A DNA stretch of 64,000 bases from an uncultured Roseibium sp. (GTDB lineage: Bacteria; Pseudomonadota; Alphaproteobacteria; Rhizobiales; Stappiaceae): the NCBI RefSeq assembly GCF_947496995.1, contig NZ_CANMFD010000001.1, positions 554,692-618,691 of the forward strand, in the 5' to 3' direction. A model generated the notes under the pieces. The model was not told the origin of the DNA. It saw only the letters and a list, made by a program, of their open reading frames with translations, and ran no database searches. A program made the position numbers and the translations under genes. Below, piece by piece: positions 1 through 64,000 of this stretch (position 1 is its first letter; every line of letters starts with the position of its first letter).

Positions 1-980
1 TCTTCGAACGGATGGATAAACACAAAGCCAAAAGAGACCAATGCTGCCGAAACTACGGGATCCACATGTCCTCGAAGTTTAGAGGCCATGTCCGCCCACC
101 CTGAAAGCAATGACGGCACATCCTCAGGTTTCGGGCATATGAAGTGGACGATCTCTCTATATCCCCCGGCAGTCTCGCCGATAAAATTCTGAAAGTCCCG
201 GATGCCGGTGGCTGCATATCGCGGGTCGACAATGCTGTTCTGAAGGGACAGCAAACGTGTCGGGTCTGATAGATCGAACTTCTCGGCACCTCGGAGGGCG
301 GCCACAAATCTCTCAGCCCGCATCCCGGAAGCCACTTCGTTTTCTATTTGGAAAGTGGACTTTGTTTCCTTTGTGTACAGGAAGTTTACCGCCCTGGTGA
401 GGATGTCGGGATCACAGCCGGATACGAGCTCGCTTGCTTCACTGTTCAGCGCCTCGGCCTGAAAGCTTTTAATTTGCTCCGTTCGCCGAACTGTCGGACA
501 AAAGGTTCGTGTCCCCAGGAGGTTGTCTATAACCTTGTGGCGCCTGGATTGACGTCCGTCGGTAGCTGTAATGTGAAATTTCTCGTCCAGCGCGTTTATA
601 TAGGTGACGGCCCCAAGATCTGGAATGTCCAGCGTTTTGTCAGTCAGCCACTCATATAAGAACCACGCCCTCCGGGAATATGCTCCATTCGGTTCAGAAC
701 GGATCCAGTCTTCAAGTTCACGGTGGTCAGCAACCTTGAAAAGATCCGACAAGACACCAAGGTCTGTTGGCTCATAACGGAGCGAGAATTTCAGGTGGCC
801 GGCTAAAGTGTCTTTCGGAGCGTAGCTGGCCGTGTACTTCTCAATTGTTACCCCATTTTCTGTAGTTGTTTTTCTGGCGCCCGGACCGACAACTGACATG
901 AGGGAGGGTGACGGAACTTGAAGTCCGTATTTTTCAATTAGTGCCGATTGACCGACATATTTATTTTTATCAGTTGTCAT
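1..980 (-). CDS. Fic family protein (AMPylase-type), partial
   Basis: The frame is open from ATG at 980 to the window edge: 326 residues with no stop. The last residues are FIHPFE, and the next partial codon (GA-) fits D or E. This is the start of the Fic catalytic motif HPFx[D/E]GNGR, so the C-terminal half of the Fic domain lies outside the window. Fic enzymes transfer AMP or related groups from nucleotides to protein hydroxyls, and the motif His is catalytic. The N-terminal ~190 residues (EKYGL near residue 18, YEW near 100) match the long N-terminal region of about 500-residue Fic proteins, often toxins or regulators. An in-frame stop sits 9 codons upstream of ATG 980; a second ATG at 899 is possible. 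Target and cognate antitoxin are unknown. Confidence 0.8.
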   Translation of the reverse strand, partial: MTTDKNKYVGQSALIEKYGLQVPSPSLMSVVGPGARKTTTENGVTIEKYTASYAPKDTLAGHLKFSLRYEPTDLGVLSDLFKVADHRELEDWIRSEPNGAYSRRAWFLYEWLTDKTLDIPDLGAVTYINALDEKFHITATDGRQSRRHKVIDNLLGTRTFCPTVRRTEQIKSFQAEALNSEASELVSGCDPDILTRAVNFLYTKETKSTFQIENEVASGMRAERFVAALRGAEKFDLSDPTRLLSLQNSIVDPRYAATGIRDFQNFIGETAGGYREIVHFICPKPEDVPSLLSGWADMASKLRGHVDPVVSAALVSFGFVFIHPFE

Positions 981-1021
981 TTGCGTCCCGCATAGGTTTC
1001 GAGAGGTCATCACTCTCATGC

Positions 1022-1138
1022 AAAAATACTCAGTTGACTGCGAAAACATTCAAAATTCTGGAATCACGTTTGAAATCGCTCAAACTACCGGCAATTCAAC
1101 CCCTTCAAAAATACTCAGCCTCCTCCAAAAATAATCAG
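1022..1138. repeat. Three degenerate direct repeats, possible IS end
   Basis: AAAAATACTCAG occurs at 1022-1033 and 1107-1118, and AAAAATAATCAG at 1127-1138. Multiple short repeats of this sort occur at the ends of some insertion sequences, IS21-type ends being one possibility. No transposase is present, so this may be a residual end. The IS assignment is inference only. Confidence 0.4.
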
Positions 1139-1280
1139 AAAAAGATAATTATTTGAAAATTCGTTCAATTTCAGTGTGCGGAGATAGAAATACCTTATTT
1201 ATCAGAGCTCCCGGATCAAGTCCGAGACGGCAGCGGTGTCTGCCGGTATCAAAGGAAGGTCTGGCCGTGCGGCGAACACC

Positions 1281-1426
1281 CCTCTCCCCCCTTGAGGGGG
1301 AGATGTCAGCTTTGCTGACAGAGGGGGGTGAAGCGGTACGGCGTACTCGAAGAGGGATTGTCTGCTGGGAGGCCGATACCCCCCTCTGTCCCCTGCGGAG
1401 ACATCTCTCCCTCAAGGGGGGAGAGG
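1281..1426. repeat. Intergenic palindromic repeat element
   Basis: A C-rich arm (CTCCCCCCTTGAGGGGGAGA) is followed by GAGGGGGGTG, and the order is mirrored at the far end (CCCCCCTCTGTC ... ACATCTCTCCCTCAAGGGG). The element is thus a large inverted repeat with smaller nested hairpins. Two close relatives lie at 29311-29454 and 29745-29888. It resembles dispersed REP/RIME-like elements of rhizobia. It sits 3' of imuB. Confidence 0.75.
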
Positions 1427-1453
1427 ATGCGCGAGTGGCGAAGGAGCAAGGCA

Positions 1454-2947
1454 TCAGGCGAACTCCCCTTGCACGAACCATCCCTGCGGCCGTGGCGCCT
1501 GGGGGGTGTGGAACAGCCAGAGGCGGCGGCCTTCGCCGGTTTCCACGCGCCAGTAATCGCGCAGGCCGCCGCGCCAGCCGGCGTCATTTTCCCACCAGGC
1601 CGGGGTGATCCGCTCCGGGCCTTCGGCGCCGATGGTTGTCAGAAAGCTGCCACGCCAGCGAAAGCGGGTCGGCGGTTCCAGTCCCTGGCGGCTCCCGCCG
1701 CCGGAGGTGATCACCGGTTCGGGTGCAAACAGCCTGAGGGGGCGGGGGCGGCGGCTCGGCCAAGCCGGGGCGGGGCGGCTGCCGGCGGCGGGCACGAGCG
1801 TGAAGCTGCGTTCGGGAATATGGCTGTCGACAGGCTGGAAGCGCAGGATGTTGTCCAGCCCCAGCCGGTTGCCGAGCTGGGTGACGAGATCGTCGAGACT
1901 GTCCTTTTCCCGGTTCTGGGCGCGGTCAAGCTGGCGCATGCCGAGCGCCTCGATCTCCACCGCTTCCAGGCGGATCATGTCGATGCCGTAGCCGGCATCC
2001 ACCGCGCCGACGCCGCGCTCGAACAGTGCGGCGATGCGAACCGGATCGCGCATCGGCCGGGCAAGGCGCAATTCGACCGAGCGGTTTTCCTGGTCCACCC
2101 GGCGGAAGGTCAGCCGCAGCATGCGTGCGCCCTTCTGCGCCGCGTCCAACTGGGTGCACATATGGCCGATCAGGCGCCGGGCGCCGGCCATCACATCGTC
2201 CAGAAGGCCGATGGGGTCCGGCAGGGTGAGGCGGGCCGCGAAGCCTGGCGCGTCCTGCAGGGGGGAGATCTGTTCCCCGACCGCGCCGAGCGCCTGGTCG
2301 AGACGGCGCAGCACATCGGGGTCGTAGCGCCGGGCAACGGTGGCCCGGGGGAGGTTGTGAAGGTCGGACACCGTCGCGATGCCGAGCCGCTCCAGGCTGG
2401 TGCAGGTCTGGTCGGCAAGGCGCAGGGCCGATAATGGCAGCGAGCCGATGCGCGACAGGTTCTCGCCGGGCGGCGCAATGCCTTCGCAAAAGCGTGACAG
2501 CGCCCAGGCAGCCCCCGGCGTTCCGGCAAGGCCGAGGCGGGCGGAAAGACCGGCGCGCGCCAGCCGGGCGCGGATGTCACCCAGAAGCGGCTCCTCGCCG
2601 CCCAGAAGATGGGTCGAGCCGGTGATGTCCAGAAAAAGCCCGTCCCGGCCGTCGAGCCCCACCCAGGGGCAATAGCGTGTCGCCCATCTTGCCAGAATGC
2701 GCAGGAAGCGCTGGTCGGCGTCCGGGTCGGCGGCCCGCGTCAGGAGGCCGGGGCAGAAGCTGCGCGCGTGAACCAGCGTCATGCCGCGCTGCAGGCCGAA
2801 GCTTTCCGCGCGCGGGCAAAGGTCGTAAAGGCGTTCGGAATTGCGGTCGAAAAGGCTCAGCGCAAAGGGCGCGTCGACGGGACGGGCGCGTAAGGAGCGC
2901 TCAGCCGCCAGCCTCGGAAACCACAATGACACGACGCGCCGCTGCAT
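1454..2947 (-). CDS. imuB: ImuB, Y-family DNA polymerase-like mutasome protein
   Basis: The protein has 497 residues, normal for ImuB. The N-terminus reads LWFPRLAAERSLR where active Y-family polymerases carry the catalytic DxD motif, as expected for this catalytically dead paralogue. Known role: ImuB links ImuA and the beta clamp to the error-prone polymerase DnaE2 during SOS mutagenesis. A Y-family core (about residues 1-350) is followed by a Pro/Arg-rich linker and a C-terminal tail. Its start overlaps the end of imuA by 47 bp, implying co-translation. dnaE2 normally follows in this operon but is absent here, with repeats and a Fic gene next instead. Confidence 0.92.
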   Translation of the reverse strand: MQRRVVSLWFPRLAAERSLRARPVDAPFALSLFDRNSERLYDLCPRAESFGLQRGMTLVHARSFCPGLLTRAADPDADQRFLRILARWATRYCPWVGLDGRDGLFLDITGSTHLLGGEEPLLGDIRARLARAGLSARLGLAGTPGAAWALSRFCEGIAPPGENLSRIGSLPLSALRLADQTCTSLERLGIATVSDLHNLPRATVARRYDPDVLRRLDQALGAVGEQISPLQDAPGFAARLTLPDPIGLLDDVMAGARRLIGHMCTQLDAAQKGARMLRLTFRRVDQENRSVELRLARPMRDPVRIAALFERGVGAVDAGYGIDMIRLEAVEIEALGMRQLDRAQNREKDSLDDLVTQLGNRLGLDNILRFQPVDSHIPERSFTLVPAAGSRPAPAWPSRRPRPLRLFAPEPVITSGGGSRQGLEPPTRFRWRGSFLTTIGAEGPERITPAWWENDAGWRGGLRDYWRVETGEGRRLWLFHTPQAPRPQGWFVQGEFA

Positions 2948-3506
2948 CCCAACCTACAATCCATCCAGACAATGTTCCTATTTTGTTCTTTATAAGCGAC
3001 CAGCGCCAGCGAGTCGAGTCGGGACCGTTTTGCGGAGGGTAATTTTGACGTTGAGCCGGATCGGAAGACTCTCTTGTATCCGGCGGCAGGCCCGTGCAGC
3101 GCCAGCGGGTTTCCGCCGCATTGCTGCCCGCGCCCTCCGGAATCACCAGCAATGCCGTGGTGCCGCCGGCCTCGGCGGCCAGTTGCAGGCGCCGGCCTTC
3201 CGTCAGGCCGATGGCGGCACCGAGTTCGGCGACCACCAGCCCCGCTGCCCCCGAGCGCAGCGCCGTCTCCGTGCTGGCCAGCACGTTCAACTGACTGTCG
3301 GCGCGGGTGACGAGCAGCCGGCCCGGATCGCAATAGGGCAACAGCCCTTCCGGGTTCACCACCGGCAGCCGGTGCTCCGACACCCACACGACGGCACCTT
3401 CGCAAAGCCCCGCGCTGATGGCGGCAAACGCCAGCGCGCCGTCGCCGCACACTTCATGGGCGCGGGCTTTCTTCAGCGGAAAGGCGGAGGAGAATTTCAG
3501 GGACAT
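2901..3506 (-). CDS. imuA: ImuA, RecA-like mutasome protein
   Basis: 201 residues from ATG 3506 (MSLKFSSAF). Features typical of the alphaproteobacterial SOS-linked ImuA family are RAHEVCGDGALAF near the N-terminus, WVSEHRLPVVNPEGL mid-protein and a short C-terminal tail. It is the first gene of the imuA-imuB unit and overlaps imuB by 47 bp. The frame stays open upstream, but the similarity begins here. ImuA is thought to act with RecA and ImuB in damage-induced mutagenesis. I found no convincing LexA box upstream. Confidence 0.85.
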   Translation of the reverse strand: MSLKFSSAFPLKKARAHEVCGDGALAFAAISAGLCEGAVVWVSEHRLPVVNPEGLLPYCDPGRLLVTRADSQLNVLASTETALRSGAAGLVVAELGAAIGLTEGRRLQLAAEAGGTTALLVIPEGAGSNAAETRWRCTGLPPDTRESSDPAQRQNYPPQNGPDSTRWRWSLIKNKIGTLSGWIVGWDAAARRVIVVSEAGG

Positions 3507-3764
3507 CGTCTGCTGCACCGGTAACGTCTGGCTTTTGAACCTAACGGAAGCCGGCCGCGTGCGGAACCGGCTTTCATGCAACCGGCGGGCCTTCACTCCG
3601 TTATTCCGGACCAGTGAGGCGGAGCCGAGCGCCGATCCGGAATGACGGGGAAGGGTCGTTCCGGCGCTGGCCGAATGCTGTGACGCCTCTCCTCCGGCAA
3701 ACAGCCGTTGCCGGTCGGGAGCCGGATTGCTATACGGCCTGTCACAGAAAATCGGGAACATGCG

Positions 3765-4451
3765 ATGACAGGCGGCATTCCGGACTTGGGGCCGATCAAA
3801 ACGATTTCCATCGTCGGCAACGGACCTGTTTCGCAGGCCGATGCGGCGCTGATCGACGCCGCGGATTTCGTGCTGCGCTTCAACAGCGCGCCGGCCTGCG
3901 GGGCGGCGGGCCACAGGGTCGATGCCCTGATGCTCAACCGGGCGCGCGTCTATATGAGCAAGCGGATCAACCCGCTGGCCCTGCACCGCTCTCCGGAGGT
4001 CTGGGTAAACGACATCGAGGAGAACGGCCGGGTTGACTGGCTGTTCGAACGGGAGTGCAAACCGCGCTACCTCGGCTTCGGTCCTGTCACACGGGCCCGC
4101 GCCCATCTGAAGGAATTCGATGCGCTCGATCAGAGCAACCCGACATCGGGAGCGTCGATCATTGCCGAACTGCTGGACCTCTATCCCGAGACGGAAATCC
4201 ATCTGTTCGGCTTTACCCATCAGGGCAAGCAGCAGACCCACGACTGGGACGCGGAGCGCCGCTGGACCGAAAAGCTTTGCGCCGAAGGCCGCATCGTCAG
4301 ACACCTGACCCCGGGACCAAGGGCCCGCAGGAGCCTGGCCGGCAAGCTGGAATACGCGTTTCGTTTTGTTGAAATGCGCGCCAGACACTACCTCTTCAAC
4401 AAGATCCTGCATTCCTCCGCCAGCACCAAACGCCGGATTTTCGGCAGGTAA
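3765..4451 (+). CDS. GT29 (sialyltransferase-like) glycosyltransferase
   Basis: 228 residues from ATG 3765, with GGGA 8 bp upstream. Three motifs follow the CAZy GT29 sialylmotif order. SIVGNGP (15-21), with FVLRFNSAP (35-43) behind it, matches motif L. NPTSGASI (125-132) matches motif S. HDWDAE (159-164) fits the His-x4-Glu of motif VS, preceded by LFGF. There is no signal peptide or membrane segment. GT29 enzymes transfer sialic or related nonulosonic acids from CMP-sugars. The acceptor is unknown, and no nonulosonate biosynthesis genes are visible here. Bacterial GT29-like proteins are poorly characterised, so the donor is an inference. Confidence 0.7.
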   Translation: MTGGIPDLGPIKTISIVGNGPVSQADAALIDAADFVLRFNSAPACGAAGHRVDALMLNRARVYMSKRINPLALHRSPEVWVNDIEENGRVDWLFERECKPRYLGFGPVTRARAHLKEFDALDQSNPTSGASIIAELLDLYPETEIHLFGFTHQGKQQTHDWDAERRWTEKLCAEGRIVRHLTPGPRARRSLAGKLEYAFRFVEMRARHYLFNKILHSSASTKRRIFGR

Positions 4452-4932
4452 TAAGTCCGTCCGGCGAGGATGTGATCCCGACCCGCAGGCCGTCAAGCAG
4501 GCTTGCGGGAAGGAAACCCCGTGTGGATTCGCAAGCCTCTGCAACATGTCGCCGTCGGTTCATGTGAATGACGCTCAAGCTTCATATGAGCCGTCTAACC
4601 TTCTGCCGGATAATTTTTTGAAAGGGCTCTCGCGCTTTGCCGAAACGGGCGAATGCGGGGGAAACCCACGGCCGGCCGGACCCGCGATGCTTCGCAAACA
4701 GGCTGTCTGAACGGACAGGAAACCGGGTTTTACAGATTTAAAACCGTTTCTGCTTGCGGACGCGGTCATGGCGTCTTTTAATGTTCATATGAGCGTCATA
4801 GAACGTTCATATGAAAACAATACGAAACGCAGGCGTTATCGTTTCTGATGCTGATCGGGCCATTTCAGCATCGTGAAAGAGACCAACTGCTGACAGGGGC
4901 CCCGACGCCCTGATACATGGGAGCAAAAATAC
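4452..4932. other. Intergenic/regulatory region upstream of ugpB
   Basis: 481 bp without a convincing gene. The proximal part holds the Pho box at 4782-4810. Further upstream, TTCATGTGAA (4559-4568) and TTCATATGA (4581-4589) repeat the same core and could be an additional weak site. No terminator is clear after the GT29 gene. Confidence 0.6.
4782..4810 (+). promoter_or_regulatory. Pho box (three PhoB half-sites) of the ugp operon
   Basis: Three 7-bp repeats stand at exact 11-bp intervals: TGTTCAT (4782-4788), GCGTCAT (4793-4799) and CGTTCAT (4804-4810), separated by 4-bp spacers ATGA and AGAA. This is the PhoB architecture (CTGTCAT-N4-CTGTCA). Three units make two overlapping boxes, the last ending 122 bp upstream of ugpB. 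ugp operons are known PhoB targets in enterics and rhizobia, so the operon is probably induced by phosphate starvation. Confidence 0.8.
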
Positions 4933-6243
4933 ATGGCTTATCGTAAGACTGTCGCCAGCCTCGTGGCTGCGGCTGCCCTTTTGGGCACTTCCTCCGCTTC
5001 TTTTGCCGCGACCGACATCACCTGGTGGCACGCCATGGGCGGCCGTCTTGGCGAAGTCGTCGTTGACATCGCCAATGGTTACAATGAGTCTCAGGACGTC
5101 TGCCAGATCACTCCGGTGTTCAAGGGTACGTATGAAGAGACCCTGACAGCCGGTATCGCGGCTTTCCGTGCCGGCGAACAGCCGAACATCCTGCAGGTCT
5201 TCGATGCGGGCGCAGCCACCATCATCGGCGCCACGGGTGCTGTCATCCCGGCTCAGGACATTCTGGAAGACGCCGGCGTCGGCTTCGACATCGAAGATTA
5301 CATCGACGGTGTCCGCTACTTCTACGCCGACAGCGACGGCAAGATGATCGGTATGCCGTTCAACTCCTCCACGCCGATTCTCTACACCAACGAGGACGCT
5401 CTGAAGAAGGCCGGTGTCGAGGCACCGAAGACCTGGGAAGAGTTCGAGGCAATCGCTCCGAAGCTGAAGGAAGCCGGTTACGTGCCGCTTGCGCAGTCTC
5501 ACCTGCCGTGGATCTTCACCGAGAACTTCAAGTCCCGTCATAACCTGCAGTTCGCGACCAACAACAACGGTTACGACGGCTCCAAAGACACCAAGCTGGT
5601 CTTTGGCGAGCCGATCAAGAACCACTTCACCAAGGTGAAGGGTTGGCTGGACGACGGCCTGTTCGGGTATTACGGCACCGGCTGGGGCGACAACCAGACC
5701 CCGTTCAACGAAGGCAAGGTGGCCATGTGGCTCGGCTCTTCGGGGTCCTTCGGCGGCATCTCCAAGACCGTCGAATTCCCGTTCTCGGCAACCTACCTGC
5801 CTTACTGGGATGCCATTGAAGGCGCCGGCACCGGCACGTTCATCGGCGGCGCGGCCCTGTTCGCCATGTCCGGCAAGCCGGACGAGGAAAACAAGTGTGT
5901 TGCCTCGTTCTACCAGTACCTGACCTCCCCGGAAGTCCAGTACATGTGGCACAGGGAAACCGGCTACGTGCCGATCACCAACGCTGCCTATGAGCTGGCC
6001 AAGAAAGACGGCTACTACGAAAGTACGCCGGCCGCCGAAGTCGGCATCAAGCAGCTCACCCTGCCGGGCGGCGAATGGACCAAGGGCTACCGCATGGGGT
6101 TCTACGTCCAGATCCGTGACGTCATGAACCGTGAGTACGGCAAGATCCTGTCCGGTGAAGCTTCCGTCGAAGATGCTTTCGCCACGATCGAGGCGGACGG
6201 CAACAAGCTTCTGGAGCGTTTCTCGAAGACCGCCGGCAACTGA
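4933..6243 (+). CDS. ugpB: sn-Glycerol-3-phosphate ABC transporter, binding protein UgpB
   Basis: 436 residues with a Sec signal peptide (about 1-25, ...SASFA). The mature protein begins TDITWWHAMGG and continues with FKGTYEETLTAGIAAFR, PFNSSTPILYTNEDA, NNNGYDG and GGAALF. These match UgpB of E. coli segment by segment, including the FNSSTP ligand loop. It binds glycerol-3-phosphate or glycerophosphodiesters in the periplasm for the UgpAEC importer. It is the first gene of a four-gene operon behind a Pho box. ATG 4933 follows GGGAGC 8 bp upstream. Confidence 0.92.
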   Translation: MAYRKTVASLVAAAALLGTSSASFAATDITWWHAMGGRLGEVVVDIANGYNESQDVCQITPVFKGTYEETLTAGIAAFRAGEQPNILQVFDAGAATIIGATGAVIPAQDILEDAGVGFDIEDYIDGVRYFYADSDGKMIGMPFNSSTPILYTNEDALKKAGVEAPKTWEEFEAIAPKLKEAGYVPLAQSHLPWIFTENFKSRHNLQFATNNNGYDGSKDTKLVFGEPIKNHFTKVKGWLDDGLFGYYGTGWGDNQTPFNEGKVAMWLGSSGSFGGISKTVEFPFSATYLPYWDAIEGAGTGTFIGGAALFAMSGKPDEENKCVASFYQYLTSPEVQYMWHRETGYVPITNAAYELAKKDGYYESTPAAEVGIKQLTLPGGEWTKGYRMGFYVQIRDVMNREYGKILSGEASVEDAFATIEADGNKLLERFSKTAGN

Positions 6244-6365
6244 TCGGCAGTTGACCTGATCCCGATGGGGGCGCTGCGCGCCCCCATTTCCCATGCAAGT
6301 GAAGCGGGCTGGCCGGTCGATCGGCGGCTCGCTTTGCCCGTTCCCGGTGGTCGAGACGCAATCCG

Positions 6366-7247
6366 ATGAAAAAAGTCTACTTCCAGTCCCCGTGGCTGCC
6401 CTATCTGCTGCTTCTGCCGCAGCTCTCAATCGTGGCGATCTTCTTCCTCTGGCCGGCAGCCGAAGCGGTCGAATCGTCCTTTTACCTTGAAGATCCGTTC
6501 GGCTTCGGCTCGACCTTTGTCGGCCTCGACAACTTCACGGATACGGTGACATCGTCCGATTATGGCCGCGTCGCGCGCTTCACGGCCGTGTTTACATGTT
6601 CCGTGACCTTCCTGTCTCTGGGGCTGGCCCTGTTGCTGGCGGTCAAGGCGGACAAGGTTCTGCGCGGTGCCTCCTCCTACAAGACCCTGCTGATGTGGGT
6701 CTATGCGGTGGCGCCCCCTGTCGCGGGTCTGATCGGTGTCCTTCTGTTCGACCAACATGTCGGCCCGATGGTCGATTTCTTCGCCATGTTCGGCTGGCAG
6801 ATGCAGATAGGCGTCAACTATTTCGACACCAGCTTCGCCATGATCACCACGGCGGTGTGGAAACAGATCCCGGTGAACTTCATCTTCTTTCTCTCCGGCC
6901 TTCAGAGTGTTTCGAAGTCCGTCCAGGAGGCCGCCAGCATTGACTGCCGGTCCGGCTTCCGGCGGTTCTGGACCGTTACCTTCCCGCTTCTGGCTCCAAC
7001 CGGATTTTTCCTGCTGATCATCAACATCACCTACGCCTTCTTCGATACGTTCGGCATCATCGACGTCATCGTCAAGAACGAGCCCGGCAACAACCCGGTC
7101 ACCCTTGTCTACAAGGTCTATCTGGACGGCTTCCGCGGCAACGACCTGGGGGGCTCTTCGGCCCAGTCGGTCATCCTGATGGCGATGGTCTTCATCCTGA
7201 CAATCATCCAGTTCCGCCTCATCGAGCGGCGCGTGCACTACACCTGA
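6366..7247 (+). CDS. ugpA: Glycerol-3-phosphate ABC transporter permease UgpA
   Basis: 293 residues. A hydrophobic N-terminus (PWLPYLLLLPQLSIVAIFF) is followed by about six membrane spans. The permease EAA-type loop is near residue 190 (EAASIDCRSGFRRFWTVTFP), where it contacts the UgpC ATPase. Conserved sugar-permease features are LWPAAEAVESSFY and the GLDNF segment. It lies 122 bp after ugpB and 10 bp before ugpE. It forms the inner-membrane channel together with UgpE. Confidence 0.92.
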   Translation: MKKVYFQSPWLPYLLLLPQLSIVAIFFLWPAAEAVESSFYLEDPFGFGSTFVGLDNFTDTVTSSDYGRVARFTAVFTCSVTFLSLGLALLLAVKADKVLRGASSYKTLLMWVYAVAPPVAGLIGVLLFDQHVGPMVDFFAMFGWQMQIGVNYFDTSFAMITTAVWKQIPVNFIFFLSGLQSVSKSVQEAASIDCRSGFRRFWTVTFPLLAPTGFFLLIINITYAFFDTFGIIDVIVKNEPGNNPVTLVYKVYLDGFRGNDLGGSSAQSVILMAMVFILTIIQFRLIERRVHYT

Positions 7248-7257
7248 GGGGGCTGAA

Positions 7258-8100
7258 ATGAAACGACTGCAGATCTCGGACCACGTGATCCTTCTTCTCG
7301 GTGTCTTCTTCATGGTAACGCCGGTCGTCCTGGCGTTCCTGACCAGCACCCATGATGCGCTGACCGTCTACAAGGAGGGCATCCAGTTCACCCCCGGCGG
7401 CAAGTTTTTCGAGACGTACGAGAAGGTTCTGTTCGAGGCGGGCGGCTTCACCAAGGAAGTCGACGGCTTCGTCATGCTCAAGAATTCCATGATCCTCGGC
7501 TTCGGCTTCGCCATTGGCAAGATCGTCATCTCGATGCTGGCTGCCTATGCCATCGTCTATTTCCGGTTCCCTTTCGCGACGCTCTGTTTCTGGGTGATCT
7601 TCGCCACGTTGCTGCTGCCGCTCGAGGTGCGCATCCTGCCGTCCTACGAGATCGTTCAGAAACTCGGCATGGTGAACACCTATTCCGGCCTGATCGTGCC
7701 GCTCATCGCGTCTGCCACCGGCACCTTCTTCTTCCGCCAGTTCTTCATGTCTGTTCCCGATGAGTTGCTGGAAGCAGCCAGGATCGACGGCGCAGGCCCC
7801 TGGAAGTTCTTCAAGGACATCCTGGTCCCGCTGTCCCAGACGATGATCGCGGCGATCTTCATCATCATGTTCGTATACGGCTGGAACCAGTATCTCTGGC
7901 CGACCCTGATCACCACCGACGAATCCCTGTTCACCCTGGTGCGCGGCATCAAGCAGATCCTGCAGGTCTGGGTGGGCGCGCAGATTCCGGCCTTCAACGA
8001 GGCCATGGCCCTGGCGATCCTCGCCATCGTGCCACCGGTGCTGATCGTGGTGGTCTTCCAAAGCTGGTTCGTCAAAGGGCTCGTCGAGAGCGATAAGTGA
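7258..8100 (+). CDS. ugpE: Glycerol-3-phosphate ABC transporter permease UgpE
   Basis: 280 residues, about six membrane segments. The EAA loop is ELLEAARIDGAGPWKFFKDI. The segment AYAIVYFRFPF and the WNQYLWP signature after the loop are typical of UgpE/MalG-type permeases. ATG 7258 follows GAGGGGGCTGAA. Ten bp separate it from ugpA and eight from ugpC, so the genes are one transcription unit. It pairs with UgpA. Confidence 0.92.
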   Translation: MKRLQISDHVILLLGVFFMVTPVVLAFLTSTHDALTVYKEGIQFTPGGKFFETYEKVLFEAGGFTKEVDGFVMLKNSMILGFGFAIGKIVISMLAAYAIVYFRFPFATLCFWVIFATLLLPLEVRILPSYEIVQKLGMVNTYSGLIVPLIASATGTFFFRQFFMSVPDELLEAARIDGAGPWKFFKDILVPLSQTMIAAIFIIMFVYGWNQYLWPTLITTDESLFTLVRGIKQILQVWVGAQIPAFNEAMALAILAIVPPVLIVVVFQSWFVKGLVESDK

Positions 8101-8108
8101 GGTATTAA

Positions 8109-9185
8109 ATGTCAACGATTACTCTCGACGCCGTCCGAAAGGTGTATGCGGGCAATGTGGAGGCCGTCAAAGGCGTCTCCATCGATATTGCCGACGGCGA
8201 GTTCATTGTACTGGTCGGTCCGTCGGGCTGCGGCAAGTCCACCCTGCTGCGCATGATTGCCGGCCTGGAGGTCATCACCACCGGCGACATCAGGATCGGC
8301 GATCGTCTGGTCAACAATATCGACCCGGCCGACCGCGACATCGCCATGGTGTTCCAGAACTATGCGCTCTATCCGCATATGACGGTCTACAACAACCTTG
8401 CCTACGGTCTGAAGAACCGGGGCATGAACAAGGCGGAGATCGACCGCCGGGTGAAGGAAGCCGCCGGCATTCTGGAAATCGGTGAGTATCTCGACCGCAA
8501 ACCCCGCGCCCTGTCCGGCGGCCAGCGTCAGCGTGTCGCCATGGGCCGCGCCATCGTGCGCGAGCCTGCGGCCTTCCTGTTCGACGAGCCGCTGTCCAAT
8601 CTCGACGCCAAGCTGCGCGTGCAGATGCGCGTGGAGATCAAGCGCCTGCAGCGGGCTCTCGGCACCACCAGTGTCTATGTGACCCACGACCAGCTCGAGG
8701 CCATGACCCTGGCCGACCGGCTGGTGGTTCTCAACGGCGGCAACATTGAGCAGATCGGCGCGCCGATCGAGGTCTACGACAATCCGGCCTCCACCTTCGT
8801 GGCCAGCTTCATCGGTTCGCCGGCAATGAACCTACTGGAAGTCAAAGCCAATGGGGATGGCCTGGAACTGGTCAAGGGTACGGGGCTTTCCGGCGCAAAC
8901 GTCAAGGGCCACGACAGCTACACCGTCGGCATCCGTCCCGAGCACATGGAAGTCGTGGACAGTGCGTCGGCGGGGGACGGATTGACCCTTCAGGTTACCG
9001 TCAACGTGCTCGAACCGGTCGGTGCGGAAAGCTTCATCTATGCCGGCTTCGAAGAGGGCGGCCCCGAACTTGTGGTGCGCGTCTCCAGCCATGCGGTCCA
9101 CCCGGCCGGTGAAAAGCTCACCCTCAAGGTCGCGCCGGAGCATGTCCATTACTTCGACGCAAAGACCGGCCGCCGCATCGACTGA
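8109..9185 (+). CDS. ugpC: Glycerol-3-phosphate ABC transporter ATPase UgpC
   Basis: 358 residues. Walker A is GPSGCGKST (37-45), the Q-loop [11 protein letters not shown] (81-91), the signature LSGGQ (135-139) and Walker B FLFDE (156-160). A C-terminal MalK-type regulatory domain of about 120 residues follows ([11 protein letters not shown]). It energises UgpAE. In E. coli this domain takes part in phosphate feedback on uptake. It is the last gene of the operon; a strong terminator starts 70 bp after the stop. Confidence 0.92.
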
Positions 9186-9254
9186 CGATCGGATGTGCTG
9201 AGATCGAATAACGGACCGTTGCGGCGGACCGACACGGGCGTTTCGACCCGAACC

Positions 9255-9290
9255 AAGCCACTCCGGAAAACCGGAGTGGCTTTTTTGTTT
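9255..9290 (+). terminator. Rho-independent terminator of the ugp operon
   Basis: A perfect 12-bp stem (AAGCCACTCCGG, 9255-9266, with its complement at 9271-9282) encloses an AAAA loop and runs into TTTTTTGTTT. Confidence 0.93.
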
Positions 9291-9413
9291 GTCAGCTCGA
9301 TACAGCGCGGCAAGATCTCCTGACAAACCCTGTCAGGAGCCTGGCCGGATCGGGCTAGGAAGCCTGGCGGACCTCCGGCATACCGGAAAGATCACGGACA
9401 ATGAGGCTGGGGC

Positions 9414-10550
9414 ATGGAACCGTTCAAGAACAATATCTCGCCGGACCTCGTGCGCTGTCTCGGCGGCCACCTTGCACGGCATGTGAGCGGCTTCGACAGG
9501 CAGGTCTATGAAGCGGAGATCCTGTCGGACCTGGAGCAACTGGAGCTTAAACAGCGGGCCGCGCATATTGCCGATGTGATCGACCGCCATCTGCCGGACG
9601 ATCTGTGCGAGCGCTTCGCCGTTCTGGAAGCTGTCCTGCATCCGGTAACGGAGATCGCCTTCGACCGGGGCAGCGACGACAAGGGTATCCGCGGCTGGGG
9701 GATCATGCCGCTGGGCATGGTGGTCTCGGCGAGCGGTCTGGAAGATTTCGACGCGTCCTTCGCGCTCCTGAAGGAAATGACCAAACGCGCGACTGCCGAA
9801 TTCGATGTCCGCCCGTTTCTGGACAAGGATCAGGAGCAGGCCCTCGCGATCATGGCCCCCTGGGTAAGGGACCCGAGCGTGCATGTCCGCCGGCTGGCCT
9901 CCGAAGGCTCCCGGCCGCGCCTGCCCTGGGGCATGCGGCTCAGGCGCCTCGTGGAGGATCCGTCTCCGACCCTGCCGCTGCTGGAAGCGCTGAAGGACGA
10001 TCCGGAAGACTATGTCCGCCGCTCCGTCGCCAACCATCTGAACGACATCGCCAAGGACCATCCTGATCTTGTGGCGGAGATTGCCGCACGCTGGCTGAAG
10101 GATGCGGATGAAAACCGCCGGAAGCTGGTCCGCCACGCCTGCCGGTCATTGATCAAGCAGGGGCACGCGCCGACCCTCACGGCTTTCGGGTTGAATCCTC
10201 CGCAAATCCGTCTTGAGGGCCTGAGCATCGAGAGCCCCATGGTGTCATATGGCGACGCAGTTGCCTTCGCCGCCGATCTCGTCTCCACAGGCAGCAAGCC
10301 GCAGGATCTGGTAATCGACTATCTTCTCCATTTCAGGAAGGCCAACGGGTCGCAGTCCCCCAAGGTGTTCAAATGGACGAAACTGCGGCTCGCGCCCGGC
10401 GAAACCATTTCTCTGTCCCGCGCGCATGCCATCCGGCCGATCACCACGCGGGTTTATTACGGCGGCCCGCAGGCGCTCAGCCTGCGCATCAACGGCCAAG
10501 ATTTCGGACATGCGGAGTTTGATCTGGTGATGCCGGAGGGCAGGAGGTAA
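9414..10550 (+). CDS. DNA alkylation repair protein (HEAT-like, AlkC/AlkD superfamily)
   Basis: 378 residues made almost wholly of paired helices. Repeat-like blocks WVRDPSVHVRRLASEGSRPR, ALKDDPEDYVRRSVANHLND and DENRRKLVRHACRSLI are characteristic of the HEAT-repeat DNA glycosylase family that excises bulky or cationic N-alkylated bases. A C-terminal all-beta extension (about 260-378) is seen in the longer AlkC-like branch, which supports AlkC over AlkD. It stands alone between the ugp terminator and a REP-like spacer. Substrate range is not readable from sequence. Confidence 0.8.
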   Translation: MEPFKNNISPDLVRCLGGHLARHVSGFDRQVYEAEILSDLEQLELKQRAAHIADVIDRHLPDDLCERFAVLEAVLHPVTEIAFDRGSDDKGIRGWGIMPLGMVVSASGLEDFDASFALLKEMTKRATAEFDVRPFLDKDQEQALAIMAPWVRDPSVHVRRLASEGSRPRLPWGMRLRRLVEDPSPTLPLLEALKDDPEDYVRRSVANHLNDIAKDHPDLVAEIAARWLKDADENRRKLVRHACRSLIKQGHAPTLTAFGLNPPQIRLEGLSIESPMVSYGDAVAFAADLVSTGSKPQDLVIDYLLHFRKANGSQSPKVFKWTKLRLAPGETISLSRAHAIRPITTRVYYGGPQALSLRINGQDFGHAEFDLVMPEGRR

Positions 10551-10559
10551 CTGCAGCAT

Positions 10560-10695
10560 TTTTGCACTCGCTTCTCCCGCGGCCGTCCCGGACGAAGTGA
10601 AACGAAGATCCGGGACCTACCGAAGATGAAAGCGAGGATGGCAAGCTGACAAAGATCCAGGCTCGCGCTGCGCTTGGCCGGGACGGCAGCCGGGG
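10560..10695. repeat. REP-like inverted repeat spacer
   Basis: GTCCCGGACGAAG (about 10586) and CTCGCGCTGCGCTTGGCCGGG (about 10653, slightly varied) are imperfect opposite-facing copies of a motif also present near 31330-31447. They form a hairpin-prone spacer between the convergent alkylation-repair and MFS genes and may limit read-through. Confidence 0.55.
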
Positions 10696-10700
10696 CCGGA

Positions 10701-11900
10701 TTACGGAAGCCGTTTCAGCCGCACCATGCCCCAGATCCCGAACACCGGACCGATGGCCATAAGCGCGAACACGCCCGGCCAGCCGATGAGATCGACGCCG
10801 AGCGGGGTCAGTTGCACGGTGAAGAACGTCAGTGCAAATCCGAGCGCGGTCTGGAAGGTCATCAGACTGCCGGCCTGGTCCGCCGGGGCGTAATCGGCAA
10901 CAAGCGCTGAAAACTGGGCCGAGTCGGGCAGGATCGCCGCACCCCAGACGAGAACGCAGACAATCGTCAGCCAGACCGGACCGCCGAAGGTGAGGGCGGA
11001 GGCAACAGCTGCCGTTCCGCTGACAGCCATGGCGAGGACGGCGATATTCGCCTTGCCGATCCGGTCGGCTGCGAGACCGGCAACAATACAGGCGGCGCCA
11101 CCGGCCGCGATGCTCAGGAAGGCGATCAGGCGCGAGAGCGAAACGGCCGCCTCCGGTCCCATATGCGCGGAAAAGGAAACCGCGAGCGCCACGCCGATCC
11201 ACGCCCACATGGCATAAAGCTCCCACATGTGGCCGAGATAACCGGCATAGGCATACCGGATCTTCGGGTTGGTCCAGGCCGTCAGGATGGCGCGCACCTG
11301 CATGCGTGCGGCGCGGGCGTGATACGGGCCGAGATCGGTCAGAAGACACAGGATACCGCCGGCAGCGGAGGCAATCGAGGCGACCGTCAGGCTCCAGCGC
11401 CAGTCCGTGCCCCCCAGAAGGGCGAGAAGATGCGGTCCGGCCGACCCGAATGTCAGCGCACCGACAAGCATGCCGACCAGAAATCCGCGATCCCTCTGAC
11501 CCCAGCCGACGACGATCTTCATGCCGACCGGATAGACCCCGGCAAGCAGGGCGCCAGTCGCGAACCGGGCCAGGATAGAGGCGGCTCCACCCGGCTCGAC
11601 AACCAGAAGACTGGCGTTGAAAAGACCGGCAAGGATCGCGCAGAACGCAAAGAAACGTCGCGGATCGATCCTGTCGGCCAGCCCCAGGAAGGCGGAGACG
11701 AGAGCTCCGGCGACAAAGCCGATCTGCACAGCACTGGACAGCGCTGCCTGCCGGAACGGGGAAATCCCGAATTCGCGGGTGAGATCGGGCAGGATTGCGG
11801 CGGACATGAACCACAGGCTCATGGCGGAGATTTCGGCCAGCATGAGGAGGCCGAGCGACTGCCATTTCAGGGAGCGTTCAGACAGCAAGGCCGAGCTCAT
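10701..11900 (-). CDS. MFS transporter, substrate unknown
   Basis: 399 residues with 12 predicted membrane spans in two six-helix halves. DRIDPRRF follows helix 2, the position of the MFS loop 2-3 signature, and ADRIGKAN is the equivalent in the second half. The internal sequence TALGFALTFFTVQL is similar to NimT/CynX-like or nitrate-type family members, but nothing fixes the cargo. The start overlaps the 3' end of the upstream YjbR-like gene by 23 bp, so the two are probably co-transcribed. Confidence 0.8.
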   Translation of the reverse strand: MSSALLSERSLKWQSLGLLMLAEISAMSLWFMSAAILPDLTREFGISPFRQAALSSAVQIGFVAGALVSAFLGLADRIDPRRFFAFCAILAGLFNASLLVVEPGGAASILARFATGALLAGVYPVGMKIVVGWGQRDRGFLVGMLVGALTFGSAGPHLLALLGGTDWRWSLTVASIASAAGGILCLLTDLGPYHARAARMQVRAILTAWTNPKIRYAYAGYLGHMWELYAMWAWIGVALAVSFSAHMGPEAAVSLSRLIAFLSIAAGGAACIVAGLAADRIGKANIAVLAMAVSGTAAVASALTFGGPVWLTIVCVLVWGAAILPDSAQFSALVADYAPADQAGSLMTFQTALGFALTFFTVQLTPLGVDLIGWPGVFALMAIGPVFGIWGMVRLKRLP

Positions 11901-12267
11901 TGCGTTGTTTGCGGGTCAGCTTTGCCGAAATGATCTTGTGCGCGGCCTCGATGTAGGCTTTCAGGCTGTCGTCGTCGAGCGCGCCTTCCTCTTCCATCTG
12001 CACCCATTTCGCCCGGGCGAGGTAAGGGGCCGGGATCAGACCGTCCTGCTGGATCAGCAGCGCATAGGAGATGTCGGAGCATTTGAAGCTGAACCGGGGA
12101 AGATCACCGTCTCCCCATCTTGAGCAGATGGCAAAGATCTTGCCACCCACCTTCCATACGGACGCATTGCCCCATTGCACCACATGGGTGGTCGCAGGCA
12201 GCCGGCTGCAGAATATATCGAATTCGTCGCGGGTCATTTGAAGAGTCGTGTATGCGGGAACATTCAT
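11878..12267 (-). CDS. MmcQ/YjbR family protein
   Basis: 129 residues from ATG 12267 (MNVPAYTTLQ); ATG 12237 is an alternative and neither has a clear ribosome binding site. The core TRDEFDIFCSRLPATTHVVQWG, VWKVGGKIFAICS and the C-terminal YLARAKWVQM segment mark the YjbR double-wing fold. Members are small cytosolic proteins, some annotated as DNA-binding, without a settled function. It overlaps the MFS gene by 23 bp. Confidence 0.8.
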   Translation of the reverse strand: MNVPAYTTLQMTRDEFDIFCSRLPATTHVVQWGNASVWKVGGKIFAICSRWGDGDLPRFSFKCSDISYALLIQQDGLIPAPYLARAKWVQMEEEGALDDDSLKAYIEAAHKIISAKLTRKQRNELGLAV

Positions 12268-12381
12268 GGGCAATGCGGCACCGGTGCGGGGCCGGTGGCT
12301 AGACTGGCCTGTCCTGCCCCCGGGCACAAGACGAACCGGATCACGGACGCGTCATTTCGGCGGAAAAGCCTGATAGGTCTA

Positions 12382-12672
12382 TTAGCGGGAACGCACGATC
12401 GACCCAGTCTCCCGGGCGACCTGGCCCTGTCTGACCCGTCGGACAGCGCGTCGAAAGGGGGAGAGCATCCTGCGCAGCAAGCGTCTCCAGAAGAGTTTTC
12501 TGATCCTGAGAGCGCGGGCCATGTGCCGCCTTTCAAGCAGCACATGCTCCGGCAGGTCTTCCGGCCAGAACAGCGCGTGGTGCGGATGCAGCTCCCTTAG
12601 TGGGTCATTCCAGGCGAGGCCGCCGTTTTTCGTGCGCGCAGACTGTGAGCGCGGGGGCAGGGGGATGGACAT
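12382..12672 (-). CDS. Small Arg-rich hypothetical protein
   Basis: 96 residues from ATG 12672 (MSIPLPPRSQ), weak AGAGAAC upstream. The N-terminal half is Pro/His-rich (WNDPLRELHPHHALFWP). The second half is strongly basic (RKLFWRRLLRRMLSPFRR), suggesting an amphipathic helix that could bind nucleic acid or membrane. It is divergent from the LysR gene, 100 bp apart. The family is not recognised, and a chance open frame cannot be excluded. Confidence 0.35.
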   Translation of the reverse strand: MSIPLPPRSQSARTKNGGLAWNDPLRELHPHHALFWPEDLPEHVLLERRHMARALRIRKLFWRRLLRRMLSPFRRAVRRVRQGQVARETGSIVRSR

Positions 12673-12774
12673 GCAGGTTCTCTTCATATTTGATTGTTTT
12701 TTGTAGTGTCTTGCAAACAATCTCATGAAGTGACGTTATTGGCATGTTTTCAAAGTGTAATTGAGTTTTCAAAA

Positions 12775-13635
12775 ATGAAACGAAATATGGATTGGGAAGA
12801 TTTACGGCTGTTTCTTGCCGTCGCCAAGGCAGGTGGGCTTTCGGGGGCGACGGAAAAAACCGGCGTCAGCGCGGCGACGCTGGGGCGGCGGGTCTCATCC
12901 CTGGAAAAAAGCCTGAACGTGCGTCTCGTGGAGCGCGAGGCTCGCGGCTACCAGCTGACGGCGGAAGGGCGCGCTCTGCTCCTGCATCTGGAAGACATGG
13001 ATCAGGCCGCCCGCTCCATCGCCACCTGGCGGGACAGCGGCAGGGTCCGCCGCCGGATACGCATCTCCGCCGGCGGCTGGACCACGCGCCTCCTGATCGA
13101 CAACATCGCTGGCTTCTGGTCGCCGGACTCGGACTGGGCGCCGGAGTTCCTGATCGATCTGCGCAACCGCGATGTCGCCAGGCGCCAGATCGATATCGGC
13201 GTCAGGAACGGCCGGCCAAAACAGGCCTGGCTGGCGGGACAAAAGGTCGGCCATGTCGAACATGCCGCCTACCGGGCAAAAGTCGTTCCTTCCGGCGGCG
13301 AGCCCGGCTGGATCGGTCTGGTGGAGGAGGAAGCGCATTTCCCCACGGGTCTGTGGCTCAAGGAGAACCATGGAGAAGAGGTTGATATCACGGTCAACAA
13401 CGCAACCCTGGCGCTGTCACTCGTGCGCAAGGGACACGCCCGGATGCTGTTGCCGACATTCGTCGGCGACGCCTATCCGGATCTGGTCCGGATCACGGAT
13501 CCCGTCGAGAGCCTGACAACGGAACGCTGGCTGGTCATGCACCAGGATGAACGCCACGAACCGGCCGTGCGCCATGCTGTCTCCGCTCTTGCGAAGATGC
13601 TGAAACAGGACCCGCTCCTGTCTCCCGGCCCGTGA
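12775..13635 (+). CDS. LysR-family transcriptional regulator
   Basis: 286 residues from ATG 12775; ATG 12787 (MDWEDLRLF) is also possible. The N-terminal winged helix (DLRLFLAVAKAGGLSGATEKTGVSAATLGRRVSSLE) is standard. The effector domain is shorter than usual (about 195 residues). Both neighbours on the plus strand begin after long spacers, so the target is more likely the divergent small gene or a distant operon. The inducer is unknown. Confidence 0.85.
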   Translation: MKRNMDWEDLRLFLAVAKAGGLSGATEKTGVSAATLGRRVSSLEKSLNVRLVEREARGYQLTAEGRALLLHLEDMDQAARSIATWRDSGRVRRRIRISAGGWTTRLLIDNIAGFWSPDSDWAPEFLIDLRNRDVARRQIDIGVRNGRPKQAWLAGQKVGHVEHAAYRAKVVPSGGEPGWIGLVEEEAHFPTGLWLKENHGEEVDITVNNATLALSLVRKGHARMLLPTFVGDAYPDLVRITDPVESLTTERWLVMHQDERHEPAVRHAVSALAKMLKQDPLLSPGP

Positions 13636-13834
13636 ACAATCCCGGTCACGCTCGGATGTCTTCGGAGATCGTCCCATAGGGTGAGCACACGGACGACCGG
13701 CACCGGGACCGGTCAACTATCCTGCGCAACGCGCCTCGCCGGAAAATCGGGCCGCCTTGATCAAGGGGCTCCTGTTCACCATGTTTGCTGTCAACAGAAT
13801 GAAAAGCTGCCGAAAAGCGCTGAAAACGACCCTC

Positions 13835-13863
13835 CTTGAATCAAATTTAACGAAGCGCCATAT
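13835..13863 (+). promoter_or_regulatory. Sigma-32 (RpoH) promoter of the hsp20 gene
   Basis: CTTGAA (13835-13840) is followed 15 bp later by CGCCATAT (13856-13863). This matches the heat-shock consensus CTTGAA-N(13-17)-CCCCATnT with one mismatch. It lies 88 bp upstream of the Hsp20 start, leaving a leader of about 80 nt that contains the thermometer hairpin. The rest of the 13636-13950 gap shows only GC-rich inverted segments. Confidence 0.75.
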
Positions 13864-13922
13864 TTAATAGCGAATGGAGCCGGTGGGTTCCGGTCCGGAT
13901 GCCTAATCGAAGGGTCCGGATG

Positions 13923-13947
13923 CAAGGTCGCTTCGACAAGGACTTTG
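13923..13947 (+). promoter_or_regulatory. ROSE-type RNA thermometer hairpin
   Basis: A stem can pair 13923-13932 with 13939-13947. C23-G47, A24-U46, A25-U45, G26.U44, G27-C43, U28-A42, C29-G41, C31-G40 and U32-A39 are paired (last two digits of each position), G30 is bulged and 33-38 form the loop. The element thus has the diagnostic UYGCU (here UCGCU) facing the AGGA Shine-Dalgarno with one bulged G. ROSE elements repress rhizobial small heat-shock genes at low temperature and melt on heating. The AGGA is 8 nt from ATG 13951. Confidence 0.78.
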
Positions 13948-13950
13948 AGG

Positions 13951-14379
13951 ATGACACGCATGTCAGCGTTTTCTAGCCCGTTCATGCTCGGGTTCGACGA
14001 TATCGAGCGCGTGCTCGATCGCGTCTCCAAGGCCGCGAATGACGGTTATCCGCCCTATAATATCGAAAGATTGCCGAAATCGGACGATCAGGGCGATACC
14101 ATTCGCATCACGCTCGCTGTTGCGGGCTTTACCAGAGACCAGCTTGATGTCTCCGTCGAGGAGAGCCAGCTCGTTATCCGGGGCCGTCAGGTGGATGATA
14201 AGTCCAGACAGTATCTGCATCGCGGCATAGCCGCCCGGCAGTTTCAGCGGGCCTTCGTCATGGCCGAGGGGATCGAAATCCTCGGTGCCGACCTGAAAGA
14301 TGGGCTTTTGTCCATTGACCTCGCACGTCCCGAACCGGAACGTGTTATAAGAAAAATAGAAATCTCCAGCGGCGAATAG
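13951..14379 (+). CDS. Hsp20/alpha-crystallin small heat-shock protein
   Basis: 142 residues. N-terminal arm PFMLGFDDIERVLDR, then the alpha-crystallin domain (about 40-130) with YNIERL, ITLAVAGFTRDQLDVSVE and the C-terminal beta-strand consensus GLLSIDLARP. It is an ATP-independent holdase for unfolding proteins, similar to IbpA/HspA of rhizobia. ATG 13951 is chosen because it is correctly spaced from the AGGA embedded in the ROSE hairpin; ATG 13960 is in frame too. It is controlled by an RpoH promoter plus thermometer, and the DUF1150 gene follows 32 bp on. Confidence 0.9.
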   Translation: MTRMSAFSSPFMLGFDDIERVLDRVSKAANDGYPPYNIERLPKSDDQGDTIRITLAVAGFTRDQLDVSVEESQLVIRGRQVDDKSRQYLHRGIAARQFQRAFVMAEGIEILGADLKDGLLSIDLARPEPERVIRKIEISSGE

Positions 14380-14411
14380 ACCCTCGTCGGCTAACGGATG
14401 GAGAATGACTG

Positions 14412-14696
14412 ATGCACAATACAAAGACCCCGGCCTGGACAGACCGCAAAATTCTGTCCGAATTCATGTCCGTTGACGAGCTGACCGAGCTCGGTACGGG
14501 CGACATCGCCTATATCAAGCCGATCAAGGCGCGTGACCTCAAGGAAATGTTCCCGGATGTCCCGCCCCTGCACGACAACATGACGCTTTACGCGCTGCTC
14601 AACGCGGACGGCACGCCGATCCTGCTTGCCGACAGCCGCGAAGCCGCGGTCGCCAATGCCTTCGAGGCGGACCTGCTGATGGCCTCGCTGCACTGA
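14412..14696 (+). CDS. DUF1150 family protein
   Basis: 94 residues. The family pattern is visible as TELGTGDIAYIKPIKARDLKEMFP, then LYALLNADGTPILLADSREAAVANA. DUF1150 proteins usually sit directly after an hsp20 gene in alphaproteobacteria, as here with a 32-bp gap, so a stress-linked role under the same RpoH promoter is likely. The biochemical function is unknown. Confidence 0.88.
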   Translation: MHNTKTPAWTDRKILSEFMSVDELTELGTGDIAYIKPIKARDLKEMFPDVPPLHDNMTLYALLNADGTPILLADSREAAVANAFEADLLMASLH

Positions 14697-14719
14697 ACGG
14701 CGAAGAAGACGAACCAGAC

Positions 14720-14749
14720 AAAAACACCGGCCGCATGGCCGGTGTTTTT
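14720..14749 (+). terminator. Bidirectional-looking terminator after DUF1150
   Basis: AACACCGGCC (from 14723) pairs with GGCCGGTGTT around a GCAT loop, flanked by A5 and T5. This allows termination of the hsp20 unit and possibly of the opposing opgC transcript. A second hairpin (GTCCCGGC ... GCCGGGAC) follows near 14795-14815. Confidence 0.9.
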
Positions 14750-14840
14750 GCTTGAGGAAGAGGTCGTGGCAGGTAACGCCCCACCCACCGTGCCGTCCCG
14801 GCCCTGAGCCGGGACCTGCCGGGCGCTCCCGGGTGTCGGG

Positions 14841-16118
14841 TCAGGTGAGCTCAGTTGCCCTTGCCTGCGTTTTCCCTTTGCTTTCAGGATTGCTGCCAAC
14901 TCCGGCCTTCGGTGGTTCGTGCGATCCGTCGGAAGACATCTTGGGCGGCTTGCGCCAGGGTTCGCTCTTGTACCAGGAGACGGTGTAGGCAACGGCGATC
15001 AAAGCCACGAACCCCAGAAGGTTCGAAAGGATCTGCGGGATCCAGTCGCCTCGGCCCCAGACCATGTCGCGCAGCAGCCCGGCCGCCTGGGCAATCACGA
15101 GGCTGGCCATGAAGACGGCGAGCGATTGCTGGCCGACCTTCTGGACCACCCGCACGAACCGGCCCCAGAGCTCCCCATGCCCGAGCAGATATTTGCCGTG
15201 CTCGCCCGCCGCGACCCAGGCGAGATAGGCCAGCGCCAGGAAGTGGATATAGCGGAACAACCCGAACTCCGTCTTGATCCACAACGGGCGGATGGATTCG
15301 CGGATCTCCTGGATCCACTCCACGTTGAGGTGAACGCGGAAATAGGCGAAGGGAATTGTCACGATCACGATGGCCGCGCACAGCGCCATCAGCTTGCGGC
15401 TGACGGGGGGCGCGGGGATCCAGCCGCGCATGAAAGCAAAGCCGGTAAAGAACAGCATCTGCCAGGCAAACGGGTTGAAGAACCATTTCCGGTGCAACCC
15501 GTCCGCCTGGGGCCACGGCTCCGCCGGCAGGTCGAGCAGTCCGAACTGCGCGGCGAGCCACAGGCCGATGGACAGCGCGAAGGCGGCGATCACCGAAACG
15601 CGGGACGCCAGCATGATCAGCGGGATCAGCGCCAGGATCACCACATACATCGGCAGGATATCGAAGTAGTTCGGCACCCATGTCAGTGTCATGAGCCCCG
15701 GCAGGGCGACGCTGGTGTTGTCGAAAAGATGCCAGAGGTTCAGCGATCCCACGTAGTCCTGTGTCAGGCCGCAGCAGCGGTTCAGGTAATCGCTCTCATG
15801 CAGCATGACGAGGCCGACGGCGATCAGCAGGAACTGGCCGATATGGGCCCAGTAGACCTGCCACATGCGGTGCAGGATGCGCGCCGCGCCCATGGTCCAG
15901 CCATGCACGTCGAAGATCTTGCCGAAGGCGATGGCCGAGGCCATGCCGGAACAGAAAACGAAGATTTCCGTCGCGTCGGAAAAGCCGAATCTGGCGGGGA
16001 TCCACAGCGTCCACCAGTTTCCGGGCAGATGGGCGATATAGATGATGAACATGCCGAGGCCACGGAAAAAATCGAGCCGCGGATCACGGGGGCGTTTCGC
16101 TTGAGAATGAACGTTCAC
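14841..16118 (-). CDS. opgC: OpgC-family membrane acyltransferase
   Basis: 425 residues with about ten membrane spans. It begins RDPRLDFFRGLGMFIIYIAHL, the acyltransferase-3/OpgC signature, and continues SDATEIFVFCSGMASAIAFG and WFFNPFAWQMLFFTGF. OpgC proteins succinylate osmoregulated periplasmic glucans from the inner membrane. No glucan synthase (ndvB/opgGH) is in this window. The hydrophilic C-terminal tail (about 35 residues) is variable. ATG 16118 opens the family motif 12 residues later. Confidence 0.85.
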   Translation of the reverse strand: MNVHSQAKRPRDPRLDFFRGLGMFIIYIAHLPGNWWTLWIPARFGFSDATEIFVFCSGMASAIAFGKIFDVHGWTMGAARILHRMWQVYWAHIGQFLLIAVGLVMLHESDYLNRCCGLTQDYVGSLNLWHLFDNTSVALPGLMTLTWVPNYFDILPMYVVILALIPLIMLASRVSVIAAFALSIGLWLAAQFGLLDLPAEPWPQADGLHRKWFFNPFAWQMLFFTGFAFMRGWIPAPPVSRKLMALCAAIVIVTIPFAYFRVHLNVEWIQEIRESIRPLWIKTEFGLFRYIHFLALAYLAWVAAGEHGKYLLGHGELWGRFVRVVQKVGQQSLAVFMASLVIAQAAGLLRDMVWGRGDWIPQILSNLLGFVALIAVAYTVSWYKSEPWRKPPKMSSDGSHEPPKAGVGSNPESKGKTQARATELT

Positions 16119-16214
16119 GTTTGGTCCAGCTGATGCATGGGATGAAGCCGGACCGCTTGCAGGGCGTGACGCCTGAAAGCGGAAAGGGCGCTCACCCTTC
16201 GGGAAGGCCGGGTC

Positions 16215-17600
16215 TTATACCGAATCCGTAGCCCTGAGTTTTTTATCTTCCATCACGCGTTGGGCGCGATGCATTTTGTTGCAGATTTCAAGACGCTGTT
16301 CGGCAAATCTGTCAAGTGCGCCGCGCTTGCGGGCGCGGCTTTTGAGCAGATTTTCCGCTTCCGGCGAGAAACCGGCGCGCAGGGCGGCATCGATGGTGAT
16401 CCGTTCGAAGACGTCGCGCTGGGCATGAGAGCCGCCGATGGTGTGAAGATTGTTTCTTGCCGAATCCAGAAGCGTGAAGGCCGAGGCGTAGTTGCCTTTT
16501 CGGTATTGCTCCAGGCCGAGACCGGTCGGCAGACCCGCTTCGGACGCGACATGGCCGAGATCGGTCTCGCTCTGCGCCCGCAGTCTCAAACCGGTAAGAA
16601 GCCGGTCAGCCCCCATGCGGCGCCCGCCGTTCAAAAGCGCCATCAGATAATGCAGGTCGGCAAAGACGTTGCAGCCGTCTTCGGCGCGCTTGTCGGACAG
16701 AAGCGCCAGTTCGTCCCATCGTGTTCCCACGGGAACGCCTTCCAGCTCCAGCCGGACAAGCAGCGAGGCGGCGTTGGAGATGTCGCGGTAGTCGTCGGTC
16801 TTGTCCTTGCGGATCTCCGCATCGTAAAGCGCCAGCGCCTTGTCCGGATTGTTCTGGTCGAGATACATCAGCGCCAGGTGCCACCACACGTGATAGCCGA
16901 AGTTGTTGCAATGGGCCCAGCCGTCGGGATGGTTTTCCAGCCAGCCCGCGCCTTCTTCCGAGCGTCCAGTCATGTCGTGCACATGGGCAACGGCATGCAG
17001 GCCCCAGGCGTCGTCGCGGGCGAACTCAAGCCCCCTGCGCCCCAGGGCTTCGGCCTGGCGGTACTCGCCCGTCTCCTCCAGCGAGAAGGCCCGGCAGCCG
17101 AGCAGGTAGCCATAGGCGGGATGGCTTTCTTCATAGGCGGAAAAAACGCGTTCGATCGACTGGCGCATGCCGGCTGCATCGCCCATGACGAAGCGAATGG
17201 CATGCACCAGCTTCATCATCAGCGCGTCCTCGGGCACCCGCACCAGCATGGCGTCGAGAATATCGGCGGAGCGCGAGGGGAACCCCCGCAGCCAGCTGTC
17301 CAGCGCATCGACGACCACCGTCTCGCGCTCCGTCAGCGGTGTGTGCAGGGCGGAGCTGCGCGCCAGGTCGAGACACTCCTGCGCGGTCGCATTCAGTTCC
17401 TTGCGGCCCAGCAACAGGCAGAACAGCCCGCGGGTGGCATGTGCGAGTGCGAAGTCGGGTGCGAGGGTGAGGCAGGTCTCAAGATGTTGCGGCGTGGTTT
17501 TCCCGTGCGCCAGGAAGGCGTTCACCGTCGCGTTCCAGGCCGATACGGCGTCCTTGTCCGTAAGGGTGAGGTCATACCCGAATTGATCGCTTAGACGCAT
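16215..17600 (-). CDS. Tetratricopeptide-repeat protein
   Basis: 461 residues from ATG 17600 (MRLSDQFGYDL); the open frame extends further upstream without similarity. TPR-like helix pairs recur, for example LETCLTLAPDFALAHATRGLF, AYGYLLGCRAFSLEETGEYRQAEALGRR and NNPDKALALYDAEI. There is no signal peptide. The overall pattern (WAHCNNFGYHVWWHLALMYLD) is that of a conserved cytosolic TPR protein seen beside catabolic or transport genes. It probably mediates protein contacts; the function is unknown. Confidence 0.75.
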   Translation of the reverse strand: MRLSDQFGYDLTLTDKDAVSAWNATVNAFLAHGKTTPQHLETCLTLAPDFALAHATRGLFCLLLGRKELNATAQECLDLARSSALHTPLTERETVVVDALDSWLRGFPSRSADILDAMLVRVPEDALMMKLVHAIRFVMGDAAGMRQSIERVFSAYEESHPAYGYLLGCRAFSLEETGEYRQAEALGRRGLEFARDDAWGLHAVAHVHDMTGRSEEGAGWLENHPDGWAHCNNFGYHVWWHLALMYLDQNNPDKALALYDAEIRKDKTDDYRDISNAASLLVRLELEGVPVGTRWDELALLSDKRAEDGCNVFADLHYLMALLNGGRRMGADRLLTGLRLRAQSETDLGHVASEAGLPTGLGLEQYRKGNYASAFTLLDSARNNLHTIGGSHAQRDVFERITIDAALRAGFSPEAENLLKSRARKRGALDRFAEQRLEICNKMHRAQRVMEDKKLRATDSV

Positions 17601-17937
17601 GACAGGCCTTTTTGGTTCCCGGGCCCGGCCTTTGCCGAAGCGCGCTCCGCGCGCTGGGTGCAATGCACCGGCCGAATAAATTATCAACGCCCAAAATCCG
17701 CAGCCTTCACTTGAACTGCAAAACACAAAAAGGTGTTGGCAATGTGTAGACCGGCAAAGGAGAGTTGCGTTGCGGAATGAACCCGGGCGATGCCGGGAAG
17801 CCGGTTCATCCCGGCACCTTCCTGCACCGGCACGGCGACGGCCCGAAATCGCCGCAACACCGCATTGTGAAACCCCTGTGACTGCAGGGCCGCTAGGGTC
17901 CCCTCACTGTTGCGAAAAAAATGCGGGAGACGAGACA
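17601..17937. other. Intergenic spacer between divergent genes
   Basis: 337 bp between the TPR gene and the divergent DUF302 gene. It contains both promoters by position, but no clear operator, RNA or open frame that I would defend. Confidence 0.5.
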
Positions 17938-18441
17938 ATGCGCGTGTTGAGCTGTTTCATGGTGATGCTGATGCTGGCCCCGGCACTTGTCACTGGACTT
18001 TCCACCGGGCCTGCCCGGGCGGACAGTATCGCGCCCCGGGAGGGCTGGCAGGTGATGCCGACCTCCCTTGCCTATGACGAGCTGGTGGAGAAACTGCAGG
18101 CCGCCGTCAAGGAAGAGGGCATGATCGTGGTGACCCAGGCCAGCGCCTCGTCCGGCGCGAAAGGACGCGGTCTGACAATCCCGGGCAACCGGGTCGTTGG
18201 CGTCTACCGCAACGACTACGCGGTGCGCATGCTGGAGGCCTCGGTTGCCGCCGGCATCGAAGCGCCAATCCGCTTTTACATCAGCGAAGACAGCGGCGGC
18301 ACCGCGACCCTGTCATGGAAAACCCCGGCTCTGGTGTTCGCGCCCTACATGGACGAGGGTGGTCAGGCGCTTGCCGAACTGGCCGCGGAACTGGACGCTG
18401 TCTTCATGAAAATCGCGCAAAAGGCTGTGTCTTCCCGGTAA
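17938..18441 (+). CDS. DUF302 domain secreted protein
   Basis: 167 residues. A signal peptide spans about 1-29 (hydrophobic MVMLMLAPALVTGL, ending ARA-D). The DUF302 fold follows: SLAYDELVEKLQAAVKEEGMIVV, the ALxxD-like core, VVGVYRNDYAVRMLEASVAAGIEAPIRFYI, and PALVFAPY. DUF302 proteins are small alpha-beta proteins of unknown activity, often envelope-associated. The start is ATG 17938 after GGGAGACGAGACA. Confidence 0.85.
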   Translation: MRVLSCFMVMLMLAPALVTGLSTGPARADSIAPREGWQVMPTSLAYDELVEKLQAAVKEEGMIVVTQASASSGAKGRGLTIPGNRVVGVYRNDYAVRMLEASVAAGIEAPIRFYISEDSGGTATLSWKTPALVFAPYMDEGGQALAELAAELDAVFMKIAQKAVSSR

Positions 18442-18508
18442 CAGGCCGGGACATGCACGTTTGAAAGGCAGCACCGGCCGGATTTTTAGGCTTGTTAAAC
18501 CGGTAGAA

Positions 18509-18550
18509 CCACCTCACATTATTCAGGTCATCAACAACTGAAAGGAGGTG
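18509..18550 (+). promoter_or_regulatory. Ribosome-binding-site-sequestering hairpin
   Basis: CACCTC (18510-18515) can pair with GAGGTG (18545-18550). Inside it TTCAG (18522-18526) pairs with CTGAA (18538-18542), leaving an 11-nt loop. The outer stem buries the strong Shine-Dalgarno AAAGGAGGTG of the downstream 31-codon frame. It resembles a translational switch; the trigger is unknown. Confidence 0.55.
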
Positions 18551-18555
18551 TGCCC

Positions 18556-18651
18556 ATGTCTAATGAGTATCCGAACGTGGCCCATGTGTCTGGGCGGACT
18601 GGAACGATGTTGGAGCAGCCTCTGGCATTGAACGGTTTCGTCGGGATCTGA
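18556..18651 (+). CDS. 31-residue small ORF with strong RBS
   Basis: ATG 18556 lies 5 nt from AAAGGAGGTG, the strongest Shine-Dalgarno seen in the window. The frame encodes 31 residues (MSNEYPNVAHVSG ... LALNGFVGI) and ends 30 bp before a terminator. It has no membrane segment or recognised family. Hairpin, RBS, frame and terminator make a compact, self-contained transcription unit of about 200 nt. It could be a micropeptide, a leader peptide or a small RNA with incidental coding. Confidence 0.5.
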   Translation: MSNEYPNVAHVSGRTGTMLEQPLALNGFVGI

Positions 18652-18681
18652 TCCGGACCTCGTGTCACGTCGATCTCATGG

Positions 18682-18708
18682 GAGGGCCGCAATTGCGGCC
18701 CTCTTTTG
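18682..18708 (+). terminator. Terminator of the 31-codon mini-gene
   Basis: GAGGGCCGC (18682-18690), AATT loop, GCGGCCCTC (18695-18703), then TTTT. The complementary strand is AAAAG-flanked, so it might also stop the opposing SDR transcript, which ends at 18752. Confidence 0.88.
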
Positions 18709-18751
18709 ATTCCGGCGGCGGTTATATGCTCGTCGGCAATTCCGGAAGCTC

Positions 18752-19513
18752 TCAGACCAGTCCGACCGCCTTGCGCACATCTTCGTCGCGCAGGGAACAG
18801 TCGACACCGCGATAGGCGTCGCCCGCGTCGGTGCACAGCCAGCAGATGGTTTCGCCCACCCATTCGGCGGGAATGTGGACCGAAGGATCGAGCTGGCTGA
18901 CCGGATTGACGCCCGAGGCCTTGATATCGACCTGCATCTGGGTGGCGACCGTTCCGGGGCTGAGGCCGACGACGCGCAGACCCCTGTCGGCGAATTCCTT
19001 GTCGCCGCAGCGCGTCAGCGCCAGGGCAGCCGCCTTTGACGAGCAATAGTGGCTCCAGCCCTCCAGCGCCCCGGCCGCGGCGCCGGAACTGATGTTGACG
19101 ATGGTGCCCGAGCCTTTTTCCAGCATATGCGGAGCCACGGCGCGGATGCCGTGATAGACGCCCTTCACGTTGATATCGATGACCTTGTCCCAGGCGTCCG
19201 GATCGGAGGTTTCGATCCGGCTGATCGGTTCGATCACCCCGGCATTGTTCACCAGAATGTCGATGCCGCCAAAGGTATCGACGCAAAACTGAACGGCCCC
19301 CGCCACCGCGCCGTAATCGGCCACATCGCATGTGACGGCTGCGGCCTCGCCGCCACCGGCGCAGATCTCCCGGGCAATCCGGTCGATGTCATCGCCGGAG
19401 CGGGCGGCCAGAACCACCCTGGCTCCGTATTTAGCAAGGCTGCGCGCGGCGGCCTCGCCAATCCCGCGGCTCGCGCCGGTCACCAGCGCAACTTGTCCCG
19501 ACAAATCGAACAT
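18752..19513 (-). CDS. SDR-family oxidoreductase
   Basis: 253 residues from ATG 19513, with AGGAAAG 6 bp upstream. The NAD(P)-binding motif is TGASRGIG (11-18), then NNAG (about 87-90), the catalytic Ser in ISSGAAAG and the YCSSK (Y-x3-K) pair. The C-terminus lacks strong substrate clues. It is a classical cytosolic short-chain dehydrogenase, single-gene unit. The substrate is not deducible. Confidence 0.85.
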   Translation of the reverse strand: MFDLSGQVALVTGASRGIGEAAARSLAKYGARVVLAARSGDDIDRIAREICAGGGEAAAVTCDVADYGAVAGAVQFCVDTFGGIDILVNNAGVIEPISRIETSDPDAWDKVIDINVKGVYHGIRAVAPHMLEKGSGTIVNISSGAAAGALEGWSHYCSSKAAALALTRCGDKEFADRGLRVVGLSPGTVATQMQVDIKASGVNPVSQLDPSVHIPAEWVGETICWLCTDAGDAYRGVDCSLRDEDVRKAVGLV

Positions 19514-19567
19514 GTAACTTTCCTGTCTTTCGGCCCCACCGGCCAATGGTTTTCAACATAATCCCTA

Positions 19568-19634
19568 TTAGGGCGTAAACTCATAAATGAAGATGACATG
19601 CCATTTCGTCTTCGTTTATGAATTTACGCCTTAG
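19568..19634. repeat. Imperfect inverted repeat (MITE-like)
   Basis: TTAGGGCGTAAACTCATAAA (from 19569) is mirrored by TTTATGAATTTACGCCTTA (19615-19633), with GAAGATGAC/GTCTTC completing arms of about 27 nt around a short centre. It lies between the SDR and the channel gene. It may be a small non-autonomous element or a terminator-like structure. Confidence 0.55.
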
Positions 19635-19793
19635 GTCAGTCCGGCGCTGGAATAAACAACCCGTTTGCAGGAGGGTCATGCGGCATCTGCACGAATGTCC
19701 CCATGAGCCGCGCAACACGCGGATTGACTTTTGGCCCCGCCTCTTGTCCGTTGCCTCTTCTGGCGGATGCGAACACATGAGGAAGCGGTGCCG

Positions 19794-20579
19794 ATGGCGG
19801 AAGCAATGTCCGGTTTGAGAACCTTTCTGCGCCAGCTTTATTACGGGCACTCCACGAAGGCGCAGATCTTCCGTTACGCGCTGCTGGCCTTCGACCTGAT
19901 CACCATCGGCTATTTCATCGTTTCCTCGGTGATCGATCCCTACCGGATTCATCACGAACTGGATTATTCCATAGCAGTCGTGCTGACCCTGGACTTCACC
20001 GCCCGGCTGATCGCGTCGGCAAGGCCCGGGCGCTATATCATCAGCTTTACTTCCTTCGCGGATGTGGTGGTGATCATGTCCCTGGTCGCACCGGCCTTCC
20101 TTGAAAACTTCGCTTTCCTGCGCGTTGTCCGCATGCTGCGGCTGATGCGCTCCTATCACCTGCTGAAAGAGTTGCGCTCGTCGTCGAAATGGTTCCGCAG
20201 CAACGAGGAGATCCTGCAGTCGACGGTGAACCTTGCGGTGTTCATTTTTGTCGTCACCGCGCTTGTCTTCGTGGTGGAGGACGACCGCAATCCGAACATC
20301 AACAATTATCTCGACGCGCTCTATTTCACCGTCACGACCCTGACCACCACCGGGTTCGGCGACATCACCATGACCGACAGCGTCGGCCGCCTGATGACCG
20401 TCCTCATCATGATATTCGGCGTCGCCCTGTTCCTGCGCCTGGTGCAGACGATTTTCCGGCCGACGAAGGTCTACGCACCCTGCCCGGATTGCGGGCTTTC
20501 CCGTCACGATCCGGACGCGGTTCACTGCAAACATTGCGGCAAGACCATCAATATCCCGACCGAAGGCGCCTGGGACTGA
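19794..20579 (+). CDS. Voltage-gated-type potassium channel with C-terminal zinc ribbon
   Basis: 261 residues from ATG 19794, preceded by AGGAAG. Six membrane segments. S4 carries arginines at every third position (R110, R113, R116, R119). The pore filter is TTTGFGD (184-190), a K+-type TxGxGD variant. After S6 the tail holds a zinc-ribbon pattern C230-x2-C233 ... C245-x2-C248. Bacterial Kv-like channels usually end in a coiled coil or RCK domain, so the metal site is unusual and may tetramerise or sense redox/zinc. It is a monocistronic gene. Confidence 0.85.
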   Translation: MAEAMSGLRTFLRQLYYGHSTKAQIFRYALLAFDLITIGYFIVSSVIDPYRIHHELDYSIAVVLTLDFTARLIASARPGRYIISFTSFADVVVIMSLVAPAFLENFAFLRVVRMLRLMRSYHLLKELRSSSKWFRSNEEILQSTVNLAVFIFVVTALVFVVEDDRNPNINNYLDALYFTVTTLTTTGFGDITMTDSVGRLMTVLIMIFGVALFLRLVQTIFRPTKVYAPCPDCGLSRHDPDAVHCKHCGKTINIPTEGAWD

Positions 20580-20756
20580 TCCTCCCGGACGCGCTCAATC
20601 GCCGACTTGTGAACGCAACCATCTGGACAAGTGCCGTCTTGAGGTCATTGTCTATCCGGCGAAGGGTGGCGCGACCCGCACCGCCTCACGCCTGATCCGA
20701 TCAGACCTGTTTCCCTGATCCTATCAGTCCTGTTTCAATGAGCGCTGGAGACGATT

Positions 20757-21623
20757 TTGGTCCCGAAATTTCTTCACCCGATCGCCTGCGCGGCCTTTCT
20801 GGCTGCCGGATTGGCGTCGCCCGCCGCGCTGTCTGCTGCCCTGTCGGCGGACGGCGAAACATGCGGCGAGGAAACGCCCTGTGAGCTTGAAAACGGAGAA
20901 TACTTCATTCACCTGCCGCAGACGCTGGCGGAGATCCGCAAGAGCGGCGAGCCGCTTGGCGCCATCTTTTATCTCCACGGCCATCGCGGCAAGGCCCTGA
21001 ACGCCGTCCGCAACAAGGGCTTCCAGCGCATGGCGGATGAGCTCGGAGTGGCATTCGTCGCGGTCCAGGGGATCAACGGCACCTGGTCTTTCCCGACGGC
21101 CCCGCGCAACCTGCGCGACGAGGCCGTCTTCTTCGACGCGGTGCTTCAGGACCTTTCCGACCGCTTTGGCGTCGACAGGCACCGGACGCTGCTCTCCGGG
21201 TTCTCCTCGGGCGGCTTCATGACGTGGTATCTGGCCTGCGCGGATTCCGGCCGGTTTGCCGGATATGCCCCGATAGCCGGCGCTTTCTGGGAGCCTCTGC
21301 CGCGCGATTGCCCCACCGAAGCGCCCTATCTGTTTCACGTTCACGGCACGGCCGACACCGTGGTGCCCCTGGAAGGGCGCTGGCTCGGCGGCGGCAAATG
21401 GAAACAGGGCGATGTATCCCAGAGCTTCGATGTCTGGCGCCGCCAGAGCGGCCTCTCCGGCACCGCGCCGCAGACCGAAACGGACGGCAATCTGAAGTGC
21501 GAACGCTGGCAGCCGGTCACCGGCGTTCTGGAACTCTGCCTCCACGACGGCGGTCACAGTGTGCAGGCCGGATGGATCCGGCGGGCCTGGGAACATCTCG
21601 CCGAGATGAAAGGCTGGTCCTGA
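20757..21623 (+). CDS. Secreted esterase of the PHB depolymerase/LpqC type
   Basis: 288 residues starting at TTG 20757 with GGAGA 7 bp upstream; the nearby ATG is in another frame. A signal peptide spans about 1-28. The alpha/beta-hydrolase motifs are FYLHGHRG (oxyanion side), GFSSGGFMTWYLAC (nucleophile Ser in G-x-S-x-G), VHGTADTVVPL (Asp) and HDGGHSV (His). It most resembles feruloyl-esterase/polyhydroxybutyrate-depolymerase family hydrolases that act outside the cytoplasm. The ester substrate is unknown. Confidence 0.8.
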   Translation: MVPKFLHPIACAAFLAAGLASPAALSAALSADGETCGEETPCELENGEYFIHLPQTLAEIRKSGEPLGAIFYLHGHRGKALNAVRNKGFQRMADELGVAFVAVQGINGTWSFPTAPRNLRDEAVFFDAVLQDLSDRFGVDRHRTLLSGFSSGGFMTWYLACADSGRFAGYAPIAGAFWEPLPRDCPTEAPYLFHVHGTADTVVPLEGRWLGGGKWKQGDVSQSFDVWRRQSGLSGTAPQTETDGNLKCERWQPVTGVLELCLHDGGHSVQAGWIRRAWEHLAEMKGWS

Positions 21624-21791
21624 CCGCACCCATCCACTGCGCCGCCCCGGCCTTGATGCGATGCGGCGGTCTGTGTCTCTGACAGGAATGTGAGCCGTGT
21701 TGTAGTCACCCGCGATAAGGTGGAGTTGACGCGGGCGGTTGCCGTGTGGCCTTTACGAGAACGTCCCTGAACCCGTGACCCAAGGTGGCCA

Positions 21792-23072
21792 TTGTCAAAA
21801 CTTTCCTCCGCGCCCGGCGCGCTCTCCGGTCTTGTCGTCCTCGATCTGTCGCGCATTCTGGCCGGGCCGACCTGCACCCAGATCCTCGGCGATCTCGGGG
21901 CTGAAGTTCTCAAGGTCGAACGGCCGGGCCGTGGCGACGATACCCGTGGCTGGGGGCCTCCGTTTCTGAAGGACGGAGAGGGCAAGGAGACGGCGGAAAG
22001 CGCCTATTACCTTTCCTCCAACCGCAACAAGGCCTCTCTCGCCATCGATCTGGCGACGCCGGAAGGTCAGAAGCTGATCGCGGATCTTGCCGAAAAGGCA
22101 GATATCCTGGTGGAGAATTTCAAGGTTGGCGACCTGAAGCGGCGCGGGCTGGATTACGAGAAGCTGAAGGCGCGCAATCCGAAGCTGATCTACTGCTCGA
22201 TTTCCGGCTTCGGTCAAACCGGCCCTTACGCGCAGCGCGCCGGATATGACTTTATCGCGCAGGGCATGGGCGGCATCATGTCCCTCACCGGTTTCCCGGA
22301 CGAGGAAGGCGGCACGGAGACCAAATGCGGCACCGGTATCGCCGATGTCATGTGCGGCATGTATGCGGCCGTCTCCATCCTGGCGGCGCTCAATCACCGC
22401 AACAGCACCGGCGAAGGCCAGTCCATCGACATCTCGCTTCTGGATGCCCAGGTCTCCTGGCTGATCAACCAGGGGGTCGCCTATCTGATTTCCGGAGACG
22501 TGCCCGGCCGGATCGGCAACGGCCATCCGGCAATCGTGCCCTATGAGACTTTCCCGGCCGCCGACAGGTCCTTCATTCTGGCCGTCGGCAACGATACGCA
22601 ATTTGCAAAGTTCTGCACAATCGCCGGCGCCCCCGAACTGGCGGCCGATCCGCTCTATGCCCGCAACGCCGACCGGGTGCGCAACCGCAAGCAGCTCATT
22701 CCGCTGATCCGCCGCCTGACCATCGAAAAGACCGCCGCAGAGTGGATTTCCCTTCTGGAGACCGCAGGCGTGCCCTGCGGGCCGGTGAACGATCTTGCCG
22801 GCGTTTTCGCCGATCCGCAGGTGCTTGCACGGCAGATGCGCATCACCTTGCCGCATCCCCTCAGCGGCGAGGTGGACCTGATCGGCTCCCCCATCAATCT
22901 TGAAAAGACACCGGTCACCTACAGGAGCGCACCGCCGGTTCTGGGGGCGGACACGGCAAACGTGCTGAGCGGTCTTCTCGGACTGGACGAAGCGGCACTG
23001 TCCGCGCTGGCCGAAAAAGGCATTGTCGATCTCGGCGCGTCCGCCGGGCAAAAAGGAAACGCAGCGAAATGA
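21792..23072 (+). CDS. CaiB/BaiF-family (class III) CoA-transferase
   Basis: 426 residues from TTG 21792, AAGGTGG just upstream. VLDLSRILAGPTCTQILGDLGAEVLKVE is the family's CoA-binding N-terminus. D185 in TGIADVMCGM aligns with the catalytic Asp that forms the acyl-anhydride intermediate, and NFKVGDLKRRGLDYE is also conserved. It transfers CoA between carboxylic acids. Its TGA overlaps the ATG of the ThDP enzyme by 4 bp (ATGA), so the two proteins are made together and likely work on one substrate. Confidence 0.88.
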   Translation: MSKLSSAPGALSGLVVLDLSRILAGPTCTQILGDLGAEVLKVERPGRGDDTRGWGPPFLKDGEGKETAESAYYLSSNRNKASLAIDLATPEGQKLIADLAEKADILVENFKVGDLKRRGLDYEKLKARNPKLIYCSISGFGQTGPYAQRAGYDFIAQGMGGIMSLTGFPDEEGGTETKCGTGIADVMCGMYAAVSILAALNHRNSTGEGQSIDISLLDAQVSWLINQGVAYLISGDVPGRIGNGHPAIVPYETFPAADRSFILAVGNDTQFAKFCTIAGAPELAADPLYARNADRVRNRKQLIPLIRRLTIEKTAAEWISLLETAGVPCGPVNDLAGVFADPQVLARQMRITLPHPLSGEVDLIGSPINLEKTPVTYRSAPPVLGADTANVLSGLLGLDEAALSALAEKGIVDLGASAGQKGNAAK

Positions 23073-24685
23073 CCACAGGCGCCGATATCATTGCGGGCAA
23101 GCTTTTTGCCGCCGGCTGCCGCCATGCCTTCGGCATTCCCGGCGGCGAGGTTCTGGCGCTGATGCAGGCGCTCGATCAGGCCGGCCTCGAATTCGTACTG
23201 GTGAAACACGAAAATGCCGGCGGCTTCATGGCCGAGGGCGGCTGGCATGCGAACGGCGCGCCCGGCGTTCTGCTGGCAACGCTGGGGCCGGGCGCGGCTA
23301 ACGCCGTCAATGTGGTCGCAAATGCCTGGCAGGACCGTGTGCCGTTGATCTTCCTGACCGGCTGTGTCGACCACGGCGAAGCCGAAAGCTACACCCATCA
23401 GGTGTTCGATCACCAACAGCTGCTGCGCCCCATCGTCAAGGCGAGCTTTTCCGCCCGCTCCGGCGCGCTCGACGTCATGATGGAAAAAGCGCTCGCCATC
23501 GCCCTCGACGGTCAGCCGGGCCCGGTCCATATCGACGTTCCCATCAAGGTCGCCGAAACGGAAACGACCGAAGCCTGGTCGAAGACCTTCCGCTCCGGCC
23601 CCGCCGCGCTGGCCCCGGCCGCCGGGCCGGATCTTGAAACCGCGCTGGAGCTCTTCGCCAAGGCAGAACGGCCGATCGCGATTGCCGGTGTCGATGCGGT
23701 GAATGAAAACGCCTCGGCCGCCATTTCCGATTTCTGCCGGACATTCCAGGTGCCGCTGGTCACCAGCTACAAGGGCAAGGGCCTTCTGGACGAGGCCAAT
23801 CCGCTGGCGCTGGGCGGTGCCGGGCTCTCCCCGAAAGCAGACAACCACCTGCTGCCGCTGATCAACCGCAGCGACTGCATTCTGCTTCTGGGCTACGACC
23901 CCATCGAAATGCGCATCAACTGGCGGGGGCCCTGGGCGGTGGACGCCCCGGTGGTCGATGTGACCCCGGTTCTGCGCACCCACGGCATGCACGCCGTCTC
24001 GGCCACCCTGCGCAGCGCCGTCACCCCGGCACTTGAACACCTCGGCAAGGCGAGGGCTGCGGACAAGCCCTCATGGCCGGACGGGGAACCGGCCCGGATC
24101 AGGGCGGATCTCGAAAAGGCCTTCGCGCCGGAGCCGACAGGCTGGGGGCCGGGAACGGTCTTCCACACGCTGCGCGACACCCTGCCTGCCGACACGGTCG
24201 CCACCGCCGACAGCGGCGCGCACCGCATCCTCGTCAGCCAGATCTGGCGCTGTCCCAACCCGCGCGGCATGCTGCAATCCTCGGCGCTCTGCACCATGGG
24301 CTGCGCCGTGCCGCTGGCCATGGGCCACCGGCTTGTCGAGGGCCGCTCTCCCGTCATCGCCTTCGTCGGCGACGCGGGCCTGGAAATGTGCCTCGGCGAA
24401 CTCTCCACCCTGCGCGACCTGAACCTCCCGGTCATCATCTGCGTGCTGGTCGACACCAGCCTCTCCCTCATCGAACTCAAACAACGCTCCAGCCAGCGCC
24501 CCAACGTCGGCGTCGATTTCGGCGAGACCGATTTCCCGGCGGTTGCCAAAGCCTATGGCGGTCACGGGGTGTGGATCGAAAATGCGACGGACCTGAAAGC
24601 GGAAGCCGAAGCGGCCTTGAGCCGCGACGGGTTTACGTTGCTGGCCTGCCGGATTGAACGGCGGGCGTATGATGGGGCGTTTTGA
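23069..24685 (+). CDS. Thiamine-diphosphate-dependent enzyme, acetolactate-synthase-like
   Basis: 538 residues, the size of an ALS large subunit. GIPGGEVLALMQAL and KHENAGGFMAEGG carry the ThDP-activating Glu (E48). The ThDP/Mg site begins GDAGLEMCLGEL; the usual following Asn is replaced in VLVDTSLSL. It is translationally coupled to a class III CoA-transferase. In oxalate catabolism a CoA-transferase (Frc) feeds a ThDP decarboxylase (Oxc); a similar two-step scheme on another 2-oxo acid is plausible, but this sequence is not clearly Oxc. A broken copy of its 3' end lies at 25880-26025. Confidence 0.82.
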   Translation: MTTGADIIAGKLFAAGCRHAFGIPGGEVLALMQALDQAGLEFVLVKHENAGGFMAEGGWHANGAPGVLLATLGPGAANAVNVVANAWQDRVPLIFLTGCVDHGEAESYTHQVFDHQQLLRPIVKASFSARSGALDVMMEKALAIALDGQPGPVHIDVPIKVAETETTEAWSKTFRSGPAALAPAAGPDLETALELFAKAERPIAIAGVDAVNENASAAISDFCRTFQVPLVTSYKGKGLLDEANPLALGGAGLSPKADNHLLPLINRSDCILLLGYDPIEMRINWRGPWAVDAPVVDVTPVLRTHGMHAVSATLRSAVTPALEHLGKARAADKPSWPDGEPARIRADLEKAFAPEPTGWGPGTVFHTLRDTLPADTVATADSGAHRILVSQIWRCPNPRGMLQSSALCTMGCAVPLAMGHRLVEGRSPVIAFVGDAGLEMCLGELSTLRDLNLPVIICVLVDTSLSLIELKQRSSQRPNVGVDFGETDFPAVAKAYGGHGVWIENATDLKAEAEAALSRDGFTLLACRIERRAYDGAF

Positions 24686-25001
24686 GGGGGCGTAGTTGAA
24701 GCGGACCATCACCGAAGACGGCTCTGACTGCTGAAAAATCTCTGTTCGCCCTCCCGGACGGTCTGCAGCGCAACTGCATGGCCAGATCCGGGACCCAGCG
24801 TGTCAGTGCGGGCGATAGCGAACCCTTTACCCATAATCTATTGAGTTATTTAGGTTTTGTCGCGCCTTCGGCGCGGCTGATGTGCTGGGTTCCGGGTCGG
24901 CGTGCAGCGTCGCTGCACTTGCCCGGAATGACCGCTGATGGGATCGTCAAAAAACCGAGGCGGGCCGAAGGTGGCGATCCCCGTCTGCGAGTACTTGCAA
25001 A
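24686..25001. other. Spacer with REP-like inverted repeats
   Basis: CCGGGACCCAGCG (about 24790) and GCTGGGTTCCGG (about 24884) face each other, with TCTGCAGCGCAACTGCA and CGTGCAGCGTCGCTGCA as smaller palindromes on either side. This makes a two-REP (BIME-like) unit of about 170 bp. No gene is seen. Confidence 0.55.
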
Positions 25002-25766
25002 TCACGCCTCGGGCGAGCGATCCGGCGAAAACCCGACGCGTCCGACCATCGGAAGCTTCAGTGAAAAATCATTCAGGTCGATGCCGTAAGTCAGGCCCAG
25101 GAGGTTGACCTCAAGTCCCTCTTCCCAGGCGACCAGGATGCCCAGGAGACCTCGAAAAGAGAGTTGGTATCCGGTGCCGCTCGGGGCTTTCGCCCAGAGG
25201 CCTGCTTCCAGAAAATCCTTGCCCACAGCGGTCGGGGGCAGGTCCAGCCTGAGTTCGGGCGCGACCCGGCCGAGATGGGCGATGAACGTGTTCGAGTTGG
25301 GGCCCGGCCAGACGGTATATTTGTCGTCGTGGTGGTACTGGTTGATGGCTTCCAGCAGTCTCGGAATCGCGGTAGCGGCCTCCCGGCCTCGAAACTCGGC
25401 AATCAGTCGCGGCTCCGCGCCGAACCAGCGGCTGTCCGGAGGGCGGCGAGAGGCGGAAACCGCTTTCCCGCCCCGGCGCACCCGCCACCCGGTGACCTCA
25501 TAAGTGGTGAAGTGCTCCGCCTCCGGCGGCTTGATCGATATCCAGCTGTGCACCCCGAAATACCCCCGCCAGCTGAAGGCCCGGGCGGCATAGACCTGGA
25601 TGATCGCCTGCCGTTCGGTGCGCGGATCGGGTGCGATCCCGAGCGGCACCCTACTGGCAGTGCTCCAATGCGCGGCTGTCGACTGCACCCCCGAAAGATA
25701 CGCGGCGAGGCCAAGGCCAAGATTGAGAAGCACGAATCCCGTAACCCAGATCAAGATCCGACGCAT
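25002..25766 (-). CDS. DUF3750 domain protein
   Basis: 254 residues from ATG 25766. One N-terminal membrane segment (ILIWVTGFVLLNLGLGLAAYL) is followed by a periplasmic domain with VYAARAFSWRGYFGVHSWIS, FTTYEVTGWRVRR and YTVWPGPNSNTFIAHLGR. The conserved H-S-W and N-S-N-T-F segments are the family's hallmarks and look like a papain/NlpC-like arrangement, but no activity is established. It is monocistronic, convergent with the ThDP gene. Confidence 0.8.
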   Translation of the reverse strand: MRRILIWVTGFVLLNLGLGLAAYLSGVQSTAAHWSTASRVPLGIAPDPRTERQAIIQVYAARAFSWRGYFGVHSWISIKPPEAEHFTTYEVTGWRVRRGGKAVSASRRPPDSRWFGAEPRLIAEFRGREAATAIPRLLEAINQYHHDDKYTVWPGPNSNTFIAHLGRVAPELRLDLPPTAVGKDFLEAGLWAKAPSGTGYQLSFRGLLGILVAWEEGLEVNLLGLTYGIDLNDFSLKLPMVGRVGFSPDRSPEA

Positions 25767-26299
25767 TGAGTGTCCCGTGTTCCGTTTCCTGGCGTTGCAG
25801 CCTTGAGCCCGTTTCAACGCCTCGCTGATGGCGTCATCTTTCCAACCGGGTGTCTCCAAAGCCAATCACATTCCTGCGACAGGGATTGGTGTCAGCAGCT
25901 TTTCGCTGATCGAACAGAAACAGCGCTCCAGCCGGTGACCCAACACCGGAGTCGATTCCGGCGAAACGGACTTCCCGGCGGTGGCGTGCCGGATCGCGCA
26001 GCGGGCGTGTCACGGGGCGTTTTGAGTTGGGACTAGCGATGGCTGCAATCGAGCGGGAAGCGGTTATTCGCTTCGGTGGCTACCAAAGTCGGCTAGGCGC
26101 AGATAGTGACATTTGCAAAGTCTTGGAATCTGCCAGCCGGGCGGCGGTCCCATACTGAACGAGCAACGGATGGAGCAGACCTTCGCCGCAGGAGCAGCCA
26201 GCAAGCATCATTGAACGGACGGGATGCGGACAACCCTGTCGTTGTTTTCCAGTCTCTGAATGTCTTTACGTGGCCGGTTAGGAGCCATATATCCGCAGA
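25767..26299. other. Spacer holding the gene remnant
   Basis: 533 bp between the DUF3750 start and the GNAT gene. The only recognisable content is the partial ThDP-gene copy (25880-26025). From about 26080 base composition becomes AT-richer toward the acetyltransferase. Confidence 0.5.
25880..26025 (+). pseudogene. Decayed partial copy of the ThDP gene's 3' end
   Basis: 25890-25983 aligns with the segment of the ThDP gene from about 24455 to 24546 (shared blocks CGCTCCAGCC and TTCCCGGCGGT). After a deletion of about 90-100 bp, 25985-26025 matches the last 40 bp of that gene down to the same GGGGCGTTTTGA stop. Frame is lost by indels. This is a truncated, mutated duplicate left behind on the far side of the DUF3750 gene. 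Confidence 0.75.
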
Positions 26300-26899
26300 A
26301 TGAAATTCGATATCGCGCCCGATTTGTTTTTGAAATTCCTCCAGCGGTCAGACGCTGAGGACTTGTTTCGGGTTGTTGATGCCAACCGTGATTTTTTGCG
26401 GAGTTGGTTGCCTTGGCTCGACAGAAACTGTTCGCCAGACGATTCTCGGAAGTTTATCGAAAGCATCCATCGCCAGGAAAATGCCGATTTGGGTTTTGCA
26501 TGTGGGGTTTACTGGAAAGACAGTCTTGTTGGGATGTGCGGTTTTCACGAGATTAACAAGCAAGAACAATCAGTTGTTATTGGGTATTGGCTGTCAGAAG
26601 ATTGTCAGGGGAACGGCATAATTTCTCGATGCACATCCTTTTTCATCGACTACGCCTTTGACAAGCTGAGCCTTGAAAAAGTTTGGATACCGGTCGCCGA
26701 AGGAAATATCCGCAGTCGTAAGGTTTGCGAGAGACTTGGCCTGGTGTCAGAGGGCATATCTCAAAGGGCTGAATGGCTCTATGTCAGATGGGTAAACCAC
26801 GTTTGCTATGCTATGGATGCGCAACGGTGGCGAGAGATAAGCCAAAACGCCAACAGTCGATCGTCTGGGATGAGGCAGCTTCTTCCTTCAACGCGCTGA
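26300..26899 (+). CDS. GNAT N-acetyltransferase, RimJ/RimL type
   Basis: 199 residues. The GNAT core is present: FACGVYWKDSLVGMCGFHEI (beta 2-3), VVIGYWLSEDCQGNGIISRC (acetyl-CoA loop, variant of Q/R-x-x-G-x-G/A), then VAEGNIRSRKVCERLGL. It closely follows the RimL pattern and would acetylate an N-terminal amine or small molecule. Codon use and base composition are more AT-rich than neighbours, suggesting recent acquisition. No clear ribosome binding site precedes ATG 26300. Confidence 0.82.
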   Translation: MKFDIAPDLFLKFLQRSDAEDLFRVVDANRDFLRSWLPWLDRNCSPDDSRKFIESIHRQENADLGFACGVYWKDSLVGMCGFHEINKQEQSVVIGYWLSEDCQGNGIISRCTSFFIDYAFDKLSLEKVWIPVAEGNIRSRKVCERLGLVSEGISQRAEWLYVRWVNHVCYAMDAQRWREISQNANSRSSGMRQLLPSTR

Positions 26900-27074
26900 G
26901 CAGCATCCGTGACTCTAGGCTCCTTTCTGCCATTCGCCGCAAATGGCTCGAATGGCAGCTTGGGGCCGGTGTCTAGCAGGCACTACCAGGGTCAGGATCG
27001 GGATGCTGTACCACGGCAAGTCCGCTTCGAGCCTAACGTGGATGTCGATACATCAGTTGGGACAAATCCACGCT

Positions 27075-27260
27075 CTAGCGGTTGCTGAGGTCCAGAAAAC
27101 ATCGGATGCCTAGACCATCTAACTGCACGTCACCGCCCCGCGCTGAACACTGGTAGGCTCCAAAAGAATTCCAGCCTATGAAGATTGCTGCCAACACCAG
27201 AAAAATAACTAACAAGTTGCGCTTGTGATTTGTCGATGAAGTTGGAGTATTTTCAGTCAT
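27075..27260 (-). CDS. Small single-pass membrane protein
   Basis: 61 residues from ATG 27260, with AAGGA 8 nt upstream. A polar N-terminus (MTENTPTSSTNHKRN) precedes one membrane helix (LLVIFLVLAAIFIGWNSFGAY) and a short tail containing two cysteines (CSARGGDVQLDGLGIRCF). Orientation would be N-in with the Cys pair outside, possibly disulfide-bonded. The family is not recognised. It lies in the AT-richer patch with the GNAT gene. Confidence 0.6.
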   Translation of the reverse strand: MTENTPTSSTNHKRNLLVIFLVLAAIFIGWNSFGAYQCSARGGDVQLDGLGIRCFLDLSNR

Positions 27261-27578
27261 GATGATTGTCCTTGCGATAAGTTTTCTTGAATTTGTAGGT
27301 CGAAAGCATAAAGTTTTTGTTTTCCAGAGCGACACAGTTTTGCGCAATGTTTCGCAATATTTGTTTCGTCCGCTTAGTGGACCTTGGCAGTGACACAAAC
27401 ACCGCAGGCGCGGCGAATGGCCGATTTGACGGTACGCGACGCAGCGCACAGCTTAGCCGATGAATGACAGGAAAGGGCCGCAAGCAGAGATCTCCCCCTA
27501 GACCTTCCCCGGCCCCCTCATTATGCTGCACCCGCGAAAAGACCGGTCTGACGACAAACCGGCTGCGGGAGGAACGAA
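27261..27578. other. Spacer upstream of panC
   Basis: 318 bp between divergent genes. AT-rich at left, GC-rich at right. It must hold the panC promoter. I see no riboswitch or operator that I can name. Confidence 0.45.
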
Positions 27579-28430
27579 ATGAAAATCTGCCCGACAAAGG
27601 TGGAGATGCGCGAGACCGTGCGCGCATGGCGGCGCGAGGGCGCGGCGGTTGGTCTGGTTCCGACCATGGGCTACCTGCATGACGGCCACCTCGGCCTCGT
27701 GCGCCTGGCCCGCGAAAAGGCGGACCGGGTGGTGGCGAGCATCTTCGTCAATCCGACCCAGTTCGGCCCCAACGAGGACCTTGCGACCTACCCGCGCGAC
27801 GAGACCCGCGACCTGGCGCTTTTGAAGGCCGAAGGCGTCGATGCGGTTTTCATGCCGAGCGTTGAGGAAATGTACGGCGCGGGCGGCGATACCTTTGTGG
27901 AGGTGCCGGGCCTCTCCGCCATTCTGCAGGGCGCCCTGCGGCCGGGACATTTTCGCGGTGTCGCCACGGTGGTGACCAAGCTCTTCAACATCGTCACGCC
28001 GGATTTTGCCGTCTTCGGCGAAAAGGACTACCAGCAGCTGACCCTGATCCGCCAGATGGTGCGCGATCTCGACATGCCGCTGGAGATTGTCGGACATCCG
28101 ACCGTGCGCGAGGCGGACGGTCTCGCCATGTCCTCGCGCAACGTCCGCCTGAGTGCGGAGCACCGCGCGCAGGCGGTTGTCCTCAGCCGGGCGCTGTCCC
28201 GGGCGCAGGAGCTGGCGACATCCGCCGTCGATATTGCCGCTCTGAACGCCGCCATCCGGGAAGAGCTTGCCGCCGCGCCGGCGGCCGAGGTCAGGAGTGT
28301 CGATATCCGGGATGCCGACACGCTTGCCGAGCTTTCCGGCCGCCTCGACCTGCCGGCCGTTGTGCTGCTCGCTGTCGGCTTCGGCAACGTTCTTCTGATT
28401 GACCAGCGGGTCATCTCGCCCGATACCTGA
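27579..28430 (+). CDS. panC: Pantoate--beta-alanine ligase
   Basis: 283 residues, normal length. [15 protein letters not shown] is the HIGH-type ATP site. [27 protein letters not shown] and the KMSKS-equivalent loop MSSRNVRL complete the PanC active site. It joins pantoate and beta-alanine to pantothenate in CoA biosynthesis, acting in the cytosol. GGAGGAACGAA precedes ATG 27579. panB follows after 35 bp in the same operon. Confidence 0.96.
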
Positions 28431-28465
28431 ATTCGCCTCTCAAGCCCCCTTCGAAAGGACGCCGC

Positions 28466-29275
28466 ATGAGCACCCAGAAACCCATCCGCCGCACCACGGC
28501 CCCGCAGATCACCAGGCGCAAGGGCGGCGACCCGATCGTCTCGCTGACCTCCTACCACGCCCACACGGCGGCCATCGTCGATGAATACGCGGATTTCATC
28601 CTCGTCGGCGACAGTCTCGGCATGGTGATGCACGGCATGGAATCGACCGTCGGCGTGTCGCTGGAACTGATGATCATGCACGGCAAGGCGGTGGTGCGCG
28701 GCACGAAGAAGGCGCTCGTCGTCGTCGACATGCCCTTCGGTACCTACGAGGAAAGCCCGTCCGAAGCCTTCAGGAACGCCGCGCGCGTCATGAAGGAAAC
28801 CCAGTGCGGCGCGGTCAAGCTGGAAGGCGGCGTGCGCATGGCCGAAACCATCAACTTCCTGACCGAACGCGGCATTCCCGTCATGGCCCATACCGGCCTC
28901 ACGCCGCAATCCGTCAACGTCATGGGCGGCTTCCGCACCCAGGGGCGGGACGAGGACACCTGGGCGATGCACGAGGCAGACGCCCGCGCTGTCTCCGATG
29001 CGGGGGCCTTCGGCATCGTTCTGGAAGGCATGGTCGAGCCGCTGGCGGCAAGGATCACAAGCCAGATCCCCATCCCGACCATCGGCATCGGCGCCTCTCC
29101 CCAGTGCGACGGCCAGATCCTGGTTCTGGAAGACATGCTCGGCCTCAACCCCACCCCGCCGAAATTCGTCAAGGTCTACGGCAACCTCGGCGGCCAGATC
29201 GAGGCAGCCGTGAAGGCCTACGCCGAAGAGGTCAAGTCCCGCAGCTTCCCGGGTGAGGATCAGGTGTACAGGTAG
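28466..29275 (+). CDS. panB: 3-Methyl-2-oxobutanoate hydroxymethyltransferase
   Basis: 269 residues. The TIM-barrel enzyme motifs are [30 protein letters not shown] (Mg-binding Asp), [25 protein letters not shown] and [14 protein letters not shown]. It makes ketopantoate from alpha-ketoisovalerate and methylene-THF, the step before PanE/PanC. AAAGGACGCCGC precedes the ATG. It is the second gene of panC-panB; repeat DNA follows immediately. Confidence 0.96.
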
Positions 29276-29289
29276 GCGAAGGAGGCAAA

Positions 29290-30140
29290 GACACCTCCGC
29301 TTGCTCCCCTCTCCCCCCTTGAGGGGGAGATGTCCGTGAAACGGACAGAGGGGGGTGAAGCGGCGCAGCGTGTTCGGGGAAAACCGTGGTGTGCGGAGAG
29401 GCTGTCACCCCCCTCTGTCTCCTGCCGGAGACATCTCCCCCTCAAGGGGGGAGACCGGGTGCCGGCCGCGAGGCTTGTAGTCCATGCAAGGGTCATCGAG
29501 GCTGGATAGCAGTGGCCTTGGAGGTTCTTTGTCATCCCGGTTTGACGCGGCAGCGGCAAGACCGGGATCCAGTACTCCAGGCGGGTTTGAATGGGAGCGT
29601 AAATTCAGCGGGTTACTGGATCCCTGCCTGCGCAGGGATGACAAGAAACGAAAAGCATTTCCCTTGAAGTGCCGGACGTTGCAGCATCCGGAAACAAACG
29701 CCCGATGTTCTGGCCCCCGAAATGACACCTCCGCTTGCTCCTGTCTCCCCCCTTGAGGGGGAGATGTCCGTGAAACGGACAGAGGGGGGTGAAGCGGTGC
29801 AGCGTGTTCGGGGGAAATTGTTGTGTGCGGAGAGGCTGTCACCCCCCTCTGTCTCCTGCCGGAGACATCTCCCCCTCAAGGGGGGAGACCGGGTGCCGGC
29901 CGCGAGGCTTGTAGTCAATGCAAGGGTCATCGAGGCCGGACGACAGTGGGCTTGGAGATTCTTTGTCATCCCGGTTTGACGCGGCAGCGGCAAGACCGGG
30001 ATCCAGTACTCCAGGCGGGTTTGAATGGAAGCGTAAATTCAGCGGGTTACTGGATCCCTGCCTGCGCAGGGATGACAAGAAACGAAAAGCATTTCCCGGA
30101 ACCGCCGGCCCATTGCAGCATTTTGAAATAAACGCCCGAT
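29290..30140. repeat. 434-bp tandem duplication of intergenic repeat DNA
   Basis: Unit 1 (29290-29706) and unit 2 (29724-30140) repeat at a constant 434-bp offset, with a few substitutions between them. Each unit contains the C-rich palindromic element (29311-29454; 29745-29888) followed by a second repeat that opens TTGTCATCCCGG and closes CGCAGGGATGACAAG. The block spans most of the panB-ada gap and contains no gene; open frames here are repeat artefacts. Confidence 0.92.
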
Positions 30141-30181
30141 TTCCGGCTGCACTATCCGTCCGCTCAGCTTAATCTCTGGCC

Positions 30182-31240
30182 ATGCTGATGACCCGACCTT
30201 CCTTCGATACGCTTTATGAGGCCCTTCTGGCGCGCGATGCGTCCTATGACGGGCGCATGTTCGTCTGTGTTTCCTCCACCGGCATCTTCTGCCGGCTCAC
30301 CTGTCCGGCGCGCAAGCCCAGGGCGGAAAACTGCAGTTTTCATGAGACGGTAGCCGAATGCATCGAAGCCGGGTTCCGCCCTTGCAAGCGCTGCCGGCCG
30401 ACAACGCCCGAGGCCAGCGCCGACCCGGTGGTGAAGCCATTGATAGAAGCGCTGGAAAAACGGCCCTCCTATCGCTGGGGCGAGCCGGACCTGGTCCGCA
30501 TGGGGTTTGAACCTTCCACCGTGCGCCGTGCCTTCAAGCGTCATTTCGGGATGACCTTTCTGGAAATGGCCCGCCAGCGCCGCCTGCAGGAGGGGTTCTC
30601 GGCGCTCGCCGGTGGCGGCAAGGTCATCGACGCGCAGATCACCGCGGGCTTCGAGTCCCCAAGCGCCTTCCGGGAAGCCTTCGCGAAAATCCTCGGCCAG
30701 CCTCCGGGGGCGTTTTCCGCGCAGCCGCTGCTGTTCGCCGATTGGGTCGCATCGCCGCTCGGGCCGATGATCGCCGTGACCGACAGCACCCAGCTTCACC
30801 TGCTGGAATTTCTCGACCGCAAGGCGTTTCCCGCCGAGTTCAGAAAGCTGCAGACCTTCGCGAAAGGCGAAATCGGCTTCGGACGCACGGAAGTAACGGA
30901 TCAGATCCAGGCCGAGCTCGACCGCTTCTTCGCAGGCCGGGGCGGTACCTTCGAGACGAAACTCGCCCTGCACGGCACGGCTTTCACCCGCGATGTGTGG
31001 CGCGAGCTGCTAAGGATCCCCGCCGGCGACATCCGCAGCTACACCGATGTGGCGAAAGCCCTCGGCCGGCCGGAAGCGGTGCGCGCCGTCGCCCGCGCCA
31101 ATGGCGCCAACCAGATCGCCGTGGTCATTCCCTGCCACCGGGTCATGGGCGCCGACGGCTCCCTGACCGGCTACGGCGGCGGCCTGTGGCGCAAACAGCG
31201 CCTGATCGAGATCGAGCAGGGGTATCGCTCCGGGGCGTGA
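30182..31240 (+). CDS. ada: Ada: methylphosphotriester/O6-methylguanine-DNA methyltransferase and regulator
   Basis: 352 residues. The N-terminal zinc domain has C37 and C41 (FCRLTC) with C68 and C71 (PCKRC); C37 is the methyl acceptor. An AraC-type helix-turn-helix region occupies about 85-190. The C-terminal methyltransferase has IPCHRV with acceptor C318. The full three-part E. coli architecture is present, so it both repairs alkylated DNA and activates its own regulon. Starts at ATG 30182 or 30188. It directly follows the tandem repeat. Confidence 0.93.
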   Translation: MLMTRPSFDTLYEALLARDASYDGRMFVCVSSTGIFCRLTCPARKPRAENCSFHETVAECIEAGFRPCKRCRPTTPEASADPVVKPLIEALEKRPSYRWGEPDLVRMGFEPSTVRRAFKRHFGMTFLEMARQRRLQEGFSALAGGGKVIDAQITAGFESPSAFREAFAKILGQPPGAFSAQPLLFADWVASPLGPMIAVTDSTQLHLLEFLDRKAFPAEFRKLQTFAKGEIGFGRTEVTDQIQAELDRFFAGRGGTFETKLALHGTAFTRDVWRELLRIPAGDIRSYTDVAKALGRPEAVRAVARANGANQIAVVIPCHRVMGADGSLTGYGGGLWRKQRLIEIEQGYRSGA

Positions 31241-31539
31241 CACGGAGCGGCATGCCTCGCGCAAAATACCGTTGTTTGAGCAAGCGGCACTGCGAGTGGG
31301 CCCCGGGTCAGGGGTACAACCTCTCCGCGTCATCCCGGGCGCAGCGAAGCGGAGACCCGGGATCGGAGAGCCGAAGCCTGAGGACAGAAACACGAGGCGT
31401 TTGTGCCTCGCCGGTCCCGGCTCGCGCTTCGCTTGGCCGGGATGACGAAGGTTGGGGCCGGCCTTTATCCGCAGACGAAAAAAGGGCCGGAAACCGGCCC
31501 TTCTCGCGTCATTTGCATGCGTGAAAACGAAAGTCAGCC
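31241..31539. repeat. REP-like inverted pair in the ada/hydrolase gap
   Basis: GTCATCCCGGGCGCAGCGAA (from 31329) is mirrored by CGCTTCGCTTGGCCGGGATG (from 31425). This is a complete two-REP structure; relatives are in the spacer near 10.6 kb. No gene is seen in the spacer between the convergent genes. Confidence 0.7.
31475..31502 (-). terminator. Terminator of the fucose operon (minus strand)
   Basis: AAGGGCCGG/CCGGCCCTT with a 3-nt loop. On the minus strand it is followed by TTTTTTCGTC. It lies 38 bp after the stop of the terminal hydrolase gene. Confidence 0.85.
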
Positions 31540-32394
31540 TTACGCTTTCACGACCTTCTGGGCCTGGCTGCCGAGCTTGTCGATGCCGAGCCGCATGACT
31601 TCGCCGCCCTTCAGGTAGACCGGCGGTTTCTGGCCCATGCCGACGCCCGGAGGGGTGCCGGTGGAGATTACGTCGCCGGGCTGCAGGCTCATGAAGCGGC
31701 TGAGATAGGAGACGAGGAACGGCACCCGGTAGACCATCGTCTTCGTGGAGCCGTCCTGGTAGCGCTTGCCGTCGACTTCGAGCCACATGCCCAGGGCGTC
31801 GTGGTCGCCGACTTCATCGGGCGTCACCAGCCAGGGGCCGGTCGGGCCGAAGGTGTCGCAGCCCTTGCCCTTGTCCCAGGTGCCGGAGCGTTCGATCTGG
31901 TATTCGCGCTCGGAGACGTCGTTGACAACGCAGAACCCGGCGACATGGCTCATGGCGTCGGCTTCCTCGATATAGGAGCCGCCCTTGCCGATGACGACGC
32001 CGAGCTCGACTTCCCAGTCGGTCTTCACGGAACCGCGCGGAATTTTCACATCGTCATCGGGACCGACGACGGCGGATGTCCACTTGTTGAATACCACCGG
32101 TTCCGGCGGAACCTCCATTCCGGCTTCGGCGGCATGGTCGGCGTAATTCAGACCGATGCAGATGAACTTGCCGATGGCGCCGACGCATGGTCCCAGACGC
32201 AGATCTTTCTGCGGATCGCCGTCGACGAGCGGCAGGCCGGAAATGTCGAGGCCCTTCAGGCGTTCGATGCTTTCGGGCAGAAGCGCGTCGCCGGCGATAT
32301 CCGAAACAACCGATGACAGATCGCGAACCCGGTTGTCCGCATCGAGAACGCCCGGCTTTTCCTGTCCGGGAGCGCCAAATCGCAGCAATTTCAT
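31540..32394 (-). CDS. 2,4-Diketo-3-deoxy-L-fuconate hydrolase (FAH family)
   Basis: 284 residues of the fumarylacetoacetate-hydrolase fold. ICIGLNYADHAAEAG, PVVFNKWTSAVVGP, the metal-binding DWEVELGVVIGK (E-x-E type) and GDVISTGTPPGVGMG are all intact. In the oxidative L-fucose pathway this family member hydrolyses 2,4-diketo-3-deoxyfuconate to pyruvate and L-lactate. Specificity is inferred from the adjoining pathway genes. It is the last gene of the minus-strand operon, separated from the binding-protein gene by a strong hairpin. Confidence 0.85.
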   Translation of the reverse strand: MKLLRFGAPGQEKPGVLDADNRVRDLSSVVSDIAGDALLPESIERLKGLDISGLPLVDGDPQKDLRLGPCVGAIGKFICIGLNYADHAAEAGMEVPPEPVVFNKWTSAVVGPDDDVKIPRGSVKTDWEVELGVVIGKGGSYIEEADAMSHVAGFCVVNDVSEREYQIERSGTWDKGKGCDTFGPTGPWLVTPDEVGDHDALGMWLEVDGKRYQDGSTKTMVYRVPFLVSYLSRFMSLQPGDVISTGTPPGVGMGQKPPVYLKGGEVMRLGIDKLGSQAQKVVKA

Positions 32395-32511
32395 GAAATC
32401 AGTATCCTTGGTGCTGGAAGCCCGGCCGCACCGGCGGCCGGGTTCGTCGGTTCAAACTGCCTTCATATGGACCGATAGGAAAGCAGAAAAGAGCTTTTGT
32501 CCGCAAAGCCT

Positions 32512-32545
32512 GGAGCATCCCGCGCTTCTGGTCGCGGGATGCTCC
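32512..32545 (-). terminator. Strong hairpin between binding-protein and hydrolase genes
   Basis: A 13-bp perfect stem (GGAGCATCCCGCG with its complement) around an 8-nt loop lies 9 bp after the ABC binding-protein stop. There is no proper U-tract, so it more likely protects the abundant binding-protein mRNA or attenuates than fully terminates. Confidence 0.65.
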
Positions 32546-32553
32546 GGTCGGGA

Positions 32554-33498
32554 TCAGTCGTAGAGGACAGCGGCGATTTTCGGATCGTCGATGTTGGAGT
32601 TGTCGTAGTAGTAGAAACCGGTGTCGATATTCGCCGGAACGTCCTTGCCCTGTGAGGCTTCGAGCGCGGCCTTCACGGTTTCATAGCCGATGCCGACAGG
32701 GTTCTGGGTGATGGCGCCGGCCATCACGCCATTGCGGATCGCGTCCTTCTGGGCCTTGCCGCTGTCGTAGCCGATGATGACGATATCGGATTTACCCATC
32801 TCGGTAACGCCGTTGACCACACCGAGCGCCGAGCCTTCGTTGGCGCCGAAGATGCCTTTCAGATCCGGGTTGGCGGTCAGGATCGCCTTGGTCAGTTCGG
32901 TCGACTTCAGATGGTCGCCGCCGCCGTACTGGACCGTGACCACTTCGATATCCGGGTACTTGGCCTTGATCTGGTTCGCAAATCCGTCGACCCGGTCGAT
33001 GCCCGTGCGGCTGGTCTGGTCATGGGCGATGATCGCCACCTGACCGGAACCGCCGATCAGCTCGGCCATCTTGTCGGCGGCAAGGGCCGCTGCGGCGACA
33101 TTGTCGGTGGAGGCGGTGCTCACCGGAATGTCGCTGTCGACACCGCTGTCGAAGGCGATGACCGGAATGCCCTTTTCCTGCGCCTGGCGCAGAAGCGGGA
33201 TGGCGGCCTGGCTGTCGAGAGCGGCGAAGCCGATTGCCGTCGGGTTCTTGGCGAGTGCGGCGGCGAGCATGTCGATCTGGCGATCGACCATGGTTTCATT
33301 GTCCGGCCCCTCGAAGGTGATGGTGACCCCGAGTTCTCCGGCGGCCTGATCCGCGCCGGCCTTGACCGCCTGCCAGAACTGGTGCTGGAAGCCTTTCGAA
33401 ATCATCGGAATGTAGATTTCCTGGGCGGAAGCGAAATTACCGGAAAGCATGAGTGCAAACGCACTGGCGGCTCCGATGAGGTGACGTCTGTTGAGCAT
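32554..33498 (-). CDS. Sugar ABC transporter periplasmic binding protein (RbsB-like)
   Basis: 314 residues. A signal peptide of about 25 (LIGAASAFALMLSGNFASA) is followed by a type-I periplasmic fold: IPMISKGFQHQFWQAVKAGADQAA, ITFEGPDN, PVIAFDSGVDSDIP, IIAHDQTS and GIFGANEGSALG. These are typical of ribose/allose/galactofuranose-type binding proteins. The surrounding catabolic genes make L-fucose (or a related 6-deoxyhexose/pentose) the likely ligand. GGAGAGGA lies before ATG 33498. Confidence 0.85.
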   Translation of the reverse strand: MLNRRHLIGAASAFALMLSGNFASAQEIYIPMISKGFQHQFWQAVKAGADQAAGELGVTITFEGPDNETMVDRQIDMLAAALAKNPTAIGFAALDSQAAIPLLRQAQEKGIPVIAFDSGVDSDIPVSTASTDNVAAAALAADKMAELIGGSGQVAIIAHDQTSRTGIDRVDGFANQIKAKYPDIEVVTVQYGGGDHLKSTELTKAILTANPDLKGIFGANEGSALGVVNGVTEMGKSDIVIIGYDSGKAQKDAIRNGVMAGAITQNPVGIGYETVKAALEASQGKDVPANIDTGFYYYDNSNIDDPKIAAVLYD

Positions 33499-33574
33499 AT
33501 TCCTCTCCTTTGTCGTGATCGGACTTCGTGTCCGCTTGCCGGGGTGTGGGCACCCTCTTCTTGTTGATGGACCT

Positions 33575-34579
33575 TCAGGCCTTGCGTCTGCGCACCATAT
33601 CCGCGTAGACGGCCAGAATGATGATGGCGCCGGTCACCACCGTCTGCCACTCCTGGGCGACGGACAGCACACGCAGGCCATTGGTGAGCACGGCCATGAT
33701 CAGCGCGCCGATCAGCGTGCCGAGCACGGTTCCCCGTCCGCCGGAAAGCGACGTTCCGCCGATGACAACGGCCGCGATCGCCTCAAGCTCGTAGCCGAGA
33801 CCGAGCGCCGGCTGGGCCGAGTTCAGGCGCGAGGCGATCAGTATGCCGGCGATGCCGCAGATGCCGCCCGCCAGACTGTAGACCGCCATTTTCCAGAAAT
33901 CGGTGTTCACCCCGGACAGACGCACGGCTTCCTCGTTCGAGCCGAGCGCGAACGTGTAGCGCCCGAGCACCGTGCGGCCGAGAACATAGGACGCGGCGAG
34001 TGCGACGATGAACAGGATCAGCACGCCATTGGGAATTGGCAGCGCGGGAATGACCTCGCCGATGAGCGAGCCGCGTGAGATCTGGTCGAAGCCGGGCGTG
34101 TCGTTGAAATAGATCGGCCGCGTGCCGGATATCACCAGCGACAGGCCCTTCAGGATCAGCATCATGCCGAGGGTGGCGATGAAGGGGGGGATCTTCATCT
34201 TGGCGACGAAGGTGCCCGAACACAGGCCGCAGAGCGCGCCCGTGCCGATGGCTGCCAGCACGCCGACCGGCAGCGGCATGCCGAGATTGGTCAGCACCAC
34301 ACCGGCGATCACCGCGCAGAAGGTCATCAGCGTTCCGACCGACAGGTCGATGCCGCCGGTGATGATCACCAGCGTTGCCGCCACCGCCAGCACGCCGTTG
34401 ACCGACGTCGCCTGCAGGATGGCGATCATGTTGGAGGTCTGCATGAAGTTGGGCGAGGCGATCGAAAAGCCGATCAGCAGCAGGACAAGGCTGGCGAAGG
34501 CCAGCAGCTTCTGATGCGCGCCCGTGTCGATCATCCGCGCGAACAGGGAGGGGGTGGAGGTCGGATTGACGGCTGTCAT
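33575..34579 (-). CDS. Sugar ABC transporter permease (RbsC-like)
   Basis: 334 residues from ATG 34579; the reading frame extends upstream, but this ATG overlaps the ATPase stop by 4 bp (ATGA). Eight to ten membrane segments. [16 protein letters not shown] is the family signature, and [15 protein letters not shown] and [21 protein letters not shown] are conserved in RbsC/XylH-like permeases. It works as a homodimer with the two-domain ATPase. Confidence 0.9.
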
Positions 34580-36102
34580 TGCTGGTATCCCTCTGGCTGC
34601 ATGGACGGTGCGCGAAGCGTCGCCAGGTGCATGATGTCTTCTTGCGAGGTCTGCTCGCCGCCCGGCAGAATGCCGGTCAGCCGCCCTTCGCACATGACGG
34701 CAATACGGTGGCTGAGCCGCATGACTTCCGGCAGTTCGGAGGAGATCACGATGACGGCCCGGCCTTCCTTCGCCAGGTTCTTCAGGAGCTTGTGGATTTC
34801 CGATTTCGCGCCCACGTCAATACCGCGCGTCGGCTCGTCGAAGATCAGGATATCGCAATCGCGGTAGAGCCACTTGGCGATGACGACCTTCTGCTGGTTG
34901 CCGCCGGAAAGCAGTCGCACCTCCTGCCTGTCCGACGGGGTGCGAATGTCCAGCTTGCCGATATAGTCCTGCGCCGTGCGCCGCATGTCCTCTTCCTTCA
35001 GGACACCGAGGCTGCCGGAGAAACGATCCAGGCTGGCAAGGGCGATATTGGTCCGCACATCCATGCCGGTCGCAAGACCGAAGTGCTTGCGGTCTTCCGA
35101 CAGATAGCCGATCCCGGCTTTCACCGCGTCTGACGGTTGCGAAATCGCGCAGGGCTTTCCGTGCACGCGGATCTCTCCGCCGTCACGCGGATCCGCTCCG
35201 AAGATCGCCCTTGCGACCTCGGTCCGTCCCGCGCCCATCAATCCGGCAAAGCCGAGGATTTCGCCCTTGCGGACAGAAAAGTTGACATCGCGGATCTCGC
35301 GGCCCCGGTTCAGGCCGCGCACTTCCAGAACGGTCTCGGCCTGCGACAGGTCCGGTATGTCGGCCGTCTCGTTGGTCACCTCGCGCCCGACCATCATGGA
35401 GATGATGCTGGAGACAGGTGTTTCGGCCGCACCCACCGTGCCGACATAGGCACCGTCGCGCATCACGGTTACCCGGTCGGCGATCTGTTTCAGTTCGTCC
35501 ATCTTGTGGCTGATATAGATGATGCCGACACCGTCGGCCTTCAGCCGCCGGATGATGGTGAAGAGTTCGGCGATCTCCGCGTCGTTCAGGGCGGCCGTCG
35601 GCTCGTCCATGATCAGCACGCGGGAACGGTAGGAGAGCGCCTTGGCGATTTCCACCATCTGCTGCCTGGCGATGGTGAGTTCGCCGACGACCGTCTTCGG
35701 GTCCAGCTTCAGGTTCATGGACCTGAAGATCTCGACCGCCTGCGCGTTGAGCGCGGTCTCGTCCAGCCGTCCGAATCTGAGACGCGGTTCGCGGCCGATG
35801 AAGATGTTCTGCGCGACCGTCAGGTCATTCATCAGGCTGAGTTCCTGATGAATGATGCCGATGCCGAGGTCCTGCGCGGCCCTCGGGCCGTCCAGCTCCG
35901 CCGCGCGGCCGTTGACGAGGATCTCGCCGCCGTCCTTGGGGTAGATGCCGGACAGGATCTTCATCAGCGTGGACTTGCCGGCGCCGTTCTCGCCCATCAG
36001 GGCATGAACTTCTCCGGCGGCCAGATCGAAGCTGACATTCTTGAGGGCATGAACGCCCGGGAACCGTTTGTCGATCCCCGTCATTCTGACCAGGTCTGTC
36101 AT
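34576..36102 (-). CDS. Sugar ABC transporter ATPase, two-domain (RbsA-like)
   Basis: 508 residues containing two ABC cassettes. In the first, Walker A is GENGAGKST (about 36-44), followed by HQELSLM and MDEPTAAL. The second has the degenerate Walker A region [20 protein letters not shown] and [11 protein letters not shown]. This fusion is the rule in ribose-type importers. Start ATG 36102 lies 35 bp after the SDR stop. Confidence 0.93.
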
Positions 36103-36137
36103 CGCGCAGTCCTCCCAAACCGCGACGGAAGTGCCGC

Positions 36138-36887
36138 CTAAATGGTGACACCCCCATCGACAAGAAGTGCCTGCCCGGACACGAACCGGCTTTCATCGGA
36201 CAACAGATAGACGACCATCGGGGTCATGTCGTCGACCGTCGCCAGACGGCCCATGGGCTGGCGGGCGATGAAGTTCTTTTCCGCCTCGACAGGATCGGGG
36301 GCGGAGGCGATCCGGCCGCGCAGGGACGGCGTGTCGACGGTCCCCGGACACAGCGCGTTGCAGCGGATGCATTCCTGAACGAAGTCGGCGGCAACACCCT
36401 TGGTAAGGCCGATGACCGCGGCCTTGGTGGTGCCGTAGAGCGTGCGCACCGGAAAGCCCTTGATGGAGGACGCCATGGACGACATGTTGAGGATCGACGC
36501 GGTTCCAGTCGTCTTGGCGCGCTCGCGCATGCCCGGCAGGAAAGCCTGGATCATGCGGTACATGGAGGTGACGTTGAGGTCGAAGCTGAAGGCCCAGTCG
36601 TCCTCGGGGATGTCGAGAACCGTGCCGTGATGAACAAAGCCCGCGCAGTTGAACAGACCGTCGAGCTGCGGCAGCTGGTCCGCGAGAGCGATGATCTGGC
36701 CGCGATCGCGCACATCCAGCTTGTGGATCTCGATGCCGGGACATTCCTGCGGCAGGGAGGCAAGGGTTGCTTCGTTGATATCGACGGCAATGACCTTGGC
36801 GCCTTCCTTCGCGCAGGCGATCGCACTGGCACGGCCGATCCCCTGGCCGGCTGCCGAGACCAATATTGTTTTATCCTTCAAGCGCAC
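36138..36887 (-). CDS. SDR dehydrogenase, likely 2-keto-3-deoxy-L-fuconate dehydrogenase
   Basis: 249 residues. The NAD motif SAAGQGIG is followed by NCAG (in place of NNAG), the catalytic Ser in NMSSMASS, and YGTTK (Y-x3-K). It is closest in pattern to the SDR enzymes that oxidise 2-keto-3-deoxy-L-fuconate at C4 (and DHRS6/BDH2-like proteins). The neighbours supply the preceding dehydratase and the following hydrolase. Substrate assignment is contextual. Confidence 0.8.
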
Positions 36888-36937
36888 TGAAATCCTCCCG
36901 AAACCCTGAGCGGGTATGTTCTGTTTTTTGCGGCGTG

Positions 36938-38464
36938 TTACATCACGGCGCCGATTTGCCAGGGAACGAACTCGACTCCGCCGAAGCCCAGTTGTTCACT
37001 CTTGGAATGCTCCCCGGAGGCAACGCTGATGATCTTTTCGAAGATCTCCCGGCCCTTGTTCTCCAGGCTGATGTTCTCGGTGATCACATCGCCGCAGTTG
37101 ATGTCCATGTCTTCCGACATGCGGCCGTACATCTCGCTGTTGGTGGCCAGCTTGATGCAGGGCGTCGGCATGTAGCCGGAGACCGAACCGCGTCCGGTGG
37201 TGAACACGATGATGTTGGCACCGGAGGCGATCTGACCGGTGACGGAGCAGGGGTCGAAGCCTGGACTGTCCATGAAGACAAAGCCCTTCTTGTCGACAGG
37301 CTCGCCGAACTTGTAGACGTCCACCAGCGGAGCCGACCCGCCCTTGGCCGCCGCGCCGAGGGATTTTTCCAGGATTGTCGTCAGCCCGCCTCGCTTGTTG
37401 CCGGGAGAGGGGTTGTTGTCCATCTCGCCGCCGTTGCGGGCGGTGTAATCCTCCCACCAGCGGACCCGCTCGATGAGTTTCTTGCCCACATCGACGGAAA
37501 CCGCCCTGCGGGTGAGCAGGTGTTCTGCGCCATAGATTTCCGAGGTTTCGGAAAGGATGGTCGTGCCGCCGTGGCGGACCAGAAGATCGGACGCCATGCC
37601 GAGGGCCGGATTGGCGGTGATGCCGGAATAACCGTCCGAGCCGCCGCACTGCATGCCGACGGTGATCTCGGAGATCGGAACCGGCGTGCGTTCGGCCTTG
37701 TTGGCGATCTCCGCCAGATCCTTCAGTTCCGCAAGGCCCGCTTCGATGGTCTTGCGGGTGCCGCCTGTCTGCTGGATGGTCATGTATCTGAGATCGCCGC
37801 CCGGGCGCATCTTGCGTTCGCCGATCAGGTCGGCGACCTGCATCACTTCGCAGCCGAGGCCGATCAGCAGGATGGCGGCAAAATTGGGGTGCTGGGCATA
37901 GCCGGACAGCGTGCGGAAGAGGGTCGCGTAGCCTTCGTCCTTGCCGGACATGCCGCAGCCGGTGCCATGCACGATCGGAACGATGCCGTCGACATTGGGA
38001 TAGTCCTTCAGCAAGCCGGATTTTTCCGCCGCTTCCGCAATGAACCTGGCAACCGAGCCAGAACAGTTCACCGAAGTGAGAATGCCGATATAGTTGCGGG
38101 TGCCGGCCTTGCCGGTCGGGCGCCGGTAGCCGAGAAATGTCCGCTCTTCAGCGATCGGGTCCAGCGGGATACAGGCCTCGCCATGTTGATAGTCCTGGCT
38201 GTGGTCGCCCATGCCGAGATTATGAACATGCACATGTTCGCCCGGCTTAATGTCGGCTTTCGCCTGGCCGATGATCTGGCCGTAGCGAATGACGTTCTCT
38301 CCGGCGGCAATCGGCAGGCGCGCAATCTTGTGGCCGCGCAGAACCTGTCCGGGAAGCGGTGTGTCCACGAAGGCCGCGTTCGCCCCCGCCTCGATATCCT
38401 GAAGCGCGACGACCACGTTGTCGCCGGGGTTGAGAAGGATCGAATTGGCGTAAGTCTGCAACAC
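36938..38464 (-). CDS. UxaA-family dehydratase, likely L-fuconate dehydratase
   Basis: 508 residues, full length for altronate/galactarate dehydratases. It fuses the N-terminal SAF domain (1-90, IARLPIAAGENV...HVHNLG) with the catalytic domain (GYRRPTGKAGTRNYIGILTSVNCS, HGTGCGMSGKD, GMQCGGSDGYSGITANPALG). Enzymes of this family are Fe/Mn-dependent. Most oxidative fucose loci use an enolase-superfamily fuconate dehydratase. None is present here, so this enzyme probably fills that step, as the UxaA-like genes do in the Campylobacter jejuni fuc locus. It is the first gene of the minus-strand operon. Confidence 0.8.
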   Translation of the reverse strand: MLQTYANSILLNPGDNVVVALQDIEAGANAAFVDTPLPGQVLRGHKIARLPIAAGENVIRYGQIIGQAKADIKPGEHVHVHNLGMGDHSQDYQHGEACIPLDPIAEERTFLGYRRPTGKAGTRNYIGILTSVNCSGSVARFIAEAAEKSGLLKDYPNVDGIVPIVHGTGCGMSGKDEGYATLFRTLSGYAQHPNFAAILLIGLGCEVMQVADLIGERKMRPGGDLRYMTIQQTGGTRKTIEAGLAELKDLAEIANKAERTPVPISEITVGMQCGGSDGYSGITANPALGMASDLLVRHGGTTILSETSEIYGAEHLLTRRAVSVDVGKKLIERVRWWEDYTARNGGEMDNNPSPGNKRGGLTTILEKSLGAAAKGGSAPLVDVYKFGEPVDKKGFVFMDSPGFDPCSVTGQIASGANIIVFTTGRGSVSGYMPTPCIKLATNSEMYGRMSEDMDINCGDVITENISLENKGREIFEKIISVASGEHSKSEQLGFGGVEFVPWQIGAVM

Positions 38465-38519
38465 GTCGGCTCTCCCTGTTCAGCCTGTTGCTCAGGCCTA
38501 CCTCGTCTTCAGGATTAGC

Positions 38520-38552
38520 TTGACAGGGTAACTGTGTCAACTAACATGTTAG
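38520..38552. promoter_or_regulatory. Candidate operators in the divergent fucose-locus promoter
   Basis: Two adjacent palindromes: TTGACA (38520-38525) mirrored by TGTCAA (38535-38540), and the perfect 12-mer CTAACATGTTAG (38541-38552). They lie between the dehydratase start (38464) and the GntR start (38572), the expected place for an FCD-type regulator controlling both directions. Confidence 0.55.
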
Positions 38553-38571
38553 CATTCCAATTGAGATAGTC

Positions 38572-39285
38572 ATGTCGCTGCCGAACGAACAAGATCCTGA
38601 CGAAATCGCCTTGCCGGACATCGGCAAGCTGACGGGCTCCCTTGCACAGCGTGTCTACGAGGCGCTGCGTACAGCCATTCTCGCCATGGATCTGCCGCCG
38701 GGCACCAACCTGAAAAAACAGCTCATCTGCGAACAGCTCGGGGTTTCCCGCTCACCGGTGACCGAAGCCATCACCAGGCTGGCGGGCGAGGGGCTGGTGG
38801 AAGTCGTTCCCCAGTCGGGGTCGCGTGTCACCAAATTCTCCATGTCGGAAATCCACGAAGGGGCGTTCCTGCGCGAAGCAATCGAGCTGGCAGCCGTGGC
38901 GAAGGTCGCGGCGGAGCGCACCGAGGAACAGCTTTCCGAACTGACCCGCAATCTCCGGCTCCAGGCGCTGTGCCTTGAGGATTTCGACGAGGCCGGCTTC
39001 TACCGGGAGGATGAGCGCATGCACGAACTCATCTTCTCCTTCACGGGCTACCCGAAACTGAACACGCTTGCCGCGGCCGGCTGGGTCCAGGTGAACCGCG
39101 CCCGGCAACTGCTGCTGCCGATGCGCGGCCGCGCGCAGGAAGCCTACGAAGAGCACAAGGTCATCATCGACGCGATCCGCGACCGGGATCCCGAAAAGGC
39201 ACGGCAGGCGATGCAGAAACATCTGAGCCGGCTCGTCACCCGCCTCGAACCGCTCATCGAAAGCCGGCCGGACCTGTTCGACTAG
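38572..39285 (+). CDS. GntR-family (FCD/FadR subfamily) regulator
   Basis: 237 residues. The winged helix (LAQRVYEALRTAILAMDLPPGTNLKKQLICEQLGVSRSPVTEAITRL) is followed by an all-helical FCD effector domain with a metal/ligand-binding pattern (Asp/His residues in REDERMHELIFSFTGYPKL and EHKVIIDAI). It is divergent from the dehydratase operon and upstream of the plus-strand catabolic genes. It is probably a repressor relieved by a sugar-acid intermediate. Confidence 0.88.
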   Translation: MSLPNEQDPDEIALPDIGKLTGSLAQRVYEALRTAILAMDLPPGTNLKKQLICEQLGVSRSPVTEAITRLAGEGLVEVVPQSGSRVTKFSMSEIHEGAFLREAIELAAVAKVAAERTEEQLSELTRNLRLQALCLEDFDEAGFYREDERMHELIFSFTGYPKLNTLAAAGWVQVNRARQLLLPMRGRAQEAYEEHKVIIDAIRDRDPEKARQAMQKHLSRLVTRLEPLIESRPDLFD

Positions 39286-39330
39286 GCCGTGTGGACGAAG
39301 TGGAGACGCAGCCATGAATGAGGAAATGCA

Positions 39331-40386
39331 ATGAACGGTCTTCCAACGCATTTGTTGAACAACCGGACAGCTGAAAAGATAGAGCTGACGGAAATGGGTT
39401 TCGGCGGCGCGCCGCTCGGCAATCTCTACCGGAAGGTTTCCGAGGCCGATGCCCAGGCCGCGTTGCAGGCGGCCTATGACAACGGTATCCGCTATTTCGA
39501 CACCGCGCCGCAATACGGTCTCGGCCGGTCGGAGGAACGCTTCGCGCAGGCCATAAAGCGCTTCGGCAGGGAGAACATCCGCCTCTCCACCAAGATCGGC
39601 CGCCTGCTGCTCGACTGCGAACCGGAGGAGGTGACCCCGGAAGCCTTTGTCGATGTGCCCCAGAAGCGGATCGTCTTCGACTACAGCTATGACGGCGTCA
39701 TGCGCAGCTATGAGGCCAGCAAGGCCCGGCTGCAGATCAGGAACGCCGACATTCTCTTCGTTCACGACGTCTGCGCCTTTTCCCAGGGCTCCCAGGAAGC
39801 AAGCGATGCCCGTGTCCGCGAACTCTTTGATCTCGGCGGTTACCGCGCCCTGAGTGAGCTGAGAGAGGCGGGCGAGATTGGCGCCATCGGCGCCGGCGTC
39901 AACGAATGGCAGGTGTGCGAGAAACTGCTCGGCCTGGCCGATTTCGACTGTTTCCTTCTCGCGGGCCGCTACACGCTGCTCGAACAGGAAGCGCTGGAAA
40001 GCTTCCTGCCGCTCTGTGAGGCTCGCGACGTCGGCATCATCCTGGGCGGGCCGTATAATTCCGGCATTCTGGCCACCGGCGCAGTGCCCGGTGCGAAATA
40101 CAACTACGCAGACGCGCCGCCTGACATCCTGGAACGGGTGCGCAGGATCGAGGAGGTCTGTGCGGCCCACTCCATCCCGCTTGTCGCTGCGGCCCTGCAA
40201 TTCGTGCTCGGTCATCCCTGCGTGAAGACGGTCATTCCGGGCGCGGTCGACGCGGCCCAGGTCGAAGCCAATCTGGCGGTCTTGAAGACATCCATCCCGG
40301 CCGGTTTCTGGTCGGACCTGAAGTCCGGCGGCCTCGTCCGCGAGGACGCTCCCATGCCGGAGGAACGCACATGCTACGCGGCCTGA
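39331..40386 (+). CDS. Aldo/keto reductase, likely L-fucose 1-dehydrogenase
   Basis: 351 residues. The AKR tetrad is visible: D in YFDTAPQYG (with Y of QYGLGRSEE), K in LSTKIGRLL and H in FVHDVCAF. Sequence and length resemble D-threo-aldose (L-fucose) 1-dehydrogenase. Position directly before fucU and a lactonase fits oxidation of L-fucopyranose to L-fuconolactone. Its 3' end overlaps fucU by 16 bp. ATG 39331 is preceded by GAGGAAATGCA. Confidence 0.87.
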   Translation: MNGLPTHLLNNRTAEKIELTEMGFGGAPLGNLYRKVSEADAQAALQAAYDNGIRYFDTAPQYGLGRSEERFAQAIKRFGRENIRLSTKIGRLLLDCEPEEVTPEAFVDVPQKRIVFDYSYDGVMRSYEASKARLQIRNADILFVHDVCAFSQGSQEASDARVRELFDLGGYRALSELREAGEIGAIGAGVNEWQVCEKLLGLADFDCFLLAGRYTLLEQEALESFLPLCEARDVGIILGGPYNSGILATGAVPGAKYNYADAPPDILERVRRIEEVCAAHSIPLVAAALQFVLGHPCVKTVIPGAVDAAQVEANLAVLKTSIPAGFWSDLKSGGLVREDAPMPEERTCYAA

Positions 40387-40802
40387 ACCCTCTTCTTTCA
40401 CCCGACCTGCTGCATGCCCTTGCGGCCATGGGGCACGGCAACGATATCGTCATCGCCGACGCGAACTTTCCCGCGCACAGCAACGGCCAGCGCGTCGTCC
40501 GCCTCGACGGTGTTTCGGCGACGGCGGCGCTGGAAGCAGTCCTTCAGGTCCTGCCGCTCGACACCTTCGTGCCCGATCCGGCACTGACGATGCAGGTGGT
40601 CGGCAATCCGTCCGAGGTCCCGCCGGTGGTCGCCGAATTCCAGAAGCTGGTCGATAAACTGGCGGACAATCCCGTGAAGATCGGCGGCCTGGAGCGCAAT
40701 GCCTTCTATCAGCGCTCCCGGGACGCCTTTGTCATCCTCCAGACCGGTGAAACCCGTCTCTATGGCAACATCCTTCTGAAAAAGGGCGTGATCGGTTCAT
40801 GA
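40371..40802 (+). CDS. fucU: L-Fucose mutarotase (RbsD/FucU family)
   Basis: 143 residues. LLSPDLLHALAAMGHGNDIVIADANFPA is the RbsD/FucU signature, including the active-site His and Asp. RNAFYQRSRDAFVILQTGETRLYGNILLKKG closes the domain. It interconverts anomers so that the imported sugar suits the dehydrogenase. It overlaps the AKR gene (16 bp) and the lactonase gene (4 bp), giving a tightly coupled trio. It is the best single marker for fucose as the substrate. Confidence 0.92.
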   Translation: MLRGLNPLLSPDLLHALAAMGHGNDIVIADANFPAHSNGQRVVRLDGVSATAALEAVLQVLPLDTFVPDPALTMQVVGNPSEVPPVVAEFQKLVDKLADNPVKIGGLERNAFYQRSRDAFVILQTGETRLYGNILLKKGVIGS

Positions 40803-41638
40803 CAGCCGCCCGGACCCGCATCGACGCCCACCAGCATTTCTGGCAGATCGGGCGCGGCGATTACGGCTGGCTGACACCTGATCTAGGGCCGATCTACAGG
40901 GATTTCCTGCCCGCCGACTACGAGCCGTTTCTTGAGGCGCATGGCGTAGCGGGGACCATCCTCGTCCAGGCTGCGCCTACACCGGCCGAGACCGCCTTCA
41001 TGCTCTCGCTGGCTGAGAACAATCCCTTCATCAGGGGTGTCGTCGGCTGGGTGGATTTCGAGGCGGCTGACGCAGCAGGTCAGATCACCGCGCTGGCGGA
41101 TCGGTCCGGCCTCGTCGGCCTGCGCCCGATGATCCAGGACATTGCCGATGTCAGCTGGATGCTGGGCTCGCGATTGACGCCGGCCTTCGAGGCCATGGAG
41201 CGGCATGATCTGACCTTCGACGCGCTGACCCTGCCGGGTCACCTGCCGCACCTGCGAGTGCTGCTGGACAGGCACCCCGGTCTGAAAACCGTTATCGACC
41301 ACGGTTCGAAACCGGATATACGCTCCGGAGAGTTCGATGTCTGGGCGGAGCACATGAGCGCGCTTGCCGGCCAGACGCAGGCCTGTTGCAAGCTTTCAGG
41401 TCTCGTCACCGAAGCTGCAGAAAACTGGAAGGTGGAAGACCTCAAACCCTATGTGGACCATCTCCTTGCCACCTTCGGCCCGGACCGACTGATCTGGGGC
41501 AGCGACTGGCCAGTCTGCACTCTTGCGGCCAGCTATGCGGACTGGGTCGCGGCAACGGATCGGCTTCTCGCCGGCCTGAGCGAGGCAGAGATAAAATGCG
41601 TTCTGCATGACAATGCCGTCAGGGTCTACGGCCTCTGA
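40799..41638 (+). CDS. Amidohydrolase-2 family lactonase, likely L-fuconolactonase
   Basis: 279 residues. RIDAHQHFWQIGRGDYGWL carries the HxH-like metal motif, followed by FIRGVVGWVDFEA, KTVIDHGSKP and the closing WGSDWPVCTLAA (Asp general base). This is the standard layout of the COG3618 lactonases acting on fucono-, rhamnono- and galactonolactones. It starts by an ATGA overlap with fucU and hydrolyses the lactone made by the AKR enzyme. Confidence 0.88.
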   Translation: MTAARTRIDAHQHFWQIGRGDYGWLTPDLGPIYRDFLPADYEPFLEAHGVAGTILVQAAPTPAETAFMLSLAENNPFIRGVVGWVDFEAADAAGQITALADRSGLVGLRPMIQDIADVSWMLGSRLTPAFEAMERHDLTFDALTLPGHLPHLRVLLDRHPGLKTVIDHGSKPDIRSGEFDVWAEHMSALAGQTQACCKLSGLVTEAAENWKVEDLKPYVDHLLATFGPDRLIWGSDWPVCTLAASYADWVAATDRLLAGLSEAEIKCVLHDNAVRVYGL

Positions 41639-41701
41639 GGAGAGGTAGTCAGGTCCGGCGAGGTTTGATACCCCGCCGGACCGGTCGATATGCGCTGGGC
41701 T

Positions 41702-42700
41702 TTATTTCTTGCCGAAATTCGCCCCAAGGCGCATCTGGATGTAGTCATGCGCCGTCATCGGTTCGTATTTGCCCTCCGGACCGGCAAGCACCGTATCCAT
41801 GTTGGCCTGGGCGAAAAACGCCATGGAATAGCGCGGGCCGAGATATTCCTCCGGCTTGGGCATGCGCACCCGGTGCAGGTTGGACAGCAGCTTGTCGTCG
41901 GACCAGCGCATCAGCATGTCGCCGATATTGCAGGTGATCACTCCTTCCAGCGGCGGCACGTCGGTCCAGGCGATCGCGCGGCCCTGGCTGTCCTTGCCCG
42001 GGCAGAGCTGCAATCCGCCTTGCCCCGCCTTCTGGTGCAGCAGCGTGAGACAGTCGAAGTCCGTGTGAGCTCCGGCGCGCCAGAACTTGAAGTCCTCTGG
42101 CTTGGCGTCCTCCATGCCCAGATAGTGGATCAGCCGCAGGGTGGACTGATATTCCGGCGTCAGCGGATTATGGCCATCGGTGAAGAAATCCGGCGGGAAG
42201 TCCAGCTTGTCCGCAAAGCAGGAGAGAACTTTCATCGCCAGCGCCCAGTTGTGGCGCTCGAAGGCCAGCATGGTCGCCTTGAAACCCGTGACTTCCTCCC
42301 CGGACGGCCACAGACCGGTCATGCGCGGCAGGGTGATCTGGTAGCTTTCCTTCTGGTCCGCCGTGCCGGTGGACGGGCGCACCTGCGCCTTGAATTCCCA
42401 TCCGGCATTCGAGCCGGGCTTGAGCGGGAATTGTTCCTTCGTCTCCGCGGGCAGGCTGAAAAAATCGGCCGAGAGGCGAAAGGCCTCGTCGATCAACTCC
42501 TGGGGAATGCCATGATTGGTGAGCTGGAAGAAGCCGATCCCGGTAGCTGCCTCCCACAACTCCTCGGTGATCTCCGCCTTGCGTGAGAAATAGTCCGACA
42601 TGTCGATCCGCGGGATGTCGCGATCGACGAGCTCGCCTTCGCCGCCGAAGTTCTTTTCCTTCTCCAGTTCGGCAAGGCCGTATGATGTAGAGGTGCTCAT
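41702..42700 (-). CDS. Fe(II)/2-oxoglutarate dioxygenase (isopenicillin-N-synthase-like)
   Basis: 332 residues from ATG 42700, with GAGGAG 9 bp upstream. N-terminal DIOX_N region (IPRIDMSDYF ... GIGFFQLTNHGIP), then the iron triad HTDFD and H of NLHRVRMP, and the 2-oxoglutarate arginine in RYSMAF. It is probably the last gene of the oxopurine/ABC operon, 118 bp after the deaminase. The substrate is unknown; a purine or modified nucleobase would fit the neighbours. Confidence 0.82.
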   Translation of the reverse strand: MSTSTSYGLAELEKEKNFGGEGELVDRDIPRIDMSDYFSRKAEITEELWEAATGIGFFQLTNHGIPQELIDEAFRLSADFFSLPAETKEQFPLKPGSNAGWEFKAQVRPSTGTADQKESYQITLPRMTGLWPSGEEVTGFKATMLAFERHNWALAMKVLSCFADKLDFPPDFFTDGHNPLTPEYQSTLRLIHYLGMEDAKPEDFKFWRAGAHTDFDCLTLLHQKAGQGGLQLCPGKDSQGRAIAWTDVPPLEGVITCNIGDMLMRWSDDKLLSNLHRVRMPKPEEYLGPRYSMAFFAQANMDTVLAGPEGKYEPMTAHDYIQMRLGANFGKK

Positions 42701-42817
42701 GTTTCCGTTCTCCTCAAAAAAGGGTTCCCGGAGCAATGACCCGTGCCGCGGCGGCACTGCCAGCTTATACTCCACATACCGGTTTCACCGGCAATTCAGG
42801 CCAGTCTTTCGGGCCCA

Positions 42818-44221
42818 TCAGGCATGGGCGGCGCGGGCCCCGGTGGACGCCGTTATCTCCTTTCTTCGTTCGATGATGCCCCGTGTGATCCGGCCGGCAT
42901 CTTCGGCAAGCGCCGCAAGATCGAGACCGGGTATCCGCCCGTCCTTCACGACCTGCCGGCCGCCGACGAAACTGTGCTTCACGGTTGCGGCCCCGGTCAG
43001 AACCGGCGCCAGCGCCGGGTCGTGCAGACCCAGATTACGCGGCGCATTCAAGTCGAACAGGGTGATGTCTGCGGCCATGCCGGGCGCCAGAATTCCGAAG
43101 TTGTCGAAGCCGAGCATTCTGGCGCCGCCGTCCGTTGCCCAGTTCAGCAGCGTTTCCGCGCGGGCGGCGTGAACGCCCTTGGCGGCCCGGTGAAGCGTGA
43201 AGGCGCTGTAGAGTGCCGCACCCATATCCGCCGCCTCGTTGGCTCCGGCCCCGTCGACCGCAAGGGAAACAATCCCGCCCGCGTCATGCAGCGCGTCGGC
43301 GGGCGCGATGCCGGAGCCGAGCCGCGCATTGGCCTGCGGGCAATGGGCCATGCCGGTACCGGTTTCCGCAAGCAGGGCGACTTCGGCCGGATCGCATTCA
43401 ACCAGATGAGCGAACCAGACGTCCGGCCCGAGCCAGTCCTGCTCGGCCAGCCAGTGCACCGGCCGCTTGCCGTAGCTGCGAAGCGTGAAATTCACATAGG
43501 CGCGGTTTTCGGAAAGATGCGAATGCAGCCGCAGGCCCTTGGCACGGGCGAAACCGGCAATGCCCTTCAGCTCGCCGGGCTCGACGTTAAAGGTAGGGGT
43601 CGTCGGCGCCACCGCGACCCGGCGCAGGGAGCCGGGGGAGGGGTCATGCCAGCGGTCGGCGGTCCGCTCGATGGAGGCCAGAAATGCGTCCAGTGTTTCG
43701 GTCGGCGCCGGGGGCAGGGCCGGATCCGCAAAGGAACGTCCCTTCGTGCCGCCGCCGCGGGCCAGCACGAAACGGAGACCGAGGGCGCCCGCTTCCTCGA
43801 ACAGGATGTCGGCGGGGTCGTACTCGTAACGGTCGGAGAAGACATAGTGATGATCGCAGACCGTCGTCGCGCCGGTGAGCAGAAGCTCGGCCAGTCCGAT
43901 CCGGGCGGCAACTCTCAGGGCTTCCTCGTCGATCAGCGGCCAGTAACTGTAAGGCACATGCATCAGCCAGTCGTCGAGCGGGACGTTCAGCCCTTCGGGC
44001 ACAGCCTTGAGGATCGACTGGAAGAGATGATGATGGCTGTTCACCAGCCCCGGCGTCACCACGCAGCCACCGGCATCGACGGTCTCTTCGCCGGGGTGCG
44101 GCAGAAGCGCACCCATTTCGCTGATCATGCCGTCGCGCACCCGCAGCGTGCCGCTGAAACGCTCTCCCTCCCGGTTGCCGGTAAGTCCGTAATCGATGCC
44201 GGTAATCAGGAAGGACGTCAT
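42818..44221 (-). CDS. Amidohydrolase, 8-oxoguanine-deaminase-like
   Basis: 467 residues from ATG 44221, ATGA-overlapping the permease stop. Metal ligands stand in GLVNSHHHLFQS (HxH), LHSHLSE (His) and VDGAGANEA (Asp). TVCDHHYVF, MAHCPQANARLGSG and the C-terminal AADITLFDLN are as in the ATZ/TRZ-guanine deaminase group; its closest pattern is 8-oxoguanine deaminase or AtzB-like hydroxy-triazine hydrolases. It would deaminate an imported oxopurine. The longer upstream frame overlaps the permease gene and is not used. Confidence 0.83.
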   Translation of the reverse strand: MTSFLITGIDYGLTGNREGERFSGTLRVRDGMISEMGALLPHPGEETVDAGGCVVTPGLVNSHHHLFQSILKAVPEGLNVPLDDWLMHVPYSYWPLIDEEALRVAARIGLAELLLTGATTVCDHHYVFSDRYEYDPADILFEEAGALGLRFVLARGGGTKGRSFADPALPPAPTETLDAFLASIERTADRWHDPSPGSLRRVAVAPTTPTFNVEPGELKGIAGFARAKGLRLHSHLSENRAYVNFTLRSYGKRPVHWLAEQDWLGPDVWFAHLVECDPAEVALLAETGTGMAHCPQANARLGSGIAPADALHDAGGIVSLAVDGAGANEAADMGAALYSAFTLHRAAKGVHAARAETLLNWATDGGARMLGFDNFGILAPGMAADITLFDLNAPRNLGLHDPALAPVLTGAATVKHSFVGGRQVVKDGRIPGLDLAALAEDAGRITRGIIERRKEITASTGARAAHA

Positions 44222-45075
44222 TTCTGCCCTTTCGGCAGAGACCACGGGAAGAAGATCCGCTGGGTCTGGCTGACGATCTGAAACAGCAGGAGCGACATCG
44301 CAACCAGGATTACCAGACCGGCCCAGGCCTGCGGCAGCTTGAACATGGAAGTCGAGAACTGGATGAAATAGCCGATGCCTTTTTCCGCTGCCACGAATTC
44401 CGACACCACCGCACCGATGACCGCCAGCGTGATCGAGATCTTCATGCCGGAAAAGATGTAGGGGGTCGCATAGGGCAGCCGGATCTGGGTGATCTCCCGG
44501 AAGGACGGTGCGCGCAGCGAGCGCGACAGTTCGATCAGCTCCGGCGGTGTCGCCGCAAGCCCCGTGGTCATGGAGACCACCAGCGGAAAGAAAGAGATCA
44601 TGAAGGTGATGACCACCCGCGGCGCATCGCCCGTGCCGAGCACCACGATGATGATCGGCGCAACGGCAACCACCGGCACGGACTGGATCACCACAAGCAG
44701 CGGATAGAGCGCGCCCGACAACAGCCGGGACTTCGCCAGTCCCACCGCGATCGGCAGGGAGACGACGAAGGAGACCAGATAGCCCAGCAGCGCCACGCGC
44801 AGCGTCGCCCAGATATGTTCCACCCAGCGCCCCGCCGGCACCGCTTCGAAGCCGAACAGGATGCGGGAGGGAGACGGCAGGATGTAGGACGGCACCGCAA
44901 AGATCCGGGTGCCTGCCTCCCATAGAATCAGCAGCAGCAGGAAAGTCATCAGCGGCAGCGCCACCGGCGTGCGCAACAGACGCTCCTTCAGGGGAACGGT
45001 CTTTGCGGACGGCGCTGCCGTCGCCGGCTTGGGTGTCTTTGCGCTGGACGTGTCCGGCGTGTCTGCGACCGTCAT
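44218..45075 (-). CDS. ABC transporter permease (SsuC/TauC/ThiX type)
   Basis: 285 residues from ATG 45075, sharing a base with the ATPase stop. A short hydrophilic Ala/Pro/Thr-rich leader (1-40) is followed by six membrane segments and the EAA-like loop ELIELSRSLRAPSFREITQIRLPYATPYIF. This family imports sulfonates, pyrimidine precursors, nitrate-like or purine ligands, so substrate must come from the adjoining deaminase. Confidence 0.87.
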   Translation of the reverse strand: MTVADTPDTSSAKTPKPATAAPSAKTVPLKERLLRTPVALPLMTFLLLLILWEAGTRIFAVPSYILPSPSRILFGFEAVPAGRWVEHIWATLRVALLGYLVSFVVSLPIAVGLAKSRLLSGALYPLLVVIQSVPVVAVAPIIIVVLGTGDAPRVVITFMISFFPLVVSMTTGLAATPPELIELSRSLRAPSFREITQIRLPYATPYIFSGMKISITLAVIGAVVSEFVAAEKGIGYFIQFSTSMFKLPQAWAGLVILVAMSLLLFQIVSQTQRIFFPWSLPKGQK

Positions 45076-45854
45076 CAGGCAGCTTCCTTTCGGATCAGGA
45101 GCGAACGCAGATGTGCCGCATAGTCCTGCATCTCCGGTGTCCCGAGCGAGGTCTCGTCCCGGGGACGCGATGTCGGCACAGGCAGGTCGGCGATCACTCG
45201 TCCGGGGCGCTCGCTGAGCACCAGCACACGGTCCGCCAGAAGGGCGGCTTCGGGAATGGAATGAGTGATGAACAGCACCGTCTTGGGGCTGGCCTGCCAC
45301 AGGCGCAGAAGCTCGAAACCCATCATGTCGCGAGTCAGGGCGTCCAGTGCGGAAAACGGCTCGTCCATCAGCAGGATGTCCGGGTTGAGGAACAGCGCTC
45401 GGGCAATCCCCACCCGTTGCTGCATGCCGCCGGAAAGTTCGGATGGCAGGCGCTTTTCAAACCCGGCCAGTCCGACCGTTTCGATGATCGCCTGTGCCTG
45501 CGCGCGGTCCTCGGGGGTGACCCGGCCCAGCTTGTGCCTGGCGGGAAACACCACGTTGTCCTCCACATTCGCCCAGGGCAGCAGTGTGGGCTTCTGGAAG
45601 ACGATGCCGACATCGTCGCGCGGCTGCGTCACCGAAAGGCCGAAGACGCTCACGCTGCCTGTAGAGGGTTTCATCAGACCCGCGGTCAGCCGCAGCAAGG
45701 TTGACTTGCCGCATCCCGACGGGCCGAGCACGGCGACGAACTCATGCTGGGCAATGGTGACGGAGACCCCGTCCAGGGCTGTCAGGGAGCCGGTGCCGGT
45801 CAGAAAAGTCTGACCGACACCGGAGAAGTTGATCGCGTTACCTGCAAGCGCCAC
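45075..45854 (-). CDS. ABC transporter ATPase (SsuB/TauB type)
   Basis: 259 residues. Walker A is GPSGCGKST, the Q-loop [10 protein letters not shown], the signature [15 protein letters not shown] and Walker [12 protein letters not shown], with H of FITHSIPEA. It energises the adjacent permease. Operon order is binding protein, ATPase, permease, deaminase, dioxygenase. There are 6 bp between its start and the binding-protein stop. Confidence 0.9.
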
Positions 45855-45860
45855 GGGGCG

Positions 45861-46871
45861 TCACTCCGACGCCGGCATGAAGGACCGGTCGACAACGTCC
45901 TCAGGCTGCAGCGAAGCCGGATCGAGGTCCTGGGATGCGGCAACCCGCTCCCATGTGGCCTGCAGACGGTCCGCATCCAGCGCGCCGAGGCCGTAGGTTT
46001 CGGTCACTTCGTTGAAGGCCAGCTTGGAGGCGTCGAGCCAGGAGCCCTTGACGTCTTCCGCCGAAAGCTCCGGCACCATCGCCGCAACGGCGGCTGCCGC
46101 CTTGTCCGGGTTTTCATAGGCGAATTCGAGAGACTTCTTGAATGCGGCGACGAAACGTTTCGCCACCTCCGGACGCTCGCTCAGAAAAGTGTCGCTGGCA
46201 ACGAGCGCTGCGGAATAAAGCTCCAGACCCGCATCGGCCCAGGGAAGGATGACAATTTCCTTGCCGGCTTCCTTGGCCTGACCGGTGTAACGGGACACAT
46301 CCGTCAGCCAGGCGATGATGGCGTCGGACTGGCCGGTCATCAGCAGCGGGCCGAGCGCGCCCGGATCGGATTTGGTCAGGGTGATGTCGTCTTCCGAAAT
46401 CCCGTTGTCGGCGAGCACCAGCGGCAGGAAAACGTTGGAGGAGGTGAAGGGGGAAGTGGCGATCTTCTTGCCCTTGACGTCCTTGATGGATGTGATCCCC
46501 GTGTCGGCCGTCGTGTAGAAAGCGTGCGGACCCATGTTGAAGATGGACATGACTGCGGTCGCCGGAACGCCTTCAGTTGCTCTTGCGGCCATCAGCGCAC
46601 CCAGCCCGGCAGAGCCGATATCGGACGTGCCGGTCGCCAGCTTGGTGATGGCTTCCGACGAACCGCGGCCCGGCTCGATCTTGATCTCCAGGCCTGCTTC
46701 CTGGCAGAAGCCTTCCTGAACGCAGACATAGATCGGTGCCTTGTCGCCGCCCGGCAGCCAGTCGAGCTGATAGGTCACCAGGTCCGCCGCCGAGGCGGTT
46801 CCCGAAGCCGTGACCGCTGCAGCGACCGAAGTCAGGGCAACGCACAAGATTTTCCCGTCAAACATGCGCAT
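45861..46871 (-). CDS. ABC transporter binding protein, NMT1/THI5-like
   Basis: 336 residues from ATG 46871, AAAGGA 7 nt upstream. A signal peptide of about 28 (...ASGTASA) is followed by the SsuA/NMT1-like fold: YQLDWLPGGDKAPIYVCVQEGFCQEAGLEIKI, GRGSSEAITKLATGTSDIG, KDVKGKKIATSPFTSSNV. Members bind nucleobase-like, thiamine-precursor or sulfonate ligands. The co-encoded deaminase suggests an oxopurine or pyrimidine derivative. Confidence 0.85.
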   Translation of the reverse strand: MRMFDGKILCVALTSVAAAVTASGTASAADLVTYQLDWLPGGDKAPIYVCVQEGFCQEAGLEIKIEPGRGSSEAITKLATGTSDIGSAGLGALMAARATEGVPATAVMSIFNMGPHAFYTTADTGITSIKDVKGKKIATSPFTSSNVFLPLVLADNGISEDDITLTKSDPGALGPLLMTGQSDAIIAWLTDVSRYTGQAKEAGKEIVILPWADAGLELYSAALVASDTFLSERPEVAKRFVAAFKKSLEFAYENPDKAAAAVAAMVPELSAEDVKGSWLDASKLAFNEVTETYGLGALDADRLQATWERVAASQDLDPASLQPEDVVDRSFMPASE

Positions 46872-47265
46872 CAGCACATCCTTTCACTGTTGTTTATCTG
46901 GAAAAGGGGCAAGACGCGGGAGCGTGATTTCCGACCGTTCGCCATTGTCATCCCATTGTTCGCAAGGCAGGCTCGGAATGGTCCCCCAAGGCTGCATCGG
47001 CCAACCAACAAAGATGAGCAATGTCAAAGCCGAAGGCTCTACCGCTTCTACTCGCCTCCACGGAAGATCAAGGCAGTGTTCTTGTCAAGAAGACCGCAAG
47101 GTGATTGCAATTGATTGCGGTGGCTTCGCTTAATATTTCCGCGAATGCCTCAATTTTCGCCAGACGATTGATCAAATTCTGTCCAGCAAGACTGAACGTT
47201 CCGGCGCACTTGCAAGGCGAAAACGGGCATGATCCCCTCTGCCGCAAAGCATACGGGAGACAGGC
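46872..47265. other. Divergent promoter region of the oxopurine locus
   Basis: 394 bp between the outward-facing binding-protein and deaminase genes. No gene is seen. I looked for a purine riboswitch and found neither the conserved loops nor the three-way-junction sequence on either strand. GATTGCAATTGATTGCGG (about 47102-47119) contains a direct GATTGC repeat that may be regulatory. Confidence 0.45.
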
Positions 47266-47754
47266 GTGAACGTTACACGGGAAGACAGGGACATCGCGCT
47301 GCTGCGCAGGGCATTCGAGATTGCCGCCAGTGCCAGGGAAACCGGCGACCATCCGTTCGGCTGCCTTCTGGCCGGACCGGACGGAGAGATCCTGATGGAG
47401 CAGGGCAACGGCTATACCGCCGAGGGACAGGACATGACAGCCCATGCCGAACGCCTGCTCGCCACCCGCGCCAGCAAGCAATGGCGGCCGGATTTTCTCG
47501 CCGGCTGCACCATGTACACCTCGGCCGAGCCCTGTGCCATGTGCTCGGGTGCTGTCTACTGGTCCGGCATCGGCCGTGTCGTCTTTGGTCAGACGGAAAA
47601 ATCGCTGAAGGAACAGACCGGCGATCACGACGAAAACCCGACGCTGGACCTTCCCTGCCGCACGGTGTTCGCCGCGGGCCAGAGGCAGGTCGAGGTGGTC
47701 GGCCCGCTTCTGGAGGACGAGGCCGCGCAGCTTCAGGCGGACTTCTGGTCTTAG
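47266..47754 (+). CDS. Nucleoside/nucleobase deaminase (CDA/dCMP-deaminase family)
   Basis: 162 residues from GTG 47266 after GGGAGACAGGC. The zinc site is HAE (TAHAERLL, with catalytic Glu) plus PCAMC (AEPCAMCSGAVYWSGI), and DHPFGCLLAGPDGEIL is the N-terminal strand pair. It resembles TadA/guanine-deaminase-like small deaminases, though the substrate loop differs from TadA. It is divergent from an oxopurine importer and deaminase, so a free nucleobase is the likely substrate. Confidence 0.83.
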   Translation: MNVTREDRDIALLRRAFEIAASARETGDHPFGCLLAGPDGEILMEQGNGYTAEGQDMTAHAERLLATRASKQWRPDFLAGCTMYTSAEPCAMCSGAVYWSGIGRVVFGQTEKSLKEQTGDHDENPTLDLPCRTVFAAGQRQVEVVGPLLEDEAAQLQADFWS

Positions 47755-47767
47755 GCCGTCCTGCAAA

Positions 47768-47807
47768 CGGAACGGCCGGGCAACTTGCGTGGCCCGGCCG
47801 TGTTCCG
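47768..47807 (+). terminator. Hairpin after the deaminase gene
   Basis: CGGAACGGCCGGG and CCCGGCCGTGTTCCG pair with one bulge around an 11-nt loop, between convergent genes. It lacks a U-tract, so termination efficiency is uncertain. Confidence 0.6.
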
Positions 47808-47841
47808 TTGGTTGTGAAGGTGTTGCAGGTCGGGCGGAGGA

Positions 47842-48591
47842 TCAGACCTGTGCGTAGCCGCCGTCGACGAAGATCTCGCTGCCGGTCATGTAGCTGCTGT
47901 CGTCGGACGCCAGGAAGGCCGCGACGGCTGCCGTCTCCGACGGATTGCCCATCCTGCCGAGCGGTGTCTGCTCGTTGAAGTTGGCGACAATCTGGTCCGT
48001 CGCTCCGGTCTGGTCGAACAGGTCCTTGACGCCTTGCGTCTCCGTTGCGCCGGGAGAAAGCACGTTCACGCGGATACCCGTCCCCTTCAGGTCCAGGGAC
48101 CAACTGCGGGCGAAGTTGCGGACGGCTGCCTTCGAGGCGCTGTAGATGCTCATGGCGGCGGTTCCCGTCACGCCGACGGTCGATCCGGTCAGGATGATCG
48201 ATGCACCGCGATTGAGAAGCGGCAGCGCCTTTTTAACGGTGAACAGCGTGCCCTTGACGTTGATGTCGAAGGTCCTGTCAAAATGCTCCGGCGTGATGTC
48301 ACCCAGGGCGGCGAATTCGCCGATGCCCGCATTGGCGACCAGAACGTCTATGCTGCCCTTGTCGGTTTTCACCGTCGCAAACAGACGGTCGAGATCTTCA
48401 AGTCTGGTCGTGTCGCCCTGAACGGCCCGTGCATTTGCGCCCAGCTCTTTCAGGGCCGCGTCAAGGGCGTCCTGACGGCGGCCGAAGATGTAGACCTGCG
48501 CGCCGTCTGCGATAAAGCGCCTTGCCATTTCCAGGCCGATACCGCTGGCACCGCCGGTGATGACTGCTGTTTTTCCTTCCAGTTTGCCCAT
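47842..48591 (-). CDS. SDR-family oxidoreductase
   Basis: 249 residues. TGGASGIG (NAD site), NAGIG (in VANAGIG), catalytic Ser in ILTGSTVG and YSASK (Y-x3-K); C-terminal GSEIFVDGGYAQV. AGGAGAG lies upstream of ATG 48591. It is divergent from an HxlR regulator with an 85-bp shared promoter, a pairing common for quinone/aldehyde-stress genes. Probably induced when the regulator senses its ligand; substrate unknown. Confidence 0.86.
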   Translation of the reverse strand: MGKLEGKTAVITGGASGIGLEMARRFIADGAQVYIFGRRQDALDAALKELGANARAVQGDTTRLEDLDRLFATVKTDKGSIDVLVANAGIGEFAALGDITPEHFDRTFDINVKGTLFTVKKALPLLNRGASIILTGSTVGVTGTAAMSIYSASKAAVRNFARSWSLDLKGTGIRVNVLSPGATETQGVKDLFDQTGATDQIVANFNEQTPLGRMGNPSETAAVAAFLASDDSSYMTGSEIFVDGGYAQV

Positions 48592-48676
48592 TGGAACTCT
48601 CCTTTGTTTGGGGTCAAACTGAAGCTAAGATGTGATTTCCTTTCCACAAGTATGCACCTTTTGGTAAGTAGGCAGA

Positions 48677-49048
48677 ATGAGCACCGAACCTGAAAAATCC
48701 TTTCCGTTTATCTGTGGCCTCGACGCAGCCTTGCGCGTGATCGGCGGCAAGTGGAAGCCGCTGGTTCTCTATTTTCTCCGCAAGGGACCCATGCGCTACG
48801 GCGAACTCCGGCGCTCCGTGCGCGGCGTCAGCGACAAGGTGCTGATCCAGCAGCTCAAGGAACTCGAAGCGCACGGAATAATTCTGCGCACCGACTACGG
48901 GGAAGTCCCGCCCCGGGTCGACTACACCCTGACCCCACTCGGCTGCAGCCTGGCCGATACACTGACATCCCTGTGCGTCTGGGGCGAGAAAAACGCCGCA
49001 ACGATCGCCGCCGCACTCGCTGAGCGGGAGAAGGAGAGTGTGGGGTAG
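48677..49048 (+). CDS. HxlR-family transcriptional regulator
   Basis: 123 residues. C14 at the N-terminus (FICGLDAALRVIGGKWKPLVLYFL) is the family's usual redox-reactive Cys position. RYGELRRSVRGVSDKVLIQQLKELEAHGII is the winged helix, followed by YTLTPLG. It very likely controls the divergent SDR gene. TGCACCTTTTGGTAAGTAGGC in the gap is a possible half-site. Confidence 0.88.
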   Translation: MSTEPEKSFPFICGLDAALRVIGGKWKPLVLYFLRKGPMRYGELRRSVRGVSDKVLIQQLKELEAHGIILRTDYGEVPPRVDYTLTPLGCSLADTLTSLCVWGEKNAATIAAALAEREKESVG

Positions 49049-49330
49049 AGTGATTTCCTGGAAGGGTGTTCCTTCGCATCCTGCCGCAGACCTGTTTTTC
49101 CGGTTGGGTCCATGATGCCGTCTCCGGATGTTTTCGCTTATCCTGTTATCTGAAGTCGGGATATTTTCAGCGAGCGTTGAACGCTCCTTCAATGGCGGCA
49201 GCCTATGCCGCCCGTGCGCGGCGGCCTTGCGATTTTCTCTCCGGTTACCAAAAAGTCAGTACTTGAAGAAAGGTTACCTGCGACGACATTGTTCCCCATC
49301 AGAACCGATCGAAGCGTTTCGGAGGGTGAC

Positions 49331-49975
49331 ATGAAAATAGGGACACTCGGAGCTGGCCTCGTTGCACAGTCCTTTGCGCTCAAGGCCATGGCCGCCGGCC
49401 ATGAAATCGTCTTCAGCAACCGGCGTGGTCCGGAGACTCTGACTGGTCTGGTCGGGGAATTCGGCCCGCAAGCCCACGCGGCCACTCTTGAAGAGGCGGC
49501 CCGCCAGGAAATCGTGCTGCTCGCGGTTCCCTGGGCAAATGTTGAGGACACCTTGAACAGTCTTCCCGCATGGCATGGTCAGATCCTGATCGATGCGACC
49601 AATGCGCTGACGGAGGGTGGCGCAGAGGATTTCGGCCAGGACAGTTCCAGCGAAATGATCGCGCGGCTTGCACCGGGCGCGCGTGTGGTCAAGGCGATGA
49701 ATGCGATGTTCATGGAGAATTTCAGGAAGGACCCGGTGATCGGGGATCTCCGCAGAGCAATGTTCATTTCCGGCAACGACCGTTCGGCCGCGTCGGACGT
49801 CGCCGACCTTTTCGAAGACCTCGGCTTCGCGCCGGTCCTTCTCGGCTCCCTTGCCAGGGGCGGCAGGATGCAGGCGGTCGGTGCGACCCTGGCAGGGCAC
49901 GACCTTTTCCTTCCCTGGCCGGCACCGAGATCCTTCCCCGCTTTCAACGGTGAGCCGGCCGAAGAAACGGCATGA
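49331..49975 (+). CDS. NADPH-dependent F420 reductase-type oxidoreductase
   Basis: 214 residues from ATG 49331, GGAGGGTGAC immediately upstream. The Rossmann motif is GTLGAGLVAQSFALKAMAAGHEIVFSNRRGP, where NRR suggests NADP(H). VLLAVPWANVEDTL and IDATNALTEG follow the family pattern of F420-dependent NADP oxidoreductase domains, with a C-terminal helical part. Proteobacteria rarely make F420, so a different hydride partner is likely. Monocistronic. Confidence 0.8.
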   Translation: MKIGTLGAGLVAQSFALKAMAAGHEIVFSNRRGPETLTGLVGEFGPQAHAATLEEAARQEIVLLAVPWANVEDTLNSLPAWHGQILIDATNALTEGGAEDFGQDSSSEMIARLAPGARVVKAMNAMFMENFRKDPVIGDLRRAMFISGNDRSAASDVADLFEDLGFAPVLLGSLARGGRMQAVGATLAGHDLFLPWPAPRSFPAFNGEPAEETA

Positions 49976-50355
49976 CGTCCGGAGCGGCTTCAAGATATCC
50001 TTGCCATGGCTATCGACCGGCGAAATCATGAACCGGTGACCGGGTGGGCAATCTGCCGACCGGCGGTTGGCGGGAAGTTCACTGACAGGAAGGGAGCGTT
50101 CCCCTGCGGGCACGGCACGCCGCCAGACAATTTCGACAGTCAGCGAGCTAAGATATTCAGACCTTCCCAGGCGCTGTTTCCGCAGGGTTTCGATATTTAA
50201 CCCGACGTTAAATACTGAACGGACACCATGCGTCAGGAACCACCTTCCCTTGTCCTCTCTTCCCTGATTTTATCCAACTCATTGATATTGCTCATATGCT
50301 CAGATCCAGATTCGACAGTTTCTCCCCGAAACACGCTACAGTCCAGGTGAATGCC
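49976..50355. other. Spacer upstream of the receptor channel
   Basis: 380 bp with no gene that I would defend. An AT-rich dyad (ATTTAACCCGACGTTAAAT, 50197-50215) is a candidate regulatory site about 140 bp before the channel gene. Confidence 0.45.
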
Positions 50356-51432
50356 ATGTTGCGAATTCTCGCTGCGTTTCTTGCGCTCGTCTGTTTTTCG
50401 TCAATATCGGCAGCACAGGACACTACGGAAGAAAATCCGAAACTGCTGGTCGGCATTTATGAAAGCCCTCCCTTCGTCATGGTGGACGGGGACGATATTT
50501 CGGGCATGGCGGTTGACCTCTGGGAATTCATCGCCGGCGAGATCGGAGTCGAATACGATTACAAGTCCTTCGATACGGTCACGCAACTGGTCGACGCGGT
50601 TGCGTCTGAGCAGATCGACCTTGCCGTCACCAATCTGACCATCACCGAGAAGCGCGCGGGCCGTTTTGACTTTACCCAGCCCTGGTTCGACGCAGGCTTG
50701 CGCGTCATGGTTAGCGAGACACCTCATGTCGGCTTTTCGGGGCTGATCGAAGGCCTCAGGGATGCGGGTTATCTCAAGCCTTATGCCTGGCTCGCGTTCA
50801 TCATCGTTGTCTCGACCCTGGGCATGACCCTTTTCGACCGGAAATTCGACAAGGGGTTTCCGCAGAAATGGACCGATGGCGTTGCCGAAAGCTTTTATTC
50901 GGTCATGTCGGTCGTCACCTCGGGAAAGGCCCCGTCACGGAAGAACCTGTTCGGCTGGGTTGGCCGCATCTGGCAGGCGCTGTGGCTCATTTGCGGGATA
51001 GCTGTGATGGCCTACGTCACCTCTTCGGTCACGAGTGTCATGACAAGTCTGTCGCTGACCGGAACCATCAACGGCGTCTCCGATCTTGCCGGGAGAACGG
51101 TTGCTGTCGCCGAGGGCAGCAGCGCGGAAGAATTCGCGCACGATTCGATCATCAACTCGATTTCCACCCGCAACATCAAGGCGTCCGTTGAAGCCCTGGA
51201 AAACGGCTGGGTGGAAGCCATCATCGGTGATGCCCCTGTCCTGGAGTATTACCTGCACAGGAATCCTCAGGCAGAGCTCAAGGTGGTCGGTCCGATTTTT
51301 CAACCGGAGAAATACGGCTTCGGTCTTCCCCATGGCAGCCCCCTCAGACGGGAGATGACGATAGAGGTCGTGGGGGCTCATGAAAATGGCGTGATCGACG
51401 ATCTTCGCACGCAGTATTTCGGCGACAACTGA
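50356..51432 (+). CDS. Prokaryotic ionotropic glutamate-receptor-like channel (GluR0 type)
   Basis: 358 residues. Signal peptide (1-20), S1 ligand-binding half (about 25-125), TM1 (143-160), pore loop (178-196), TM2 (203-224), then S2 half (235-358): a type-II periplasmic binding fold split by a two-helix pore, as in GluR0. R100 in TITEKR is the amino-acid carboxylate ligand, and D292 in GDAPVLEYY fits the amine-binding Asp. The filter position reads VTSGKAPS (187-194) rather than TVGYGD, so K+ selectivity is not expected. AGGTGA precedes the ATG. Confidence 0.82.
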   Translation: MLRILAAFLALVCFSSISAAQDTTEENPKLLVGIYESPPFVMVDGDDISGMAVDLWEFIAGEIGVEYDYKSFDTVTQLVDAVASEQIDLAVTNLTITEKRAGRFDFTQPWFDAGLRVMVSETPHVGFSGLIEGLRDAGYLKPYAWLAFIIVVSTLGMTLFDRKFDKGFPQKWTDGVAESFYSVMSVVTSGKAPSRKNLFGWVGRIWQALWLICGIAVMAYVTSSVTSVMTSLSLTGTINGVSDLAGRTVAVAEGSSAEEFAHDSIINSISTRNIKASVEALENGWVEAIIGDAPVLEYYLHRNPQAELKVVGPIFQPEKYGFGLPHGSPLRREMTIEVVGAHENGVIDDLRTQYFGDN

Positions 51433-51616
51433 GTTTTCAACGCGGCTGGATCTCTCTTCGGTCAGTCATAGCGCCGGAGCACGAAGGACCCGTCGCAAGG
51501 AAACGCAGAACCTCCGCCGGCCGCGCACTCGGCTTTCTCATGGTGGTTCCGTTTCCCGGTGACGGTGACTTGCCACCTTTAGTGCCTGTCCTGGCGATGT
51601 TCCGCCGAGGTCTTGC

Positions 51617-52492
51617 GTGCACAGGGTGTTGGAACAATACTCGCTGCAGCCATTCCATTCAGGAGCCTCAGCCATTTACGAGCAGGATTTTTCCAAGGAC
51701 GTTCAGATCAGGACGTTTCGGACGCTTTTTATTTCCGATATTCATTTGGGCACGCGCGGGTGTCAGGCCGAGCTGCTTCTTGACTTTTTGGGACATCACC
51801 AGGCCGAGACGATCTATCTTGTCGGCGACATCATCGACGGCTGGCGGCTCAGGAAGAAGAGATACTGGCCGGCCTCTCACCAGGCGGTCATGAACCTTCT
51901 GCTGGAGCGTGGCCATCACGGCACGACCATTGTCTATCTGCCCGGCAACCACGATGAATTTCTCAGGAAATCATGCAGGGTCCGTTTTGGCTGTGTGGAG
52001 TTCGCCGACGATATCGAACACGTCACGGCGGACGGCCGCCGCTATCTGGTCATCCATGGGGACCAGTATGACGTGGTTATCCAGAAGGCAAAATGGCTGG
52101 CCTATCTGGGCGACCGCTTTTACGTCACGGCTCTGGCGATGAACACCTGGCTCAACATCGCCCGGCGCAAGCTGGGGCTGAACTACTGGTCGCTCGGGGC
52201 TTTTGCAAAACGGCACGTCAAGCAGTTCGTCAATATCATCGGGCAGTTCGAAAACACCGTCGCCAGCGACATCAGGCAACGGAAACTTGATGGCGTCATC
52301 TGCGGTCATATCCATCACGCCACCAGTCGCGACATGAATGGCCTGCACTATCTCAACACGGGGGACTGGGTGGAAAGCTGCACCGCCATCGGCGAACGGT
52401 TTGACGGCACGATGGAGATCGTCAGATGGTCCGGGGCCGAACAGACCACGCCAAGGGCGGACCATGACAGAGAGCCTGTAATTGCCGCATGA
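51617..52492 (+). CDS. plcP: PlcP-like metallophosphoesterase (phospholipase C of lipid remodelling)
   Basis: 291 residues from GTG 51617, GAGG upstream. Calcineurin-like metal motifs: DIHLG, GDIIDGW, GNHDE, VIHGDQYD and GHIHHA. Automatic annotation would usually be UDP-2,3-diacylglucosamine diphosphatase (LpxH-like). An adjoining, 4-bp-overlapping glycosyltransferase is the hallmark of PlcP, the Mn-dependent phospholipase C that strips head groups from phospholipids under phosphate starvation in marine alphaproteobacteria. LpxH is the alternative. No clear Pho box was found. Confidence 0.72.
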   Translation: MHRVLEQYSLQPFHSGASAIYEQDFSKDVQIRTFRTLFISDIHLGTRGCQAELLLDFLGHHQAETIYLVGDIIDGWRLRKKRYWPASHQAVMNLLLERGHHGTTIVYLPGNHDEFLRKSCRVRFGCVEFADDIEHVTADGRRYLVIHGDQYDVVIQKAKWLAYLGDRFYVTALAMNTWLNIARRKLGLNYWSLGAFAKRHVKQFVNIIGQFENTVASDIRQRKLDGVICGHIHHATSRDMNGLHYLNTGDWVESCTAIGERFDGTMEIVRWSGAEQTTPRADHDREPVIAA

Positions 52493-53523
52493 AATCCGTG
52501 CTCTTCGTGACGGATGCCTGGTATCCGCAAATCAACGGTGTCGTCCGGACGCTTGAATATACGGCCGATGAGCTGCGGAACCGCGGTCTGCGCGTGGAGT
52601 TCATGACACCTCGGGAGTTCAGGACGGTTCCCTGCCCGACCTATCCCGATATCCGGCTCTCCCTGACGACCGGTCGCACCGTGCGCAGGCTTATCCGGGA
52701 CTACGATTGCGACCATGTGCATATAGCGACGGAAGGTCCTCTCGGGCTGCTCGCCGCTGCGGCCGCCAAAAAGGAAAGCCGCACCTTCACAACCAGCTAC
52801 CACACCCGTTTTCCTGAATATGTGGCGGCCCGCTTGCCGTTGCCGACAGCGCCCTTCTATGCCTGGTTCCGCCGCTTCCACAATTCCGGGTCCGGGTGCA
52901 TGGTCGCCACGTCGCTGCTGAAAGAAAATCTGCGCGAGCGCAAATTCCGGAACCTGATGCGCTGGTCGCGCGGCGTCGATACCAGCCTGTTCAGACCCGA
53001 TGAAGGCTCCGTCCTGCCGGTGGCGCTTCCCCGGCCGGTTTTCATGAATGTCGGCCGTGTCGCCGTCGAGAAGAACATCGGGGCCTTCCTCGATCTTGAC
53101 CTGCCCGGCTCCAAGGTCGTCGTGGGCGACGGTCCGCAACTGGAAAGCCTGCGCCGCAGCTATCCGGAGGTCCATTTCACCGGCGCGAAATCCGGAGAGG
53201 ATCTCGCCCGGCACTATGCAAGCGCCGACGTCTTCGTCTTTCCCTCAAAGACGGACACCTTCGGACTGGTGCTGCTGGAAGCGCTGGCCTGCGGCACGCC
53301 TGTGGCCGCCTATCCGGTCATGGGGCCGCTCGACGTGATCGGCGACAGAGGCGCGGGCGTCCTGTCCGACGATTTGCGCGAAGCTGCGCTTGCGGCCCTG
53401 AAGATACCGCGAGATGTCTGCCGGAAAGCGGCACTCGGGCAGAGCTGGGCCGTCTGCACCGATCAATTCGTTGCCAACATGGAAGCAGCGGTAGCAGCGG
53501 AAGCGGCGCACGGGCGCGCCTGA
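52489..53523 (+). CDS. agt: GT4 glycosyltransferase, Agt-like (glycolipid synthesis)
   Basis: 344 residues of the GT-B fold. DAWYPQINGVVRTLEYTADEL and FMTPREF at the N-terminus, TSYHTRFPEY, then the C-terminal nucleotide-sugar domain FMNVGRVAVEKN and the E-x7-E motif FVFPSKTDTFGLVLLEALAC. Start ATG overlaps plcP TGA (ATGA). In the PlcP-Agt pathway this enzyme glycosylates diacylglycerol to MGDG or glucuronosyl-DAG, replacing phospholipid. The lipid assignment rests on the gene pair. Confidence 0.75.
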   Translation: MKSVLFVTDAWYPQINGVVRTLEYTADELRNRGLRVEFMTPREFRTVPCPTYPDIRLSLTTGRTVRRLIRDYDCDHVHIATEGPLGLLAAAAAKKESRTFTTSYHTRFPEYVAARLPLPTAPFYAWFRRFHNSGSGCMVATSLLKENLRERKFRNLMRWSRGVDTSLFRPDEGSVLPVALPRPVFMNVGRVAVEKNIGAFLDLDLPGSKVVVGDGPQLESLRRSYPEVHFTGAKSGEDLARHYASADVFVFPSKTDTFGLVLLEALACGTPVAAYPVMGPLDVIGDRGAGVLSDDLREAALAALKIPRDVCRKAALGQSWAVCTDQFVANMEAAVAAEAAHGRA

Positions 53524-53581
53524 CGCCGGGCCAGCGAAAACCGCCGCCCTATCTCACCCGGTCAAACGTAATCGGCCAATA

Positions 53582-55111
53582 TCAGCCTGTCAGAGGCACC
53601 CGTCCGGATCGGGCTTCCAGGAACTGATCGCTCAAGGCGCCGGTTTCGTCCGTCACCTTCAGCGGTTCGAAGTCCTTGGCGAATTGGCTCGGCAGTCTGT
53701 AAAGCGGCCGGTAGGCGGATCGCAACGGGTCGGTCATGGCGTTGTAGGTCAGCGCGGGTTCCCGGAACGACTGGCGCATCTGGCGCGGGCTGCCGAGACC
53801 GAAATTTCCGCCGAACCGATGCAGAGGACGCACGGCGGACAGGACCGTCTGCTCCCATTCGAAATGCTTGCGCCAGTGCCATGCATGCCCGAACGCATGG
53901 CGCGTGAGAGCCATCTTGCGCCCGCGGAACTTCAACAGGTCGCGCAGGAAAGGCGTGACCTTTTCCAGCGGTTCCTGCGGCCATTCGACAAGCTTCTGCC
54001 CGTCCATGTCACTCAAAAGCACATTCGGCATCAGCCGCCCGGCCCGCGCGGCCTCGTCGAAATAGGGCGTCCCGGCAATCGGTATGGTCAGCGACAGCAG
54101 GCCGGGCAGGGGGATGCGCGGATCCGAAAGGATGCCGGAAACCTGATCGTCCACCTCGGCGATGGTCTGTTGGGCAAAATCGATAATCACGCCGTAGTCG
54201 AAGAACATGCCGTGCTCCGCACAGGCCTGGGTCAGGGACAGCGGATCGGAGGCAAGGCTCTGCTTCTTGTTGAAGGTTCTCAGCACAGCCGGATCGAGAT
54301 TCTCGACACCGGAGAAAAGCGCCTTGCAACCGTTGTCCGCCATCAGCTTGAGGTTTTCCGGACGCTTGAAGAAATCGCCCGTCACCAGCGCGCCCCAGCC
54401 GCGAAACTGCCCCTGTCTCCAGCGCTCGCCGATTTTGCCGACGCGCCACTCGAAGCTGCTGCGGTTGTTGCCGTAGAAGTTGTTGTCCAGAACCATGACA
54501 CCGAAGGCCTTGCCCATGGCATCCAGCTGACCGTCGATCGACGCTTCGCTGTGGGCGGTGTAAGCGCGCCCTTCGCCGGACAGGGAGCAGAAGGAACAGG
54601 CAAAATTGCAGTTCTTGGTGGTTTCGAGATAGCCGACCCCCATGGTCGGGGCTGTCAGGTCGAAGCGGGGCGCGGTCTGGTCCGCAAGATGATCCGCGCT
54701 GAAGACGGCTTCGATGACCGCTCCGATCTCTTCCACGTCGCCCTGGCAGGTGTAGTCGAACACCTGATTGCAGAGGGCGGGCAGCGCCCGGGCGATCGGG
54801 CCGCCGATGACGCTCACCACCTGCGGATTGAAATGCCGGCAATAGGCGCCCAGTTGCCGCGCCCGGTCGAAGGCCGCCGTCAACCCGGTGAACACCACCA
54901 TGTCCGGCCATTCCAGCAGGCGGCGGTTCAGCAGCGCGCCGTGAAAGACTTCGTCCCAGACCCTGACCTCGACATGATCGCGGTCGAAATAGCCCGCCAG
55001 ATAATAGGGAGCCATTGCGCGCGGAACGAACAACCGTGTGGGCGATGCCGATCTCCACGGGTCGAAGTAGGCATTCACGATGAGAACTCGGCGCTTCTGT
55101 CCCGTTTGCAT
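53582..55111 (-). CDS. B12-binding-type radical SAM protein
   Basis: 509 residues from ATG 55111; TTG 55141 is possible. An N-terminal cobalamin-binding-like Rossmann region (VLIVNAYFDPW ... MVVFTGLTAAFDRA, VIGGPIARA) lacks a clear DxHxxG. The radical SAM core follows with CNFACSFC (C-x3-C-x2-C). The C-terminal 150 residues (RHAFGHAWHW) are His/Arg-rich. Class B radical SAM enzymes methylate or rearrange unreactive carbons. Convergent with plcP-agt; a lipid or natural-product substrate is possible but unproven. Confidence 0.82.
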   Translation of the reverse strand: MQTGQKRRVLIVNAYFDPWRSASPTRLFVPRAMAPYYLAGYFDRDHVEVRVWDEVFHGALLNRRLLEWPDMVVFTGLTAAFDRARQLGAYCRHFNPQVVSVIGGPIARALPALCNQVFDYTCQGDVEEIGAVIEAVFSADHLADQTAPRFDLTAPTMGVGYLETTKNCNFACSFCSLSGEGRAYTAHSEASIDGQLDAMGKAFGVMVLDNNFYGNNRSSFEWRVGKIGERWRQGQFRGWGALVTGDFFKRPENLKLMADNGCKALFSGVENLDPAVLRTFNKKQSLASDPLSLTQACAEHGMFFDYGVIIDFAQQTIAEVDDQVSGILSDPRIPLPGLLSLTIPIAGTPYFDEAARAGRLMPNVLLSDMDGQKLVEWPQEPLEKVTPFLRDLLKFRGRKMALTRHAFGHAWHWRKHFEWEQTVLSAVRPLHRFGGNFGLGSPRQMRQSFREPALTYNAMTDPLRSAYRPLYRLPSQFAKDFEPLKVTDETGALSDQFLEARSGRVPLTG

Positions 55112-55385
55112 GCGTATCCCGAAGGTTTCAGGTTTGATCAAGTCTGATGCCTACCCAAATGCTCTAAAGACGCGAACCAGCCGCCGCAAGGCCGGAGTGC
55201 CGGTTATCGTCCGGTGGGGTTTCTTGTGCGCGAGCCTGTGGTCCAAAAGGAACGCAACCGGTTGGCTGTGTTCTCCTGAAGCGGGAAGCGGTAGGAGTTT
55301 ATGAACGTCTTGCTGCTACGCATCGGGCGCGATACCAGGAACAGCAATTGAACTCGATTTCAGACAGTTTGCCGATAGCCCTTCC

Positions 55386-56480
55386 ATGGAAATGATCGAT
55401 CACTTCAAGATGCACGATGCCTTTGCGCATCTGAACGACAGCGTGCTTGAAAGCATCGCTTCTGTATCCCGATACGTTCAAATTCCCGAAACGCAAACCA
55501 TCGTGCGCGAAGGCGACGAAACCTCCGATCTGTTTCTTCTGATCGAGGGCGAGGCTCTCGCCACCAGGAAAGGGCCGGAGGGCGGCGACATTCCGCTGAA
55601 CACGGTACGCGCCGGAGAATGTCTCGGGGAACTGGCGTTTCTGGACGGTGCACCGCGTGCCGCCTCCGTCATCGCGCAGACCGCCTGCACGCTTATCGAG
55701 ATCCCTGTGGCCGCCCTCAAGGGGCTGCCTGACGGTGCCGCCGTTTCCGGTGAACTGAAGGGGGCCCTGGCGAGCGTGGTGGTCAAGCGTGCGCGGTCCC
55801 TGAGTGACGGCATGCTGTCCGCCCTGCAGGAGCAACTGGCGGCGAAAACACTGCAGAACCAGTTCGGCTACTTTCTGGTCTTCACCATTGCGCTTTATCT
55901 GATTTCGACCTCGCTGTTCTATCTCGTGGCCGAACGCTACGTGAAGGACGTCTATGATCCCGGGTTCTCCTGGCAGACCATCCTGGCGTTTGCGGTTCCC
56001 TGCCTGATCATCATCAAGGTCATGAAAATCCCGGCCGGCCAGCTTGGTCTGCGCCGGGAAGGGCTGTTCCGCTCGCTCGCCCAGTCATTCGCGATCTGCC
56101 TGGTGCTGTCGGCGCCGGCGCTGATCTACCTGGTTTTCTTCAAGGGGGATCAGGTTCCGCAAAATGCCGGCGTCAAGGTCGACCTGCTGTTCCTGGTGCA
56201 ATACCTGTTTCACACCGTGATCCAGGAAATCGGCTCCAGGGGCCTGCTCCAGGGCCTGTTCCAGAAGTTCCTTGCCGACACCAGGGGACACCGCGCCGTC
56301 TTCCTCACCAGCACCATCTTCGCCTCGCTCCACCTGACCTTCGGGGTGGACGCGGTGGTCATCACCTTCTTCGCCAGCATCGTCTTCGGCTATGTCTATC
56401 TCTACCAGAAGAACCTCGCCGGGGTGGTCCTGATGCACTACTGGTTCGGCGTTCTCGCGGCACTGATGGTGGCCATCTGA
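55386..56480 (+). CDS. Cyclic-nucleotide-binding domain fused to CPBP membrane protease
   Basis: 364 residues. cNMP domain 1-125 with phosphate-binding cassette GECLGELAFLDGAPRAAS (77-94). Eight membrane segments (160-364) carry the CPBP/Rce1-like motifs: Q280-E281-x3-R285, F312-x3-H316 and H351. CPBP proteases normally have paired Glu (EEx3R); here the first is Gln, which may lower activity. The architecture implies a membrane protease or scaffold gated by cAMP/cGMP-like ligand. A 245-bp spacer upstream has no other gene. Confidence 0.8.
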   Translation: MEMIDHFKMHDAFAHLNDSVLESIASVSRYVQIPETQTIVREGDETSDLFLLIEGEALATRKGPEGGDIPLNTVRAGECLGELAFLDGAPRAASVIAQTACTLIEIPVAALKGLPDGAAVSGELKGALASVVVKRARSLSDGMLSALQEQLAAKTLQNQFGYFLVFTIALYLISTSLFYLVAERYVKDVYDPGFSWQTILAFAVPCLIIIKVMKIPAGQLGLRREGLFRSLAQSFAICLVLSAPALIYLVFFKGDQVPQNAGVKVDLLFLVQYLFHTVIQEIGSRGLLQGLFQKFLADTRGHRAVFLTSTIFASLHLTFGVDAVVITFFASIVFGYVYLYQKNLAGVVLMHYWFGVLAALMVAI

Positions 56481-56502
56481 AGCCGCAACAGGGTGTTCCC
56501 GG

Positions 56503-57525
56503 TCATCGGGTGCCGTCCGGCTTCGCGAGCTTGCGGTAGTCGCGCGGCGAAAGGCCCGTCCAGCGCCGCACGGCGCGGGTGAAGGCCGGTGTGCCATTAT
56601 AGGCAAGTTCCTCGGCCAATGCGCCGATAGGGACGTCTCTGCACCCGAGGCCGTTCAAGGCCTTGCACCTGCGGACATCGTCCAGGATCTCCGCATAGCT
56701 CGTACCGTCCTCGGTCAGCCTGCGCTGCAGGGTTCTCAAGCTCATGCCGGACGCATCGCCAAGCTTTTCGATCGACGGGACACCGTCCTCGACCATGCTT
56801 TCAACGTACAGGCGGACCGTGCGCGAGATGCCTCCGCCCCTGCGCAGGGCTTGCCATTCACAGGGCGTTCTTCCGCCGGTCGGCCGATCGCCCCGCGGCC
56901 GGAAAGCCTGGTCCAGAATCCGGTCGGGAATGAAAATCGCCAGGCGTCGCCGTGTGCTCGCGGTCGGACGGACGCCGAACTGGCGTTCCAGATAAGTCAC
57001 ACCGAGGTCCGGGTGAGGGGTGATCTCGATGCTCTCGAACGGGGCGTCTGGCGTTCCCGTCAGCTGGCACAGGGAATTGAGCAAGGTCGCCACATATTGC
57101 TGGACAACGTGGAGTGTCGCGAGATCGACCTCGATGGACATGGTCTCGACAAAGATACCGCCTCCCCTGGCAGGGAGCAGCGCAATGTTCTCATGGGTGC
57201 TGTAGTTCGGCATCGCGACCGTAAGCCGGTGGAGTGCCTGTCTCAGGGTGTCCGCGGACATCAGGATTTCCGCCAGATATCCAAGGTCGGCGATGCTTTC
57301 CTTTCCGACGACACGGACACCGATGTCGGGGCCGTCGCTCAGATGCAGCTCACGCACGAACCTCATGGCGCTCACCAGGGAGATGGGCTGATTGAGAGAT
57401 TCATGAGGGACGTGGCTGAGACCGCAGGTGTCGAGCAATTCGCCCATCGGCCTGCCGCTGCTGCCGGCCCACCGCGAGAAGGGAGCGATCCCGCCGGCTC
57501 TGAAAAGAGGAAATGCGGATGACAT
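56503..57525 (-). CDS. AraC-family regulator (OruR/ArgR-like with Arabinose_bd domain)
   Basis: 340 residues from ATG 57525, AGGAGC 6 bp upstream. N-terminal AraC-binding-type domain (LLDTCGLSHVPHESLNQPISLVSAMRF ... about 1-200), C-terminal double HTH (IEKLGDASGMSLRTLQRRLTEDGTSYAEILDDVR; IGALAEELAYNGTPAFTRAVRRWTGLSPRDYRK). It is convergent with the cNMP-CPBP gene and divergent from DUF1254, which is a likely target. Confidence 0.88.
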   Translation of the reverse strand: MSSAFPLFRAGGIAPFSRWAGSSGRPMGELLDTCGLSHVPHESLNQPISLVSAMRFVRELHLSDGPDIGVRVVGKESIADLGYLAEILMSADTLRQALHRLTVAMPNYSTHENIALLPARGGGIFVETMSIEVDLATLHVVQQYVATLLNSLCQLTGTPDAPFESIEITPHPDLGVTYLERQFGVRPTASTRRRLAIFIPDRILDQAFRPRGDRPTGGRTPCEWQALRRGGGISRTVRLYVESMVEDGVPSIEKLGDASGMSLRTLQRRLTEDGTSYAEILDDVRRCKALNGLGCRDVPIGALAEELAYNGTPAFTRAVRRWTGLSPRDYRKLAKPDGTR

Positions 57526-57714
57526 TGTGGCTCCTGGCGTGAATTCCCTTGTGAGACTTACCACCTTTTTTGGCGGCAGATGGCAAGTTTCTTGTAATTT
57601 CCAGTCGTCTGTTTGCAGGATCGGCAGTAGAGTAAGGGAAGTTTTACTGCCGGGTGCGCCAAGGCGCGAGCACGGGTAATACTATAGATTTTTACCTTAT
57701 TGACATATTTAACT

Positions 57715-59346
57715 ATGTGGAGACTTCCGTTGAAAGTTCTGAGATTCCCGCTTGTGGCGCTGATTGCCGCAGCCGCTCCCTTTGCCGCCCTGGCAGATGT
57801 CAGCGAAGAAACCGTCCAGTCGCTCTCCGCCCCGGCCAGCGTCGACACGAGGGTCGGGACCCTTGAGTTCAAGAACGGCGTACCAAGTGCAAAATCCGCA
57901 CGCACGATTTTCGACACCGTTGACTTCGGCAACGCGCTGAACGTCTACAACAACAGCTTCCGCGGTGCTTCGGCGCTTGCAATCAAGAAGGGCATGCAGA
58001 GCGTCGGCGCCGAAAGCGGCGATGTCATCCTTTTTGAAGAGCTGATGGATTCGGCCTCCCTGTTCCTGACGGCCAATGCGGACACCGTGTATTACGTCGC
58101 GTGGATCGACCTGTCGGACGGCCCCGTGGTGATCGACCAGCCCAAAGACGGCCTCGGCACGCTCAACGACATGTGGTTCCAGTGGGTGATCGACATCGGC
58201 AAGCCCGGTCCGGATCGTGGCCTGGGCGGCAAATATCTGATCGTCGGCCCGGATTACGACGGTCCGCTTCCCGAGGGCGGATATTTCATCGCCCACGCCA
58301 AGACCAATTCGGTGCTCTATGCGCTGCGCGCCTTCATCACGGACGGCAAGGATCCCAAACCCGCAGTCGCCAACGTGAAGGACAATCTCAAGATCTATCC
58401 CTATGCGCCGGGCAGCTACGGAACCTCGATCGCCGAGGCGCTTGAAGGCAAGGTCCGCCTCGGGGCCGAACCGAAGATCCCGGAGATGAAGTTCATCAAC
58501 GGCAGCGGCGTGGCCTTCAACACCATTCCGCCCAGCGATGCAGGCTTTTTCGAGCTCGTGAACGAGAACGTCCAGAACGAACCTGCCACCAGCTATGACG
58601 TGGAACTCGCCGGACAGCTTGCCGCGATCGGCATCGTCCACGGCAAGGACTTCGCGCCGGACGAGCGGATGAAGAAGATCCTGGCGGATGCCGCCCAGGT
58701 GGGGCAGGGCTACGGTCGGGCGCTTCAGTGGAGCTGGAAGGACACGCACCCCGACTGGGCCTATTATGAAGGCTCGAACTGGTGGAACATGCTGTTCGAG
58801 GGTGGTGCCCTGTTCGAAACTCCGCCGCCTGCCTACGAGGACGGGATGTTCAAGCCCTACCCGCCGACGGGCGCCCGCACGCTCGCGTCCCGTACTGCCT
58901 TCTACTATGGCTACACGCTGGACAGCCCCGGCATGATCATGCGGATCCCCGGCGTCGGCTCGCAATATCTGATGAACGGCCTCGACGCCACCGGCGCACC
59001 GCTCGATGGCGCCAGGACCTACAAGGTGACCCTGCCCAAGGACATTCCGGCCGCCGCCTTCTGGTCCTTCACCCTCTATGACAACCAGACCCGCTCGATG
59101 CTGCAAACACCGCAGAAATTTCCGCGTGCAGGTTCGCAGAGCTATCCGACCCCGGCCGCCGTTGCGTCCGAGGACGGCTCGACCACCGTCTATTTCGCGC
59201 CCGAAAAACCCGACGGTGTCGCTGAGGGCAACTGGATCCAGACCGACCCCGAAAAAGGCTGGTTCACCCTTCTGCGTCTCTACAGCCCGCTTCCCGGATT
59301 TTTCGACAAATCCTGGCAGCTGAGCGAGATCGAGTCGGTCGAGTGA
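57715..59346 (+). CDS. DUF1254/DUF1214 secreted protein
   Basis: 543 residues from ATG 57715. Signal peptide (about 1-27, LVALIAAAAPFAALA). DUF1254 spans about 30-190 (LTANADTVYYVAWIDLSDGPVVI, YLIVGPDYDGPLPEGGYFIA). DUF1214 is C-terminal (about 380-530, AAAFWSFTLYDNQTRSML, NWIQTDPEKGWFTLLRLYSPLPGFFDKSW). This two-domain family is periplasmic and widespread in environmental proteobacteria, function unknown. Its ribosome binding site is weak. It may be controlled by the divergent AraC protein. Confidence 0.85.
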   Translation: MWRLPLKVLRFPLVALIAAAAPFAALADVSEETVQSLSAPASVDTRVGTLEFKNGVPSAKSARTIFDTVDFGNALNVYNNSFRGASALAIKKGMQSVGAESGDVILFEELMDSASLFLTANADTVYYVAWIDLSDGPVVIDQPKDGLGTLNDMWFQWVIDIGKPGPDRGLGGKYLIVGPDYDGPLPEGGYFIAHAKTNSVLYALRAFITDGKDPKPAVANVKDNLKIYPYAPGSYGTSIAEALEGKVRLGAEPKIPEMKFINGSGVAFNTIPPSDAGFFELVNENVQNEPATSYDVELAGQLAAIGIVHGKDFAPDERMKKILADAAQVGQGYGRALQWSWKDTHPDWAYYEGSNWWNMLFEGGALFETPPPAYEDGMFKPYPPTGARTLASRTAFYYGYTLDSPGMIMRIPGVGSQYLMNGLDATGAPLDGARTYKVTLPKDIPAAAFWSFTLYDNQTRSMLQTPQKFPRAGSQSYPTPAAVASEDGSTTVYFAPEKPDGVAEGNWIQTDPEKGWFTLLRLYSPLPGFFDKSWQLSEIESVE

Positions 59347-59352
59347 AAACAA

Positions 59353-59374
59353 CGGGAGGGGCCCGCCCCTCCCG
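59353..59374 (+). terminator. Hairpin after the DUF1254 gene
   Basis: CGGGAGGGGC pairs with GCCCCTCCCG around a tight loop, 6 bp after the stop. It is followed by CTTCCTCC rather than a pure U-run. Confidence 0.6.
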
Positions 59375-59695
59375 CTTCCTCCGCCTTTGGCATTGCAAGG
59401 CGTGACGTCAGATGTCCGCCGCAAGGCGTTTCATGATGATCTGCTGGCTCATTCCGGGGGAGCTTCTTGCGCTCCTGTCGATAAGAGCCATGGCACAGGT
59501 GTTTCGGCAGCCTCGAGTCCATCTCGATCCCAGCCAGAGCCGATTCAACTTCCTGCGAATGTAAGGACCGCTCGAACCCTGGCTCGACACGATCTGTCGG
59601 CCAAGCGAGATCGAACTCGTGAAGGAGGCGCGCCACGAAGGTGTAAAATCACCTCAAGTGCGTAAGTAAAATTTACTCAATATAATCATAAAGTT

Positions 59696-59710
59696 ATGGC
59701 GGAGAGAGAG
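59696..59710. other. Distal attachment site of the integrated element
   Basis: ATGGCGGAGAGAGAG, identical to 63837-63851, which is the 3' end (with CCA) of tRNA-Ser. The two copies bound a 4.2-kb segment carrying an integrase. Sequence diverges immediately after the 15 bp. Confidence 0.85.
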
Positions 59711-59829
59711 TCCGCCGAACATCTATTCTTTGATAGTCGCCACCATCGTTAAAATAGGCAAAAATTGAGATAATTAAGCCAATATCTGTTTGCAGGCTTT
59801 CGTTGTAATTCGCCCAAATCCGCACTATC

Positions 59830-59858
59830 TTTTAGGGACAGTTTTAGGGTTTTTAGGG
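59830..59858 (+). repeat. Left arm-type integrase repeats
   Basis: TTTTAGGG (59830-59837), three bases, GTTTTAGGG (59841-59849), then TTTTTAGGG (59850-59858), directly before the integrase start. The same spaced pair is at 63763-63782 near the other end. Confidence 0.6.
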
Positions 59859-59866
59859 TTACGGCG

Positions 59867-61078
59867 ATGGCACGTGCAGCGAAGCGGCTTTCAGCAAGAG
59901 CGGTGCAGACACTTTCTAAGCCCGGTCTCCATGCGGATGGGGATGGGCTTTATCTGTCGGTCAAAGCGACGGGCGCAAAGTCCTGGCTGTTCATTTTCCA
60001 ATGGCACGGCAAGCGCAAGGAAATGGGGCTGGGGAAGCTTTCGGCGGTTCCCTTGGCCGATGCCCGCGAAAGCGCTGGGCAGGCTCGGGCGCTCGTTGCA
60101 AGGGGCATAAACCCCATTGAACGGCGCAAGGCCGAAAGGGCGAGGAACGCCGACCAGGCGTTCGGGTCTTTTGCCGATGCGTTGATAGATGACCTTGCGC
60201 CGGGTTTTCGAAACCAGAAACACATTGCGCAGTGGCGCATGACCCTAAAAGACTATGCCGCACCGTTGCGCGGCAAGCGCTTGGATGAAATCGACACGGC
60301 GGCTATTTTGTCGGTCTTGCAACCGATCTGGCAGACAAAGCCCGAAACCGCCATTCGATTGCGTGGCCGATTGGAACGCGTCCTTGACGCGGCGAAGGCA
60401 AAGGGGCTGCGCTCTGGCGAAAATCCGGCAAGGTGGCGCGGCCATCTGGATGCACTCTTGCCGAAGCGGCAGAAGCTCACACGCGGCCATCACGCGGCAA
60501 TGCCCTACAAAGCCATCCCTGACTTCATGGACGCTCTGAGAGCCAATGAGAGCCTGTCTGCACTCGCTTTGGAGTGGTGCATTCTGACCGCGACCCGAAG
60601 CGGCGAAACGCTCAATGCAACATGGTCTGAAATCGACCGTGAAAGTGGCGTTTGGACTATTGCCGCCCAGCGCATGAAAGCGGGCCGGGAGCATCGGGTG
60701 CCCTTGACGGGGCGCATGGTGGAAATTCTCGGTAAGCTGGAGTTATTGCGCCGGGAGGACGGCTATTTGTTTCCCGGCAACAAAAAAGACAGGCCGCTTT
60801 CGGGCATGGCGATGGCGATGCAAATGCGCCGCATGGGGTACGGTCAATTTACCGTTCACGGGTTCAGAAGCGGCTTTCGCGATTGGGCTGCTGAGGAAAC
60901 AAGCTTTCCGCGTGAAATTGCCGAAGCCGCGTTGGCGCATGTTGTCGGGGATGCGACAGAGCGGGCCTATCGGCGCGGTGACGCGCTGGAGCGTCGGCGG
61001 GACTTGATGGGGGCATGGGAAAGGCACTGCAGCCCAATTGAAAACGCAAACATTGTTCAACTGGCAACAGCGCAATGA
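59867..61078 (+). CDS. int: Tyrosine-recombinase integrase (DUF4102 type)
   Basis: 403 residues. The N-terminal DUF4102 arm-binding domain (about 1-90: GLHADGDGLYLSVKATGAKSW) is followed by a core-binding helical region and the catalytic domain with R244 (TATRSGE), H331-x2-R334 (HGFRSGFRDW), H358 (LAHVVGD) and nucleophile Y368 (ERAYRR). This is the P4/island integrase class that uses tRNA 3' ends. It lies at the end distal to the tRNA. Its stop overlaps the next gene by ATGA. Confidence 0.94.
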   Translation: MARAAKRLSARAVQTLSKPGLHADGDGLYLSVKATGAKSWLFIFQWHGKRKEMGLGKLSAVPLADARESAGQARALVARGINPIERRKAERARNADQAFGSFADALIDDLAPGFRNQKHIAQWRMTLKDYAAPLRGKRLDEIDTAAILSVLQPIWQTKPETAIRLRGRLERVLDAAKAKGLRSGENPARWRGHLDALLPKRQKLTRGHHAAMPYKAIPDFMDALRANESLSALALEWCILTATRSGETLNATWSEIDRESGVWTIAAQRMKAGREHRVPLTGRMVEILGKLELLRREDGYLFPGNKKDRPLSGMAMAMQMRRMGYGQFTVHGFRSGFRDWAAEETSFPREIAEAALAHVVGDATERAYRRGDALERRRDLMGAWERHCSPIENANIVQLATAQ

Positions 61079-61830
61079 GCAGAACAGAAAAATGGATTGT
61101 CCCCGATTGGATCTACTGTAAAAAGTTCGATGCCGAGCTAGATGGTTTCATAAAATCATTGCCGGATGGCCGCGCAGCGCCACTAGCGAACAGATGGCAA
61201 AATAACTCCGGAGGTGCCATCGACTTTGGACGCAGGGCGTTAGAAGTATCAGTGTTGAAAGCCCAAATTGCAGAACGGGATAGCGAACCCCTCCATCACG
61301 ATTGGACGCGGGTGTGCGAGCTCGCGTCGAAAGCACAGGAATCTCTAGACCAATTTGTCTCCTATTTTACAGGGTGCGGAGAGCCTTCGACAAATTTGCT
61401 GGAACCCATGTTGATTCAATTTCTGGCGCAGCATGAAAAACTGGACGTCGAGGTGCTAAAAGAACGCGCTCGCGAAAATGCTAAAGTCTTGATGGCCGCA
61501 AGGACGTTGGCGCGCGAATACACTATCTATAGCAAGGTCAAGAGCAGTTCGCTTGCATCGAATTACCAGAACCCGGGTAATCCACGAAAGTTGGCCTTTG
61601 TCGAGGTAATGTTCGAAGCTTGGGCAGCACTCACGGGGAAATTACCCAGTAGAAGCCGGACAGATGGTCCCTTCATTCGCTTCTTACAAGCAGCCTGGGC
61701 GGACCTTCATTTATCTGATTTGAACGGCGAAGAAGACTTCGCAACTGCAATTACGCGTGTTCATAAAAAGCTGAAAAACGGCGATTTTAGTATAGATTTC
61801 GATAACCTACCTCTATGGCATAGCGATTGA
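61075..61830 (+). CDS. Unknown element-borne protein coupled to the integrase
   Basis: 251 residues starting inside the integrase stop (ATGA), so translation is coupled. The protein is soluble and mostly helical, with no motif I recognise (WIVPDWIYCKKFDAEL at the N-terminus, AFVEVMFEAWAALTGKLPSRSRTDGPFIRFL late). It lacks a signal or membrane segment. The late FIRFLQAAWADL segment resembles the tails of other island-borne hypotheticals. Cargo or regulatory role possible. Confidence 0.65.
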   Translation: MSRTEKWIVPDWIYCKKFDAELDGFIKSLPDGRAAPLANRWQNNSGGAIDFGRRALEVSVLKAQIAERDSEPLHHDWTRVCELASKAQESLDQFVSYFTGCGEPSTNLLEPMLIQFLAQHEKLDVEVLKERARENAKVLMAARTLAREYTIYSKVKSSSLASNYQNPGNPRKLAFVEVMFEAWAALTGKLPSRSRTDGPFIRFLQAAWADLHLSDLNGEEDFATAITRVHKKLKNGDFSIDFDNLPLWHSD

Positions 61831-61939
61831 GACAGACCCTGCCAAGTTTTTTTTGGTGGTCTATCTTAGTGGCATTCTTCGTTTTTGGTCATCTTCGATA
61901 GCGTTCCTAGACGAGCACCACAGGCCGGAGACAAACGAT

Positions 61940-62107
61940 ATGAAGGCATTTACAATCCGCGCTTTGAAAGAGGCCGGTATCCTAGGTCCGACCAAAGCCT
62001 ACGAAGAAATCAACGCAGGTCGCTTGATTGCCCGGAAGGTCGGCAAAAAGACCGTCATTCTCGAACAGGATTTAAAAGCCTGGCTTGACGCCCTGCCACG
62101 GATGTAG
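61940..62107 (+). CDS. Excisionase-like small DNA-binding protein
   Basis: 55 residues from ATG 61940, GGAG upstream. It reads as a helix-turn-helix of the AlpA/MerR-like excisionase fold: a recognition segment LKEAGILGPTKAYEEINAG followed by the wing RLIARKVGKKTVILEQDLKAWL. A protein of this kind normally directs excision and represses int. Position downstream of int in a tRNA-integrated element supports it. Confidence 0.75.
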   Translation: MKAFTIRALKEAGILGPTKAYEEINAGRLIARKVGKKTVILEQDLKAWLDALPRM

Positions 62108-62274
62108 AGCGGCCAGGGGATCTGAGAAAACCTCAGGTTCGAGTTGCTGGACCATATAAGGAATACGAGTCCAGTACTAAACAAAATCCCCGGTTCGCGA
62201 ACGGTCAGCTTCGACACATTCCGTAAGCGCCGGGGACTTATCTCAAAACCCAGTATCTAAAGGAGCTAGAGACT

Positions 62275-62469
62275 ATGCGTCTTTTAGCAAAGCCTCGCCG
62301 TGCGGTAAATGCATCCCTTCCACTTTTCGATTGGGCGGAACGGCAAACCGCTTCCCGTCGTCCCCTAACCTTGATCAGCCAGCGCCTCCAGGCGCGAACC
62401 GGGTGGTCGGCTAGTAGGTGCGATGCGCACGTTTCAATCCATTTTCCCAATGTGCCGGAGGTGTTCTGA
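62275..62469 (+). CDS. Small hypothetical protein of the element
   Basis: 64 residues; strong AAAGGAGCTAGAG lies upstream of ATG 62275. It is basic and Ala/Arg-rich with no recognisable domain (MRLLAKPRRAVNASLPLFDW). Its TGA overlaps the next ATG by one base (TGATG), so it is expressed with the winged-helix gene. Confidence 0.6.
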   Translation: MRLLAKPRRAVNASLPLFDWAERQTASRRPLTLISQRLQARTGWSASRCDAHVSIHFPNVPEVF

Positions 62470-62780
62470 TGAAAGCTATGCAGACACTTAAAATCAAAGC
62501 GGAAACGGCGCTGGGCTCGTTGGACCTGACCTATTCAGGCCGGAATGCCTGGGCTCTTTCGAAGCTCATTGACGCTGGCGAAAAGGGCTGCACGCCCATC
62601 GACACGCCGGGGCCGCGCTGGAGCGGCTATGTTCATAACCTTCGCGCCGATGGCTTGGACATTGAAACCGTCACAGAGCGGCACGGAGGGCCGTACAAGG
62701 GCACACATGCCCGGTATGTGCTTCGGTCGCCTGTTATGGTCATTTCGCGCTCTATGCCGGAAAGCAAACCGCATGGCTAG
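62469..62780 (+). CDS. Winged-helix domain protein
   Basis: 103 residues. The core SGRNAWALSKLIDAGEKGCTPIDTPGPRWSGYVHNLRADGLDIETVTERHGGPYKGTHARYVL is the short winged-helix domain found in many alphaproteobacterial prophages and islands; the motif spans residues 21-84. It begins in the TGATG overlap with the preceding small gene and overlaps the next gene by 8 bp. Likely a DNA-binding regulator of the element. Confidence 0.8.
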   Translation: MKAMQTLKIKAETALGSLDLTYSGRNAWALSKLIDAGEKGCTPIDTPGPRWSGYVHNLRADGLDIETVTERHGGPYKGTHARYVLRSPVMVISRSMPESKPHG

Positions 62781-63225
62781 GCGCGGTAGAGGGCATGACA
62801 AGAAGGGCCGGAGCAAGCTCGAGCCACAGTACATGAAGTTTCCGTACTCAATGACGCAACACCCGGCTTGGCGGTCACTTTCCGGTAGCGCGCTGAAAGT
62901 GCTTATCGAGATGCGCGGTCGGTACAATGGATCTAACAACGGGAGAATTCGGTTGAGTTTGGAAGACGGTGCGCGGACGCTCAGAATGGGCAAGGAAACA
63001 GTCCGACGCGCGCAACACGAGTTGGAACGCAAAGGCTTTATCGTAAAGATCAAGGAGGGGCAATTCTATGGGCGGCTGGCGGCTGAATGGAGGCTTACCG
63101 ATTGCTCATTTGAAGGGCATCCGGCAACACGCGATTGGCAAATAAAAAAACCGGAAAAAGCAGGCCAAAAAACAAAACGCGGTTCTGAAACGGGTCCATC
63201 GAAGTGGCTAATGGACCCGATCTAG
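62773..63225 (+). CDS. Helix-turn-helix/replication-initiation-like protein
   Basis: 150 residues from ATG 62773. YMKFPYSMTQHPAWRSLSGSALKVLIEM followed by LSLEDGARTLRMGKETVRRAQHELERKGFI is a winged-helix layout typical of phage or plasmid replication-associated proteins. A basic C-terminal tail (KKPEKAGQKTKRGSETG) follows. The 8-bp overlap with the winged-helix gene shows coupling. No nuclease or helicase motif is present. Confidence 0.7.
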   Translation: MARRGRGHDKKGRSKLEPQYMKFPYSMTQHPAWRSLSGSALKVLIEMRGRYNGSNNGRIRLSLEDGARTLRMGKETVRRAQHELERKGFIVKIKEGQFYGRLAAEWRLTDCSFEGHPATRDWQIKKPEKAGQKTKRGSETGPSKWLMDPI

Positions 63226-63360
63226 AACCGAAGGCGCTGGGCGACGTGTATAATGGGCTCGAATTAGAACCGGTGGGACGCTTTTTTCAGTCGCCCTCGG
63301 TTCTGAATCGGGGCGCTGTTATTAAACCATATGGGGGAGCAATCGAAAGAGGGGGGAAGA

Positions 63361-63684
63361 ATGAGGTTGTCATTCGCTTTTTTGGCCTTGATGGCTTTGT
63401 GGGCGCTTTTTGGCAGTCCCCAAAAGACCGTTGCCAATTGGATCTGGCCAGAAACAGCCGCGCCCTGGGAACGAGTGGACGCCTATTATTATCCGAACCC
63501 GAGCAACTTAACTCGGTACCGAAAAAGTTCAGACGTTGGGAGTGTCCAAGGGTGCCGTGATGAGGTCTTTGCAATGGCGGCGGTGGAGAGTGACCCTGAC
63601 TTGCGTCGTGGTGACTACGAATGTGGGGTCGGTGAACTTGAGGGTTTCGCTGGCATGACCGTCTACCGCATCACAGTGCGCTAG
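63361..63684 (+). CDS. Small secreted hypothetical protein
   Basis: 107 residues from ATG 63361, with AGGGGGGAAG upstream. A signal peptide (about 1-24: LSFAFLALMALWALFGSPQ) is followed by a compact domain with two cysteines (VQGCRDEV and DYECGVG), probably exported and disulfide-bonded. Family not recognised. It is the last gene of the element before the right arm repeats. Confidence 0.55.
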   Translation: MRLSFAFLALMALWALFGSPQKTVANWIWPETAAPWERVDAYYYPNPSNLTRYRKSSDVGSVQGCRDEVFAMAAVESDPDLRRGDYECGVGELEGFAGMTVYRITVR

Positions 63685-63762
63685 TGTTTCGATCATTGCA
63701 GGTTTCAGGACTAATATGTTCTAAGCGCAATTTTTGCAGCTCAAAGGGCTAAGGCAATCCGT

Positions 63763-63782
63763 ATTTAGGGATTGTTTTAGGG
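63763..63782 (+). repeat. Right arm-type integrase repeats
   Basis: ATTTAGGG (63763-63770), three bases, GTTTTAGGG (63774-63782). Spacing and orientation equal those of the left pair at 59830-59849. Confidence 0.6.
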
Positions 63783-63837
63783 TCGCCGGATCTTTCAACG
63801 GGAAATGCAAATAGAAACAGCAGCTTGTCATGAAAAA

Positions 63838-63927
63838 TGGCGGAGAGAGAGGGATTCGAACCCTCGGAACGCTTGCGCGCTCAACGGTTTTCGAGACCGC
63901 CCCGTTCGACCACTCCGGCACCTCTCC
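63838..63927 (-). tRNA. tRNA-Ser (anticodon CGA), encoded CCA
   Basis: 90 nt including CCA. Acceptor stem GGAGAGG pairs with TCTCTCC. The anticodon loop is CTCGAAA (anticodon CGA, opposite 63891-63893). A long class-II variable arm (GAGCGCGCAAGCGTTC-like) and the T loop GGTTCGAAT are present. Its 3' end is the attachment site of the element on its left; the gene remains intact. Confidence 0.96.
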
Positions 63928-64000
63928 GCGGTACTTTTGACTAAACGGGTCTCAAGTGGCGCGGAACATAGACACACTGTGCGCGCGCCGCAAGACCGGA

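Follow-up and report, generated by a model that had tools for sequence, protein, structure and literature searches.

A predicted GluR0-like receptor channel without a K+ filter in Roseibium, and a clade of relatives with a conserved basic filter residue

Introduction

P-loop channels are textbook cation channels. Among the prokaryotic iGluRs, GluR0 of Synechocystis belongs to Group 1, carries a K+ filter and is K+-selective (PMC2950845). GluR0 has been studied by complementation of E. coli deficient in K+ uptake (passage of PMC13099474). In the same 2010 paper that defines the groups, 10 of 22 prokaryotic iGluRs, from proteobacteria and cyanobacteria, make up Group 2, the pore loops of which were not recognized as resembling any channel of known selectivity; no filter motif is stated for them in the main text (PMC2950845). 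Another described system is GluR0 of Nostoc punctiforme, whose structure 2pyy comprises the ligand core only, with the pore outside it. The filter of plant GLRs has a conserved basic residue, Arg666, and in the relevant passage of a review anion permeation is called plausible on that ground, with supporting data absent (PMC11479355); an acidic residue four positions past the Q/R/N site is kept in these receptors, according to the part of PMC12226733 dealing with that site. A positive filter charge is shared by the Q/R-edited AMPA and kainate receptors, which are Ca2+-impermeable and for which a slight Cl- permeability has been argued (passages of PMC11479355 and PMC6754398).

The window analysed here is a 64,000-nucleotide stretch of the genome of an uncultured Roseibium sp. 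(contig NZ_CANMFD010000001.1, positions 554,692 to 618,691), and it encodes a protein of 358 residues in which the following features of a prokaryotic iGluR are found: a split binding domain, predicted transmembrane helices with a pore loop, the ligand-binding Arg and Asp, and homology to P-loop pores. Like the Group 2 proteins, it has the order S1-TM1-P-TM2-S2, the conserved Arg and Asp and the GluR0 topology without a K+ filter, a likeness to the published description of the group (PMC2950845). Unlike Synechocystis GluR0, it has no GYG but a conserved basic residue, its filter stretch reading TSGKAP instead of the TVGYG type of Group 1. The amino-terminal domain and M4 helix of eukaryotic iGluRs, which plant GLRs also carry, are both absent. 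Plant AtGLR3.4 is nevertheless the best match of the pore profile in the PDB, and by analogy the plant GLRs appear to be the closest parallel to the clade of 64 sequences in which the window protein falls, although 63 of these 64 have no acidic residue at positions 188-204. The Q/R-edited AMPA and kainate receptors differ in having Arg at the Q/R site proper and in retaining the +4 Asp; moreover, their filter charge comes from RNA editing, and that of the clade is genome-encoded. An earlier note made from the sequence alone had not recognized this arrangement among described prokaryotic GluRs. Neither the clade nor its conserved basic filter was found in the open-licence papers of PubMed Central, so that the clade-wide basic filter is apparently unreported there; the prokaryotic iGluR without a K+ filter is, however, a known kind, described since 2010 as Group 2 (PMC2950845).

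Gene and Protein Organization

An in-frame ATG at 50296, seen by inspection of the sequence, would lengthen the open reading frame by 20 residues; the start at 50356 is favoured because of the Shine-Dalgarno-like AGGTGA ahead of it (Table 1). Signal peptide, S1, TM1, pore loop, TM2 and S2 follow one another along the protein as in GluR0. The top Pfam domain is SBP_bac_3, matched as one split binding domain over residues 32-356 (3.4e-19); Lig_chan-Glu_bd is matched as well (2.6e-9), and Lig_chan reaches 27.0 bits over residues 146-248, under its cut-off of 30.8. Among solved structures, the Nostoc GluR0 ligand core 2pyy is the best sequence match (1.2e-33), and the nearest named matches of the gene are in Labrenzia strains and Stappia stellulata. 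As judged by the AlphaFold helices, the protein ends with S2, and neither the Pfam scan nor the AlphaFold model has a cytoplasmic signalling domain. The GluR0-like layout of split binding domain, TM1, pore loop and TM2 proposed in the earlier note is upheld by domain matches, AlphaFold model, phylogeny and selection in agreement; the ligand residues that it named, R100 and D292, are present and conserved in 64 and 63 of the 64 clade members, respectively.

Table 1. Features of the receptor-channel gene and of the nearby transporter genes (positions in the window).
Feature	Position	Strand	Basis or remark
Receptor-channel gene	50356..51432	+	ORF with stop codon, 358 aa
Shine-Dalgarno-like AGGTGA	50345..50350	+	5 bases ahead of ATG at 50356; read from sequence
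Signal peptide, residues 1-21	50356..50418	+	By eye; helix 2-14 in AlphaFold model
S1 half of amino-acid-binding domain, residues 30-121, including R100 (50653-50655)	50443..50718	+	Pfam SBP_bac_3 and Lig_chan-Glu_bd
TM1, residues 140-164	50773..50847	+	AlphaFold helix
Pore helix, residues 172-189	50869..50922	+	AlphaFold helix
Filter stretch TSGKAP, residues 188-193, K191 at 50926-50928	50917..50934	+	Sequence; G190 in 64/64, K/R at 191 in 60/64
Non-helical filter and return segment GKAPSRKNLF, residues 190-199	50923..50952	+	Basic, acidic residues 0; AlphaFold coil
TM2 (M3 counterpart), residues 200-235	50953..51060	+	AlphaFold helix; pore profile match; conservation
Gate-like YVTSSVTSVMT within TM2	51013..51045	+	Profile-aligned to SYTASLTSILT of plant GLR3.4
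S2 half of binding domain, residues 236-356, including D292 (51229-51231)	51061..51423	+	
ABC ATPase and permease	44218-45854	-	By motif; about 4.5 kb from receptor gene, opposite strand
NMT1-type binding protein	45861-46877	-	Directly beside ABC ATPase/permease

Homology of the Pore

The AlphaFold model of the window protein has a mean pLDDT of 91, with only 73 at residues 191-200. When the full-length model was searched with Foldseek, 48 of the 50 matches listed were chains of AMPA, NMDA or kainate receptors (365-412 columns, E 5e-22 to 9e-21) and the remaining two were the Nostoc GluR0 core; rmsd values of 7-13 and TM-scores of 0.46-0.61 accompanied these matches, and therefore the domain arrangement is alike only roughly. 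A structure prediction of the pore alone (pLDDT 60) was too poor to serve as a search query. The pore-only sequence profile A1, made from 12 sequences without the binding domain, gave 19 matches in the PDB with E up to 10, and all of them are P-loop channels, a class that we assigned to each by its name. They include plant GLR3.4 (the best, 0.0028), Lmo2059 (which we take to be a Listeria K+ channel), KCNQ channels, GluN3A and the 'Ion transport protein' 4ltr (presumably a bacterial sodium channel). The larger clade profile A6 (51 sequences) performed more weakly, with seven P-loop channels among 12 matches (GLR3.4 at 0.052, Lmo2059 at 0.15); the other five were taken as noise, being anion exchangers (E of 0.3 and above) and phage Mu-type proteins (1.1 and above). 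Compared by hhalign, the clade pore and the GluR0-type K+ pores align with a probability of 98.6 over 111 columns, and the GluR0-type K+ pores match Kv channels at 5e-15. Judged from these alignments, the P-loop link appears firmer through relatives, from clade pore to GluR0-type K+ pore to Kv channel, than through the direct PDB matches. In TM2, YVTSSVTSVMT aligns, short of full identity, with SYTASLTSILT of GLR3.4 (the eukaryotic M3 gate motif being SYTANLAAF), and the GLR3.4 segment is the counterpart of the iGluR gate motif given in a passage of PMC11479355.

The pore loop lies where it had been placed from the sequence alone, and the profile search proposed at that time connects the clade pores both with GluR0-type K+ pores and with P-loop channels. 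This homology bears directly on the reading of the protein as a common ABC-transporter solute-binding protein into which a membrane anchor has been inserted. Such a protein would agree with the public annotation of the relatives ('transporter substrate-binding domain-containing protein') and with SBP_bac_3 as the top Pfam domain, and the window does contain an ABC ATPase and permease. The insert, however, is homologous to P-loop pores and more conserved than the binding domain; the ABC genes lie on the opposite strand beside an NMT1-type binding protein of their own; and the annotated plasmid stretches examined, for which the PLSDB tables are incomplete, list neither an ABC permease nor an ABC ATPase close to the relatives, the loci from genomes carrying no annotation. 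Family 3 binding proteins are soluble and have no inserted pore, whereas TM1, pore loop and TM2 are predicted here by AlphaFold. On the strength of the P-loop profile matches, the hhalign result and the conservation of the pore loop, the ordinary binding protein with an insertion was rejected, and we hold it to be extremely improbable.

Filter Motif and Register

The absence of GYG from the stretch TSGKAP, as first read from the sequence, is confirmed, and in the AlphaFold model G190 and K191 stand between the end of the pore helix (189) and the start of TM2 (200), the place expected of a filter. GYG was sought in the 64 clade pores, the window protein included, and found in none of them; the K+ group has it in 21 of 21. 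In a gap-free alignment of the pore helices, S189 stands opposite the second T of TTVGYG (which we take to be the T75 position of KcsA) and K191 opposite the first filter glycine, a register one residue away from the earlier pairing of TSGKAP with TVGYGD. A profile-profile alignment sets TSG---KAP against TVGYGDKAP, with YGD treated as missing. All three registers concur that GYG is absent and that in the window protein a lysine immediately follows the filter glycine; these parts of the earlier comparison stand, whereas a lysine facing the tyrosine depends on the alignment chosen. In the gap-free register, S189 would presumably occupy the position of the animal Q/R/N site, and P193 that of the +4 acidic residue (GluA2 letters). 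The relevant part of PMC12226733 reports that Ser at the Q/R/N site reduces Ca2+ permeation in a placozoan receptor, and that GluR0 retains the equivalent of the +4 aspartate.

A Clade with a Conserved Basic Filter

The 64 sequences of the clade lie on one side of a branch with SH-aLRT support of 96 in a 127-row tree, and of 100 in each of two further trees, one omitting the pore loop and one restricted to the binding domain. These trees were quick searches on 127 rows, or on 125 without L030 and L031, each containing 12 of the 45 NGGFEE sequences described below; the group had initially been delimited by a pore score of more than 108 (113.3 being the lowest score inside it and 103.8 the highest outside) and was afterwards tested as a clade. 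G190 is invariant in it, and 63 members have K or R at 189 or 191, the exception being L107 (TQGE). Residue 191 is K in 38 members and R in 22, and the motifs are TSGK (30), TSGR (14), TTGK (6), TTGR (2) and rarer forms. The filter stretch is considered more than chance, since 64 sequences, some with as little as about 40% identity to the window protein, conserve it. A tree from which the pore loop had been excluded requires, for residue 191, at least 18 changes of identity and 2 of charge, and for the charge taken jointly at 189 or 191 a single change, all of them minimum counts on one quick tree; the pattern suggested by the sequences is that the charge is conserved and the side chain is not. 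In three members (L024, L060, L065) the lysine is at 189 (TKGT/TKGS) and Ser replaces Lys at 196, which may possibly represent a compensating move of the charge.

In an alignment of 146 sequences, a basic residue within 188-192 is present in 51 of 52 clade members and 2 of 28 other sequences, and in none of 21 K+-type and 45 NGGFEE-type sequences. A purely topological (positive-inside) cause of the filter lysine was rejected, given that the K+-type and NGGFEE-type relatives have the same plan without a basic residue there; for R195 and K196 that explanation may hold. The second large group (45 sampled, mostly from the family of genome G654; L026, L079, L080 and L101 are examples) has the filter NGGFEER, acidic where the clade is basic and with acidic residues in 45 of 45; judged by sequence, it resembles a cation-type equivalent built on that same scaffold. 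Further filters, namely TQASTG, TQAGAA, TQRSS, AGQQPD, ATQADQ and TNASFT, were observed among L113, L116, L117, L042, L112, L114, L121, L124, L125, L128, L047, L126, L008, L038 and L078. The filters of prokaryotic iGluRs in the bacterial class sampled are more varied than a division into K+ and non-K+ types.

Selection on the Pore

Within the clade, conservation is highest in the pore loop and TM2, with mean column entropies of 1.01 and 0.75, respectively, against 1.45 for S1 and 1.65 for S2. Whole-gene dN/dS against the close orthologues L004, L005, L006 and L159 is 0.115, 0.175, 0.116 and 0.076, and their pore loops show 0, 2, 2 and 3 non-synonymous differences from that of the window gene. 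For the more distant L014 and L016 the values are 0.262 and 0.184, and the pore loops show 2 and 6 such differences; several gene regions in these comparisons are saturated in dS. A dead pore would not fit this pattern of selection, and a filter due to chance or decay was rejected on the strong purifying selection and the invariant G190.

Signalling by shape change without conduction has been proposed for delta receptors, and the window protein could likewise be an amino-acid receptor that has kept the channel fold and does not conduct. The basic ring might then block the pore, and by DNA similarity no neighbouring gene is common with L005, L006 or L159. Nonetheless, the most conserved parts are precisely the pore loop and the gate helix, the protein has no cytoplasmic signalling domain, and the filter charge has been held instead of drifting; a non-conducting receptor is therefore judged quite improbable.

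Genomic Surroundings and Distribution

Within flanks of about 6 kb per side compared by blastn, the downstream genes (50111-56476) are common only to Labrenzia sp. OB1 (L004), and L005, L006, L159 and L007 have the receptor gene alone in common with the window. The neighbours between 45861 and 56480 encode an NMT1-type binding protein, a short-chain dehydrogenase, an HxlR regulator, an F420-type reductase, a metallophosphoesterase, a glycosyltransferase, a B12/radical-SAM protein (53582-55141, minus strand; B12-binding, with two Pfam scores each under the cut-off) and a cyclic-nucleotide-binding domain fused to an Rce1-like CAAX protease membrane domain (55386-56480, plus strand). The NMT1-type protein is the likely partner of the ABC ATPase and permease, and none of the three genes adjoins the receptor gene. 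They are part of a run of open reading frames on the minus strand (41702-46877) that by eye resemble a 2-oxoglutarate-type oxygenase, an amidohydrolase, an ABC permease, an ABC ATPase and the NMT1-type protein (the one covered by the Pfam scan), perhaps a cluster for nucleobase uptake and breakdown if these resemblances hold. Promoter-like sites numbered 2 against 0.8 (sd 1.0) in shuffled sequence and terminator-like sites 2 against 2.4, which gives no usable excess. In Roseibium aggregatum (L159:7127-11828) the receptor gene is followed by the efflux genes YtcA, MdtN, FUSC and TolC; an MFS gene is close by on the two Agrobacterium plasmids examined and an RND pump in Paracoccus alcaliphilus. 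The proximity of these efflux genes is possibly due to chance.

The relatives were gathered with a profile seeded from the clade, and their filter-type counts are therefore no census. From 171 loci, 169 of them with a pore match, 160 were kept as distinct (the near-duplicates L020/L021, L158/L171 and L029/L032 remaining), and these pore-bearing proteins comprise 64 clade members, 21 proteins that have a K+ filter, 45 that have NGGFEE and 30 of other kinds. Of the 87 genomes of the family, 17 contain a relative (E up to 1e-15, the window's own counted). At E 1e-40 or better and among the matches listed, the pore profile was found in 37 of 397 genomes of the order sample and 5 of 299 of the phylum sample (own genome included in both), in 3 of 345 in the family of G654, and in 1 of 385 of the class sample, which is the window's own genome. 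Among 72,556 plasmid records, 21 matched at 1e-20 or better, and 12 of the 14 examined carry clade members; the hosts of these are Roseibium, Agrobacterium, Paracoccus, Devosia, Phyllobacterium, Chelatococcus, Ochrobactrum and Salmonella. The plasmid that bears it in Roseibium aggregatum measures 349 kb. Paracoccus denitrificans has a clade member (L167), and some of the Group 2 accessions are, as far as we can tell, from Silicibacter, Magnetospirillum and Paracoccus denitrificans. Salmonella accounts for four of the 21 matching plasmid records, three of them among those examined; these conjugative plasmids of Salmonella enterica carry members with about 40% identity and the filter TTGK (L158:6001-7053, L160:2959-3864, L171:3001-4053), with transposase genes near the receptor gene in L158 and L171. 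No DNA match of the Salmonella clade member was found in E. coli genomes, and three of 50,697 phage records matched, all partially and in the binding domain only. Overall, the receptor gene looks like a stand-alone, transferable one.

Proposed Function

The window protein is proposed to be an inner-membrane amino-acid-gated channel of the prokaryotic iGluR type, with a pore that is not K+-selective and a basic ring in its filter, a proposal to which we give an even chance. Sequence and model both indicate that S1 and S2 fold into a clamshell resembling the one of Nostoc GluR0, with TM1, a re-entrant pore loop and TM2 between them, that the K+ signature is absent, and that the filter keeps a basic residue throughout the clade. 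Four subunits would assemble; an amino acid, of the glutamate or glutamine class, would close the periplasmic clamshell and pull on TM2; and the opened pore would let ions through without K+ selection. The protein thus probably passes something other than K+. A ring of at least four positive charges without an acidic counter-residue should be unfavourable to Ca2+ and polyamines while letting through anions or weakly selected monovalent ions, and therefore binding of the amino acid would either depolarize the cell or move anions.

Which ions would pass is the point on which two readings diverge. To our knowledge, the well-characterized P-loop channels are cation conductors, and the window protein could be a non-selective or Na+-preferring ligand-gated cation channel in which K191 is off-axis or acts like the lysine of DEKA filters. 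In the relevant parts of PMC12226733, the lysine of sodium-channel filters favours Na+ over Ca2+, and Ser at the Q/R/N site, where the gap-free register puts S189, cuts Ca2+ permeation. DEKA has acidic residues, however, and residues 188-204 have none in 63 of the 64 clade members; the uniformly acidic NGGFEE filters would appear far more cation-like. The cation channel is accordingly a possibility that deserves attention, if an unlikely one. Anion permeation of the window receptor is plausible, though rather improbable as its main function, and the clade might consist of natively anion-permeable P-loop channels, which would have inherited a K+-type pore, changed GYG to (T/S)G(K/R) and dispensed with the acidic residues. 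As a statement about the whole clade this is a doubtful proposition. Caution is called for because the Arg ring of GluA2(R) gives a PCl/PCs of only 0.14, and with gamma-2 the Cl- flux is negligible (passage of PMC6754398).

Biological Significance

Whether a basic filter can let a P-loop channel pass anions is a question that has been posed for plant GLRs, the pore loop of which is disordered in the solved structure (passage of PMC11479355). A protein of 358 residues without amino-terminal domain or M4 would be a small natural test system for basic P-loop filters. In its clade, the charge is fixed and the side chain swapped freely, and in one lineage the charge stands two positions off. Relatives with K+-type and with acidic filters occur in the same bacterial class, and therefore selectivity could be compared on one scaffold. 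The anion reading, if true, would make the clade an independent parallel to the arginine in plant GLR filters.
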